The position numbers and the translations under genes are program-made. DNA of 42,570 nucleotides, from contig JAHEEX010000006.1 in assembly GCA_024640465.1 (NCBI GenBank), positions 1-42,570 of the forward strand, in the 5' to 3' direction. Source of the stretch: Sphingobacteriales bacterium. Its GTDB lineage: Bacteria; Bacteroidota; Bacteroidia; Chitinophagales; Chitinophagaceae. The notes beneath the pieces were generated by a model. The model made no database searches. It was not told the origin of the DNA and worked only from the letters and a program-made list of their open reading frames with translations. Of the stretch, positions 1 through 42,570 are shown one piece after another; positions within the stretch are counted from its first letter, which is position 1; the number at the start of each line of letters is the position of its first letter.

Positions 1-2
1 TG

Positions 3-176
3 ATAGGCCTAGGGTATTTTCTATTGGTTATTCTGTTGGTTTACAGGCTGGTAAGGTCGTTCGGGGCTATACATAAAACTCTTAGGATTAATCAATTACA
101 TTTCCTCGTATTTGTTTTTGCTTTTGAAGTGGTACCGATAATGTTGTTATATAAGGTTTTAATTAAGTTGTTTTAG
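3..176 (+). CDS. DUF4271 family membrane protein, C-terminal end (partial)
   Basis: An open frame runs in from the left edge and stops at TAG 174-176, giving about 57 residues. The peptide is strongly hydrophobic and has two probable membrane segments, the first near IGLGYFLLVILLVYRL and the second near FLVFVFAFEVVPIMLLYK. This matches the end of the DUF4271 family of Bacteroidota integral membrane proteins, which commonly sits directly upstream of hemD, as here. The function of the family is not known to me. Only the C-terminus is in the window, so neither start nor full topology can be given. Confidence 0.75.
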   Translation: MGLGYFLLVILLVYRLVRSFGAIHKTLRINQLHFLVFVFAFEVVPIMLLYKVLIKLF

Positions 177-195
177 AAAGAAACTTGTAAATTTG
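168..195 (+). promoter_or_regulatory. Bacteroidota-type promoter for hemD
   Basis: TTG at 168-170 is followed after 17 bases by TAAATTTG at 188-195. This fits the Bacteroidota sigma-factor consensus TTG-N17-23-TAnnTTTG exactly. Transcription would begin around 200, giving a short leader before the hemD ATG at 218. The upstream box overlaps the last codons of the DUF4271 gene, so hemD can be transcribed on its own. Confidence 0.6.
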
Positions 196-217
196 CACAA
201 CCATCGGCGGAAATTAC

Positions 218-1018
218 ATGGTAACAAACGGGATAAAGCACGCGGAACATACCGCAAAGACTATCAAAAAGATTTTAATCACGCAACCCAGGCCTGAATC
301 GGACAAGTCTCCTTATTTTGAACTTGCCCGCAGGTATAAAGTTGAGATGGAGTTTTTCCCTTTCATTAAACTGGAGGCCATTTCTGCCAAAGAATTCAGG
401 AAACAGAAGATCGAAATTCCCCAGTATTCAGCTGTTGTATTCACCAGCCGGAATGCCATTGACCATTTCTTCCGTATATGTGAGGAAATGAAAATCAGTG
501 TATCTCAGGATACCAAATACTTCTGTATATCCGAGGCGGTTGCGCTCTATCTCCAGAAATTTATTCTTTACCGTAAAAGAAAGGTTTTTTATGGCGCAGA
601 CGGCACCAATAAATGCCTTTTTGAGGTGATCAATAAACATAAGGAAAATGAACGTTTTCTCTATCCCTGTTCGGAAAACCAGCAGGATAATGAGATTGTT
701 AACTGGCTGAAGAATAATAAATGTGAATTCGCTACTCCTTATATGTACCGGACCATCAGTAACGATGTAAGGGATGTGATGGACAATAAAGCGTTTGATG
801 TAATTTGTTTCTTTACACCAAGCGGTGTAAAAAGCCTGCTGGAAAATTTCCCCGCTTACAGTCAGAATGGTACGCTCATTGGCGCTTTTGGTAACAATAC
901 TTCCAGGGCTATTGAAGATGCCGGTCTGAACCTGCATATAAAAGCACCGGAACCACAGGTGCCATCCATGGTGGCTGCATTGGAACGTTTTTTACAGGTT
1001 AATGTTAAGTCAAAGTAA
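218..1018 (+). CDS. hemD: Uroporphyrinogen-III synthase
   Basis: A 266-residue cytosolic enzyme that cyclises hydroxymethylbilane with inversion of ring D to give uroporphyrinogen III, the branch point of haem, sirohaem and corrin synthesis. The bilobed HemD fold is recognisable. ILITQPRPESDKSPYFE opens the first Rossmann-like lobe (residues about 19-35), with VVFTSRNAIDHFF near 73. The second lobe carries VICFFTPSGVKSLLENF and the C-terminal IGAFGNNTSRAIEDAGL typical of the family. Length is normal. The start ATG 218 lies behind a good promoter at 168-195 and a perfect terminator follows at 1081, so the gene is probably monocistronic or read with the DUF4271 gene. No haem-pathway neighbour is present in the window. 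Confidence 0.9.
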   Translation: MVTNGIKHAEHTAKTIKKILITQPRPESDKSPYFELARRYKVEMEFFPFIKLEAISAKEFRKQKIEIPQYSAVVFTSRNAIDHFFRICEEMKISVSQDTKYFCISEAVALYLQKFILYRKRKVFYGADGTNKCLFEVINKHKENERFLYPCSENQQDNEIVNWLKNNKCEFATPYMYRTISNDVRDVMDNKAFDVICFFTPSGVKSLLENFPAYSQNGTLIGAFGNNTSRAIEDAGLNLHIKAPEPQVPSMVAALERFLQVNVKSK

Positions 1019-1080
1019 GATCGGCTTTGTTTTTATTTGCTTTATCCCAGCTTCTCTTTAATTCAACTTCTTTACATAAT

Positions 1081-1112
1081 AGGACAACCTTTGCAGGTTG
1101 TCCTTGTTTTTT
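1081..1112 (+). terminator. Rho-independent terminator of hemD
   Basis: A perfect 10-bp inverted repeat AGGACAACCT (1081-1090) / AGGTTGTCCT (1095-1104) with a TTGC loop is followed by a T-rich run (TGTTTTTT, 1105-1112). It lies 63 bases past the hemD stop. It also overlaps the only upstream alternative start (TTG 1098) of the next gene, which favours ATG 1119 for that gene. Confidence 0.9.
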
Positions 1113-1118
1113 ATTTGT

Positions 1119-3200
1119 ATGTCGAAACATAAAAACAGGTTAAGTAAGGAAAGCAGTCCTTATTTATTGCAGCACGCTCAAAATCCGGTTGACTGGTATC
1201 CCTGGTCTGAAGAGGCATTACAAAAGGCAAAAGCGGAGGATAAGCCGATCCTGGTTAGTATCGGATATGCGGCATGCCATTGGTGTCATGTGATGGAGCG
1301 GGAAAGTTTTGAGGATGAAAGTACTGCTGCCATCATGAATAAATATTTTGTAAATATTAAGATCGACCGTGAAGAACGTCCGGATCTTGATCATATATAT
1401 ATGGATGCCGTGCAGGCACTCACCGGAAGCGGGGGCTGGCCACTGAATGTTTTTCTCACCCCGGATGCAAAGCCCTTTTTTGGGGGCACGTATTTTCCAC
1501 CAGTCAAAGCGTACAACAGGGCTTCCTGGAAAGAAATTCTGACTGGAATTGCCATATCATACCGGGATAAAAAGCAGGAGGTACTGGATCAGGCAGAGCA
1601 AATGGTAAAACACCTTCAACAGGCTAATTCATTTGGCATAACAAAGGCACCTGCATTTCAAATTCCTTTTGAAGAGAAATTCTCCCGTCACCATACAACC
1701 CAGATCCTGGAGAATATCCTGAAATCGGCAGACAGGGAATGGGGTGGGTTTAGTCGTGCACCAAAATTTCCCCAGACATTTACCATACAATATCTTCTCA
1801 GGCATTATCATTTTTATGGAAATGAACAGGCCCTGGCCCAGGCAAAACTATGCCTCGATAAAATGATCTTTGGCGGAATCTATGATCAGGTTGGGGGAGG
1901 ATTTGCCCGGTATTCAACAGATACGGAATGGCTGGCACCCCATTTTGAAAAAATGACCTATGACAATGCATTATTGATTTCTGTTTTGGCGGAAGCCTAT
2001 CAGCTCACAAAAGACCCATTATACGCGGAAACCATTAACCATACCATCTCCTTCATGACACGCGAAATGCTTGATCCGGAAGGTGGGTTTTATGCTGCGC
2101 TGGATGCAGACAGCGAAGGTGTGGAAGGAAAATTTTATACCTGGACAAAGGAAGAAGCAGATTCAATACTGGGTGAAGATGCAGAACTATTAGCTGAAGT
2201 ATTTGATATTTCGGATGAAGGGAACTGGGAGGGGGTTAATATTCTTCGGCTGAGAAAAAGTATCACAACAATAGCTTTAGAAAAAGGCATCCCTTTTCAT
2301 TCATTAAATGATACAGTCAATAAGGGGAGGGAAAAATTACTAAAAGCACGCTCAGGCCGGGTAAGGCCACAACTCGATGATAAGATCATCCTGGGTTGGA
2401 ATGCCCTGATGAACCTGGCTTTAAGCAAAGCATACTCGGCACTGGGAGATGAGTCGTACTTACAGTTGGCAGAGCGGAACATGATGTTTTTAACTGCTGC
2501 ATTACGTAACAGGGCAACTGGCCAGTGGTTTCATACGTATAAAAGCGGGGAAGCAAGATTCCCGGCTTTCCTGGATGATTGTGCATTTATGATCGATGCT
2601 TTATTGGGTTTGCAGGAAGTTAGTGGAAAATCCGGCTATATTGAAATGGCTGTGGAACTGGCAGAACAGGTGTTAAGCCGTTTTCCGGAAAAGGAATCAC
2701 CCTTCTTTTATTTTACACCGGAAGGGCAGGAAGATATCATTGTTAGAAAAAAAGAGGTGTATGATGGAGCTATCTCGTCGGGGAACTCCATAATGGCCTG
2801 GAATTTGTATAGGCTGTCCATCCTTACAGATAAACCGTCCTGGAAAGAGCAATCGGTATCCATGCTGGAATCGCTCCTTCAGCCAGTTGTCAGGTACCCT
2901 AATTCATTTGGTGTTTGGGCTGCTTTTCTGTTGGAACTGGTTAATGGTACCCATGAGATTGTTGTTTTAGGCGATCATGCTTTTGATGAAGGTCGTGTTC
3001 TACTGGCAACCTATATTCCCAACAAAATTGTACAGATAGCGGCAAGGCCTGATGAAACCCAGCCGCTGATGAGGGGTAAGACTGCTGAAAACGGAACAAC
3101 CTGGTATTTATGCCGGAATTATACCTGCCTCCGACCCGTGAAAACACTGCCGGAATTGATGCAACTCCTTGACCTTGGGCGGAAAGATAATGGCATATAG
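1119..3200 (+). CDS. Thioredoxin-domain protein of the YyaL/DUF255 (SSP411) family
   Basis: A 693-residue protein with an N-terminal thioredoxin-like DUF255 domain. The family start [21 protein letters not shown] is followed by [16 protein letters not shown], which holds a CxxC (C53, C56), then [13 protein letters not shown]. The remaining 500 or so residues resemble an alpha/alpha-barrel of the glycoside-epimerase kind (for example [17 protein letters not shown] and [12 protein letters not shown]). The family is widespread but its reaction is not established, and a redox or sugar-related role is only suggested by the folds. No signal peptide is visible. The frame stays open from TTG 1098, but that codon lies in the terminator stem of hemD, so ATG 1119 is chosen. 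It stands alone between hemD and the gliding genes. Confidence 0.88.
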
Positions 3201-3313
3201 CACAATAACTAAAAACTGCCTGCGTTTATTTGAAAGTCCGGGGCCTTGTGTTCTGGCTTGTTAAAATAACTTTAAGTATCAATTCCTAAAAAATCGCATT
3301 TAATATTTTAGTT

Positions 3314-3321
3314 TATATTTG
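3314..3321 (+). promoter_or_regulatory. Probable -7 box for the gldKLMN operon
   Basis: TATATTTG at 3314-3321 matches TAnnTTTG and lies 24 bases before the gldK ATG. No clear TTG box is found 17-23 bases upstream, so the call is tentative. Confidence 0.35.
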
Positions 3322-3345
3322 TCCAAATACCCTTTAATTTTTGTT

Positions 3346-4641
3346 ATGAAAATGAAAAGCCTTCTGCTCAACCTGGTAACACTGACAATCATCACTTTAG
3401 TGGTGACTAGTTGTGGTAAACTTGGAAAATCAAAATCCAAGGGAATGCCCAACGATGGTCAACTGCATGGTGTGGTTCCTGGTGGGAAATATACACTGCC
3501 CAAACCTCCGGGCATGATCTATATTCCACAAGGTACTTTCCATATGGGTCCTAGTGATGAAGATATCAGTTATGCATTCACAGCCAGGAACAAACAGATC
3601 TCCATTAATGGATTCTGGATGGATGCAACCGAAATCACCAACAACGAATATCGCCAGTTCGTACTCAGGGTACGTGACTCTATCGCAGCCAACATTCTTA
3701 ATTATAAGAAAGCGGGTGGTGATGGTGTTGAAATCATCGACTGGAAAAAAGCTGAAGCAATTAAATGGAGCGATCCAAAGACATTGGAGCAGTTGAATGC
3801 GATGATCGTTACCCCGGATAACCGCATCTTTGGTAAGAAAGAACTTGATGCCGATAAGTTGATTTATCGCTCTGAGACTTTCGATTACAAAGAAGCTTCT
3901 AAAAGGGAAAACTCTACAAAACCACGTTCACAGTTTATTGTAAAGAAAGATATCAAGATATATCCGGACACACTGGTATGGATACGCGATTTCTCTTATT
4001 CTTACAATGAGCCAATGTCTAAAAGATATTTCTCTCACCCTGCATTTGGTAACTATCCGGTTGTAGGTGTTAGCTGGAAGCAGGCTTCTGCTTTCTGCGA
4101 ATGGAGAACTCAATACCTCAATGCATTTCTGGAGTCTAAGAAAAGGGTAACTGAATCAGATTTCCGTCTTCCTACAGAAGCAGAGTGGGAATATGCAGCT
4201 CGTGGTGGCCGCTCACAAGCACCATATCCATGGGGTGGTTATTACCTGAGAAATAAGAAAGGTTGTTTACTCGCCAACTTTAAACCTGGTCGTGGTAACT
4301 ATCCTGAAGATGGTGGTTTCTACACAGTACGTGCAGATGCTTACTGGCCTAACGATTTCGGTCTGTATAACATGGCCGGTAACGTAGCCGAGTGGACCTC
4401 TTCTCTTTATTATGAAGGAGCATATAACTTTCAGCACGACATGAACCCGGATATTCGCTGGAATGCAAAAGAAAGTGATCCTCCACGTATGAAACGTAAA
4501 GTTATACGCGGTGGCAGCTGGAAAGACGTTGGATATTTTCTTCAGACAAGTGCACGTAATTACGAATACCAGGATACTGCAAAATCTTATATAGGATTCC
4601 GTAGTGTGATAGATCTGCCGCCAACATCGGGCAAGAAGTAA
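3346..4641 (+). CDS. gldK: Type IX secretion / gliding motility lipoprotein GldK (PorK)
   Basis: A 431-residue lipoprotein that, with GldN/PorN, forms the periplasmic ring of the type IX secretion system under the outer membrane. The N-terminus is a lipoprotein signal peptide ending in the lipobox VVTSC. The rest is a formylglycine-generating-enzyme (sulfatase-modifying factor) fold. It shows PPGMIYIPQGTFHMG, WMDATEITNNEYRQF, VVGVSWKQASAFCEWR, FRLPTEAEWEYAARGG, NMAGNVAEWTS, VIRGGSWKD and the closing YIGFRSV. The cysteines that carry catalysis in true FGE enzymes are not present in the RGGSW-to-GFRS segment, so it is a structural pseudoenzyme, as is usual for GldK. The frame opens at TTG 3319, but the ATG at 3346 begins the signal peptide. 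First gene of gldK-gldL-gldM-gldN. Confidence 0.93.
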   Translation: MKMKSLLLNLVTLTIITLVVTSCGKLGKSKSKGMPNDGQLHGVVPGGKYTLPKPPGMIYIPQGTFHMGPSDEDISYAFTARNKQISINGFWMDATEITNNEYRQFVLRVRDSIAANILNYKKAGGDGVEIIDWKKAEAIKWSDPKTLEQLNAMIVTPDNRIFGKKELDADKLIYRSETFDYKEASKRENSTKPRSQFIVKKDIKIYPDTLVWIRDFSYSYNEPMSKRYFSHPAFGNYPVVGVSWKQASAFCEWRTQYLNAFLESKKRVTESDFRLPTEAEWEYAARGGRSQAPYPWGGYYLRNKKGCLLANFKPGRGNYPEDGGFYTVRADAYWPNDFGLYNMAGNVAEWTSSLYYEGAYNFQHDMNPDIRWNAKESDPPRMKRKVIRGGSWKDVGYFLQTSARNYEYQDTAKSYIGFRSVIDLPPTSGKK

Positions 4642-4688
4642 TAGACGACCCTCCTTTTCGATCTTTAAATTTTAACTATTAATAATCC

Positions 4689-4725
4689 CCAGGCTTTGTA
4701 AAGTGGTACACTTTGCAAAGTCTGG
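4689..4725 (+). promoter_or_regulatory. Intercistronic 17-bp RNA hairpin between gldK and gldL
   Basis: Left arm 4689-4705 and right arm 4709-4725 pair over 17 positions around a GTA triloop. The only two non-Watson-Crick positions are G-U wobbles in RNA. No T-run follows, so it is not a standard terminator. It sits in the 125-base gap after gldK and 41 bases before the gldL ATG. Likely roles are processing, 3' protection of the gldK message, or setting the gldK:gldL ratio. Confidence 0.7.
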
Positions 4726-4766
4726 TATTCCCTGAAAAACAATTTTAAATTCAAAAATCATCAATC

Positions 4767-5528
4767 ATGGCAGGTACATCAAAATCTACTGAAAGACTCA
4801 CTAACATTATCGTTTGCGTTGGTGCAGCCGTTGTAATCTTCGGTGCATGGGCTAAAATTTTGCACAAGCCTTATGCTGACTTCATGCTTACCGTTGGTCT
4901 ACTTACAGAAGCATTAATCTTTTTGGTTTATGCATTCTTACCGCCTCCCGGTTCAGAAATGGCTAAGATCGCCGAAGCTTTACCTAAAATGGGCGGCAGC
5001 GGAAATCCTGCCCTCGCTTCTATGGATAAAATGTTACTGGAAGCAGAAATCAATCCTGCTAACCTGAAGCGCTTAAGCGATAATTTTTCTAAACTCGGAA
5101 CAACTGTAGAGAAGATGAGCGATATCGCTGATATGTCTTCTGCTACTGCTGATTATACTGCAAAAACTAAGGAAGCAGCAACTGCTCTTGGAAATATGAA
5201 AGATGCCTACACCAGTGCAGCAAGCACAGTACAGCATTTCAACCAGGCCGCAGACAGCACCAAAGCTTTCCATGAGCAGGTACAAACGCTTACAAAGAAC
5301 CTCGGTTCCCTGAATACAATTTACGAACTGGAATTACAGGATACCAACAATCACCTGAAAGCCATGAACAGCTTCTACAGCAACCTGGTACAAGCTTCTG
5401 CAACCATGGAAGGCAGTGTTGTTGATGCCAAGAAAACACAGGAACAAATTGCCCTCCTCGCTAAGAACCTGGGTAATCTGAACAATGTGTATGGCAATAT
5501 GCTGGCTGCTATGCAAGGTCGTAACTAA
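4767..5528 (+). CDS. gldL: Type IX secretion / gliding motor protein GldL (PorL)
   Basis: A 253-residue inner-membrane protein that, with GldM, forms the proton-driven rotary motor powering type IX secretion and gliding. Two membrane helices are visible at about residues 11-29 (LTNIIVCVGAAVVIFGAWAK) and 39-58 (FMLTVGLLTEALIFLVYAFL). The glutamate at position 48 in the second helix corresponds to the conserved membrane-embedded acidic residue associated with proton use in this family. The remaining 190 residues are a cytoplasmic alpha-helical, coiled-coil-like tail rich in A, K, N and T. Start ATG 4767 is unambiguous. Second gene of the operon, after the 4689-4725 hairpin. Confidence 0.93.
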   Translation: MAGTSKSTERLTNIIVCVGAAVVIFGAWAKILHKPYADFMLTVGLLTEALIFLVYAFLPPPGSEMAKIAEALPKMGGSGNPALASMDKMLLEAEINPANLKRLSDNFSKLGTTVEKMSDIADMSSATADYTAKTKEAATALGNMKDAYTSAASTVQHFNQAADSTKAFHEQVQTLTKNLGSLNTIYELELQDTNNHLKAMNSFYSNLVQASATMEGSVVDAKKTQEQIALLAKNLGNLNNVYGNMLAAMQGRN

Positions 5529-5588
5529 ACATGTGCCAAACGGCCATCCTGAAAAACCCTAATTGTAAATTTTAAATCCTGACAAGTT

Positions 5589-7142
5589 ATGGCACTACCT
5601 AAAGAGCCCAGGCAGAAGATGATCAACATGATGTATCTCGTGTTGACCGCACTGCTTGCGCTGAACGTATCTGCAGAAATTATAAACGCCTTCAAGGTTG
5701 TAGATAACAGCCTGAAGCAATCTAATACTGTTCTTTCTTCATCAACCAATGCGATCTACGAGAGCTTCAATGAAATGCTGAAAGATCCAAAGACGGCCGA
5801 GAAAGCCGGAATCTGGAAACCAAAGGCTGATAAGTCTCGCGAACTGGCTAAACAAACTTCTGATCTGATCGAGAAATACAAACTCGACCTGATGAAAGAA
5901 GCCGGTTATGATCCTTCCAAAGGTGATTCTTCTTTCAAAGAAGATAATATCGATGCCGCTACCCGTTTGTTTGATACAAAAGGGGAAGGCAAGAACCTAT
6001 ACGGCGCCCTGGAAAGCTATAAAGCAAATGTTATGGCTATAGATCCGGAAATTGCCAAAGCATTGGGTAATAAGATTCCCTTGAATCTTGACATACCAAA
6101 ATCCGCCAATGGGAAAAAACCAACCGGCGACAAAGTGAAAGACTGGACCTACAGCAACTTTCATATGACCCCAACCGTTGCCGCATTAACCATGCTGAGC
6201 AAATTCCAGAACGACGTAAAAAATACAGAAAGCCAGGTGGCTACATATTGTGCTAACCAGGTTGGATCTGTAAAAATCATCTACGACAAATTCGTACCGC
6301 TGGTAAGTACCAATTCAACTTATTTCATGCCTGGCGAAGAAATGGAGATCCAGGCTGGTCTGGGTGCTTTCAATGCCAGCGTGAAACCAACCGTTACCAT
6401 TGATGGTAAAGCACTTTCTGTAAATGATCAGGGAGTTGCTGAAACCAAATTCAATGTTGGTGGAACAGGTTCACGTAAGATGAGGGTGAGCGTAAGATAT
6501 GTTGACCCATCAACCGGCGAACAAAAAGAAACAACAAAAGATATTGAATACACTGTGGGCGCTGCTTCTGGTGTAGCCGTATCTGCTGATAAAATGAACG
6601 TACTGTATATTGGAGTAGACAACCCGTTAACCATCACTGCAGGTGCTGGTGCTGAAAAAGTGAATGCTACATTCAGCGGTGGTGCTCTTACAAAAGCCGG
6701 CGGAAGTAAATATATTGCCCGTCCAAGTGCAGGTTCTTCCGGAGAACACACAATCAGTGTAATGGTTGAAGGTAAAGCTGCCGGAAAAGTTATGTTCCGG
6801 GTGAAGCAATTACCTAACCCGGCTGCCTATGTAGGTAACCTGAAAGCAGGTTCCGTACCATCAGCTAACTTTAAAGCCATGGGTGGTGTAATTGCTAAAC
6901 TGGAAGATTCTGAATTTGATGCACCTTTTGAAGTTGTTAGTTACAGCGTGGGTGCACTTAGTTCTGATATTCCTGACTATACCCCAATTACAAACAACGG
7001 ACCAAGGTGGACAGGAAGTGCCGCTACCCTGATCAATAAACTGAAACCAGGTGCTTTGGTGGCCATTACCAATATCCAGGTTAAAGGCCCGGATGGCAGG
7101 CTACGTACCCTTCCAGGAAGCTTATCTTATAACCTGAAATAG
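5589..7142 (+). CDS. gldM: Type IX secretion / gliding motor shaft protein GldM (PorM)
   Basis: A 517-residue protein with one N-terminal membrane helix (MINMMYLVLTALLALNVSAE, residues about 11-30) that packs into the GldL helix bundle. A long periplasmic part reaches up to the GldK/GldN ring. The basic N-terminus PKEPRQK with Arg9 is conserved in the family. The periplasmic portion starts with a helical domain (residues about 40-220), followed by beta-rich modules, for example YFMPGEEMEIQAGLGAF, VSADKMNVLYIGVDNPLTI, and the C-terminal domain near VGNLKAGSVPSANFKAMGGVIAKL. Length matches typical GldM. It begins 60 bases after gldL and is followed 52 bases later by gldN, so it is part of a single operon. 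Confidence 0.94.
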   Translation: MALPKEPRQKMINMMYLVLTALLALNVSAEIINAFKVVDNSLKQSNTVLSSSTNAIYESFNEMLKDPKTAEKAGIWKPKADKSRELAKQTSDLIEKYKLDLMKEAGYDPSKGDSSFKEDNIDAATRLFDTKGEGKNLYGALESYKANVMAIDPEIAKALGNKIPLNLDIPKSANGKKPTGDKVKDWTYSNFHMTPTVAALTMLSKFQNDVKNTESQVATYCANQVGSVKIIYDKFVPLVSTNSTYFMPGEEMEIQAGLGAFNASVKPTVTIDGKALSVNDQGVAETKFNVGGTGSRKMRVSVRYVDPSTGEQKETTKDIEYTVGAASGVAVSADKMNVLYIGVDNPLTITAGAGAEKVNATFSGGALTKAGGSKYIARPSAGSSGEHTISVMVEGKAAGKVMFRVKQLPNPAAYVGNLKAGSVPSANFKAMGGVIAKLEDSEFDAPFEVVSYSVGALSSDIPDYTPITNNGPRWTGSAATLINKLKPGALVAITNIQVKGPDGRLRTLPGSLSYNLK

Positions 7143-7194
7143 TTTTTTAACAATAAGTACTGATATTGAATCGTTTATTTTGTACTGTAAATCT

Positions 7195-8244
7195 ATGACC
7201 ATGAAATTCCAATTGGCTAAATACATATTACTGGTAGCTGCCTTCGGCATGACGGTGACAGTAGCGGACGCACAAACGCGGAAGAAAACTACCCGTAGTA
7301 CGACACCCGCCAAAAAATCCACTACCAAGAAAACCAATACCAAGGTTTCCAACGCTAACCTGAGTGCTGCACCAACGGATACCTTACCTGTAGTGGCTGT
7401 TCAAAAGAAAGACCCGCTCCAGATCGATACCCCCCGCAAATCATTGCGCAATGATGCAGCTATCGAACGTAACCTGGTAAAGGAAAGGACTCCATTAGCG
7501 TATGAGCATATCCGTGAGGATGATGCCTGGTACCGCGAAAGGGTTTGGAGGGAGTTGGATATCCGCGAAAAAATGAACCTGCCTTTCCGATATAAAGCAG
7601 ATGAAGACAATGGTAACCAACGTTTCATTGCTATCCTGCTCAACGCCATCAGGACTGGTGAGGTTTCAGCTTTTGATCCTACTGTTGACGACAGGTTCAC
7701 TACGCCAATGCCGGCCTCTAAGATTGGTGAAATGATTGCTGGCAAATGTGATACAACACCGGTAATTGACTGGGCAAAAGATCCAAACGGTACAAAAGGG
7801 ATTTTTAAGGATTCAGTTGTATGCAGGGAATTTAACCCTGATGATATCATAAAATTCAGGATAAAGGAAGAGTGGGTGTTTGATAAAGAATCATCACGCA
7901 TGTATGCCCGTATCCTGGGTATCGCCCCGATAAAGACCTATGTTGATGAAACCACCGGTACTATCTTAGGTGAATCACCCATCTTCTGGGTTTATTATCC
8001 AGACCTTCGCCCGATCCTTGCTAAGTATGAAGTATATAACAGCAAGAACTTTGGTGCTAGGATGAGTTGGGAAGAGCTTTTTGAAAGCCGTATGTTTGCC
8101 AGCTACATAGTGAAGTCTACCATCGAAAACCCATATGATCTTTATATTAAGCAATACATTAAAGATGATATCATGAAGTTGCTGGAAGGTGAAAACCTGA
8201 AGGATAAGATCTTCAATTTCGAGCAAGACCTTTGGTCATATTAA
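7195..8244 (+). CDS. gldN: Type IX secretion / gliding ring protein GldN (PorN)
   Basis: A secreted protein of about 349 residues that partners GldK in the periplasmic ring of the type IX secretion system. It has a signal peptide (KFQLAKYILLVAAFGMTVTVADAQ), then a basic, Thr/Lys-rich linker of about 30 residues (TRKKTTRSTTPAKKSTTKK). The conserved GldN domain follows, with ERTPLAYEHIREDDAWYRERVWRELDIREKMNLPF, FRIKEEWVFDKESSRMYARILGIAP, IFWVYYPDLRPILA and the ending FNFEQDLWSY. The frame is open from TTG 7180; ATG 7195 or ATG 7201 begins the signal peptide and 7195 is chosen. Last gene of the operon; a strong terminator starts 22 bases after the stop. Confidence 0.93.
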   Translation: MTMKFQLAKYILLVAAFGMTVTVADAQTRKKTTRSTTPAKKSTTKKTNTKVSNANLSAAPTDTLPVVAVQKKDPLQIDTPRKSLRNDAAIERNLVKERTPLAYEHIREDDAWYRERVWRELDIREKMNLPFRYKADEDNGNQRFIAILLNAIRTGEVSAFDPTVDDRFTTPMPASKIGEMIAGKCDTTPVIDWAKDPNGTKGIFKDSVVCREFNPDDIIKFRIKEEWVFDKESSRMYARILGIAPIKTYVDETTGTILGESPIFWVYYPDLRPILAKYEVYNSKNFGARMSWEELFESRMFASYIVKSTIENPYDLYIKQYIKDDIMKLLEGENLKDKIFNFEQDLWSY

Positions 8245-8266
8245 TCTTATCAAGTACGATATATAA

Positions 8267-8297
8267 AACACGGTGTGTGAACACCGTGTTTTTTTTT
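8267..8297 (+). terminator. Rho-independent terminator of the gldKLMN operon
   Basis: Perfect 10-bp stem AACACGGTGT (8267-8276) / ACACCGTGTT (8281-8290) with a GTGA loop runs into nine consecutive Ts (8289-8297). It lies 22 bases after the gldN stop. Confidence 0.92.
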
Positions 8298-8339
8298 GCT
8301 CTTTATTTTTTTATAGAAGTACTAAAAGGATTTAGCCTA

Positions 8340-8490
8340 CCTTTTTAATAGAATATAATTTATTTTTTCAAAAAATATTTTTTCAAAAATTGGAATGAAG
8401 GATTACTCCCTTATCTTTATTCCGGTTTTTCATAGGATATTGGATTTTAAAAACGGGGCCGGATTTCTATCCAGGCCCCTTATCTTTTTT
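8340..8490 (+). ncRNA. Candidate small RNA ending at an orphan terminator
   Basis: Between the gldN terminator and the next gene lies a second terminator-like hairpin at 8455-8490 with no convincing coding sequence in front of it. The 140 bases before it are very AT-rich (two near-copies of TTTTTTCAAAAA at about 8363-8388). TACCTTTT at 8338-8345 is one base from the TAnnTTTG promoter box. A transcript of about 140 nt ending at 8490 is possible. The alternative, a backup terminator for gldKLMN, is at least as likely. Confidence 0.25.
8455..8490 (+). terminator. Second (orphan) terminator downstream of gldN
   Basis: GGGGCC (8455-8460) pairs with GGCCCC (8474-8479), and GGAT (8461-8464) pairs with ATCC (8469-8472) across a TTCT loop with one bulged A. 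The tract TTATCTTTTTT (8480-8490) follows. The geometry is that of a rho-independent terminator on the plus strand, 160 bases beyond the gldN terminator. Confidence 0.65.
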
Positions 8491-8574
8491 AAGTGGGAAG
8501 TTGAAAATCGAGAATGGAAAATGAAATACACTAACCGCAATGGAATAAGGAATAAGGAAGTTGAAAGTAAGGCC
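8491..8574. repeat. Heptad repeat tract A (diverged 7-bp units)
   Basis: Reading in steps of seven from 8491 gives about twelve units that share an A/G-rich pattern. The clearest are ATGGAAT, AAGGAAT and AAGGAAG at 8540-8560. Units are diverged but stay in phase. There is no credible coding content; the short open frame across this stretch (8395-8604) is just the translated repeat. Confidence 0.6.
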
Positions 8575-8621
8575 ATGGAGCATAACGAACATCTTGTTTT
8601 GTAGAGAAGTTGCTATGCTGG

Positions 8622-8655
8622 GCACCCCTCTCTGGAAGAGAGGGGCCGGGGGTGA
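8622..8655. repeat. Dispersed palindromic intergenic repeat (LTPGPS-type)
   Basis: CCCCTCTCT (8625-8633) and AGAGAGGGG (8637-8645) form a perfect 9-bp stem with a GGA loop, flanked by GGCA on the left and CCGGGGGTGAG on the right. Read on the minus strand it gives LTPGPSLPERGA, the tell-tale peptide produced when this dispersed bacterial repeat is mis-annotated as protein. It lies between the gldN end and the uvrC end. Confidence 0.7.
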
Positions 8656-8699
8656 GTAGAAAATGGAAAGTGAAATGCATTAAACGCAAAGAAATAAAA
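8656..8699. repeat. Heptad repeat tract B
   Basis: Directly after the palindromic repeat the sequence continues in 7-bp steps: GTAGAAA, ATGGAAA, GTGAAAT and then four looser units. It ends at the uvrC 3' end. The 15-base stretch 8680-8694 is identical to 29093-29107 just after the MoxR stop codon. Confidence 0.55.
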
Positions 8700-8702
8700 A
8701 TG

Positions 8703-10502
8703 CTACGTATGGAAATGCTGAAACACAATTTTTGCTTTTGCAGGTCCCACAATTTCTGCTAATTCATCTTCTGTTGCTGCGGAGGCTTTTTTTACAGACC
8801 TGAAATGTTGAAGTAATTGATCTGCTGTTTGTTTGCCGATTCCTTTTATTTTTTCAAGTTCATTGGTGAATGTACCGGCACTTCTTTTTTTGCGATGAAA
8901 AGTAATGCCGAAGCGATGTACTTCGTCCCTGATCTGCCGTATGAGTTTAAGCGAAGAACTGTTATAAGGGAGTTTTAATGATTCCTTATCCCCTGCGAAA
9001 AAAAGTTCTTCTTCGTTTTTAGCCAGGCCAACCAATGTCATCCTGCCAATCAACCCAAGTTCTTCAATACTTTCCAGTGCCGCACTGAGCTGCCCCTTAC
9101 CGCCATCAATAATAACCAATTGGGGAAGAGAGGATTTGGTATCCAGCAGTTTTTTATACCGGCGAAACACCACTTCTTTCATGGTGGCAAAATCATTGAT
9201 GCCTTCCACTGATTGAACATTATAATGCCTGTAATCTTTTTTGCTTGGTATTCCTTCCCGGAAACAAACCATGGCTGAAACCGGGAAACTGCCCTGGAAA
9301 TTTGAATTGTCGAAACACTCAATATGTATGGGAAGGTCCTGCAAAAAAAGATCTTCCTGGAGTTGCAGGAGCAATTCTGATTTATCTGAATCATCATTAT
9401 TCAGGTAGAGCCTCTTTCTTCTTTTAAGATCTTCCCGGAAGAAATGTACATTCCGCAAAGACATGTCCAATAACTTCTTTTTGTCGCCTCCTTTGGGAAT
9501 GGTACAATTTACCTCTTGATCCGGATAGTCGATTGAAATCGGTAAAACGATCTCTTTTGCAGTACTGTTAAATTTATCACGGAAATGCCTGACCGAAAGC
9601 TGCAGTATTTCTGCGGCTTCTTCATCCAGTTTTTTCTTTAATGAAATGGTCTGAGTATCCACAATGGTTCCATTCCTTACCATCAGGTAATTTACAAATG
9701 CCTCATCGTCTTCTTCAGCGATGGAAAAAACATCAAGGTCGCCTAACCTGGGATTTATTATTACAGAATTGGCCGTGTAAGTTCTCAGGTGTTCGATCTT
9801 TTTTTTCAGTATGCCTGCTTTTTCGAATTCCAATCTTTCTGCCAGTTCCTTCATTTCTTTTTTGTATTCCTGCATAACCGGAGACAGATTGCCTTTCAAC
9901 ATACTCCGTAATCGTTGAAGCCCTTCATCATAGTCTTCTTCCGTTTGAAAGCCGGCACATGGGCCTTTACAGTTACCCAGGTGATATTCCAGGCAGACTT
10001 TAAATTTTTTATTACGGATCTGTTGTTCACTCAAATTCAGTTTACATGTTCTGATCGGTATATGCAAGCGTATGAATTCCAGTAATTCCCGCACCCTTCC
10101 GGCGGATGTGAATGGGCCAAGGTATTCGGATCCGTCTTTAATGTATCTTCTGGTCAGGAAAACCCTTGGGAAGGGCTCTTTCCGAATGACGATATAAGGA
10201 TAGGTTTTATCGTCTTTCAGATCAATATTATACTTTGGCTGGAATTCTTTGATCAGGGAATTTTCCAACAGAAATGCATCTTGTTCTGAGCTTGCTATGG
10301 TAAATTCAATATGGTCTATTCGCCTGACAAGTTCATTTGTTTTATGACTGTTCTGGCTCCGGTTAAAATATGAACTGACCCTTTTACGGATATTCTTTGC
10401 TTTTCCAACATAAAGCAGTGTATTATCCTTGTCGAAATACTTATAGATACCCGGTTCTGTAGGAATGGTTGATTGTAGGTCCTGGAATGTTTCCGGCTTC
10501 AT
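8703..10502 (-). CDS. uvrC: UvrABC system protein C (excinuclease subunit)
   Basis: A 599-residue nuclease that makes both incisions during nucleotide-excision repair after UvrA/UvrB damage recognition. Domains in order: N-terminal GIY-YIG nuclease (PGIYKYF at 17-23, LLYVGKAKNIRKRVSSYF with YVG in place of YIG), then the Cys-containing region CLEYHLGNCKGPCAGF. A UVR motif follows around LEFEKAGILKKKIEHL (UvrB contact), then the RNase H-like nuclease (HIECFDNSNFQGSFPVSAMVCF, LVIIDGGKGQL). The C-terminus has helix-hairpin-helix repeats (LEKIKGIGKQTADQLLQHF). Length is normal. It starts 37 bases after the stop of the upstream lipoprotein gene on the same strand, so the two are probably co-transcribed. 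Confidence 0.95.
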   Translation of the reverse strand: MKPETFQDLQSTIPTEPGIYKYFDKDNTLLYVGKAKNIRKRVSSYFNRSQNSHKTNELVRRIDHIEFTIASSEQDAFLLENSLIKEFQPKYNIDLKDDKTYPYIVIRKEPFPRVFLTRRYIKDGSEYLGPFTSAGRVRELLEFIRLHIPIRTCKLNLSEQQIRNKKFKVCLEYHLGNCKGPCAGFQTEEDYDEGLQRLRSMLKGNLSPVMQEYKKEMKELAERLEFEKAGILKKKIEHLRTYTANSVIINPRLGDLDVFSIAEEDDEAFVNYLMVRNGTIVDTQTISLKKKLDEEAAEILQLSVRHFRDKFNSTAKEIVLPISIDYPDQEVNCTIPKGGDKKKLLDMSLRNVHFFREDLKRRKRLYLNNDDSDKSELLLQLQEDLFLQDLPIHIECFDNSNFQGSFPVSAMVCFREGIPSKKDYRHYNVQSVEGINDFATMKEVVFRRYKKLLDTKSSLPQLVIIDGGKGQLSAALESIEELGLIGRMTLVGLAKNEEELFFAGDKESLKLPYNSSSLKLIRQIRDEVHRFGITFHRKKRSAGTFTNELEKIKGIGKQTADQLLQHFRSVKKASAATEDELAEIVGPAKAKIVFQHFHT

Positions 10503-10539
10503 TGGATGTAAAAATTCACTAATTGAAAAAATTGCCAGG

Positions 10540-11109
10540 CTATTGATTCATATCCCAGCTATATTTTTCCTGCAGGGTTTCTTCGGCTTTATCCTTGTGT
10601 GTAACCAATGTAGAAACCTGGAAATGTTTTCCCGCAATCCAGATCATTTTTTGTGTAATGCTACTGTCTCCTCCCCGGGTCATTTTTTCCACATAAATGT
10701 TTTTTACTTTATCGGTTTCCGGGTTTATGAAAACATCAATTTTCCTGATTTCAGCGGATGCATCATCTGTTACATAGGAAAAAGTCACCGTATTGATCGT
10801 AGCATCCATGAAGACCGTTTCCTTATATTTTTTCTTCAGCGGCTCAATAGTGATATCCGGAGTTAAAAATGATTCTGCGATTTTTCTGAATTCCGGTTTT
10901 GCCAACAGTTGGGTATCTGTTTTTTGATCCCTGGTGGTGTATTTAAAAACGGCAATCGGCAGGGAATCAACCAGGTTAAGTTCGGAACGAATAAAAGATC
11001 CAATGGGGTAGAAAGATTTATCCTGTTGCTCAAACTTTTTTTCTTCATTATCGGAACAGGCTGCAAGCATTACAGCAAAGAAGGCCAGTAATAGTATTTT
11101 GAAATTCAT
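10540..11109 (-). CDS. Uncharacterised lipoprotein
   Basis: A 189-residue protein with a lipoprotein signal peptide (NFKILLLAFFAVMLAAC; lipobox LAAC, modified Cys near residue 18). The mature domain is polar, with alternating beta-like segments such as ATINTVTFSYVTDDASAEIRKIDVFINPETDKVKNIYVEKM. No enzymatic motif is visible. It looks like a Bacteroidota envelope lipoprotein family that I do not recognise by name. It precedes uvrC by 37 bases on the minus strand, which implies a shared transcript but not a shared function. Confidence 0.75.
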   Translation of the reverse strand: MNFKILLLAFFAVMLAACSDNEEKKFEQQDKSFYPIGSFIRSELNLVDSLPIAVFKYTTRDQKTDTQLLAKPEFRKIAESFLTPDITIEPLKKKYKETVFMDATINTVTFSYVTDDASAEIRKIDVFINPETDKVKNIYVEKMTRGGDSSITQKMIWIAGKHFQVSTLVTHKDKAEETLQEKYSWDMNQ

Positions 11110-11146
11110 CCTGTAAAATTATTGAAGGCTTGGCCAAGCACAAAAT

Positions 11147-11178
11147 AAAAAAACCATCGGATGGCCAGATGGTTTTTT
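11147..11178 (-). terminator. Terminator of the sigma-factor / beta-barrel operon
   Basis: AAAAAACCATC (11148-11158) and GATGGTTTTTT (11168-11178) form an 11-bp stem with a 9-base loop. On the minus strand the stem runs into seven Ts (plus-strand As 11147-11153). It lies 17 bases after the stop of the 11195-12553 gene. The symmetric A/T ends would let it work in both directions. Confidence 0.85.
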
Positions 11179-11194
11179 AAAGCAGTAAAGGTTA

Positions 11195-12553
11195 TTACTT
11201 TAATGTTTTTGTTACACCGATCTTAAAGCCGTAATCAATTAAATGCTCTTTGATTGGATATTTTTCTTTGTAACTGGACAGGATCTGATACCTGATCTGT
11301 GGGCCAACAACCCATTTAACGGAACCTGTATTGATACTCATGAAGGCTTCTCCGCCTGCATTCAGATTCCATTTGCGGTATAATGAAGGTTCCTGAGCAT
11401 AATTCTTAAGGTTGGTTGAAACCAGGTATGCCTGGTTGTTTATAACATAAGTTGGTTGTATTGTAGAAGCAATATTGAAGGCCACTTTCTTATTGCCTAT
11501 TACAGTTAGTTCAACTCCAAGGGGAACAGAGATCATGAAATGCGAATTCTTTAACCAGGTTTTATCAAACCCATTAAAATTCCTATAGTAGGAAACGGTA
11601 TTGATGGGTTGAGTGAAATTACCTGCTCCATAAGGTGCGATTTCAGGAATATAACTATAGGCTTCAACCTGGTAATTATTTAAATTAAGTTGTAACCCCG
11701 CTTTAAGTCTGAAATTCTTTGTAACCGGATACAGAAAAGCAGTACCTAATTCAATACCAACGGAAGGCTTATGTGTCACTGCGTCATTTACATCTGTTGG
11801 GAAGCCCAGGTTTGCACTATAAGCAAAACCACTGTACGAATAGTTTGATTTACTTGCTTGCCCAATAAGTTTACGATAACTGACCGTGGGCGACATATAC
11901 ATCTGCCAGCTTGTTTTCTTTTTAACCTTACCAATTCCGGTAATGAGTATCTCCAGTGTATTGCTTATCGGGTTTTCTTTTTTCTGATCAATTTTCTCAT
12001 CTATGATCTTTGCCTGTACAGTTGCCGTTGTAGAAAAGGGAACAACTTTAGCCTGCATCTGAACTGTTTCGTCAGAGCCAACAACAACGCTGTTATTCAG
12101 GTTTGAGGTTATAAGGTCATCAACCGGAATAATATTATTATCGGAATATGCAGGAGTTGTTACAGCATATAATGCTGCTCTTTGCCCATTTTGTTTATCC
12201 GCAGCAGATATACGATCAGGGTTTATTCCAGCTATTGTTAATTTTGTGCCCCCGTTAATATCTGAGGTTACCGGAGGTTCATTTGTTTTATTCAGTTCTT
12301 CATATATGTCAGCCGGAATTGCTTTATTTTCAAGGGAAGACAAAACAGGGCTGTTCCAGTCATCTATCATGATTTTGGTACCAACACCTATACCCAGCAA
12401 GAGCAAGGCTGCAGCCAGAAATGGCCATTTTCGTCTGGGATGAAGTTTTTGATTAATGTTATTCCAAACCTTTTCCGATGGATAAAGCTTGTATTCATCC
12501 GACTTTTCCTTAAGAAAATTTTCAAACCCTTCCCTGTAATAATTTCTCTCCAT
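11195..12553 (-). CDS. Membrane-anchored protein with C-terminal outer-membrane beta-barrel-like domain, downstream of an ECF sigma factor
   Basis: A 452-residue protein. Residues 1-41 are a charged cytoplasmic segment (REGFENFLKEKSDEYKLYPSEKVWNNINQKL) followed by one hydrophobic helix (WPFLAAALLLLGIGVGTKIMI, about 43-63). Then comes a low-complexity Thr/Asn/Ser-rich periplasmic stretch (about 65-205). The C-terminal 240 residues are amphipathic beta-strands typical of small outer-membrane barrels (SWQMYMSPTVSYRKL, KNFRLKAGLQLNLNNYQVEAYSYI, YGFKIGVTKTLK). Position 51 bases after the sigma gene and the short cytoplasmic/TM head suggest an anti-sigma-like regulator, but no zinc-binding anti-sigma motif and no FecR domain is seen. 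Function is inferred only. Confidence 0.7.
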   Translation of the reverse strand: MERNYYREGFENFLKEKSDEYKLYPSEKVWNNINQKLHPRRKWPFLAAALLLLGIGVGTKIMIDDWNSPVLSSLENKAIPADIYEELNKTNEPPVTSDINGGTKLTIAGINPDRISAADKQNGQRAALYAVTTPAYSDNNIIPVDDLITSNLNNSVVVGSDETVQMQAKVVPFSTTATVQAKIIDEKIDQKKENPISNTLEILITGIGKVKKKTSWQMYMSPTVSYRKLIGQASKSNYSYSGFAYSANLGFPTDVNDAVTHKPSVGIELGTAFLYPVTKNFRLKAGLQLNLNNYQVEAYSYIPEIAPYGAGNFTQPINTVSYYRNFNGFDKTWLKNSHFMISVPLGVELTVIGNKKVAFNIASTIQPTYVINNQAYLVSTNLKNYAQEPSLYRKWNLNAGGEAFMSINTGSVKWVVGPQIRYQILSSYKEKYPIKEHLIDYGFKIGVTKTLK

Positions 12554-12604
12554 AGGTTGTTAATCAAAGTAGGTCACAATAGAATGCTGCATCTTCGGGT
12601 TAAA

Positions 12605-13219
12605 TTAATTCACTTTAGCAGTTGATAACCAACTGGGTTTTTCTTTTGGAATAGGAATGATTCTCTTACGGATCAGGATATCTTCAAGCATAGCTTTAGC
12701 ACGTGTATATTGCGATCTGCTGGTGCTTTCCTCAATGTCGAGCATTTCGCCAATTTCCTTATGGGAATATCCTTCAATCGCATACAGGTTAAGCACGGTT
12801 TTATAGCCCATGGGCAACAATCGTATGCATTCAACAACCTGTTTTGCCTGCAGGATAGAGGGAATGGCATCTTCCCTCACATGTATACTGTTGGCATATA
12901 TAATATCAACACTTTCCGAAAATTTCTTATTCTTTTTAAGGCTGTTAATACAGGTATGAACCATAATTTTTCTGATCCAGCCTTCCAAAGCTCCACGATT
13001 CTGAAATTGCCGGATCTGCATAAAAACTTTAATAAAGCCTTCCTGCAGCATATCTTCCGCATCCTCTCTGTTCTTTGCATACCGATAGCAAACCGACAAC
13101 ATTTTGGGACTATACATATGGTATAATTCCTGTTGCGCGGAGGCATCATTTTTTATGCAACCCTGAAGCATGGCTTCTTCTGTCATGAAATCTTTATTGA
13201 TTTCTTGTAATTTAGACAT
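12605..13219 (-). CDS. RNA polymerase ECF-type sigma factor
   Basis: A 204-residue sigma-70 family protein that directs RNA polymerase to a specific promoter set. Region 2 is visible at about 17-95 (AQQELYHMYSPKMLSVCYRYAKNREDAEDMLQEGFIKVFMQIRQF and the ALEGWIRKIMVHTCINSL helix). Region 4 lies at about 128-190 (ECIRLLPMGYKTVLNLYAIEGYSHKEIGEMLDIEESTSRSQYTRAKAML). There is no region 3, as expected for ECF factors. The first Met (13219) is used; Met12 is an alternative. The gene lies 51 bases upstream of the TM/beta-barrel gene in the same operon, which suggests the second product controls or is controlled by it. Confidence 0.9.
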   Translation of the reverse strand: MSKLQEINKDFMTEEAMLQGCIKNDASAQQELYHMYSPKMLSVCYRYAKNREDAEDMLQEGFIKVFMQIRQFQNRGALEGWIRKIMVHTCINSLKKNKKFSESVDIIYANSIHVREDAIPSILQAKQVVECIRLLPMGYKTVLNLYAIEGYSHKEIGEMLDIEESTSRSQYTRAKAMLEDILIRKRIIPIPKEKPSWLSTAKVN

Positions 13220-13310
13220 TTTTTATTAACCGCATGCTGCTTGTTGTATTAATTTTTTTATCCTCCTCATTAGAAAAAATCTAATAAAATTCGATAAATC
13301 TTTGAAAAAA

Positions 13311-13344
13311 TGAAAAAGGGCCTTCTTTATGTGGCCCTTTTTCA
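13311..13344 (-). terminator. Terminator of the TonB receptor gene
   Basis: TGAAAAAGGGCC (13311-13322) and GGCCCTTTTTCA (13333-13344) form a perfect 12-bp stem with a 10-base loop. On the minus strand the 3' arm ends in a T-run. It lies 62 bases downstream of the 13406-15703 stop. Confidence 0.85.
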
Positions 13345-13405
13345 ATATCAAAAGACATTATTTCCTGCTTTTTATACGTAAATAGCTGTCCAGGATTCCG
13401 GTTGA

Positions 13406-15703
13406 TTAAAATCCTGCCCTGACTGATACCAGGAAATTCCTTCCCGGAGCGGAAAAGCCGGATGCAAAATATCTGTAGTTCCTGTCCAATATATTTTCTA
13501 AACCAGCCTGGATTTGAAATTGTGGATTTACCTGAACACTGGCCCTAAGGTTCAAGGTTACCCATCCCGGTATACCATCAGCTGTAGCATACTGAGGATT
13601 ATCTTCCCCATCTGCATTGTATTGATCCAGTTTTTTTCCGCCGTTATACAGTGCAAAAGCTTCAGCCATAATGATCTTATTACGGTATTGGATACTCGTT
13701 TTTCCAAATATCGGTGGAATATGATCCAGTGGCTTTTCGGATACATTTGCCCCAACCAATTTATACGTTCCGTCGGCTTGTTGCTGGTAAATGGCAGTTG
13801 TTTTTTCCGGATCTGTTTTAAACCTTCCGTAAGAATAATTGATTGTTGTAAGAAAAGAGAAATGATCATTCAGGTCTGCACTGATGGCCGCATTAAAACC
13901 ATACAGAAAAGCCTTATTGATGTTTTGGTTTGCAACAACCTGGCAATTTGCACCATTATATAATATCGAATCCTGGCCGTTAAGGCTAAAAGGAGCAAGT
14001 CCCATGGCATTTCTAAAAATCGTATAAAATGCCCCTGCCTCAAACTTGATCTTTTGTGCGAGGAGATAACTGAAATTGATATCTCCCGTATAAGTATATT
14101 CTGGTTTAACGTCAGGATTGGGAACAACAACCCTTTGAAGAGCGGTGCTGGATTCGAATATTCTGGCTACATCATCAATATTAGGGGCCCTGAATCCAGA
14201 TGCCAGTCCAAATGAAAGCCGGGTGGCTTCTGAAGGCAGGTAAACCAGTCCCAGGTTGCCTGTCAGCGCAGCCGGGCTTTGTTTAATGTCAGTTACAGGG
14301 AGGTTGAAAAAAGAATTATCGGCAATGGTTGAATGAAGATTATTGGCCTGGAACCTAAGTCCATCGTTAAGAATCCACTTGCTGTTTTTGAATTTATACA
14401 GGTGTTGCGCAAACAGCCCAAATGAATTCATGGTATTATCGCCATTTGGATATCTCGTATCCAGGTTCGACAAGGCTCCGGTTTGAAGATTTGTTCGGTC
14501 TGCTACGGATTTTAATTTATTCAATTGTGCGTCTGCACCTAAAGTGAGCTCATTGTTTCCAAAGACTTTCCGGGTATCCAGCACAAATCCTGCAACTTTT
14601 ATTTTTTCACGCCTGCTGTCAAAGCGGTCGTATCGCCTGTAGTCCCTTGTTTGCCTGGATTCTTCTATGTCCTGGTAACTGGCGGTAAATCTTAGCTCCT
14701 GTATGAAGCCATTGAGCTTTAAGGCTTCTAACGTATACGCGTACAAGTTTCTTTTCTGCGGCCCGTAAAACCATTCTGCATATCGAAGAGTACCGCTTCT
14801 TACATCCTGCAACCTGTCGTAACGGGGCACATTACTGGAATTTGAAAATTGAAGGTTCACTAAGTGATTTATTTTTTCTGATTGTTTGTACCTGATTTTC
14901 TGCATGAAGTCCCACTGCTGATATCCGGAAAATTTCTGCACACGGTCATCTGGGTTTTTAACTACAGAATCTATAAATGATCCATTGGGTTGTGTAACAT
15001 ATGTACTTCTCCTTCCGAAGTTGGGATATTTATCAGGGTAATTATCACCCATTTTCATATCGTCAAAATCACTGTATGTAAAAGAAGTCAGGAAACCCAG
15101 TTTTCCATAACCAAGGTTAAGATCGAAGTGCCCTGTTTTTTCATTATTTACAGTACTATAGCGGCCAAACACATTGCCTTTAATGAGTAAGTTCTCGCCT
15201 GGTCCGGCTAATGTTACCGGTTTTGTGATCATATGAATAGCTCCCCCCAGTGCATCACTGCCGTACATAGTGGATGAAGGCCCATACATGACTTCTACAC
15301 CCTGCAGCATGTTTTGGTCAATCGTAATTACATTCTGCAGGTGCCCTGCCCGGTAGATCGCATTATTCATACGTACGCCATCAACCACAAGTAAAATGCG
15401 ACTTGCCTCGAAGCCCCTGATCACAGGGCTGCTGCCTCCCTGTTGGCTTTTTTGTACAAATACATTCCCTGTGCTCGATAAGAGGTCCCCGGTATTTTGG
15501 GCATTGACTTTGGCAATATATTTAGATGAGATGAGGTCTATTTTCTGAACAATATTCTTTTTTTTCTCGGTGAATTTATTGGCTGAAACCACAACTTCAT
15601 TCAGTTGAACAAACCTGTCTGCAGAATCCTGTTTTTTATCTTGCGCAAAGAGGAAAGAATGGGGTACTATAATAAATAACAATAACTTAAAAAGTATTTT
15701 CAT
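13406..15703 (-). CDS. TonB-dependent outer-membrane receptor
   Basis: A 765-residue outer-membrane receptor for energised uptake of a scarce ligand. A signal peptide (LFKLLLFIIVPHSFLFAQ) is followed by a TonB-box-like region and the plug domain (NEVVVSANKF, NTGDLLSSTGNVFVQKSQQGGSSPVIRGFEASRILLVVDGVRMNN, VEVMYGPSSTMYGSDALGGAIHMITK). The 22-stranded barrel ends in FLVSVRAGF. No N-terminal carboxypeptidase-like domain is present, so it is not a SusC type. FRAP (GFRAPNIDDV) and NPDV (VPNPDVKPEYTYTGDI) boxes as in haem/siderophore receptors are present. The His often found between them in haem receptors is absent, so the ligand is uncertain. A perfect palindrome lies just upstream. Confidence 0.9.
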   Translation of the reverse strand: MKILFKLLLFIIVPHSFLFAQDKKQDSADRFVQLNEVVVSANKFTEKKKNIVQKIDLISSKYIAKVNAQNTGDLLSSTGNVFVQKSQQGGSSPVIRGFEASRILLVVDGVRMNNAIYRAGHLQNVITIDQNMLQGVEVMYGPSSTMYGSDALGGAIHMITKPVTLAGPGENLLIKGNVFGRYSTVNNEKTGHFDLNLGYGKLGFLTSFTYSDFDDMKMGDNYPDKYPNFGRRSTYVTQPNGSFIDSVVKNPDDRVQKFSGYQQWDFMQKIRYKQSEKINHLVNLQFSNSSNVPRYDRLQDVRSGTLRYAEWFYGPQKRNLYAYTLEALKLNGFIQELRFTASYQDIEESRQTRDYRRYDRFDSRREKIKVAGFVLDTRKVFGNNELTLGADAQLNKLKSVADRTNLQTGALSNLDTRYPNGDNTMNSFGLFAQHLYKFKNSKWILNDGLRFQANNLHSTIADNSFFNLPVTDIKQSPAALTGNLGLVYLPSEATRLSFGLASGFRAPNIDDVARIFESSTALQRVVVPNPDVKPEYTYTGDINFSYLLAQKIKFEAGAFYTIFRNAMGLAPFSLNGQDSILYNGANCQVVANQNINKAFLYGFNAAISADLNDHFSFLTTINYSYGRFKTDPEKTTAIYQQQADGTYKLVGANVSEKPLDHIPPIFGKTSIQYRNKIIMAEAFALYNGGKKLDQYNADGEDNPQYATADGIPGWVTLNLRASVQVNPQFQIQAGLENILDRNYRYFASGFSAPGRNFLVSVRAGF

Positions 15704-15740
15704 AATTTTTTGTTGGTAGTATAATAAAAAATGGATTGCC

Positions 15741-15754
15741 TTGTCTTAAGACAA
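15741..15754. promoter_or_regulatory. Perfect 14-bp palindrome, candidate operator for the TonB receptor
   Basis: TTGTCTTAAGACAA is a perfect palindrome 38-51 bases upstream of the TonB receptor ATG (15703). The placement is that expected of a repressor overlapping the promoter, for instance a metal- or iron-responsive one. No match to a known box is claimed. Confidence 0.5.
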
Positions 15755-15782
15755 TAATAAAAATGCTGATTTGTAATATGGA

Positions 15783-16304
15783 TTATCCGATATTATCCGG
15801 TGGCTTTGCAAGCAATAGCAGGTATGGGTCCCTGAGTTTTATATCCGGGAGTGTGGGATTATAAGTAAAATCAATAGAGATTGAAAATAAATCAGCAGAT
15901 GGCAATCTGGTTTTTTCCGCCAGCTGTTGAATTAATATCTGGTAGATGAATTCCTGCTTTTGTTTATTGTCTTTTAATGGGTTTTGCAGATAAATCAGCT
16001 TATGTTGAAGGCTTAATTCCATTTCATCAAAAAGACCGGTCGCTTCTATATATTCCCCTGTGTGCTTAAAAGATTTAACGTCAAATAATTTTCCATCAAC
16101 AATTAATTCCTTTCCTTTTTCAATCCAGGTAATATTTTTTTCAACGATTTTAATAGTTTGTAATGATTGCTGTTCAAGCTGCTCTTTCATTTCATGCCGG
16201 ATAATAACCTGTTGGGCAAGAAAAAATACAGCAATAAAAGCAGGTATCATTACCAGCGAAAGTAATGTGATAACAGAAAGCAACTTATTTTTATAAAGGG
16301 TCAT
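15783..16304 (-). CDS. Small uncharacterised membrane-anchored protein
   Basis: A 173-residue protein with an N-terminal hydrophobic helix (LSVITLLSLVMIPAFIAVFFLAQQ, about 8-31) and a polar domain. That domain begins with a possible coiled segment (RHEMKEQLEQQSLQTIKIVEKN) followed by WIEKGKELIVDGKLFDVKSF. I recall similar short proteins in Bacteroidota but know no function. Its ATG (16302-16304 on the plus strand as CAT) directly abuts the gpmI stop codon (TAA then ATG), so translation is probably coupled to gpmI. It is followed by the TonB receptor after 79 bases, and a link to the receptor is possible but unproven. Confidence 0.7.
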   Translation of the reverse strand: MTLYKNKLLSVITLLSLVMIPAFIAVFFLAQQVIIRHEMKEQLEQQSLQTIKIVEKNITWIEKGKELIVDGKLFDVKSFKHTGEYIEATGLFDEMELSLQHKLIYLQNPLKDNKQKQEFIYQILIQQLAEKTRLPSADLFSISIDFTYNPTLPDIKLRDPYLLLLAKPPDNIG

Positions 16305-17831
16305 TTATTTAATCAAAATATTTCCGGTCATTTCTTTCGGGATCGGAATTCCCATCATGGTGAGGATACTTGGTGCAATATCGCCCAGTTTGCCGCTTTT
16401 AACAGAACCTTTCCAGTTTTTATCTATAACGAAAAGAGGTACCGGGTTTAGTGTGTGAGCGGTATTGGGACTGCCATCTTCATTGATCATGTAATCTGCA
16501 TTACCGTGATCTGCAGTTAGAAAAACCACGTAATCACTTTCCAGGGCAGCTGTTACAACCCTCTCTACACAACGGTCAACTGTTTCAACAGCTTTTATCG
16601 CAGCCTGGAAATCGCCTGTATGGCCAACCATATCAGCATTGGCATAATTCAGGCAAATGAAATCAGCCGTTTTTTGCTGTATCTCCGGAACGATAGCATC
16701 AGTTAATTCAACTGCACTCATTTCTGGTTTAAGGTCGTATGTTGCTACTTTAGGTGATGGTTTCATGATCCTTGATTCACCTTCAAAAGGGGTTTCCCTT
16801 CCACCACTGAAAAAGAAGGTTACATGGGGGTATTTTTCAGTTTCTGCAATGCGGATTTGCTTGAGGCCATGATCAGCCAGCACTTCTCCCAAAGTGTTTG
16901 TAAGGTTATCATTCCTGAATATGACACCAACATGCTGAAAAGTTTTATCATACTCAGTCATGGTAGTATAGTTCAGGGATAATTTTTTCATCCCAAACTC
17001 AGGCATATCTTTTTGAGTCAGTACTTCCGTGATCTCCCGGCAACGGTCTGTCCTGAAATTAAAGCAGAAAACAGCATCGCCATCTTTTATAGTTGCAATT
17101 GGTGCGCCATCTGTTCCGGTTGTTATAATCGGTTTGATGAATTCATCGGTAATATTCCGGGCATATGAATGCTCCATTTCTTCCAATGGATTTTGTGTAT
17201 GTACACCGGTACCGTTAACCATCGCATCATAGGCCAGTTTTACCCGCTCCCATCTTTTATCCCGGTCCATGGCATAATATCTTCCTGTGATGCTGGCGAT
17301 CTTTCCAGTTGTTTTATCAAGGTGCTGCTTCAAATCCCGGAGAAAGGGCAGCCCGCTTTTCGGATCCGTATCCCTGCCATCTGTGAATGCATGGATGAAA
17401 ACATCTTCCAGCCCATTTTGTTTGCAAATACTGGCAATGGCTTTTATATGATCAATGTGTGAATGTACCCCTCCATCGCTCACCAATCCAATCAAATGAA
17501 AGGGTTTCTTATTTGTCTTGGCGTAAGCAATAGCCGACTTAAGTGCTTCATTTGCAGCAAATTCACCAGAACGTATGGCAACATGGATACGCTGCAGTTC
17601 CTGGTAAACTATCCTGCCGGCGCCAAGATTTAAATGGCCAACCTCACTGTTGCCCATCTGGCCATCGGGGAGACCAACATCTTCCCCACATGTAACCAGG
17701 GTTGTATTGGGAAACCTTGAGTATAAAGATGTTACGAAGGGTACATTGGCCTGTTGAATGGCGTCGGCAGATTTTACTTTGCCCAATCCCCAGCCATCCA
17801 TAATGATCAGCATTGAACGTTTTTGTTCCAT
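16305..17831 (-). CDS. gpmI: 2,3-bisphosphoglycerate-independent phosphoglycerate mutase
   Basis: A 508-residue cytosolic enzyme that interconverts 3- and 2-phosphoglycerate in glycolysis and gluconeogenesis through a phosphoserine intermediate and two Mn ions. The alkaline-phosphatase-superfamily start LIIMDGWGLGK holds the first metal aspartate (D12). GLPDGQMGNSEVGHLNLGAGR carries the catalytic Ser62. The phosphotransferase-domain insert (VSDGGVHSHIDHI, AFTDGRDTDPKSG, GRYYAMDRDKRWER) follows, then the C-terminal metal motifs NYANADMVGHTGDF and VVFLTADHGNADYM. Length is normal. The first codon of the downstream membrane-protein gene immediately follows its stop. Confidence 0.96.
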   Translation of the reverse strand: MEQKRSMLIIMDGWGLGKVKSADAIQQANVPFVTSLYSRFPNTTLVTCGEDVGLPDGQMGNSEVGHLNLGAGRIVYQELQRIHVAIRSGEFAANEALKSAIAYAKTNKKPFHLIGLVSDGGVHSHIDHIKAIASICKQNGLEDVFIHAFTDGRDTDPKSGLPFLRDLKQHLDKTTGKIASITGRYYAMDRDKRWERVKLAYDAMVNGTGVHTQNPLEEMEHSYARNITDEFIKPIITTGTDGAPIATIKDGDAVFCFNFRTDRCREITEVLTQKDMPEFGMKKLSLNYTTMTEYDKTFQHVGVIFRNDNLTNTLGEVLADHGLKQIRIAETEKYPHVTFFFSGGRETPFEGESRIMKPSPKVATYDLKPEMSAVELTDAIVPEIQQKTADFICLNYANADMVGHTGDFQAAIKAVETVDRCVERVVTAALESDYVVFLTADHGNADYMINEDGSPNTAHTLNPVPLFVIDKNWKGSVKSGKLGDIAPSILTMMGIPIPKEMTGNILIK

Positions 17832-18140
17832 GCCTCAAATTTAATTCATTTAAGGGAAATAGTCCCTGATTGTCAGGGAGATGATTATGATTATACTCTC
17901 GAAATTGGGCATTTAGGGGCTTTTTCTGCCCCTGAATAGGTGTTGATAATGAGTTGTTTAGGATATTAAAATTGGCTAATGGGGTATTACCGGCCGCGGA
18001 AAGTATTCGGTTATGCTCAAACGTAATGGGAAGTCAACGCATACAATTTCATGATTAATTATTGAGTCTCAGCATGTATAAAATCGATTTTTTCATTTCT
18101 GGCACATTTTTGGGATATAGTAAAATTCTACTAGATAAAG
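17832..18140. other. 309-base divergent intergenic region with two hairpins
   Basis: This gap separates divergent gpmI and the DUF4783 gene and has no credible reading frame. Hairpin 1: CCCTGA (17864-17869) / TCAGGG (17873-17878), a 6-bp stem about 33 bases upstream of the gpmI ATG, hence in its probable 5' leader. Hairpin 2: arms 17911-17920 and 17928-17937 (ATTTAGGGGC / GCCCCTGAAT), 10 bp with one wobble and a TTTTTCT loop. Neither is followed by a T-run on either strand. The rest (17938-18140) is AT-rich with nothing I can name. Confidence 0.5.
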
Positions 18141-18527
18141 TTGTTTTATTTAAGAACCATATTAGTCCTTTTATTTGCTACGGCCCTTTTTTCATTTGCA
18201 TCGTCAATAGATGAAGTGGTGTCTGCTATCAAGGTTGGAGATGCATCTCGCATGTCTAAATATTTCGATAACATGGTGGAAATATCCATCAATGAAAAAA
18301 GCCATGGTTACAGTAAGAGCCAGGCGGAAATGGTACTTCGGGATTTTTTTTCCAATAAAGGCGTCAAAACATTTAAAGTGACCCACCGTGGTAACAGTAA
18401 TGACTCCGAATATTGTGTTGGCAGCCTTACAACAGAAAATGGAGAATATAGAACAACCATTTTTATGAAAGTAAGGGGCGATAAAAAACTAATAAATAGT
18501 TTGATATTTGATATGACGACAAGATAA
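18141..18527 (+). CDS. DUF4783 domain protein, probably secreted
   Basis: A 128-residue protein with a signal peptide (FYLRTILVLLFATALFSFAS) followed by the DUF4783 domain (IDEVVSAIKVGDASRMSKYFDNMVEISINEKSHGYSKSQAEMVLRDFFSNKGVKTFKVTHRGNS broken into its usual helix-then-strand order). It resembles the NTF2-like fold. Its biological role is unknown. No ATG is in frame before the signal peptide (an in-frame TAG lies at 18132-18134), so TTG 18141 is taken as the start. It precedes nadC, a pairing common in Bacteroidota, but a terminator at 18555 separates them. Confidence 0.8.
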   Translation: MFYLRTILVLLFATALFSFASSIDEVVSAIKVGDASRMSKYFDNMVEISINEKSHGYSKSQAEMVLRDFFSNKGVKTFKVTHRGNSNDSEYCVGSLTTENGEYRTTIFMKVRGDKKLINSLIFDMTTR

Positions 18528-18554
18528 AGTCATGATACCTGATCTCTATATTTA

Positions 18555-18576
18555 CCCTGCCCTGGCAGGGTTTTTT
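18555..18576 (+). terminator. Terminator of the DUF4783 gene
   Basis: CCCTGC (18555-18560) / GCAGGG (18565-18570) with a CCTG loop is followed by six Ts (18571-18576). It lies 28 bases past the stop codon. Confidence 0.85.
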
Positions 18577-18696
18577 ATTTGCATATGGCCAGCATAATTT
18601 TTGTGTAATCAGCCTGGCTTTTCAATTTAAGTCTCCCATGCCGGCTTCTTTTATTTGCACCACTGTTTGAGAAAAAATCTTTTATATCTTCAATTT

Positions 18697-19557
18697 ATGA
18701 AATCATTTGATGAGCAACTGGAACATCTTGTCCGCGAAGCCATGGCTGAAGATATTGGCGATGGGGATCATTCAACATTGAGCTCGATACCCTCAGAAGC
18801 AGTGGGAAAGGCGATACTCAAAATAAAAGAAGACGGCGTTCTGGCAGGTGTTGCCGTGGCTGAAAAAATATTCAGGATAAAACAGCCTGATATAATATTC
18901 GAAGCACATAAACAAGATGGCGATGAAATGAAAACGGGTGAAACTGCATTTGAAGTGGAAGCCCTTGTGCACACCATACTCCAGTGCGAAAGGATTGTCC
19001 TGAATTGCATGCAACGGATGAGTGGCATTGCAACACTTACACGAACATATACCAATAAGCTGAAAGGGTACCATACCCGGGTTTTGGATACCCGTAAAAC
19101 AACCCCAAACTTCCGGCTACTTGAAAAAGAAGCAGTGAGGATCGGCGGCGGCATAAATCACCGCTTTGGTTTATACGATATGATCATGCTGAAAGACAAT
19201 CATATTGATTATGCAGGTGGCATTGAAAAGGCCATTAACAGGGCCTGGCAATACATAGAGTCTCAAAAACCGGGGTTGAAAATTGAAGTGGAAACTAGAT
19301 CTCTGGACGAAGTAAAGCAGGTAATTGATGCCGGCAAAGGGAAAGTATTTCGGATTATGCTGGATAATTTCAAACCGGAACAAATAACAGAAGCGTTGAA
19401 ATTAATTGATGGCAGGTTTGAAACGGAAGCGAGCGGGGGCATTAATTTATCTAACCTCGAAGACTATGCGAAAACAGGTGTTGATTATGTAAGCGTGGGG
19501 GCATTGATACACCAGGCAAGAAGCCTTGACCTGAGCCTTAAAGCGGTAAAAGGATAA
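18697..19557 (+). CDS. nadC: Nicotinate-nucleotide pyrophosphorylase (quinolinate phosphoribosyltransferase)
   Basis: A 286-residue enzyme that converts quinolinate and PRPP to nicotinate mononucleotide with release of CO2, in de novo NAD synthesis. Family landmarks in order: EDIGDGDHSTLSSIP near the N-terminus, ERIVLNCMQRMSGIATLT, DTRKTTPNFRLLEKEAVRIGGG, NHRFGLYDMIMLKDNHI, KIEVETRSLDEV, RIMLDNFKPE and the phosphate-binding EASGGINLSNLEDYAKTGVDYVSVGAL. The frame opens at TTG 18655, but ATG 18697 gives the normal family start and length. A weak promoter box (TTTATTTG, 18650-18657) precedes it. Heptad repeat C begins on the base after the stop codon. Confidence 0.95.
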   Translation: MKSFDEQLEHLVREAMAEDIGDGDHSTLSSIPSEAVGKAILKIKEDGVLAGVAVAEKIFRIKQPDIIFEAHKQDGDEMKTGETAFEVEALVHTILQCERIVLNCMQRMSGIATLTRTYTNKLKGYHTRVLDTRKTTPNFRLLEKEAVRIGGGINHRFGLYDMIMLKDNHIDYAGGIEKAINRAWQYIESQKPGLKIEVETRSLDEVKQVIDAGKGKVFRIMLDNFKPEQITEALKLIDGRFETEASGGINLSNLEDYAKTGVDYVSVGALIHQARSLDLSLKAVKG

Positions 19558-19599
19558 ATGGAAAGTCCAAAATGTAAAATTGAAAGTAAAGACAAAAAA
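19558..19599. repeat. Heptad repeat tract C, immediately after the nadC stop
   Basis: Units in strict 7-base steps start on the first base after TAA: ATGGAAA, GTCCAAA, then ATGTAAA, ATTGAAA and GTAAAGA, followed by an A-run. Positions 1-3 vary while the AAA end is kept. It fills the whole gap to the SUI1 gene start (19608). Confidence 0.65.
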
Positions 19600-19607
19600 A
19601 GCCATCA

Positions 19608-19940
19608 ATGAGCAAAAAGCATAAAGCAGATTCATCAGGACTGGTTTACAGTACTGATCCAAATTTTCAAAAAAGGGAAGAGGAAAATAATGCGGAGACC
19701 CTGCCGCCTGCAAAACAGAAATTACGCATGCGGCTGGAAACAAAACATCGTGCCGGAAAAGCGGTGACTATAGTAGATGGATTTTCCGGTAAGGATGAAG
19801 ACCTGCAGGAACTTGGTAAAAAATTAAAAACGCATTGCGGTACAGGCGGTTCAGTCAAAGACGGTGAGATCATCATCCAGGGCGACCAAAGGGAGAAAGT
19901 GAAACAATGGCTGATTAAAAATGGATATGGCGTTAAGTAA
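19608..19940 (+). CDS. SUI1/YciH-family translation factor (eIF1-like)
   Basis: A 110-residue basic protein of the SUI1/YciH family, bacterial homologues of eukaryotic initiation factor 1. The disordered N-terminal 50 residues (SKKHKADSSGLVYSTDPNFQ) precede the compact SUI1 domain: KLRMRLETKHRAGKAVTIVDGF, LQELGKKLKTHCGTGGSVKDGEIIIQGDQREKVKQWLIKNGYGVK. The GTGGSVKDG loop is the family signature. A role in initiation fidelity is known only for some homologues and is not established here. The gene is separated from nadC only by repeat tract C, so a shared transcript is likely. ATG 19608 is the only good start. Confidence 0.9.
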   Translation: MSKKHKADSSGLVYSTDPNFQKREEENNAETLPPAKQKLRMRLETKHRAGKAVTIVDGFSGKDEDLQELGKKLKTHCGTGGSVKDGEIIIQGDQREKVKQWLIKNGYGVK

Positions 19941-19996
19941 GAAAAAAAATACTTAGCGTCCTTATTTCTTCGCGGTAAATGTATTTACCTGCCGCT

Positions 19997-21379
19997 TTAA
20001 TAATCACAACAATATTCATCGATCCTCGCTTCTTTGTGCTTCATTTTATTCAACACGGCTTCAAACTCAACAGCTTTATATCCTTTCTTTTTTTCAAGTT
20101 CAACGGCTTTTTGCTGGTAATATATGGCGCTGTCTCTTTGCCCGGTTTTGTATAATAATCTGGCATATGTATCTAATGAGGCTGCAGACTCATAAAATTC
20201 AAGGGATCTGGCCGACCATTTAAGTGCCATTGCTGTATACTTTTCCGGAGGGTTCATTTTGTAAACAGTAAAAGCGCCGTTGTTAAGATCGTTTGCAAAA
20301 AATTGCACTTTTGGTGCATAAGTTATTGTTCTTTGTACGCCGATTCGTCCATTGCCTTCTGAAGAAACGCCTGGTGGCAGGTCTAATGGAGGCGGGGCAA
20401 AGGCTTGTTGCCTGGTTAGCGAATCCATTTTTTTTATGGAGTCTACTCTTATTCTCATGTAATACTGATCATAAAGTCTTGTTGCAAACAAAAGGAAATT
20501 GGACGTATCCTGAGTTGACCGATAGTACTCCATTAAATGGAAATTGTACAACCTGGTTTTTTCCATGCTATTGCTATTGACACCTGCGGCAAAATTGGCG
20601 GTTTGGTAAGCAAGCATGATATTCTTTTGGTCAACAGCTTTTTGGCGGGTCTTTGCTATTATCAGATTATTTATGTTTATCCTTGTTTGCAAATCCATCC
20701 TATACCATGCTTCATTAAACCTGTCATTATTAGATCTCATTGCTGAGTCTGCATAGGTGTTGAGTACAGGAGCAAAGCGGGCAATTTTCTGAATTTGGGT
20801 GATGCTCTGCAATGAATCTTTAGGCAGGGATCGAACATAGTCGTCAAGTACTGGCCCGGTCTCTTTATTCAGGTTCTGCCTGAAATAAATTAACTGTTCC
20901 AATAAAGCTGTGTTTCTGTTCCCGGACTCATATGCTTTTTCAAATGTTTCAATCGCCGCTTCATCATTCAGTTTGCTTTTTGCCGCATCGATCATTTGTA
21001 CATAACTATTTGCAAAACTGGTTGACCCATTGTACCGATAAATTATTTTGCCGGATGGTGAGAAGAATAAAAGTACCAGGCCGCCAGGTGCATTATACTT
21101 TTTTGCCAACTGCTCCCAATCAATCTCGCCGGAATTATACTGTACGGCAATTATTTTTTCTGCTGAAATTTTACTGTTCACTGTAGCTGATCCCAATCCT
21201 TTTTCCGCAACTTCATTACACTGGATACAATCCTTTGAGGATAGCTGGACCATTAATATCCGTTGGTCTTTTTTGGATAATTCCTGCGCCTCCTTAAAAG
21301 ACATTTTACTGAAGGAGGTTTGGGCAAACAGCGAAGAGAAACTTAAAGTAAGTATAAAGATTGAAAAGTGTTTTATCAT
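19997..21379 (-). CDS. Secreted thioredoxin-like protein with helical repeat region
   Basis: A 460-residue periplasmic protein. The signal peptide IKHFSIFILTLSFSSLFAQ leads into a thioredoxin-like domain with DCIQC (C51, C54). Note that the reactive pair CxxC is followed by KIIAVQYNSGEIDWEQLAKKYNAPGGLVLLFFSPSGKIIYRYNG, with cis-Pro-like PGG. From about residue 135 on the sequence is alpha-helical with TPR-like spacing (LNDEAAIETFEKAYESGNRNTALLEQLIYFRQ; SLEFYESAASLDTYARLLYKTGQRDSAIYYQQKAVELEKKKGY). ATG 21397 is in frame six codons earlier, but 21379 starts the signal peptide. Likely disulfide or redox handling in the envelope; the substrate is unknown. Confidence 0.8.
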   Translation of the reverse strand: MIKHFSIFILTLSFSSLFAQTSFSKMSFKEAQELSKKDQRILMVQLSSKDCIQCNEVAEKGLGSATVNSKISAEKIIAVQYNSGEIDWEQLAKKYNAPGGLVLLFFSPSGKIIYRYNGSTSFANSYVQMIDAAKSKLNDEAAIETFEKAYESGNRNTALLEQLIYFRQNLNKETGPVLDDYVRSLPKDSLQSITQIQKIARFAPVLNTYADSAMRSNNDRFNEAWYRMDLQTRININNLIIAKTRQKAVDQKNIMLAYQTANFAAGVNSNSMEKTRLYNFHLMEYYRSTQDTSNFLLFATRLYDQYYMRIRVDSIKKMDSLTRQQAFAPPPLDLPPGVSSEGNGRIGVQRTITYAPKVQFFANDLNNGAFTVYKMNPPEKYTAMALKWSARSLEFYESAASLDTYARLLYKTGQRDSAIYYQQKAVELEKKKGYKAVEFEAVLNKMKHKEARIDEYCCDY

Positions 21380-21452
21380 ATTACTGCTATTTGTCATTCA
21401 GCATCAAGAGAAAGTATTGAAATTAACCATCACATTTAAAATAGAAAGGCAA

Positions 21453-21479
21453 AACCCCTGAAATATTTTTTCAGGGGTT
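21453..21479 (-). terminator. Terminator of the isocitrate dehydrogenase gene
   Basis: AACCCCTGAAA (21453-21463) and TTTCAGGGGTT (21469-21479) form a perfect 11-bp stem with a 5-base loop. On the minus strand the stem ends in a T-run (plus-strand As 21451-21454). It lies about 145 bases past the stop of icd, with the heptad tract D in between. Confidence 0.8.
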
Positions 21480-21589
21480 CAATACATATTTTCATTTTAT
21501 TCTTTGCTTTTTAAACAGCCTTTAACCGCTAAGTGGCAAGGAATATACTGAGAAACGTTTCGTTCTCTCTGCGCTTATTGTATTTGCCT

Positions 21590-21624
21590 TTTATTTTCGA
21601 TTTTCCACTTTTAATTTTCCATTT
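21590..21624. repeat. Heptad repeat tract D, at the icd stop
   Basis: On the minus strand, starting three bases after the icd stop codon: ATGGAAA, ATTAAAA, then GTGGAAA, ATCGAAA and ATAAAAG. These are the same unit class as tract C (ATGGAAA is shared) and are also placed directly after a stop codon. Confidence 0.65.
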
Positions 21625-23076
21625 TTACTGTCCCTGCGCCAAACTATACGCTTTCTTCCCTCCCCACATATTCAATATTTCTGTGGAACAGATTTTGAAG
21701 TCAACAGAGAGCCTCTTATATAATTCAATTATATCTATCTGCGTCAAAGGAGCATCGCCAATACTTTCAAATCGACAACGATACTGATTCACCAGGTTGG
21801 TAAAAATGGAACCCTTCGGCCAAACCTGTGTACCACGATTGCTGATGGTAACCAGTTTGAACAGGTCTAATGTATGTTTAAGACATTTATCTGCAACAGC
21901 AGTTGGCTGCTCAAAACTTTCAATAAACATATCCACACCTACAATCACTTCTTCTTCCATCTCTTTGCTCATAATGAGCGGGTTTTTTTCCAGTTTAAAT
22001 GTAGTTGGCGTTATAGGTTTATTTGGCCAGGTAGGTTTTCCTCCCTGTGCCGGTAGCTTACCAAAGTTTGAGATAATAGCATTGGCGAACTCAGTGGTAT
22101 TGAGTGCCGGAATAGCTTTATCGCCGAAGTCGCCCGTATGTATTCCCTGTTCAAGTGTATACAGTAATGCGTTCTCAATGGTTGCAGCACTTTCCATCAG
22201 GCCAAGGTGACGTAACATGGTAAGGCCGCTCAACAAAAGCGCTGTTGGGTTTGCTATATTCTTGCCCATAATATCCGGAGCTGTTCCATGCACCGCCTCA
22301 AAAATGCAGATATGGTCGCCAATATTGGCTGATGGTGCAAAACCTAAGCCGCCTACCAATCCGGCACAAAGATCACTAACAATATCTCCCTGTAAATTGG
22401 TTAATACAACCACATCAAACAGGTCCGGGCGGGTAACCAGTTTCATACAGAGGTCATCAACAATAACATCATCGGCCTTTAATTCAGGGTATTCTTTTGC
22501 CACTTCATAAAAGCACTCGAGGAAAAGTCCATCGGTGATCTTCATGATATTGGATTTATGGCCACAGGTAATGCGCTTTGCATTTTTCTTTCGGGCCATT
22601 TCAAAAGCGTATTTAATTACCTGCATACTACCAGGGCGGGTTATGAAGCGGCGACTAAGTGCTACGTCATGAGTAAGCATATGCTCAATGCCGCCATAGG
22701 TATCTTCAATATTTTCCCTGACGATCGTAACGTCTATATGTATCCCTGCTTTGCTGAATACGGTATCCACGCCATGCAGGGTCTGAAACACCCTTTTATT
22801 GGCATAAGTGTTCCAGGTTTTCCGGGCGGTTACGTTTACACTTTTCACTCCTTTCCCTTTAGGCGTTTCCATCGGACCTTTAAAAAGGATACCCAGTTTT
22901 TCAATAGTTTCCTGTGCCTCAGGAGTCATTCCATTGGAAAAACCTTTGTCAAAAACCCATTTACCCATGTCTACATATTCATACTCCAGGGGTACTTTAT
23001 TGGCTTCAAAGATGGATAAAACGGCCTGCATAATTTCCGGACCTATTCCGTCGCCTTTGGCAACTGCTATTTTCAT
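21625..23076 (-). CDS. icd: NADP-type isocitrate dehydrogenase (Thermus/Rickettsia-like long form)
   Basis: A 483-residue TCA-cycle enzyme that oxidatively decarboxylates isocitrate to 2-oxoglutarate. It belongs to the isocitrate/isopropylmalate dehydrogenase family: MKIAVAKGDGIGPEIM start, GPMETPKGKGVKSVNVTARKTWNTYANKRVF (substrate region), VRENIEDTYGGIEHML, DDLCMKLVTRPDLFDVVVLTNLQGDIVSDLCAGLVGGLGFAPSANIG and EAVHGTAPDIMGKNIANPTALLLSG. The C-terminal extension of about 140 residues beyond the catalytic core is typical of the long bacterial form. NADP preference is inferred from the subfamily, not proved. The frame is open to 23133, but ATG 23076 begins the conserved N-terminus. An isopropylmalate dehydrogenase is unlikely given this extension. 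Confidence 0.88.
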   Translation of the reverse strand: MKIAVAKGDGIGPEIMQAVLSIFEANKVPLEYEYVDMGKWVFDKGFSNGMTPEAQETIEKLGILFKGPMETPKGKGVKSVNVTARKTWNTYANKRVFQTLHGVDTVFSKAGIHIDVTIVRENIEDTYGGIEHMLTHDVALSRRFITRPGSMQVIKYAFEMARKKNAKRITCGHKSNIMKITDGLFLECFYEVAKEYPELKADDVIVDDLCMKLVTRPDLFDVVVLTNLQGDIVSDLCAGLVGGLGFAPSANIGDHICIFEAVHGTAPDIMGKNIANPTALLLSGLTMLRHLGLMESAATIENALLYTLEQGIHTGDFGDKAIPALNTTEFANAIISNFGKLPAQGGKPTWPNKPITPTTFKLEKNPLIMSKEMEEEVIVGVDMFIESFEQPTAVADKCLKHTLDLFKLVTISNRGTQVWPKGSIFTNLVNQYRCRFESIGDAPLTQIDIIELYKRLSVDFKICSTEILNMWGGKKAYSLAQGQ

Positions 23077-23243
23077 GTTGGCTAAATTTTGCTGATTGAT
23101 TAATACCCGGGGTAGGGAAGTAAGGATAACCACCTGGGCAGGTCAAAATTAAAGGCTTAATTGGGATTCAAGCTCCTTTTGTAAACAAAACTTATAGCTA
23201 AGCGTTTTATTTTTTTGTAGTTTTAAGTTAAATCCCGTTAAGT

Positions 23244-23630
23244 ATGGTGTCAAACGTTACGGAGGGTGTAAAAGTAAGTGTAGAAAGCTTCTACCAGCAG
23301 GATTATTCCAATCCGGTCAATGGCGAATATATGTTTGCATACAGGGTAACCATCGAAAATAATAACCCTTTTCCGGTTAAATTACTCCGCCGCCACTGGC
23401 ATATTTTTGACAGTAATGCCGCTGAAAGAGAGGTTGAAGGCGAAGGGGTGGTAGGTATTCAGCCCCAGATTAATCCGGGTGAACAATATCAATATATCAG
23501 CGGGTGTAACCTTAGAACCGAAATGGGGAAGATGTATGGCATCTATATAATGCAGAACCTGGCTAAAAAGACTGAATTTGAGGTAAATATCCCTGTTTTT
23601 CATATGATTGTGCCCTTTAAAATGAATTAA
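23244..23630 (+). CDS. apaG: ApaG domain protein
   Basis: A 128-residue single-domain protein of the ApaG family, a fibronectin-III-like beta-sandwich. Conserved segments: TEGVKVSVESFYQQDYSNPVNGEYMFAYRVTIENNNPFPVKLLRRHWHIFDS, then EREVEGEGVVGIQPQINPGEQYQYISGCNLRTEMGKMYGIY and the final PVFHMIVPF. Length matches the family. Phenotypes in Co/Mg resistance are reported for proteobacterial homologues, but the molecular role is open. It is divergent from icd and lies upstream of the desaturase in the same direction. Confidence 0.92.
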   Translation: MVSNVTEGVKVSVESFYQQDYSNPVNGEYMFAYRVTIENNNPFPVKLLRRHWHIFDSNAAEREVEGEGVVGIQPQINPGEQYQYISGCNLRTEMGKMYGIYIMQNLAKKTEFEVNIPVFHMIVPFKMN

Positions 23631-23657
23631 TTAACAACCCTGAGCCAAAGGATTTCT

Positions 23658-23665
23658 TACCTTTG
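23658..23665 (+). promoter_or_regulatory. Probable -7 box of the desaturase gene
   Basis: TACCTTTG at 23658-23665 matches TAnnTTTG and continues as the frequent TACCTTTGCA form. No good TTG box is found 17-23 bases upstream. Transcription from here would leave a leader of about 135 nt before ATG 23807. Confidence 0.45.
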
Positions 23666-23806
23666 CATTCGGTCCGGGAATGGGCTACTGGAAAAATTTC
23701 ATAACTGTTCAGTGCAGACTTATGCCTGTTTGTGTCTTTTTCCCGTTATTATATTAAACAATTTAATCAGTCAACTCGCTGTTAGTAGCAGTTTTATTAA
23801 TCAGTC

Positions 23807-24880
23807 ATGTACAAAGTAACATTCAACAACAAAAACAAGGTTTTTTTCAATACGCTTAAAGCATCTGTAGACAAATATTTCGAGGAAAATAATCTTAAAA
23901 AAACAGGAAACTGGCGCCTTTATCTCAAAACCGCCATACTTATCCCTGCAGCAGTCGGTATCTATTTAATGCTGCTTTTTGTGCCAATGCATTGGGCAAT
24001 AGCCGTTTCCCTTTGCGCCATTTTAGGTGTATCGATGGCTTCCATTGGATTCAATGTGATGCATGATGCCTGCCATGGCAGTTTTTCCACCCGTTCATGG
24101 GTTAATGAAGTTTTTGGATTGACGCATAATTTCCTGGGGGGTAATGCATTCCTCTGGAAACTGAAACATAACATTGTGCATCATACCTATACGAATGTAG
24201 ATGGCATTGATGATGATATCAATAATATGCCTTTTATGAGGGAATGTAGTACACAGCCATGGAAGCCGATGCATAAGTTTCAGAGCTATTATATGTTTAT
24301 CCTATATGGATTTACATCTGTTTTTATGTTCTTTATGGATTATATCAAGTATTTCACCCGTAAAGTATATACTACACCTATTACCAAAATGGAAACTAAG
24401 GACCATGTCCTTTTCTGGACCGGTAAATTATTTTTCATCGCTGTATATATCGTAATACCTATAGTTACGGTGGGCTGGATTGCATGGATCATTGGATTCA
24501 TTGTTGTTCAATTTGCACTTGGGCTAACACTTGCCCTGGTATTCCAGTTAGCACACGTAGTTGAACATGCTGAATTTGAAGCGGCAGGTATTGAGCCTAA
24601 GAAGATTGAAAATGAATGGGCCATTCACCAGGTGAAAACAACCGCCAACTTTGCTGCAAAAAATAAAATTGTGACCTGGATGGTAGGCGGACTTAATTAC
24701 CAGATTGAGCACCACTTGTTTCCCCGGATCAGTCATATCCATTATCCTGCTTTGAGTAAAATCGTTCAGGATACCTGTCAGAAATTTGATCTCCGTTATA
24801 ATTACTTTCCAACAACACGTTCTGCTATTGCTTCTCATTTCAGGTTTATGAAAGAGATGGGGCAGCGGCCGGCGGCATAG
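23807..24880 (+). CDS. Membrane fatty-acid (acyl-lipid/acyl-CoA) desaturase
   Basis: A 357-residue integral membrane di-iron desaturase that introduces a double bond into fatty acyl chains and so tunes membrane fluidity. All three histidine boxes are present: HDACH (86-90), HNIVHH (121-126) and QIEHH (299-303). The QxxHH third box is typical of the front-end/linoleoyl-CoA-desaturase-like class, but the cytochrome b5 domain is missing. Four or so membrane helices are visible (for example TAILIPAAVGIYLMLLF, FFIAVYIVIPIVTVGWIAWIIGFIVVQFALG). Regiospecificity cannot be read. The leader of about 135 nt is long for this window. A heptad tract and a terminator follow the stop. Confidence 0.9.
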   Translation: MYKVTFNNKNKVFFNTLKASVDKYFEENNLKKTGNWRLYLKTAILIPAAVGIYLMLLFVPMHWAIAVSLCAILGVSMASIGFNVMHDACHGSFSTRSWVNEVFGLTHNFLGGNAFLWKLKHNIVHHTYTNVDGIDDDINNMPFMRECSTQPWKPMHKFQSYYMFILYGFTSVFMFFMDYIKYFTRKVYTTPITKMETKDHVLFWTGKLFFIAVYIVIPIVTVGWIAWIIGFIVVQFALGLTLALVFQLAHVVEHAEFEAAGIEPKKIENEWAIHQVKTTANFAAKNKIVTWMVGGLNYQIEHHLFPRISHIHYPALSKIVQDTCQKFDLRYNYFPTTRSAIASHFRFMKEMGQRPAA

Positions 24881-24885
24881 GGAAG

Positions 24886-24934
24886 AAGGAATATTTAATA
24901 AGGAATAAAGAATAAGAAATAAGGAATTAGAAAG
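24886..24934. repeat. Heptad repeat tract E, after the desaturase stop
   Basis: Seven units in exact 7-base register start six bases after the stop: AAGGAAT appears three times (24886, 24900, 24921) among close variants such as AAAGAAT and AAGAAAT, ending with TAGAAAG. This is the cleanest tract in the window and runs directly into the terminator stem at 24931. Confidence 0.8.
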
Positions 24935-24957
24935 TCGGTGCAAACCGGCTTTTTTTA
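24931..24957 (+). terminator. Terminator of the desaturase gene
   Basis: AAAGTCGG (24931-24938) pairs with CCGGCTTT (24945-24952) with one wobble and a TGCAAA loop, continuing into a run of Ts to 24956. It overlaps the last unit of heptad tract E. Confidence 0.75.
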
Positions 24958-24990
24958 TGCTATGATGTTTTCATTCTTAGCGGTTAAATA

Positions 24991-26034
24991 TTACCGGGGT
25001 TTATACTTAGAATCATTTAGTATAGTCTTAGCATCCACTGACAGTAAGTCTTTGAGGCTTGTTTTGGGATTTTTATCCATATAGGCCCGTACAATCTGAC
25101 GGCCAGTATATAAGGCAATATAGCCGGGAGATTCATCACCTAATTCCATCGTCTTTGGACCATCGCCCACGTAAGATTTGATCTTTTGTGCATCTGTTTC
25201 AAAGAGCAGGTTATTTTCTGTAAAGAAATTCCAGATCAATCCTTCATTTTTTTCCGCCCCTTTCAATTGATTCGCTGTATAACCGATCTTAAGGGAGTCT
25301 GGTGTGCCCGGCATCAGCTTATCCAGGATATACAATCTTTTTCCTTTGTCTACCATCAGGTCAACCAGGCTTTTATCCGTTGATAAGCCAGGGAAAATAT
25401 CATCAATTAAATTTTTCATACAGTTTACAGGTATATATGCCGGATCAAATCGACGGGAAATATAAGCGGGGTAAAGCCGCTGTCCCTGCTCACTGGTATA
25501 TATAACCGAATTGCTGCCGAGGTGAAGTTGCAAGCCAACCGCCAGCGCTTCAGAAGTGATGATATCCCCATAGCCGCCTGTACGACCTTCCGCATAGGCA
25601 TCCAGCGGCCCAATGAAAGTGATTAGTTGCTTAGGTGCCTGGTACTCGGGGAAATAATACTTCAGGTATTGTAATCCCTTTTTTATAGCAGCCTCCGTTT
25701 TATTGAAATCTCCTACGGCCAGATCTGCTGAATCCTTGATGGGGCGGTAATCTGATAGGAACCTTTTCATGGCATAGTATTTCATGCCGGAGGTATCCAT
25801 CATGGGTATGCCCAATATTTGCTCGGTGAATTCCATGGAAAATCGTGGATATTTTTTAACCAGGGCATCAAATGACGATGACAGATTATTGGTGTCCATT
25901 GCAAAAAAGTCTTTCTCAAAACGCAATGTTTGAAGATCAACTTTGATATTGGATACATCAGGGGTTTTATCCCCGGAGCCACAAGCGGCAAAAAGTATTG
26001 ATAAGGCGAGGATCGGAAAAATATTTCTCAACAT
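24991..26034 (-). CDS. gldB: Gliding motility lipoprotein GldB
   Basis: A lipoprotein of 347 residues needed for gliding in Flavobacterium; its molecular role is unclear. The signal peptide LRNIFPILALSILFAAC ends in the lipobox FAAC. Family landmarks include VDLQTLRFEKDFFAMDTNNL, YPRFSMEFTEQILGI, QLITFIGPLDAYAEGRTGGYGDIITSEALAVGLQLHLGSNS, YPAYISRRFDPAYIPVNCMKNLIDDIFPG and SPGYIALYTGRQIVRAYMDKNP. The open frame extends to 26253 across the start of nadE on the other strand, but ATG 26034 starts the lipoprotein signal and is chosen. No gldC follows; the next gene downstream is the convergent desaturase. It is divergent from nadE. Confidence 0.88.
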   Translation of the reverse strand: MLRNIFPILALSILFAACGSGDKTPDVSNIKVDLQTLRFEKDFFAMDTNNLSSSFDALVKKYPRFSMEFTEQILGIPMMDTSGMKYYAMKRFLSDYRPIKDSADLAVGDFNKTEAAIKKGLQYLKYYFPEYQAPKQLITFIGPLDAYAEGRTGGYGDIITSEALAVGLQLHLGSNSVIYTSEQGQRLYPAYISRRFDPAYIPVNCMKNLIDDIFPGLSTDKSLVDLMVDKGKRLYILDKLMPGTPDSLKIGYTANQLKGAEKNEGLIWNFFTENNLLFETDAQKIKSYVGDGPKTMELGDESPGYIALYTGRQIVRAYMDKNPKTSLKDLLSVDAKTILNDSKYKPR

Positions 26035-26178
26035 AGAACTTGTTGGTTTTACGCGAATTTCATCAATTACCGCCACTTGAAAAAGTATTCTGACAGTCAA
26101 AAAAATTAATCCTGGCAAATAATGGCCTGGATAATAAATACCAGCTGCTGTTTTCAAGGAAATCTGATGCAGAATACG

Positions 26179-26186
26179 GAAATTTG
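26179..26186 (+). promoter_or_regulatory. Probable -7 box of nadE, nearly leaderless
   Basis: GAAATTTG at 26179-26186 differs from TAnnTTTG at the first base only. It ends four bases before the nadE ATG (26191), so transcription would begin at or next to the start codon. No TTG box is seen at the usual distance. Confidence 0.3.
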
Positions 26187-26190
26187 ATCC

Positions 26191-27969
26191 ATGAAAATTT
26201 TTCTCGCACAGCAGAATTATCATATTGGAAATTTTGAGGCCAATACTAAGCATATTATTGGCGCTATCCAGGAAGCTAAAAAGGCTGGTGCCGAACTGGC
26301 CGTTTTTACGGAATTAAGTGTCTGCGGTTATCCACCCCGTGATTTCCTGGAGTTTGAGGACTTCATCCAGCAATGCGAAGCATCCATAAATCAGATCAAA
26401 GCACATACTTCAGATATAGCAGTCATTGTTGGGGCACCGGCGAGGAACCCAAAAGCAGAAGGAAAGGACCTTTTCAATGCAGCCTGGTTCTTATATCAAG
26501 ATGAAGTCAAAGCCATTGTGCATAAAACGCTTCTACCTACCTACGATGTATTTGATGAGTACCGTTATTTTGAACCTGCATTTGAATGGAATGTGATTTC
26601 CTTTAAAGGGAAAAAGATAGCACTTACCATTTGTGAAGATATATGGAACCTCGGGGATAATCCTTTATACAGGATTTGCCCTATGGATCAGCTGATGCCA
26701 CAGAAGCCGGATATAATGATCAATATATCGGCATCACCTTTTGACTATGATCATGATGAGGATCGAAAAGAAGTGGTTCGTTTAAATTGTTTGAAATACA
26801 ATCTCCCCATGTTTTATTGCAATGCCGTTGGCTCGCAAACTGAGATTGTTTTTGATGGAGGCAGCCTGGTTTGTGATGCGGCAGGGAAAATCGTTAAAGA
26901 GATGAAGTACTTTGGGGAGGACTATTGTACAATCGACAGTAGCCAGTTGACAGTTGACAGTTTACAATTGACCGGGGAGAGCAGCACGTCAACCGTCAAC
27001 CGTCAATCGTCAACCGAGATAGGTCAACTGTCAGCTGTCAACGGTCAACCGATTATGCTGGAAAAAGACATGCGGGTGAAGAAGATCAAAGACCCGCATA
27101 TGATCATTCCATACCTGACGGCGGAACATAATATAGCGCAGATTTATGCCGCTTTAATCCTGGGCATAAAGGATTATTTTTCCAAGATGGGATTTACGAA
27201 AGCCATCCTGGGCAGCAGTGGGGGTATAGATAGTGCAGTTACCCTGGCACTGGCCTGTGAGGCACTGGGTGCCGAAAATGTGCGGGCGGTTTTGATGCCT
27301 TCGCATTTCTCCACCTCACATTCAGTTGACGATGCCGTTGCGTTGAGTAAGAACCTGGGCAATCCTTATGATATCATCCCTATAAAAAATGTGTACGACA
27401 GTTTCCTGGATACGCTGTCCCCGTTATTCAAAGACTTACCTTTTGGGATAGCCGAAGAAAATATCCAGAGCAGAACAAGGGGTAACCTGCTGATGGCGAT
27501 TTCAAATAAGTTTGGCTATATCCTGTTGAATACTTCCAATAAGAGTGAACTGGCAACAGGTTACGGTACTTTATACGGAGATATGGCCGGAGGTTTGAGT
27601 GTTTTGGGAGATGTATATAAAATGCAGGTTTTTGCTTTGGCAGAATACATCAACAGGGATCGCGAAATCATTCCGCGAAACATAATAAGTAAGCCGCCGT
27701 CTGCTGAGCTCCGGCCTAACCAGAAAGACAGCGACAGCCTGCCTGAATATGCTATTCTGGACAAGGTATTATTCCAATATATCGAAAGAAGGGAGGGGCC
27801 AAAGGAGATTATCGCTTTGGGTATTGATGCAGCCCTGGTAAAACGGGTTCTAAAACTGGTCAATACCAATGAGTATAAACGAAACCAGTTTTGCCCGATC
27901 ATTCGGGTGAGCACCAAAGCATTTGGGGTTGGCCGCAGGATGCCGATAGTTGGGAAGTATCTTGGATAA
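26191..27969 (+). CDS. nadE: Glutamine-dependent NAD+ synthetase with an in-frame repeat insertion
   Basis: A 592-residue enzyme that amidates nicotinate adenine dinucleotide to NAD+, using ammonia released from glutamine. The N-terminal nitrilase-type glutaminase shows Glu41 (FTELSVCGYPPRDFLE), Lys112 (VHKTLLPTYDVFDEYRYFEP) and Cys148 (ALTICEDIWN). The C-terminal synthetase has the PP-loop ILGSSGGIDSAVTLALA, LLNTSNKSELATGYGTLYGDMAGG and the end VNTNEYKRNQFCPIIRVSTKAFG. Between the domains, residues about 249-288 (SSQLTVDSLQLTGESSTSTV...) are encoded by inverted 7-bp repeats. They are low-complexity and make the protein about 40 residues longer than the roughly 550 I expect. The catalytic and nucleotide-binding residues are intact, so it is probably functional. 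Confidence 0.93.
   Translation: MKIFLAQQNYHIGNFEANTKHIIGAIQEAKKAGAELAVFTELSVCGYPPRDFLEFEDFIQQCEASINQIKAHTSDIAVIVGAPARNPKAEGKDLFNAAWFLYQDEVKAIVHKTLLPTYDVFDEYRYFEPAFEWNVISFKGKKIALTICEDIWNLGDNPLYRICPMDQLMPQKPDIMINISASPFDYDHDEDRKEVVRLNCLKYNLPMFYCNAVGSQTEIVFDGGSLVCDAAGKIVKEMKYFGEDYCTIDSSQLTVDSLQLTGESSTSTVNRQSSTEIGQLSAVNGQPIMLEKDMRVKKIKDPHMIIPYLTAEHNIAQIYAALILGIKDYFSKMGFTKAILGSSGGIDSAVTLALACEALGAENVRAVLMPSHFSTSHSVDDAVALSKNLGNPYDIIPIKNVYDSFLDTLSPLFKDLPFGIAEENIQSRTRGNLLMAISNKFGYILLNTSNKSELATGYGTLYGDMAGGLSVLGDVYKMQVFALAEYINRDREIIPRNIISKPPSAELRPNQKDSDSLPEYAILDKVLFQYIERREGPKEIIALGIDAALVKRVLKLVNTNEYKRNQFCPIIRVSTKAFGVGRRMPIVGKYLG
26946..27050. repeat. Heptad repeat element F inside nadE (three arms of four 7-bp units)
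   Basis: Left arm 26946-26973: four units of the type GTTGACA. First right arm 26988-27015: four units of the type GTCAACC. Second right arm 27023-27050: four more, GTCAACT to GTCAACC. The right units are the reverse complement of the left unit core (GTCAAC / GTTGAC). The left arm and the second right arm pair over about 27 positions with about four mismatches. The whole element is open in the nadE frame. Confidence 0.85.
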
Positions 27970-28088
27970 AGAATATATAGCACAACAGGATTCTGCAAAT
28001 TTAATATCATAAATATTTTCCGATTATCCAGTTTGGCAAAATCATTGCAATGTATATCCCGTAATTTGCAACTCTTTAAATCCCTCTT

Positions 28089-29090
28089 ATGGCGCAAACC
28101 GCAGAAGATATCCGGCTTTTAAATGAAAAAATACAGTCCGCAGCAGGTTTTATTGATAAAATGGAATCAGAGATCGGCAGGGTAATTATCGGCCAGCATT
28201 ATATGGTCTCCCGCCTCCTCATAGGCTTACTAAGTAACGGACACGTATTACTGGAAGGGGTGCCGGGGTTGGCGAAGACTCTTTCTATTAAGTCGATGGC
28301 ACAGGCCATTCATGCCAAATTCGCCCGTATACAGTTTACCCCGGATCTGTTGCCTGCCGACGTGATTGGTACCATGATCTATAACCAGCAGACCCATGAA
28401 TTTGTGGTCAGGAAAGGGCCCATTTTCGCCAATTTCATCCTGGCAGATGAAATCAACCGCGCACCTGCCAAAGTTCAAAGTGCATTGCTGGAAGCCATGC
28501 AGGAAAAACAGGTGACCATTGGCGAAACCACGCATAAACTGGATGAACCTTTCCTGGTACTGGCTACCCAAAACCCGATAGACCAGGAAGGCACTTATCC
28601 GTTACCGGAAGCACAGGTTGACCGTTTCATGCTTAAAGTGATGATCGATTATCCTTCCAAGCAGGAGGAGAAACTGATTATCCGGCAGAATGTACAGGGG
28701 CTTAAGTTTCCTTCTGTTAACCAGGTGGTATCAGTGCAGGAGATTATTCGTGCCAGGGAACTCGTGAGGGAGATCTATATGGATGAAAAAATTGAGAATT
28801 ACATACTTGACCTCGTTTTTGCTACCCGCAACCCCGAGGCATACAAGTTGGAGAAACTCAAACCATTGATCGCCTATGGCGGATCACCAAGGGCGAGTAT
28901 AAACCTGGCATTGGCCGCCAAGGCAAATGCGTTTATACATAAGCGTGGGTATGTAATACCCGAGGATGTGCGGAATATTGTTAAGGATGTGATGCGTCAC
29001 CGGATTGGTTTAACATATGAGGCGGAGGCTGAGAATGTGAATGTGGAGAATGTTATTGACCAGGTGATGGCGAAAGTTGAAGTTCCATAA
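28089..29090 (+). CDS. MoxR-family AAA+ ATPase
   Basis: A 333-residue AAA+ chaperone-like ATPase of the MoxR family, typically working with VWA-domain proteins to assemble or activate membrane or secreted complexes. Walker A is GVPGLAKT (57-64), Walker B ILADEINRA (117-125). The MoxR signature follows: KVQSALLEAMQEKQVTIG, FLVLATQNPIDQEGTYPLPEAQVDRFMLKV and the sensor-2 region YGGSPRASINLALAAKA. Start ATG 28089. It is the first gene of a MoxR / DUF58 / BatD-like / BatA cluster. Its 3' end may overlap the start of the DUF58 frame, and a fragment of a dispersed repeat follows its stop. Confidence 0.93.
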   Translation: MAQTAEDIRLLNEKIQSAAGFIDKMESEIGRVIIGQHYMVSRLLIGLLSNGHVLLEGVPGLAKTLSIKSMAQAIHAKFARIQFTPDLLPADVIGTMIYNQQTHEFVVRKGPIFANFILADEINRAPAKVQSALLEAMQEKQVTIGETTHKLDEPFLVLATQNPIDQEGTYPLPEAQVDRFMLKVMIDYPSKQEEKLIIRQNVQGLKFPSVNQVVSVQEIIRARELVREIYMDEKIENYILDLVFATRNPEAYKLEKLKPLIAYGGSPRASINLALAAKANAFIHKRGYVIPEDVRNIVKDVMRHRIGLTYEAEAENVNVENVIDQVMAKVEVP

Positions 29091-29121
29091 GCTTAAACGC
29101 AAAGAAACAAAGAAAACAATT

Positions 29122-29991
29122 TTGTTGACGACAGCCGAAATAATCAAGAAAGTTCGCGAGCTTGAAATAAAAAGTAAAAAGCTCTCGGCACACCTCTTTA
29201 CGGGGGAGTACCATAGTGCTTTTAAGGGACGGGGCATGTTGTTCAAAGAAGTACGTGAGTACCAGGCCGGTGATGATATCCGGTTTATCGACTGGAACGT
29301 TTCAGCCAGGTTTGGCCATCCATACAGCAAGATGTTTGAAGAAGAACGTGAGCTGACCATGATGTTACTGGTGGATATCAGTGCGAGTTCATTGTTTGGT
29401 ACAGTGCATCAACGTAAGAAAGATTTGATCACGGAGATATGCGCCGTACTCGCATTTGCAGCCACCAATAATAAAGATAAAGTTGGGGTGATCTTTTTCA
29501 GCGATAAGATCGAATTTTATATCCCGCCCAAAAAAGGCCGCGACCATGTTTTATATATTGTAAGGGAACTCCTTACCATGGAGCCAAAAGGCAAAGGCAC
29601 CAACCTGAATGAAGCTGTTCGGTTATTTAATAATTCAACAAAGCAGAAGAGCATTGCCTTTATACTGAGTGATTTCCTGGTGGAGAATTATGATGATGCG
29701 CTTAGGGTAGCAGGAAGCAAGCATGATGTAATTGGTGTGAAAGTATATGATAAGATGGATATGCATCTTCCCAAAATCGGGTTGGTACAAGTGGAAGATG
29801 CTGAAACAGGCACTCAAACATGGATCGATACAAATGATAAAACCGTTCAGTATAATTATGCCACCCAGTTTAATGCAACTGAGGAAGCATGCAGAACAAG
29901 CTTCAGGCGTGCCGGCGCTGATCTCATTTATATCCGGACAGACGAAGATTTTGTAAGGCTCTTGCAGCAGTTTTTTATGAAACGAAAATGA
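29122..29991 (+). CDS. DUF58 domain protein (Bat/MoxR cluster)
   Basis: A protein of about 289 residues with the DUF58 domain, a VWA-like fold that partners MoxR ATPases. Landmarks: TTAEIIKKVRELEIKSKKLSAHLFTGEYHSAFKGRGMLFKEVREYQAGDDIRFIDWNVSARFGHPYSKMFEEERELTMMLLVDIS (the DUF58 core, then the VWA-like strand), with KDKVGVIFFSDKIEFYIPPKKGRDHVLYIVRELL and SIAFILSDFLVENYDDALRVAGSKHDVIGVKVYD. No ATG precedes the conserved region. The frame is open from TTG 29077, inside the MoxR gene, but the family start falls near TTG 29122 or 29125, so 29122 is used. The bases between (29093-29107) are shared with heptad tract B, so the original start region may have been rewritten. Confidence 0.88.
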   Translation: MLTTAEIIKKVRELEIKSKKLSAHLFTGEYHSAFKGRGMLFKEVREYQAGDDIRFIDWNVSARFGHPYSKMFEEERELTMMLLVDISASSLFGTVHQRKKDLITEICAVLAFAATNNKDKVGVIFFSDKIEFYIPPKKGRDHVLYIVRELLTMEPKGKGTNLNEAVRLFNNSTKQKSIAFILSDFLVENYDDALRVAGSKHDVIGVKVYDKMDMHLPKIGLVQVEDAETGTQTWIDTNDKTVQYNYATQFNATEEACRTSFRRAGADLIYIRTDEDFVRLLQQFFMKRK

Positions 29992-30007
29992 AACCACAGC
30001 ATTAGAT

Positions 30008-30940
30008 ATGTTTTTGATTCCCAGATTTTATTTGACCCGCCTGTTTTGTTTCGCTTTGATATGCGGGGCAGGTCAATTTTCTGTTGCACAGGATAAACCT
30101 GGGGTCAGTCTTACCTCTTCGGTTGACCGTAACCGTATTGTTATCGGGGAACCATTCATCCTGAGCCTGGAATTGCGTTTCCCGGAAAAGACCAGCCTGA
30201 CTAAACTGCCGGAATTGCCGGACAGCATAGCTCATTTCGATTTGCTGGAAGAACTTAAAAAGGATACTACAGTAAGTTCCGGAGTATATTCGATTAAGTA
30301 TAGTTACCGTCTTACCAGTTTTGATTCCGGTCACTGGGTCATTCCTTCCATCAACATGGCTGCAGGTAAGAAAGTTGTAACATCTGATTCAATGGCTATT
30401 GATGTATTGATGGTACCCCTGGAAGGTAATAGCTATAACGATATTAAGGATATTATTGAAGTGGAATCAACACCATTTGACTGGAAAAAGTGGGCAGCCA
30501 TAGCCATTACTGCTATTATCCTGATTGCCGGAATAGGGTACTTTCTTAAAAACCGGAAGAAAACAAAGCCTGTTCCCGGAGAATTTGACAGCAAGCTCAG
30601 CCCGCTGGAACAAGCCTTGCAATCGCTCAAAAAATTAAGGGAAGAAAATGCGGTTGAAAAAGGGGAAGCAAAGAAATTTTATTCGGGTTTGTATGATACG
30701 ATGAGGATATACCTTGTAAGACAGTATTCATTGCCGGTAATGTCTTCCACAACAGGTGATATTTTAATAAGCCTTAAAGGGGATTATCTTGCAACTGATG
30801 AATTGGCCCGTCTTGCTGAAGTGCTGCGCATAGCCGATGCCGTTAAGTTTGCCAGGTATCCTTCTTCTGCTGATGAATCCATTAGATCTGCAGACCAAAT
30901 GGAAACAATTATCCGGACCTTAAACACACAAAAAAGCTGA
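30008..30940 (+). CDS. BatD/DUF4381-like membrane protein of the Bat cluster
   Basis: A 310-residue protein with a signal peptide (TRLFCFALICGAGQFSVAQ), a beta-sandwich-like periplasmic domain (residues about 30-150; VSLTSSVDRNRIVIGEPFILSLELRFPE, GVYSIKYSYRLTSFDSGHWVIPSINM) and one membrane helix (about 162-180; WAAIAITAIILIAGIGYFL). A basic stop-transfer KNRKK and a helical cytoplasmic C-terminus (KSLSPLEQALQSLKKLREENAVEKGEAKKFYSGLYDTMRIYLVRQYSLP) follow. Architecture and position between DUF58 and BatA fit the BatD-like component of MoxR/VWA clusters. It is much shorter than classical BatD (usually 500 or more residues). Its 16-base spacing to DUF58 and 2-base spacing to BatA show one operon. 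Confidence 0.75.
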   Translation: MFLIPRFYLTRLFCFALICGAGQFSVAQDKPGVSLTSSVDRNRIVIGEPFILSLELRFPEKTSLTKLPELPDSIAHFDLLEELKKDTTVSSGVYSIKYSYRLTSFDSGHWVIPSINMAAGKKVVTSDSMAIDVLMVPLEGNSYNDIKDIIEVESTPFDWKKWAAIAITAIILIAGIGYFLKNRKKTKPVPGEFDSKLSPLEQALQSLKKLREENAVEKGEAKKFYSGLYDTMRIYLVRQYSLPVMSSTTGDILISLKGDYLATDELARLAEVLRIADAVKFARYPSSADESIRSADQMETIIRTLNTQKS

Positions 30941-30942
30941 AT

Positions 30943-31950
30943 TTGTTAAACAGGTATTTACAGGATGTTGAATTTGCATACCCGGCGGTATTGTTCCTGC
31001 TGCTCCTGGTGCCCATACTTGGTGGCTGGTATATCAGCAGGGTCAATCGCCAGGCTGCATCCATGCGTGTGTCTTCTTTGCAGCGTTTTCATAATACTTC
31101 TTCCTGGAAAAGAACTTTCCGTCATCTTGGACTGGTCTTTCGTTTATTATCCATCGCCTGCCTGATACTGGCATTGGCCAGGCCTCAAACCTTCAATGAT
31201 GAAAAACGGGCTGAGGGCGAAGGTGTTGACATTGTTTTGTGTATTGATGTAAGCGGAAGTATGCTGGCGCAGGATTTCCAGCCTAACCGGCTTGAAGCAG
31301 CCAAGGAAGTGGCCGCGGAATTTGTAAGCAACCGACCTACTGATCGCTTTGGCCTGGTAATATTTGCCGGTGAAAGTTTCACACAAAGCCCCGTAACTTC
31401 TGATCATGAAGTGGTACGCTCACAGATTTACGGTGTACGAGGGGGCTTTATGGTTGATGGAACGGCTATTGGTTCCGGACTTGCAACCAGCCTAGACAGA
31501 TTAAGGAGCAGTGAATCTAAAAGTAAAGTGGTTATCCTGCTGACGGATGGTGAAAATAATGGCGGACTTATTGATCCCAAAACAGCCAAAGAGATGGCAA
31601 AGGCCTTAGGTATCAAGGTTTATACAATAGGTATCGGGTCTGAAGGTTTTGCACCTACTCCGGTGCAAACACCTGGTGGTGAAATCATCATGCAACAGGA
31701 GAAAGTGAATATTGATGAAAAACTGCTGAATGAAATTGCCAAAGAAACCGGCGCAAAATATTTCCGGGCAAGGGGTAATGAAAGCCTGAAAGAAGTTTAT
31801 AAGGAAATCGATCAACTGGAAAAAACAAAGATTGATATTACATCTAATCGTCGTTACTCGGAAAAATTTTTCCCTTTTGCTTTCGCTGCCATGCTGTTTT
31901 TGTTTCTCGAGCAATTACTAAAATATACGATATTCAGAAAATTCCCTTAA
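30943..31950 (+). CDS. BatA-type von Willebrand factor A protein
   Basis: A 335-residue inner-membrane protein with a VWA domain. Membrane helices lie at about 14-32 (PAVLFLLLLVPILGGWYI), 63-80 (GLVFRLLSIACLILALA) and at the C-terminus 309-326 (FFPFAFAAMLFLFLEQLL). The MIDAS metal site is complete: D102-V-S104-G-S106, T174 in VDGTAIGSGL, and D202 in LLTDGENNGG. Bat genes were named for aerotolerance in Bacteroides, but the mechanism is unresolved. The start is TTG 30943, two bases after the upstream stop, because no ATG precedes the conserved start. The usual batB and TPR genes are not found after it; rsgA follows. Confidence 0.9.
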   Translation: MLNRYLQDVEFAYPAVLFLLLLVPILGGWYISRVNRQAASMRVSSLQRFHNTSSWKRTFRHLGLVFRLLSIACLILALARPQTFNDEKRAEGEGVDIVLCIDVSGSMLAQDFQPNRLEAAKEVAAEFVSNRPTDRFGLVIFAGESFTQSPVTSDHEVVRSQIYGVRGGFMVDGTAIGSGLATSLDRLRSSESKSKVVILLTDGENNGGLIDPKTAKEMAKALGIKVYTIGIGSEGFAPTPVQTPGGEIIMQQEKVNIDEKLLNEIAKETGAKYFRARGNESLKEVYKEIDQLEKTKIDITSNRRYSEKFFPFAFAAMLFLFLEQLLKYTIFRKFP

Positions 31951-31991
31951 GTAGTTGCACTGTTATGTTATCCTTTCTCAATCATTTTGTT

Positions 31992-32023
31992 TTGATCTCA
32001 AAGACATATTAATCCTTAATTTG
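31992..32023 (+). promoter_or_regulatory. Promoter of rsgA, nearly leaderless
   Basis: TTG (31992-31994, in TTTTG) is followed after 21 bases by TTAATTTG (32016-32023), one base off TAnnTTTG. The start codon is at 32028, only four bases past the box, so the message probably begins at or within a few bases of ATG. Confidence 0.5.
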
Positions 32024-32027
32024 CAGC

Positions 32028-32954
32028 ATGACCGCCCGAGTATATAAATCAACCGGAAGCTGGTACCTGGTGAAGGACGAGAAAGGAAAGTTTTACCAGG
32101 CAAGGATAAAGGGGAAATTTAAAATAGACGACATCACTTCAACCAATCCGATTGCAGTTGGAGATATAGTTGACATCGATCCGGAAAATGAACTGGAGGA
32201 TACGGTGATGGTTTCAGGTATTCATGACCGTAAGAATTATATCAATCGCCGTTCTCCGGCCAATAAAAGGCTGCATCATATCATCGCTTCCAATATCGAC
32301 CAATCACTGCTTGTTGCCACATTGCGGGAACCCCGGACATCACAGGGCTTTATCGACCGTTTCCTGGTTGCCTGTGAATCTTTTCATGTACCGGCGATTG
32401 TGGTTCTTAATAAGGCAGACCTTTTCCGGGAAAAGGAAAAAAAGCAATATGAGGCATGGAAAGAAATGTATGAGGATATTGGGTACACTTTTTTGTTGAC
32501 CAGTTCCCAAACAGGTGAGGGGATTGAGACATTACGTTCTTTACTTAAAGATAAAACGACCCTGATGAGCGGCCATTCCGGCGTTGGTAAATCAACACTC
32601 ATAAATTCGTTGCTTCCGGAACTGGAACTGAAAACGAGGGAAGTAAGCGGGTGGAGTGGAAAAGGGATGCATACAACCACTTTTGCAGAAATGTTTGACC
32701 TGCCCTTTGGCGGAAGTATCATTGATACTCCCGGTATGCGGGAGTTTGGCCTGGTGGATATTCCAAAGCAGGAATTATCCCATTATTTTCCGGAGATGAG
32801 AAGGGTGCTGCATGATTGCCAATTCAATAATTGCCTGCATACCGATGAACCCGACTGTGCCGTCAAGGATGCCGTTGAACAGGAAATAATTTCTGTTGAC
32901 AGGTACATCAGTTATTGTACCATACTGGAAAGCTTAGAAACGCCCGATTGGTAA
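32028..32954 (+). CDS. rsgA: Ribosome small-subunit-dependent GTPase RsgA
   Basis: A 308-residue circularly permuted GTPase that acts in late maturation of the 30S ribosomal subunit. An N-terminal OB-fold (about 1-70) is followed by the permuted G domain: NKAD (128-131, G4) precedes GHSGVGKST (182-190, G1) and DTPGMREF (233-240, G3). The C-terminal zinc-binding module has C264, C269, H271 and C277 (DCQFNNCLHTDEPDC). Length is normal. The stop codon (32952-32954) is immediately next to the stop of the convergent 100-aa gene (32955-32957), leaving no space for a separate terminator. Confidence 0.95.
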   Translation: MTARVYKSTGSWYLVKDEKGKFYQARIKGKFKIDDITSTNPIAVGDIVDIDPENELEDTVMVSGIHDRKNYINRRSPANKRLHHIIASNIDQSLLVATLREPRTSQGFIDRFLVACESFHVPAIVVLNKADLFREKEKKQYEAWKEMYEDIGYTFLLTSSQTGEGIETLRSLLKDKTTLMSGHSGVGKSTLINSLLPELELKTREVSGWSGKGMHTTTFAEMFDLPFGGSIIDTPGMREFGLVDIPKQELSHYFPEMRRVLHDCQFNNCLHTDEPDCAVKDAVEQEIISVDRYISYCTILESLETPDW

Positions 32955-33257
32955 TTACCTAACCTGGGTCAGCGCTTTTGCCAGTTCCATAACGGCATCG
33001 TTATCCTTTTTTTCCGCTTCCCTGCAATTGCGGGGGAAAATGGAAACGCCGTCGTAAATATTGTAGTGAAGGGTCAGCTTCTGACCTTTAAAGATGAAAT
33101 CCCAGTAAGACGTATCTGAGTCATCAATCTTATTGGTAAAGCGAACTCTCAGTTGATCAACCAGTACATCGGCGATCTTGTAAAATTTATCAAATCCGCA
33201 GTTTTCAGCTATTACGGCCTCGGTACAACCGTAATCGTTTCTTAGGGTAAGGGTCAT
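32955..33257 (-). CDS. Uncharacterised 100-residue protein
   Basis: A small acidic cytosolic protein without signal peptide or membrane helix. It shows beta-then-alpha character: TEAVIAENCGFDKFYKIADVLVDQL, then VRFTNKIDDSDTSYWDFIFKGQKLTLHYNIYDGVSIFPRNC and a helical KKDNDAVMELAKALTQVR. The middle part resembles short DUF3630-like proteins in my memory, but I am not certain. Its stop directly abuts that of rsgA. Upstream on the same strand lie a 54-aa lipoprotein (21 bases away) and the gamma carbonic anhydrase gene, so a three-gene transcript is plausible. Confidence 0.75.
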   Translation of the reverse strand: MTLTLRNDYGCTEAVIAENCGFDKFYKIADVLVDQLRVRFTNKIDDSDTSYWDFIFKGQKLTLHYNIYDGVSIFPRNCREAEKKDNDAVMELAKALTQVR

Positions 33258-33278
33258 ATGCTTGATTTTTGGTGTTGC

Positions 33279-33443
33279 TCAGGCTTTGAACTTCTTGGCC
33301 TTCGGCACCTTATCACCGTTCAGGTATCTTTCGGCTCCTACATTCTGCCCATTGCTAGGGCAACCATATTTAGGAGAACAAGACAAAAAGAAAGACACTA
33401 ATACAGTTCCAAGGGCGGCCTTCATCAAATAATTCTTCATCAT
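33279..33443 (-). CDS. Small lipoprotein of 54 residues
   Basis: A short gene that falls below usual length cut-offs. The product is MMKNYLMKAALGTVLVSFFL followed by SCSPKYGCPSNGQNVGAERY and a basic tail ending KVPKAKKFKA. The first 20 residues are a lipoprotein signal peptide, with lipobox FLSC. The mature part is about 33 residues and has a second Cys (KYGCPSNGQN). ATG 33443 or 33440 starts it; the stop is at 33279-33281. It lies 55 bases downstream of the carbonic anhydrase gene and 21 bases upstream of the 100-aa gene. I recall similar tiny SCSPKYGCP lipoproteins in Chitinophagaceae, but no function. Confidence 0.75.
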   Translation of the reverse strand: MMKNYLMKAALGTVLVSFFLSCSPKYGCPSNGQNVGAERYLNGDKVPKAKKFKA

Positions 33444-33498
33444 ACTTGACATTCGGATTAGGATATTGTTTAATTAAAAATAGAAATCGAAAGGTTTT

Positions 33499-34020
33499 TC
33501 AGGAATTGTCTTTGAACCAGCTGCTGTAGGTCAGGTAATTGTTGGCGATCCTGTTGATCTCTCCATCAATCAATTCGGGGGATATGGATTTCACTTTCTT
33601 TGCTGGTACCCCGGCGTATATGCTCCCGGGCTCCACAATGGTATTTTCCAAAACAACTGCTCCGGCGGCTATAATGGAATGATTACCAATTACTGCATTG
33701 TCCATCACGATGGCACCCATTCCCACCAGCACATGATCTTCGATCGTGCATCCGTGTATAATGGCCAGGTGACCAATGCTTACACTATTACCAACGGTTG
33801 CGCGGGTCTTTTCGTATGTACAGTGGATAACTACTCCATCCTGGATATTGACCTTATTGCCGATCCGGATGGCGTTAACATCACCCCTCACTACAGCATT
33901 GAACCATATACTGCACTCATTTCCAATGACTACGTCGCCCACAACGGTAGCATTTGGCGCAATAAAGCAGTTCTCGCCGAACTGGGGATGGATTCCTTTA
34001 ACGGGCAAAATAATTGGCAT
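33499..34020 (-). CDS. Gamma-class carbonic anhydrase family protein (left-handed beta-helix)
   Basis: A 173-residue hexapeptide-repeat protein. The repeated turns (NATVVGDVVIGNECSIWFNAVVRGDVNAIRIGNKVNIQDGVVIHC, VSIGHLAIIHGCTIEDHVLVGMGAIVMDNAVIG) build a trimeric left-handed beta-helix. The zinc ligands of the gamma-carbonic-anhydrase family are at the expected places: H66 (VVIHC), H84 (SIGHL) and H89 (IIHG). Many such proteins (YrdA/PaaY/CaiE-like) have weak or unproved CO2 hydration, so the activity is inferred from the ligands. Divergent from the TraB gene; first of three minus-strand genes. Confidence 0.88.
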   Translation of the reverse strand: MPIILPVKGIHPQFGENCFIAPNATVVGDVVIGNECSIWFNAVVRGDVNAIRIGNKVNIQDGVVIHCTYEKTRATVGNSVSIGHLAIIHGCTIEDHVLVGMGAIVMDNAVIGNHSIIAAGAVVLENTIVEPGSIYAGVPAKKVKSISPELIDGEINRIANNYLTYSSWFKDNS

Positions 34021-34099
34021 TTTTAACTAATTTAACATAAACTAAAAAAATGGTGCTTACGTTCTAAAGTTATTGATTTCTATTTCTATTCCTATTCTT

Positions 34100-37000
34100 A
34101 TGAAATATCCCAGACCCTATTTTGTTTTTATTTTCTTTTTTTTAATAACAGTTTCCACCAACCAAACAGGATTTTCCCAGGCAACAAATAATTCGCTTTT
34201 ATGGCGAATTAGTGGAAACGGGTTAAAAAAATCCTCATTCTTATTTGGTACAATACATGTACAGGACAGGAGAGTCTTTAATTTTTCTGACTCCTTATAC
34301 AATTCCTTAAACACGGTTGAAGGTTTTGCTATGGAAGTCCATCCGGATTCCATGGCACAGGCGATTTTTGACATGATCGGTAAGCAAGATCAAAAGTTGT
34401 TGAAAGAATCCATGCAAAAAAAGGACTATGAAAAAATTAAAGGAAAAATCAAACAGAAATATGGAGTAGATCCTGAAAAACTTACCATTAGTCAGGCAAG
34501 GGCACTAAAAAAGAAATCGGGTGATACAGAAAAAAGGGAAGATGACATGCCCTCCATTGTTGACTTATACCTGTATAGTATTGCCAAAGACCAGGGCAAG
34601 CAAATACAGGGACTTGAGCAAATGGACGATCAGATCATGCTTTTTGAAGATATTCAAAATAGTTTTCAGTCAGTTGATTTTACAAATGAGCTTCCTGATG
34701 AAAATAAGTTTTTAGAAAAGATGATCCAAAAATACAAGGCTGAGGATCTGAATGGTATTAAGGAAATGGTTAGCCTTATGGATGAAGAGTCGCAGGAGAA
34801 GGTTTTAATTAATAGGAATCGTTTAATGGCAGATAAAATCGACACCCTTGTAAGGGAGTTGAGTTATTTTACTGCCATTGGTGTTGCACATTTGCCGGGT
34901 TCGACCGGTGTTATTGAATTACTGAGACAGAAAGGTTATTTAGTTGAACCAGTGATATCGCAAACAAAATTGCCAGCCGGATCCTACACATATAAAAAGA
35001 ACAATAAATGGAACTTATTTGCTGACCCGCAAGGTAGTTATGAGGTTATGATGCCGGGTATGGTTATGCCAGTGAATACAGGAAGCCAGGGTTTTATTTT
35101 GAATGCACATCTGGATCTGACCAGGATGAAAATGTATTATATCTCATCTCTTCCTGTTTCTCCTGACAAAAGAACAATTAACCCTGATACACTTTTACAG
35201 TTGTTTGCCAATCAGTATATGAAGTCTCAAAAGGTAAAATCAACTGAAAGAAAATATATTATAGTCAAAGACAGCCTGAAGTGTGTTGAATTAATTACCA
35301 AAGAGGCTTCCAGTGATTATTGGATGCGTTTGCAAATCATATTGTTTGCTAATAAAGTGTATATAGTAGGTGTTGGGTCCCAAAAAGTTCAGGAACTATC
35401 TGAAGCAGACTCAGAGTATTATTTTTCCATGTTCACTCCTGTAAATGAAAAGCAAAGTTTTACGCTGCATCAATTTGATGACCATGGTTTTGAAGTAAGA
35501 TTGCCAGGGAAGGTGGAACAGAATAAAATTAATAACCAGGACTCTACTATATCGGCATATCAGTTTCACAGTGTTGATGCGGAAAAAGGAATTTTTTATA
35601 TTGTATTAAAATCATCGGCAAATCCAACATTCATAATTAGCAGTGATTCTGTATATTTTAATTCAATAGCAGAAGGATTAAAGACAAATCTTGGATATTC
35701 AATACAATATTCTGCAGATACCATTGTAGGAAAGAATAAAGCAAAAGTATTTAACGCCATCGATCCTAAAACCAATGTAATTTGCAAAGCTTTATCGATA
35801 AAAAGAGGAAGTCAGGTATTTACTTTAATCGCTATTGCGGATAAGGTAGGAGTAACAGAAAGCACAGAGATTCAGGCATTCTTTAATTCATTCAATATAT
35901 TACCATACCAGGCTAAAAATTGGAATAAACAAATGCTGCCTGATCATTCTATTGAAACATGGGGCCCGGGCAATATAGTTATAAAAAACAACTCCAGTGA
36001 GTTTTCAGAGAGTAAACAATCCGGCTACTATATGTATGATCCAGAAATGGCTGTAACATATGATATAACCAGCGATACACTGAATTCATTCTACTTTTCC
36101 CACAATGATACTGCGCTATTGCACACCTGGATGAGTGAGTACGTTTTTGAATCACACCCATTAATTTCTTATCGATATTTTCATCATGGCAGGATGCCTG
36201 CAGTGGAAGTGGTCACAAGGGTAGCTGATAGTCGCACTATTAAAAAAGTTTGGATCCTGCTCAACGGCTATGTTAAATATTCCATCATTGTATTCATGCC
36301 GGAGGAGTTTATGGAAGAAAAAAATCAGCTACGTTTGTTTAATGAGTTAAGGTTTATAGAAAGTAAAGATCCGGGTATAGTTTTACACCAAAAACCTTCC
36401 AAACTATTTGATTCATTGACCAGCAAGGATTCGGTCTCTGCTGAGCTTGCTTACAATGCACTTACTGAAGTAAGCTTTACAAAACAAAATTTCACGGATC
36501 TACTTGGGTTCGCTTTATTGAACTATCCAGCCGACAGTTTACACTACACGTCAACGAATGAAAGGCTTTTTAATATTATGGAAGGCCTGGTAGATGCTTC
36601 ACATATTAATCTGATGAAAGCCAGTTATCTTTCAATTAAGCCAGACCAGGCAGACAGGTATTTTAATCTGCTTGAGTTGATGGCTGCAATCAACACAAAA
36701 GAATCATATGAAGCTATACTGAGCCTGATGGAAAGCAAATTTCCCAGCGGCAGTAATCCAAATGATTTCCTTTTGAAACTGAGGGATTCTTTGGCATTAA
36801 CTAAAATAATATATCCGCTGCTTTTAACACATGCTGCCGACAGTAATATTGCATTGCCCTTGTTTCGGATACATAGCCTTATGCTTGAAGCTAAAATGGT
36901 GTCAAACAGTGATTTGGTTCCCTATGAACATTTAATTGAGAAAGCGGTTTCTGATATTTATTCGTCATTGATGCAGAATCCCGAAACAAAAAACTGGTGG

Positions 37001-37573
37001 TATACGTACAACTTAATTGAAACTTTAGGAAAGTTAGACAACCCGAAATGGGATGAATGGCTAAACAGGTTTTTATCGGTTGCGCAACATGACATTCAAC
37101 TTGTAACTGCTTTAAAACTTATTGAAAAAAATAAACCGGTCCCAAAGAAAATCTGGCAAGAACTTGCTGCTGACTCAAAAATAAGACTTGAATTATACCG
37201 CTCTTTAAAAGAGCAGAAAAAAATTAATCTTTTCCCGGAAACTTTCCTGAACCAACGAGCTTTTTCTGAAAGCCTCCTGTGGGAAAATTTTGATGATGAA
37301 GAGCCGGATGAAATTCAATTCATAGAAGAGCAGGAAGCTTTGTATAATGGCAAAAAGTTTAATTTCTTCCTCTATAAAGTAATCTTTAAATATGAAGGGG
37401 AGACTTCAACCTATTTAGGCATATCTGGCCCTTTTGATCTTCGTAAAAAGGTTATTTATCCCGAAGATCATATTTCAGGTACTTATTCAGTAGAAGAGTA
37501 TACTCCTGGCTTCACAAAGAAGATGCTGGCATTATATCTCCAACAGTTTGAAGAAACAGAAGTGGCGAAGTGA
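34100..37573 (+). CDS. Very large TraB/GumN-family protein with an uncharacterised C-terminal extension
   Basis: A secreted protein of 1157 residues. After a signal peptide (PYFVFIFFFLITVSTNQTGFSQ) comes a TraB/GumN (TIKI-like, erythromycin-esterase superfamily) domain to about residue 290. It holds the two GxxH motifs GTIH (50-53) and GVAH (261-264) and the conserved EVHPDS near 79. The remaining 870 residues contain at least two similar beta-rich modules that begin GSYEVMMPGMV and GFEVRLPGKV and end in a strand such as YFSMFTP or FNSFNILP. A C-terminal alpha-helical, HEAT-like region follows (about 760-1080). Function is unknown; a metal-dependent peptidase activity is suggested only by family. 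The frame is open from TTG 34073; ATG 34100 starts the signal peptide. Confidence 0.85.
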   Translation: MKYPRPYFVFIFFFLITVSTNQTGFSQATNNSLLWRISGNGLKKSSFLFGTIHVQDRRVFNFSDSLYNSLNTVEGFAMEVHPDSMAQAIFDMIGKQDQKLLKESMQKKDYEKIKGKIKQKYGVDPEKLTISQARALKKKSGDTEKREDDMPSIVDLYLYSIAKDQGKQIQGLEQMDDQIMLFEDIQNSFQSVDFTNELPDENKFLEKMIQKYKAEDLNGIKEMVSLMDEESQEKVLINRNRLMADKIDTLVRELSYFTAIGVAHLPGSTGVIELLRQKGYLVEPVISQTKLPAGSYTYKKNNKWNLFADPQGSYEVMMPGMVMPVNTGSQGFILNAHLDLTRMKMYYISSLPVSPDKRTINPDTLLQLFANQYMKSQKVKSTERKYIIVKDSLKCVELITKEASSDYWMRLQIILFANKVYIVGVGSQKVQELSEADSEYYFSMFTPVNEKQSFTLHQFDDHGFEVRLPGKVEQNKINNQDSTISAYQFHSVDAEKGIFYIVLKSSANPTFIISSDSVYFNSIAEGLKTNLGYSIQYSADTIVGKNKAKVFNAIDPKTNVICKALSIKRGSQVFTLIAIADKVGVTESTEIQAFFNSFNILPYQAKNWNKQMLPDHSIETWGPGNIVIKNNSSEFSESKQSGYYMYDPEMAVTYDITSDTLNSFYFSHNDTALLHTWMSEYVFESHPLISYRYFHHGRMPAVEVVTRVADSRTIKKVWILLNGYVKYSIIVFMPEEFMEEKNQLRLFNELRFIESKDPGIVLHQKPSKLFDSLTSKDSVSAELAYNALTEVSFTKQNFTDLLGFALLNYPADSLHYTSTNERLFNIMEGLVDASHINLMKASYLSIKPDQADRYFNLLELMAAINTKESYEAILSLMESKFPSGSNPNDFLLKLRDSLALTKIIYPLLLTHAADSNIALPLFRIHSLMLEAKMVSNSDLVPYEHLIEKAVSDIYSSLMQNPETKNWWYTYNLIETLGKLDNPKWDEWLNRFLSVAQHDIQLVTALKLIEKNKPVPKKIWQELAADSKIRLELYRSLKEQKKINLFPETFLNQRAFSESLLWENFDDEEPDEIQFIEEQEALYNGKKFNFFLYKVIFKYEGETSTYLGISGPFDLRKKVIYPEDHISGTYSVEEYTPGFTKKMLALYLQQFEETEVAK

Positions 37574-37680
37574 TAAACCTGAATGTACAATTAGAAAGCT
37601 TTTTATAAAGAATAAGCAGGAAAAATGGAATAATTGAATTGCATCTGGTACTGACTAAAATTTCCGATTTTTGTATTACC

Positions 37681-38859
37681 ATGAATCAACGGCAATTATT
37701 CCTTCAACATGTTGCGCAAACCTCACCTGCCCCACTGGCACTTGAAATTGTAAAAGCCGAAGGCTGCACTCTTTGGGATGTTAATGGCAAGGCCTATCTC
37801 GACCTGATCAGCGGTATCAGTGTTTGCAATATGGGGCACCGTCATCCCAAGGTGGTGGCAGCGATAAAAGAACAGTCAGACAAGTACCTGCATCTGCTGG
37901 TATACGGTGAATATGTTGAGACTCCCCAGGTTGCATATGCCAAATTCCTGTCTGATCATTTACCGGCTTCACTTAACTGCGTTTATTTCACTAACTCTGG
38001 AGCAGAGGCTACGGAGGGCGCTATGAAACTGGCAAAGAGAGTTAGTGGGAGAACAGAGATTGTAGCCTTTCAACATTCATATCATGGATCAACTCAGGGT
38101 GCATTGAGTGTGATGGGAGATGAATACTGGCGCAATGCGTTCAGGCCTTTACTACCAGGCATCAGGCACCTCACATATAATGATTTGACCCAACTGAATC
38201 AGATCACCAAATCAACAGCCTGTGTTATTGCAGAAACCGTGCAGGCAGAAAAAGGTGTCAATATACCTTTAAAAGGGTGGTTACAAGCTTTAAGAAACCG
38301 ATGCAATGAAACCGGCACACTTCTGATCCTCGATGAGATACAGGCCGGCTTTGGCAGGACAGGGACACTCTGGGCTTTTGACCAGTATGGAATTGTTCCT
38401 GATATTTTATTACTCGGTAAAGCCCTTGGCGGCGGAATGCCTTTAGGTGCTTTCATTGCATCCCATTCTTTAATGGCAACCCTTACTCGTGATCCGGTAC
38501 TTGGCCACATAACCACTTTTGGTGGTCACCCTGTTTGCTGTGCTGCCGGCCTGGCGGGCATGAAGGCATTGGTTGAAGAGAAAAGGGTAGACGAGGTGTT
38601 CCATAAGACCGGTTTATTTAAAACCTTACTCAAAAATCGGTTAATCAAAGACGTTAGATCTGCCGGCCTTCTCATCGCTGTGGAGTTTGAAAGCTTTGAC
38701 ATAAATAAGAAAATCATTGACCGTTGTATTGAAAATGGGTTGATCACAGACTGGTTTCTTTTTGCGCCTGAATGTATGCGGATAGCCCCGCCATTGGTTA
38801 TTTCGGAAGAAGAGATCAGGACTGCTTGCGATATTATTATCAGGGCTTGCGAGGGGTAG
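37681..38859 (+). CDS. Class III PLP-dependent aminotransferase (acetylornithine/ornithine type)
   Basis: A 392-residue cytosolic aminotransferase of the class-III family. Landmarks: GISVCNMGHRHPKVVAAI, VYFTNSGAEATEGAMKLAKRVSGRTEIVAFQHSYHGSTQGALSVMG, the PLP-contacting DEIQAGFGRTGTLWAFD (D218), PLP Schiff-base lysine K247 in LLLGKALGGGMPLGAF, and TTFGGHPVCCAAGLA. Substrate cannot be fixed from sequence; acetylornithine, ornithine and 4-aminobutyrate are all possible. ATG 37681 follows a GATTTTTG box (37666-37673), a near match to the -7 element. Its stop lies 20 bases from the convergent DUF5686 stop. Confidence 0.88.
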   Translation: MNQRQLFLQHVAQTSPAPLALEIVKAEGCTLWDVNGKAYLDLISGISVCNMGHRHPKVVAAIKEQSDKYLHLLVYGEYVETPQVAYAKFLSDHLPASLNCVYFTNSGAEATEGAMKLAKRVSGRTEIVAFQHSYHGSTQGALSVMGDEYWRNAFRPLLPGIRHLTYNDLTQLNQITKSTACVIAETVQAEKGVNIPLKGWLQALRNRCNETGTLLILDEIQAGFGRTGTLWAFDQYGIVPDILLLGKALGGGMPLGAFIASHSLMATLTRDPVLGHITTFGGHPVCCAAGLAGMKALVEEKRVDEVFHKTGLFKTLLKNRLIKDVRSAGLLIAVEFESFDINKKIIDRCIENGLITDWFLFAPECMRIAPPLVISEEEIRTACDIIIRACEG

Positions 38860-38879
38860 CGTAGTTCGTTTCTTAACAG

Positions 38880-41375
38880 TTAGAAAGACAATCTGAAACT
38901 ACCAAAAACCCCAAAGTTTTTATAACTCTCCTCAGGCTTGGGTGTAGGCATAATGCGCCAAACCAGGTCAAGCCTGAAAAAGCGGAAAATATTATCTACG
39001 CCGGTTCCTATTTCCATATAGGTTTTGCCATCCAGGTTAACAAAAGGATTGCTATTGGTGATGTTCAGCGCTTTGTTGGCTTCCGTCATATCTCCCCAGA
39101 TCATTTTCATGTTCCAGAACTGCCTGAATTTAAGGAAACGATTAAAAGGGATCAATCGGAAAATACCATTGCCAATATTATGTTCGATCTGCATACCTGC
39201 ATAACGGTCCATAATATATTCATACCGGTTCATTAAGTTAAATGCATAGCTATTGTAATAATAGATCTCATTACCCGGCGCGATATTTAGCAACATGTAT
39301 GGTAAAGTACCGTAAACCTTACCAGCATATAAGTTGTAATAAAAACTTCCGAAAGGAGAGATTTTCTTATAATCGGAAACGGCCACATTAATTTTTGTAT
39401 ACTGGTAAGCACTGCTGAATACACCGGGAATACCCCGTGAAATCCTGAATTCCGTTATGGGATAATCGCTGCCAAGGCTGGTGCGGAAGAAATTATTTTC
39501 AAGGTATTTTTCCAGGTAGGCGAAACGAAGTTTCAGGGAAACTTCAAAATTATTGAATGGAGTACCGGATTCCGGCATTGGATAATCATCTGCAGTAGGC
39601 AGGTTCAGCAAAGGGTTGAATATTTTTCGGTTAGCCGTAACCGCAAATGAAAATCCACTCTTCCATTCCTTGAAATATTCCAGCATCTGGTTGTTTATCC
39701 GGATCAGTTTGATGGGAACCTGGTTTTTGCGGATGGCCAAAGTGAAGATATTGTCGAAGCTAACGTCATCATAATAGGTTTGTCCGAAATCAATATCATC
39801 CTTCCACATGGCGTGGATACGGTGCCTGGGGTTCCTGTTAAACTGGTAAATCGTTTCAAATTTACCTTTTAATGCTTTATCGGTAAAGCCATATGCCAGG
39901 TAACCTGAAAAGTAAATTTTCTTGCTGAATTTATAATTTGTACCCAGGTCGAACCGCACACGGTAGCCTTCATGTACGTTATAACTCATCCAATTGAACC
40001 AGGGTCCGATTTGGTAATTACCTACATTCTTATAACCTGTTGCAATGAAATTGATCCATTCTGTATAGCTTTTAAATGCGGGTGATTTCAACAGGGTGTC
40101 TGCCATTTGGTAAATGGCTTTTTCATTTTTGCTGAGTTCTTCATGCCGGTTACTGACCCAGAAGCTGTCGCTTTTGGTCATAGCTTCGCCACTGAGGTCA
40201 ACGGATTCTTTTAGTTTTTCATTTTCAAGTTTAGCCAGAACAGAAGTATCGTTAATGGTGATGTTTCGATACGTAGTAGTTTTCCTTCCTACAAAATTTA
40301 ATGAATTTTTACCCAGCATGGCGAAATCTGCAACGAATTTATCTTTAGATAGAAACCAGGTAGTATCATTTACCAGTTGATATTCCTGCACCAGGCTAAG
40401 TTTTTCAATAAAGTTTACATTGGCCCCGGGCGAGAGGCGGAGGTTCATTTTTTGCACTGCATAGCTGGAATCTGCGATCCATGCATCACCCTGGAACGTA
40501 TTGCTTCCCTTATTCTTCGGATAAAAAACAAGGTGATAGTATCTTTTGCCTGCGATGAACTGTGTATCGGGGACTTTATAAGTATAGTATGCGTCACCGT
40601 TATCACTCAATGGGCTCACGAACTCAAGGTCAAATACCGGCAGGAAATTATTATACACATTTACATTCTGATACATACCACCTAATAATTTGGAGAAGCT
40701 TTCATTCTTAATGCCAATGGTTTTATTGGCCCTGATCACTTCCTTCGTTTTCCTCGGTGCTGATTTAAAGTAGTAGTCGGATAAGGTCTCTGTAAGGTAT
40801 AACGGTAATATGGGATGCTCCTCAGATGCTGTATCAACATTTTCGAGTAAGAACTTAAAAGGTTTTGGCGGCAGGATACCTTTTTGCATCTTATCCTTAT
40901 TCACTTTGTTTAAGTCTATTTCCAGTTTATTATACAGTTCGTAACTGAAATTGGAGAAGCGTGTTCTGTCGTTCCGTGGTTTATTTTTTACGATTCTTTT
41001 CCAGATCAGCAGTCCCCGGTTGATCTTTCCTTTTACAATAACTTCATTCGTCTTCCGACCTCTTTCCATAGAGATTTCCAGGCTTATGCTGTGAAGTGAA
41101 GTATCGAGAACGATGATCTTATCTTCAAAACCGGCATAAGTAATTACGAGAGTATCTGTTGGCCATTTGGCCAGGTTGAAGGTGAAATTGCCAGCAGAGT
41201 CACTGACTTTTGCAAATTGTGTTTTTTTGAATTGAACAGAGGCAAAGGGGATACGCTCATCGCTATGGATATCTTTGATGATGCCGTTTAGCTGAACATG
41301 CTGTGCAAGTACAGATCCGGAAAGGCATAAAAAAGCCATGCAAAAAAGTAAAAGTGCTAACCCCCGCCCATTCAT
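38880..41375 (-). CDS. DUF5686 family outer-membrane protein with carboxypeptidase-like regulatory domain
   Basis: An 831-residue outer-membrane protein. The signal peptide (LALLLFCMAFLCLSGSVLAQ) is followed by a carboxypeptidase-regulatory-like (CarbopepD_reg_2) beta-sandwich (QLNGIIKDIHSDERIPFASVQF to about residue 110). The DUF5686 region starts near TNEVIVKGKINRGLLIWKRIVKNKPRND. The C-terminal 400 residues are barrel strands (YKFSKKIYFSGYLAYGFTDKALKGKF) with a terminal aromatic (FGVFGSFRLSF). Unlike SusC it has no TonB plug. Role unknown; envelope biogenesis or export is a guess. The frame is open to 41489, but ATG 41375 starts the signal peptide. It lies downstream of carB with a heptad inverted repeat between. 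Confidence 0.85.
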   Translation of the reverse strand: MNGRGLALLLFCMAFLCLSGSVLAQHVQLNGIIKDIHSDERIPFASVQFKKTQFAKVSDSAGNFTFNLAKWPTDTLVITYAGFEDKIIVLDTSLHSISLEISMERGRKTNEVIVKGKINRGLLIWKRIVKNKPRNDRTRFSNFSYELYNKLEIDLNKVNKDKMQKGILPPKPFKFLLENVDTASEEHPILPLYLTETLSDYYFKSAPRKTKEVIRANKTIGIKNESFSKLLGGMYQNVNVYNNFLPVFDLEFVSPLSDNGDAYYTYKVPDTQFIAGKRYYHLVFYPKNKGSNTFQGDAWIADSSYAVQKMNLRLSPGANVNFIEKLSLVQEYQLVNDTTWFLSKDKFVADFAMLGKNSLNFVGRKTTTYRNITINDTSVLAKLENEKLKESVDLSGEAMTKSDSFWVSNRHEELSKNEKAIYQMADTLLKSPAFKSYTEWINFIATGYKNVGNYQIGPWFNWMSYNVHEGYRVRFDLGTNYKFSKKIYFSGYLAYGFTDKALKGKFETIYQFNRNPRHRIHAMWKDDIDFGQTYYDDVSFDNIFTLAIRKNQVPIKLIRINNQMLEYFKEWKSGFSFAVTANRKIFNPLLNLPTADDYPMPESGTPFNNFEVSLKLRFAYLEKYLENNFFRTSLGSDYPITEFRISRGIPGVFSSAYQYTKINVAVSDYKKISPFGSFYYNLYAGKVYGTLPYMLLNIAPGNEIYYYNSYAFNLMNRYEYIMDRYAGMQIEHNIGNGIFRLIPFNRFLKFRQFWNMKMIWGDMTEANKALNITNSNPFVNLDGKTYMEIGTGVDNIFRFFRLDLVWRIMPTPKPEESYKNFGVFGSFRLSF

Positions 41376-41457
41376 CCGGCAAAAATACTGTTTGATTGGG
41401 GTAATAACGTTAAGAAGGAGGGAAAAGTTGGAAAGAGGGATATACGCAGAGAGGAAA

Positions 41458-41537
41458 GAGGATAGAGGGCAGAGGGTAGAGAACAACAAATAAAATCAAG
41501 TGATTTGGCTGTCCTCTAACCTCTGTCCTCTGCCCTC
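41458..41537. repeat. Heptad repeat element G: inverted 27-nt arms between carB and the DUF5686 gene
   Basis: Left arm 41458-41484 is made of GAGGATA, GAGGGCA and two similar units. Right arm 41511-41537 is made of GTCCTCT, AACCTCT and two similar units. The arms are complementary at about 22 of 27 positions around a 26-base loop. The design (four 7-bp units per arm, 27 nt) is the same as in the nadE element F, though the unit sequence differs. It starts about 12 bases past the carB stop on the minus strand. Confidence 0.8.
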
Positions 41538-41549
41538 CGTCAAAAAAGA

Positions 41550-42569
41550 TTACTTACTCAAATGCATACTCCGCTCTTTATACAAGGTCCTGAAATACGG
41601 ATCACGCAGGTCTTTTATAAACCGTATGGCTTCTCCGGTTGATTTCATTTCCGGCCCGAGCTCTTTACTTACACCTGGAAATTTATCAAAACTGAAAACG
41701 GGTTCTTTAATAGCAAATCCTTTCAGCTTTTTTTCATATTTGAAATCCGTGAGCTTATGTGTGCCGATCATTATTTTGGTGGCAATGTTCAGATAAGGTA
41801 TCTGGTAGGCTTTAGCGATGAACGGAGTTGTTCTGGATGCACGCGGGTTGGCTTCTATCACAAAAACTTTTCCATCTTTAATGGCAAACTGGATATTGAT
41901 GAGGCCGCGGATATTCAGTGCCCGTGCAATTTTTTCGGCGGCATATTCCATCGATGTAACTTCCAGAGGTGTCAGGTTAAAAGCCGGCAATACCGCATTA
42001 CTATCACCGCTATGTATACCTGCCGGTTCAATATGTTCCATTACACCCATTACGTGAAAATTCTCTCCGTCAAATATGGCATCGATCTCTGCTTCCTGGC
42101 ATCTGTCGAGAAAATGATCAATCAGAATCTTATTATCCGGCAGGTGTTTTAGCAGGCTGACCACTGCTTTCTCCAGGTCTTCATCATTTATAACGATCCG
42201 CATTCTTTGTCCGCCTAATACATAAGACGGCCTTACCAGAACAGGATATCCAACTTGTTTAGCTACTTCAACTGCGTCTTCAACCGTGTAGGCCGTTCCA
42301 TAATTCGGGTAGGGTATACCGAGATCTTTCAGCATATCACTGAAACGTCCGCGGTCTTCAGCGATATCCATATTATCATAGGACGTTCCAATTATTTTTA
42401 TTCCTTTCTTGTGTAATTTCTCCGAAAGTTTCAATGCAGTTTGTCCGCCCAATTGTACTATAACGCCTTCCGGTTTTTCATGTTCTATGATTTCCCATAG
42501 GTGTTCCCAGAATACGGGTTCGAAATATAGCTTATCGGCCATGTCGAAATCGGTGGAAACAGTTTCCGG
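41550..42569 (-). CDS. carB: Carbamoyl-phosphate synthase large subunit, C-terminal part (partial)
   Basis: The C-terminal 339 residues of the ATP-dependent large subunit that makes carbamoyl phosphate for pyrimidines and arginine. The frame enters from the right edge (PETVSTDFDMADKLYF) and carries the second ATP-grasp half: VIVQLGGQTALKLSEKL, YPVLVRPSYVLGGQRMRIV, MEHIEPAGIHSGDSNAVLP, FVIEANPRASRTTPFIAKA and FPGVSKELGPEMKSTGEAIRF. It then ends after FRTLYKERSMHLSK, so the 130-odd-residue C-terminal allosteric (MGS-like) domain of enteric CarB is absent. I recall short CarB of about 940 residues in Bacteroidota, so this is probably a lineage trait and not a break. The 5' part is outside the window. 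Confidence 0.92.
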   Translation of the reverse strand, partial: PETVSTDFDMADKLYFEPVFWEHLWEIIEHEKPEGVIVQLGGQTALKLSEKLHKKGIKIIGTSYDNMDIAEDRGRFSDMLKDLGIPYPNYGTAYTVEDAVEVAKQVGYPVLVRPSYVLGGQRMRIVINDEDLEKAVVSLLKHLPDNKILIDHFLDRCQEAEIDAIFDGENFHVMGVMEHIEPAGIHSGDSNAVLPAFNLTPLEVTSMEYAAEKIARALNIRGLINIQFAIKDGKVFVIEANPRASRTTPFIAKAYQIPYLNIATKIMIGTHKLTDFKYEKKLKGFAIKEPVFSFDKFPGVSKELGPEMKSTGEAIRFIKDLRDPYFRTLYKERSMHLSK

Positions 42570-42570
42570 G

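Follow-up and report, generated by a model that had tools for sequence, protein, structure and literature searches.

The stretch of DNA analysed here (the window) comprises 42,570 nucleotides and carries on its plus strand, at 26191-27969, a nadE gene encoding a glutamine-dependent NAD+ synthase of 592 aa (NCBIfam NF010588, 647 bits at a cut-off of 479). In the product, the Pfam domains CN_hydrolase (residues 5-249) and NAD_synthase (319-566) are joined by a linker whose coding sequence contains two arrays of 7-bp units. The left arm (26932-26973, plus strand) was delimited from the sequence and by TRF and consists of six units of the GTTGACA type in the stop-bearing orientation, ATCGACA, GTAGCCA, GTTGACA, GTTGACA, GTTTACA, and ATTGACC, of which the first two are degenerate. 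It is followed by the spacer GGGGAGAGCAGCAC (26974-26987, plus strand) and by the right arm (26988-27050, plus strand; sequence, TRF), in which nine units of the GTCAACN type stand in register, namely GTCAACC, GTCAACC, GTCAATC, GTCAACC, the degenerate GAGATAG at 27016-27022, GTCAACT, GTCAGCT, GTCAACG, and GTCAACC. If pure, an array of this right-arm type contains no stop in any of the three forward frames. The whole heptad stretch (26932-27050) measures 119 bp and encodes residues 248-287; in a six-frame check it was open in the nadE frame alone, with stops in the other five.

An earlier note on this DNA, made from the sequence alone, had described a heptad inverted repeat lying in frame in the domain linker of nadE, and this is confirmed by the sequence, TRF, and shuffling. 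Of the three four-unit arms it distinguished, however, the two right-hand ones form a single nine-unit array, and the left one runs two degenerate units further upstream. The encoded residues given as about 249-288 come near the actual 248-287, or 252-287 when counted from 26946 to 27050. Matches to GTTGACAGTTGACA with up to three mismatches number 12 in the window at a shuffled mean of 3.2, and none of 100 shuffles reached 12. The lag-7 periodicity of the linker is 0.90, a value reached by none of 1000 codon shuffles, and lags of 5, 6, 8, and 10 were ordinary in the same test. The Rfam search of the window returned no match.

The nadE message is predicted to fold over this stretch with -44.4 kcal/mol (z -3.55; one of 200 shuffles equally stable). 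According to the dot-bracket count of the fold, the stem is formed by 26942-26962 on the 5′ side and 27026-27045 on the 3′ side (plus strand), with an unbroken run of 17 pairs from 26946 to 26962, which fits the hairpin considered possible in the earlier note. On the protein level, the best solved NAD synthetase aligns with NadE at residues 2-246 and 307-589 and not over the heptad stretch. An AlphaFold model built from 28 sequences has its longest run of pLDDT <50 at 257-294 and no helix or strand at 260-301, which agrees with the flexible linker proposed before; because the mean pLDDT is 66.5 and 559-592 and other parts are low too, the model backs disorder of the linker weakly. Most likely, the insert does nothing for NadE except lengthen a disordered joint, and the predicted hairpin may be a side effect.

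The genome to which the window belongs (G000) is a 3.80-Mb draft in 330 contigs, and the repeat units, which would have to occur elsewhere if a dispersed repeat is involved, are abundant in it. The exact motif GTTGACNGTTGAC occurs 120 times and its reversed pattern, itself partly a rotation of the repeat, 14 times; for GTTGACA a reversed control is useless, as reversing this unit only rotates it. When one mismatch was allowed, GTTGACAGTTGACA was matched 59 times and GGAGTCGGGAGTCG 57 times, the reversed control of the latter giving 0. The sequence of this genome that was examined holds 37 arms of 2 to 14 units at 26 loci, of which 22 are without a spanning coding frame, some of them extending into the edge of a gene, and four are spanned by one, as judged by open frame and codon use. 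Where opposed arms lie less than 200 bp apart, the order is GTTGAC and then GTCAAC in eight of eight pairs and never the opposite, three of these pairs being coding copies. The layout itself varies, with an opposed 119-bp arm pair in nadE, yet a single arm at many loci; arms are opposed but variable in length and unit, and no fixed terminus is seen. Some copies contain a core, AACAGCC...GGCTGTT, for which the genome has 15 sites (reversed control 0). Eight of them, including the one in metG, have a GTTGAC arm no more than about 30 bp away, and the other seven have no adjoining GTTGAC arm among the matches listed. The expectation that every copy would contain this core was rejected, since the copies in nadE and in the E1 gene described below are without it, the spacer 26974-26987 being unrecognisable as such. 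In 20 stretches of this genome (224 kb), TRF detected 4.0 period-7 arrays per 100 kb, and in sampled relatives 0.5 (G085), 6.0 (G233), 3.5 (G139, other units), and 1.7 (G234), part of the G233 and G234 stretches having been picked near known matches.

Several other repeats were observed alongside. A palindromic family at five loci of the same genome (L417, L418, L420, L421, and L422) has ends like GCCACGGAATACAC and GTGTATTCCGTGGC and AACAGCC...GGCTGTT in its middle; it has no lag-7 array beside it at L418, L420, and L422 and some at L417 and L421. In the window, a second opposed heptad-like pair, AGAGGNN on the left and CCTCTGN on the right, occupies 41430-41541 at the boundary of two minus-strand ORFs (38880-41489 and 41550-42542), its left arm lying within the start of the first ORF. 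A degenerate 7/14-bp array of the ATAAGGA type (24877-24933) stands right after an ORF ending at 24880 and is followed by what appears by eye to be a terminator.

A Y1 transposase was considered as the mover of the repeat and rejected: the single Y1 gene found in the genome is preceded by a different palindrome, and the 3.3 kb read around it contain no GTTGAC arm. At this locus (L171, contig C323, about 139-256 and 1490-1908), two copies of the palindrome CATGGTTCGTG...CACGAACCAT lie upstream of the gene, possibly as its REP partner, and heptads of the GAAAATC type are found at positions 1-70. The flanking genes are ones which we take to be a DAHP synthase/chorismate mutase gene and aroB. REP sequences are palindromic, dispersed, and mostly located outside genes; unlike in a REP/RAYT system, the palindromes beside the Y1 gene are not the GTTGAC repeat.

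A lag-7 scan of the loci from this genome yielded 69 arrays of any unit, of which six are coding in the sense that an open frame runs across them and shows coding-like codon usage to either side. All six lie in four genes, so that nadE is one of at least four such hosts in the genome. The others encode MetG (NF001100, with a score over the cut-off; the locus read cuts the gene start), LpxB (TIGR00215, likewise over the cut-off), and an E1 alpha-beta fusion of a 2-oxoacid dehydrogenase, to which the subunit models gave matches short of their cut-offs. Regarding the coding share, the window copy and the loci drawn with GTTGACA are a biased sample; in the window plus the 20 stretches, two of 26 arrays are coding. 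In three of the genes the copy is located between recognisable domains or subunits, and in lpxB in a segment of variable length among orthologues.

To compare segment lengths, orthologue loci were taken as the best matches among 41 genomes, with the best 30 per search. The MetG segment has 86 aa as against 43-62 in the same genus (29/29 loci), the LpxB segment 93 aa as against 35-43 (21/29 loci, eight short ones having been dropped), and the E1 segment 63 aa within a range of 54-71 (22/22 loci). The NadE linker has 60 aa as against 37-55 in 28 same-genus rows, 25 of which have 37-40 (one fragment, L195, was left out). The absence of residues 249-288 in relatives, which the earlier note proposed to check, is therefore only partial, since the relatives possess a linker of their own at this place. 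The same linker sequence was looked for in homologues and was found in none of those aligned, so that the note is not refuted in this respect. Judged from these alignments, the metG and lpxB segments are clearly lengthened, E1 has a variable linker with differing content, and nadE is intermediate. The nadE array spans 40 residues, yet the linker is merely 5-23 residues longer than in the 28 same-genus rows. Because of this small gain, and because the E1 segment is not longer than several orthologues, these two genes cannot be explained by simple insertion into a linker that otherwise stayed as it was; one has to suppose that linker sequence was replaced or that the linker was variable beforehand.

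Some of the inserts resemble a copy elsewhere in the genome or each other. The metG insert is 88% identical over 83 bp, core included, to a copy on contig C66 that is not spanned by a coding frame. The nadE and E1 inserts share 81% over 91 bp, and both translate as DSSQLTVDS...VNRQ(S/P)STEI. In the lpxB insert, a GAAAATC-type left arm and AACAGCC are combined with a right arm of the GTCAACN type that is read in its open orientation. That the best single genome match to the nadE insert is the E1 insert, with the same translated motif in both, would be expected if gene conversion or copying between resident copies had spread the repeat from gene to gene without transposition. As a full account we regard such copying as rather unlikely, since it explains neither the first entry into genes nor the core-bearing metG copy, and it is compatible with part of the explanation preferred below. 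Birth in place is another alternative, in which replication slippage would have expanded a heptad that arose by chance in a linker free of constraint, independently in each gene and with no mobile copy being involved. Imperfect tandem arrays, arms of anything between 2 and 14 units, and units that differ between species would all agree with such an origin. However, slippage yields direct repeats and not opposed arms of one polarity (8/8), and slippage by 7 bp breaks the frame; nor does it account for one genome having an identical unit in four genes and at 26 loci, or for the 83-bp match of metG to a copy outside genes, which includes the non-heptad core. We therefore consider birth in place to be decidedly unlikely.

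Each frame of a pure GTTGACA array receives one TGA per 21 bp. In the left arm of nadE, the first in-phase site (26941-26943, plus strand), located in a degenerate unit, reads AGC (Ser251), and the second (26962-26964, plus strand) reads TTA (Leu258). The other three clear units of the arm retain their out-of-phase TGA. The previous statement that 26962-26964 is the only in-phase TGA site and the only one at which TGA is lost is therefore correct for the four-unit arm, but not when the two upstream units are included: 26941-26943 is in phase too, and the out-of-phase site 26934-26936 of the degenerate unit at 26932 reads CGA. With the degenerate units counted, TGA has thus been lost at an out-of-phase site as well. 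In the E1 fusion as well as in metG, GTTCACA occupies the in-phase position, giving TCA, and TGA is retained by the other three units; in nadE of the relative L092 the in-phase unit is GTTTGCA (TTG). In this genome, each of the three genes with a clear four-unit arm in the stop-bearing orientation has its in-phase site altered. For a count over the four coding copies (nadE, E1 fusion, metG, and L092 nadE), units with at least 5/6 match to GTTGAC were used, a threshold that leaves the L092 in-phase unit and the degenerate nadE units outside; the in-phase site was altered in 3/3 and the out-of-phase site in 0/12 units (Fisher 0.0022). Looser thresholds (minimum match 3 or 4) were not used because units of the E1 right arm then get mixed into the left arm.

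Among the arms outside genes, seven of 152 units are without TGA, two of them being exact variants found in genes, and a stop-free copy may therefore have come ready-made. The stop that the note described as removed is indeed altered, but this need not be due to a mutation after arrival. The stop pattern shows a requirement for the gene to stay open and is silent on whether the change came before or after arrival; it is partly survivorship, since open genes alone are visible.

In nadE linkers of relatives, strict heptad arrays were found in three of 116 cases (L067, L092, and L111). Same-genus orthologues of the four genes are without heptad arrays at these joints except for MetG of L349, which has a different heptad. 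This locus (metG of G210, another species of the genus) carries a GGAATCC array in the same MetG linker, and the MetG linker is thus not heptad-free in the genus. The whole coding sequences of the four genes (117 rows for nadE, 23 for E1, 30 for metG, and 22 for lpxB) contained 11 lag-7 arrays in linkers and two elsewhere, compared with one in linkers and six elsewhere for lags 5, 6, 8, 9, and 10 summed. As the linkers had been picked for arrays in the own genome, its rows were excluded for a fair count. Relatives alone have four lag-7 arrays in 18,423 bp of linker versus two in 312,369 bp elsewhere (binomial 1.3e-4). The four comprise nadE of L067, L092, and L111 and metG of L349, and the two elsewhere are one motif in two rows; the E1 (22) and LpxB (21) orthologues gave no lag-7 array. 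On a tree of 115 NadE proteins from which the linker had been left out, four changes are required to place the four strict heptad rows, and well-supported branches force at least three of these changes; it is a quick tree, in which 42 of 112 inner branches have <80% support. One earlier entry is possible for L067 and L111 because both belong to one small clade.

Heptad units vary between species. Like in the own genome, the linker unit of L092 is also the unit of its genome (G233), which has many GTTGACA arms and no core. With one mismatch allowed, GTTGACAGTTGACA is matched 57 times in that genome; 17 of the matches are exact, and a single array accounts for 13 of the exact ones. The unit tested for L067 is rare in the L067 genome, with six matches, one of them nadE itself. 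Eight of 19 core sites in G195 were read; six have a lag-7 array in the scanned stretch (one at its edge only) and two have none, and the arrays near the core use other units, e.g., ACGAACA. The core sites inspected in G085 (2/6), G175 (1/6), and G234 (1/9) have no heptads beside them.

A loose lag-7 test of the nadE linkers, the own row counted, gave nine of 115 rows at p<=0.05 and seven at p<=0.01, the nine being the own row, L067, L092, L111, L147, L118, L112, L110, and L081. The A-rich Niastella rows L118, L112, and L110, which resemble lysine codons, were set aside by eye as heptad cases, and so was L081. The nadE linker of L147 shows loose GTCNNNN heptads in seemingly opposed arms, below the strict threshold, and is likely a further heptad case. 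In an inverted-repeat test of the same linkers, five of 115 rows reached p<=0.01. Inverted symmetry is weak evidence in relatives, since two of these five (L163 and L082) are heptad-free and L067 and L147 are absent from the 14 best rows.

These comparisons also bear on a selected function, according to which message hairpins acting in pausing or RNase cleavage, or tuned linkers, would have been kept as useful. The predicted stem (z -3.55) and the recurrence in linkers of housekeeping enzymes are in line with it, but most same-genus orthologues are without arrays, the heptad-bearing nadE linkers differ from one another in unit and sequence, and the modelled linker is of low confidence without helix or strand at 260-301. 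A selected function thus appears very improbable.

In our view, the nadE stretch very probably represents a copy, resident in frame, of a heptad-armed palindromic repeat that is spread over the genome and persists in tolerant joints, similar to the Rickettsia palindromic elements (RPEs). The family has tandem 7-bp arms; where two arms are paired, the left one is as a rule of the GTTGACN type and the right one of the GTCAACN type, and in some copies they enclose the AACAGCC...GGCTGTT palindrome. Copies would be made by movement or copying of the element, and one would survive in a gene only where the joint tolerates extra polar residues, the length keeps the frame, and the in-phase unit already is without TGA or soon loses it. 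The spreading repeat that the earlier note saw entering nadE is supported, its movement being what we infer: the analysis turned up neither an empty site nor a target duplication, nor, in a search for Y1 enzymes, a transposase that would move it.

Heptads are distinctive for their arithmetic. As 7 and 3 have no common factor, a pure array gives one heptapeptide in every frame of a strand, the stop-free VNxQxST on the GTCAACN strand and VDx*xLT on the GTTGACN strand. The phase of arrival would therefore hardly matter; what counts would be the total length modulo 3 and, in the GTTGACN arm, a single codon in every 21 bp, a rule that we infer from the genetic code and the four genes. Beyond this genome, the chances seem about even that heptad-armed palindromic elements are a class in Chitinophagaceae-type Bacteroidota which repeatedly makes new protein linkers and which, owing to its coprime unit and the polar heptapeptide that results in any frame, is near pre-adapted for interdomain joints of essential enzymes. 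If so, a change of one codon in every 21 bp of a single arm would suffice for entry.

In the open-licence literature, searched with terms other than the host genes, no description of heptad arrays in Chitinophagaceae was found. Among bacterial elements, MITEs are short inverted-repeat families for which single in-frame fusions to genes are reported; the opposed arms of the present repeat recall their layout, and no target duplication, defined termini, or parent transposase came to light for it, the transposase search covering Y1. The heptamer TAACTGA forms arrays in Beggiatoaceae, Cyanobacteria, and some Bacteroidetes, mostly in intergenic regions, in which one strand is closed by stops in each of its three frames while the opposite strand encodes a heptapeptide without interruption, as far as the accessible text of that report goes (PMC4679880). 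The same text places forward repeats at the ends of ORFs, which it regards as following necessarily from their stops, and reverse ones inside some ORFs, and foresees tolerance between the subunits of modular proteins (PMC4679880). The repeat described here likewise consists of tandem heptamers, mostly intergenic, with one closed and one open strand, but its unit is GTTGACN (reverse complement NGTCAAC), its arms often form opposed pairs, and, in contrast to what the accessible text says of TAACTGA, the stop-bearing orientation occurs inside genes with the in-phase site altered.

The closest likeness in layout is that to RPEs and the Wolbachia palindromic elements, which according to the available portions of the reports are palindromes of ~100-150 bp found in intergenic regions and in frame in conserved genes (PMC2229807, PMC10969869, PMC3767692). 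For a Rickettsia guanylate kinase bearing an RPE, the portion available states that the protein is made and active (PMC2229807). Shared features are a dispersed palindromic repeat of that size range (119 bp in nadE) with copies outside genes (22/26 loci) and in frame in conserved genes (4/26). In contrast to RPEs, the arms are tandem 7-bp arrays giving the same heptapeptide in any frame, the units differ between species, and the host, judged by the relatives of its NadE, belongs to Chitinophagaceae-type Bacteroidota and not to Rickettsiales; the likeness is one of layout and not of sequence comparison. As far as these partly available sources indicate, it is chiefly in the obligate intracellular bacteria Rickettsia and Wolbachia that palindromic repeats have been described in frame within conserved genes. 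Four copies in one Bacteroidota genome, together with other heptads in the same linkers of some relatives, suggest a wider route from selfish repeats to protein linkers, and the underlying simple rule, a unit of 7 coprime to 3 with one codon at stake in every 21 bp, lends itself to searches of any genome.
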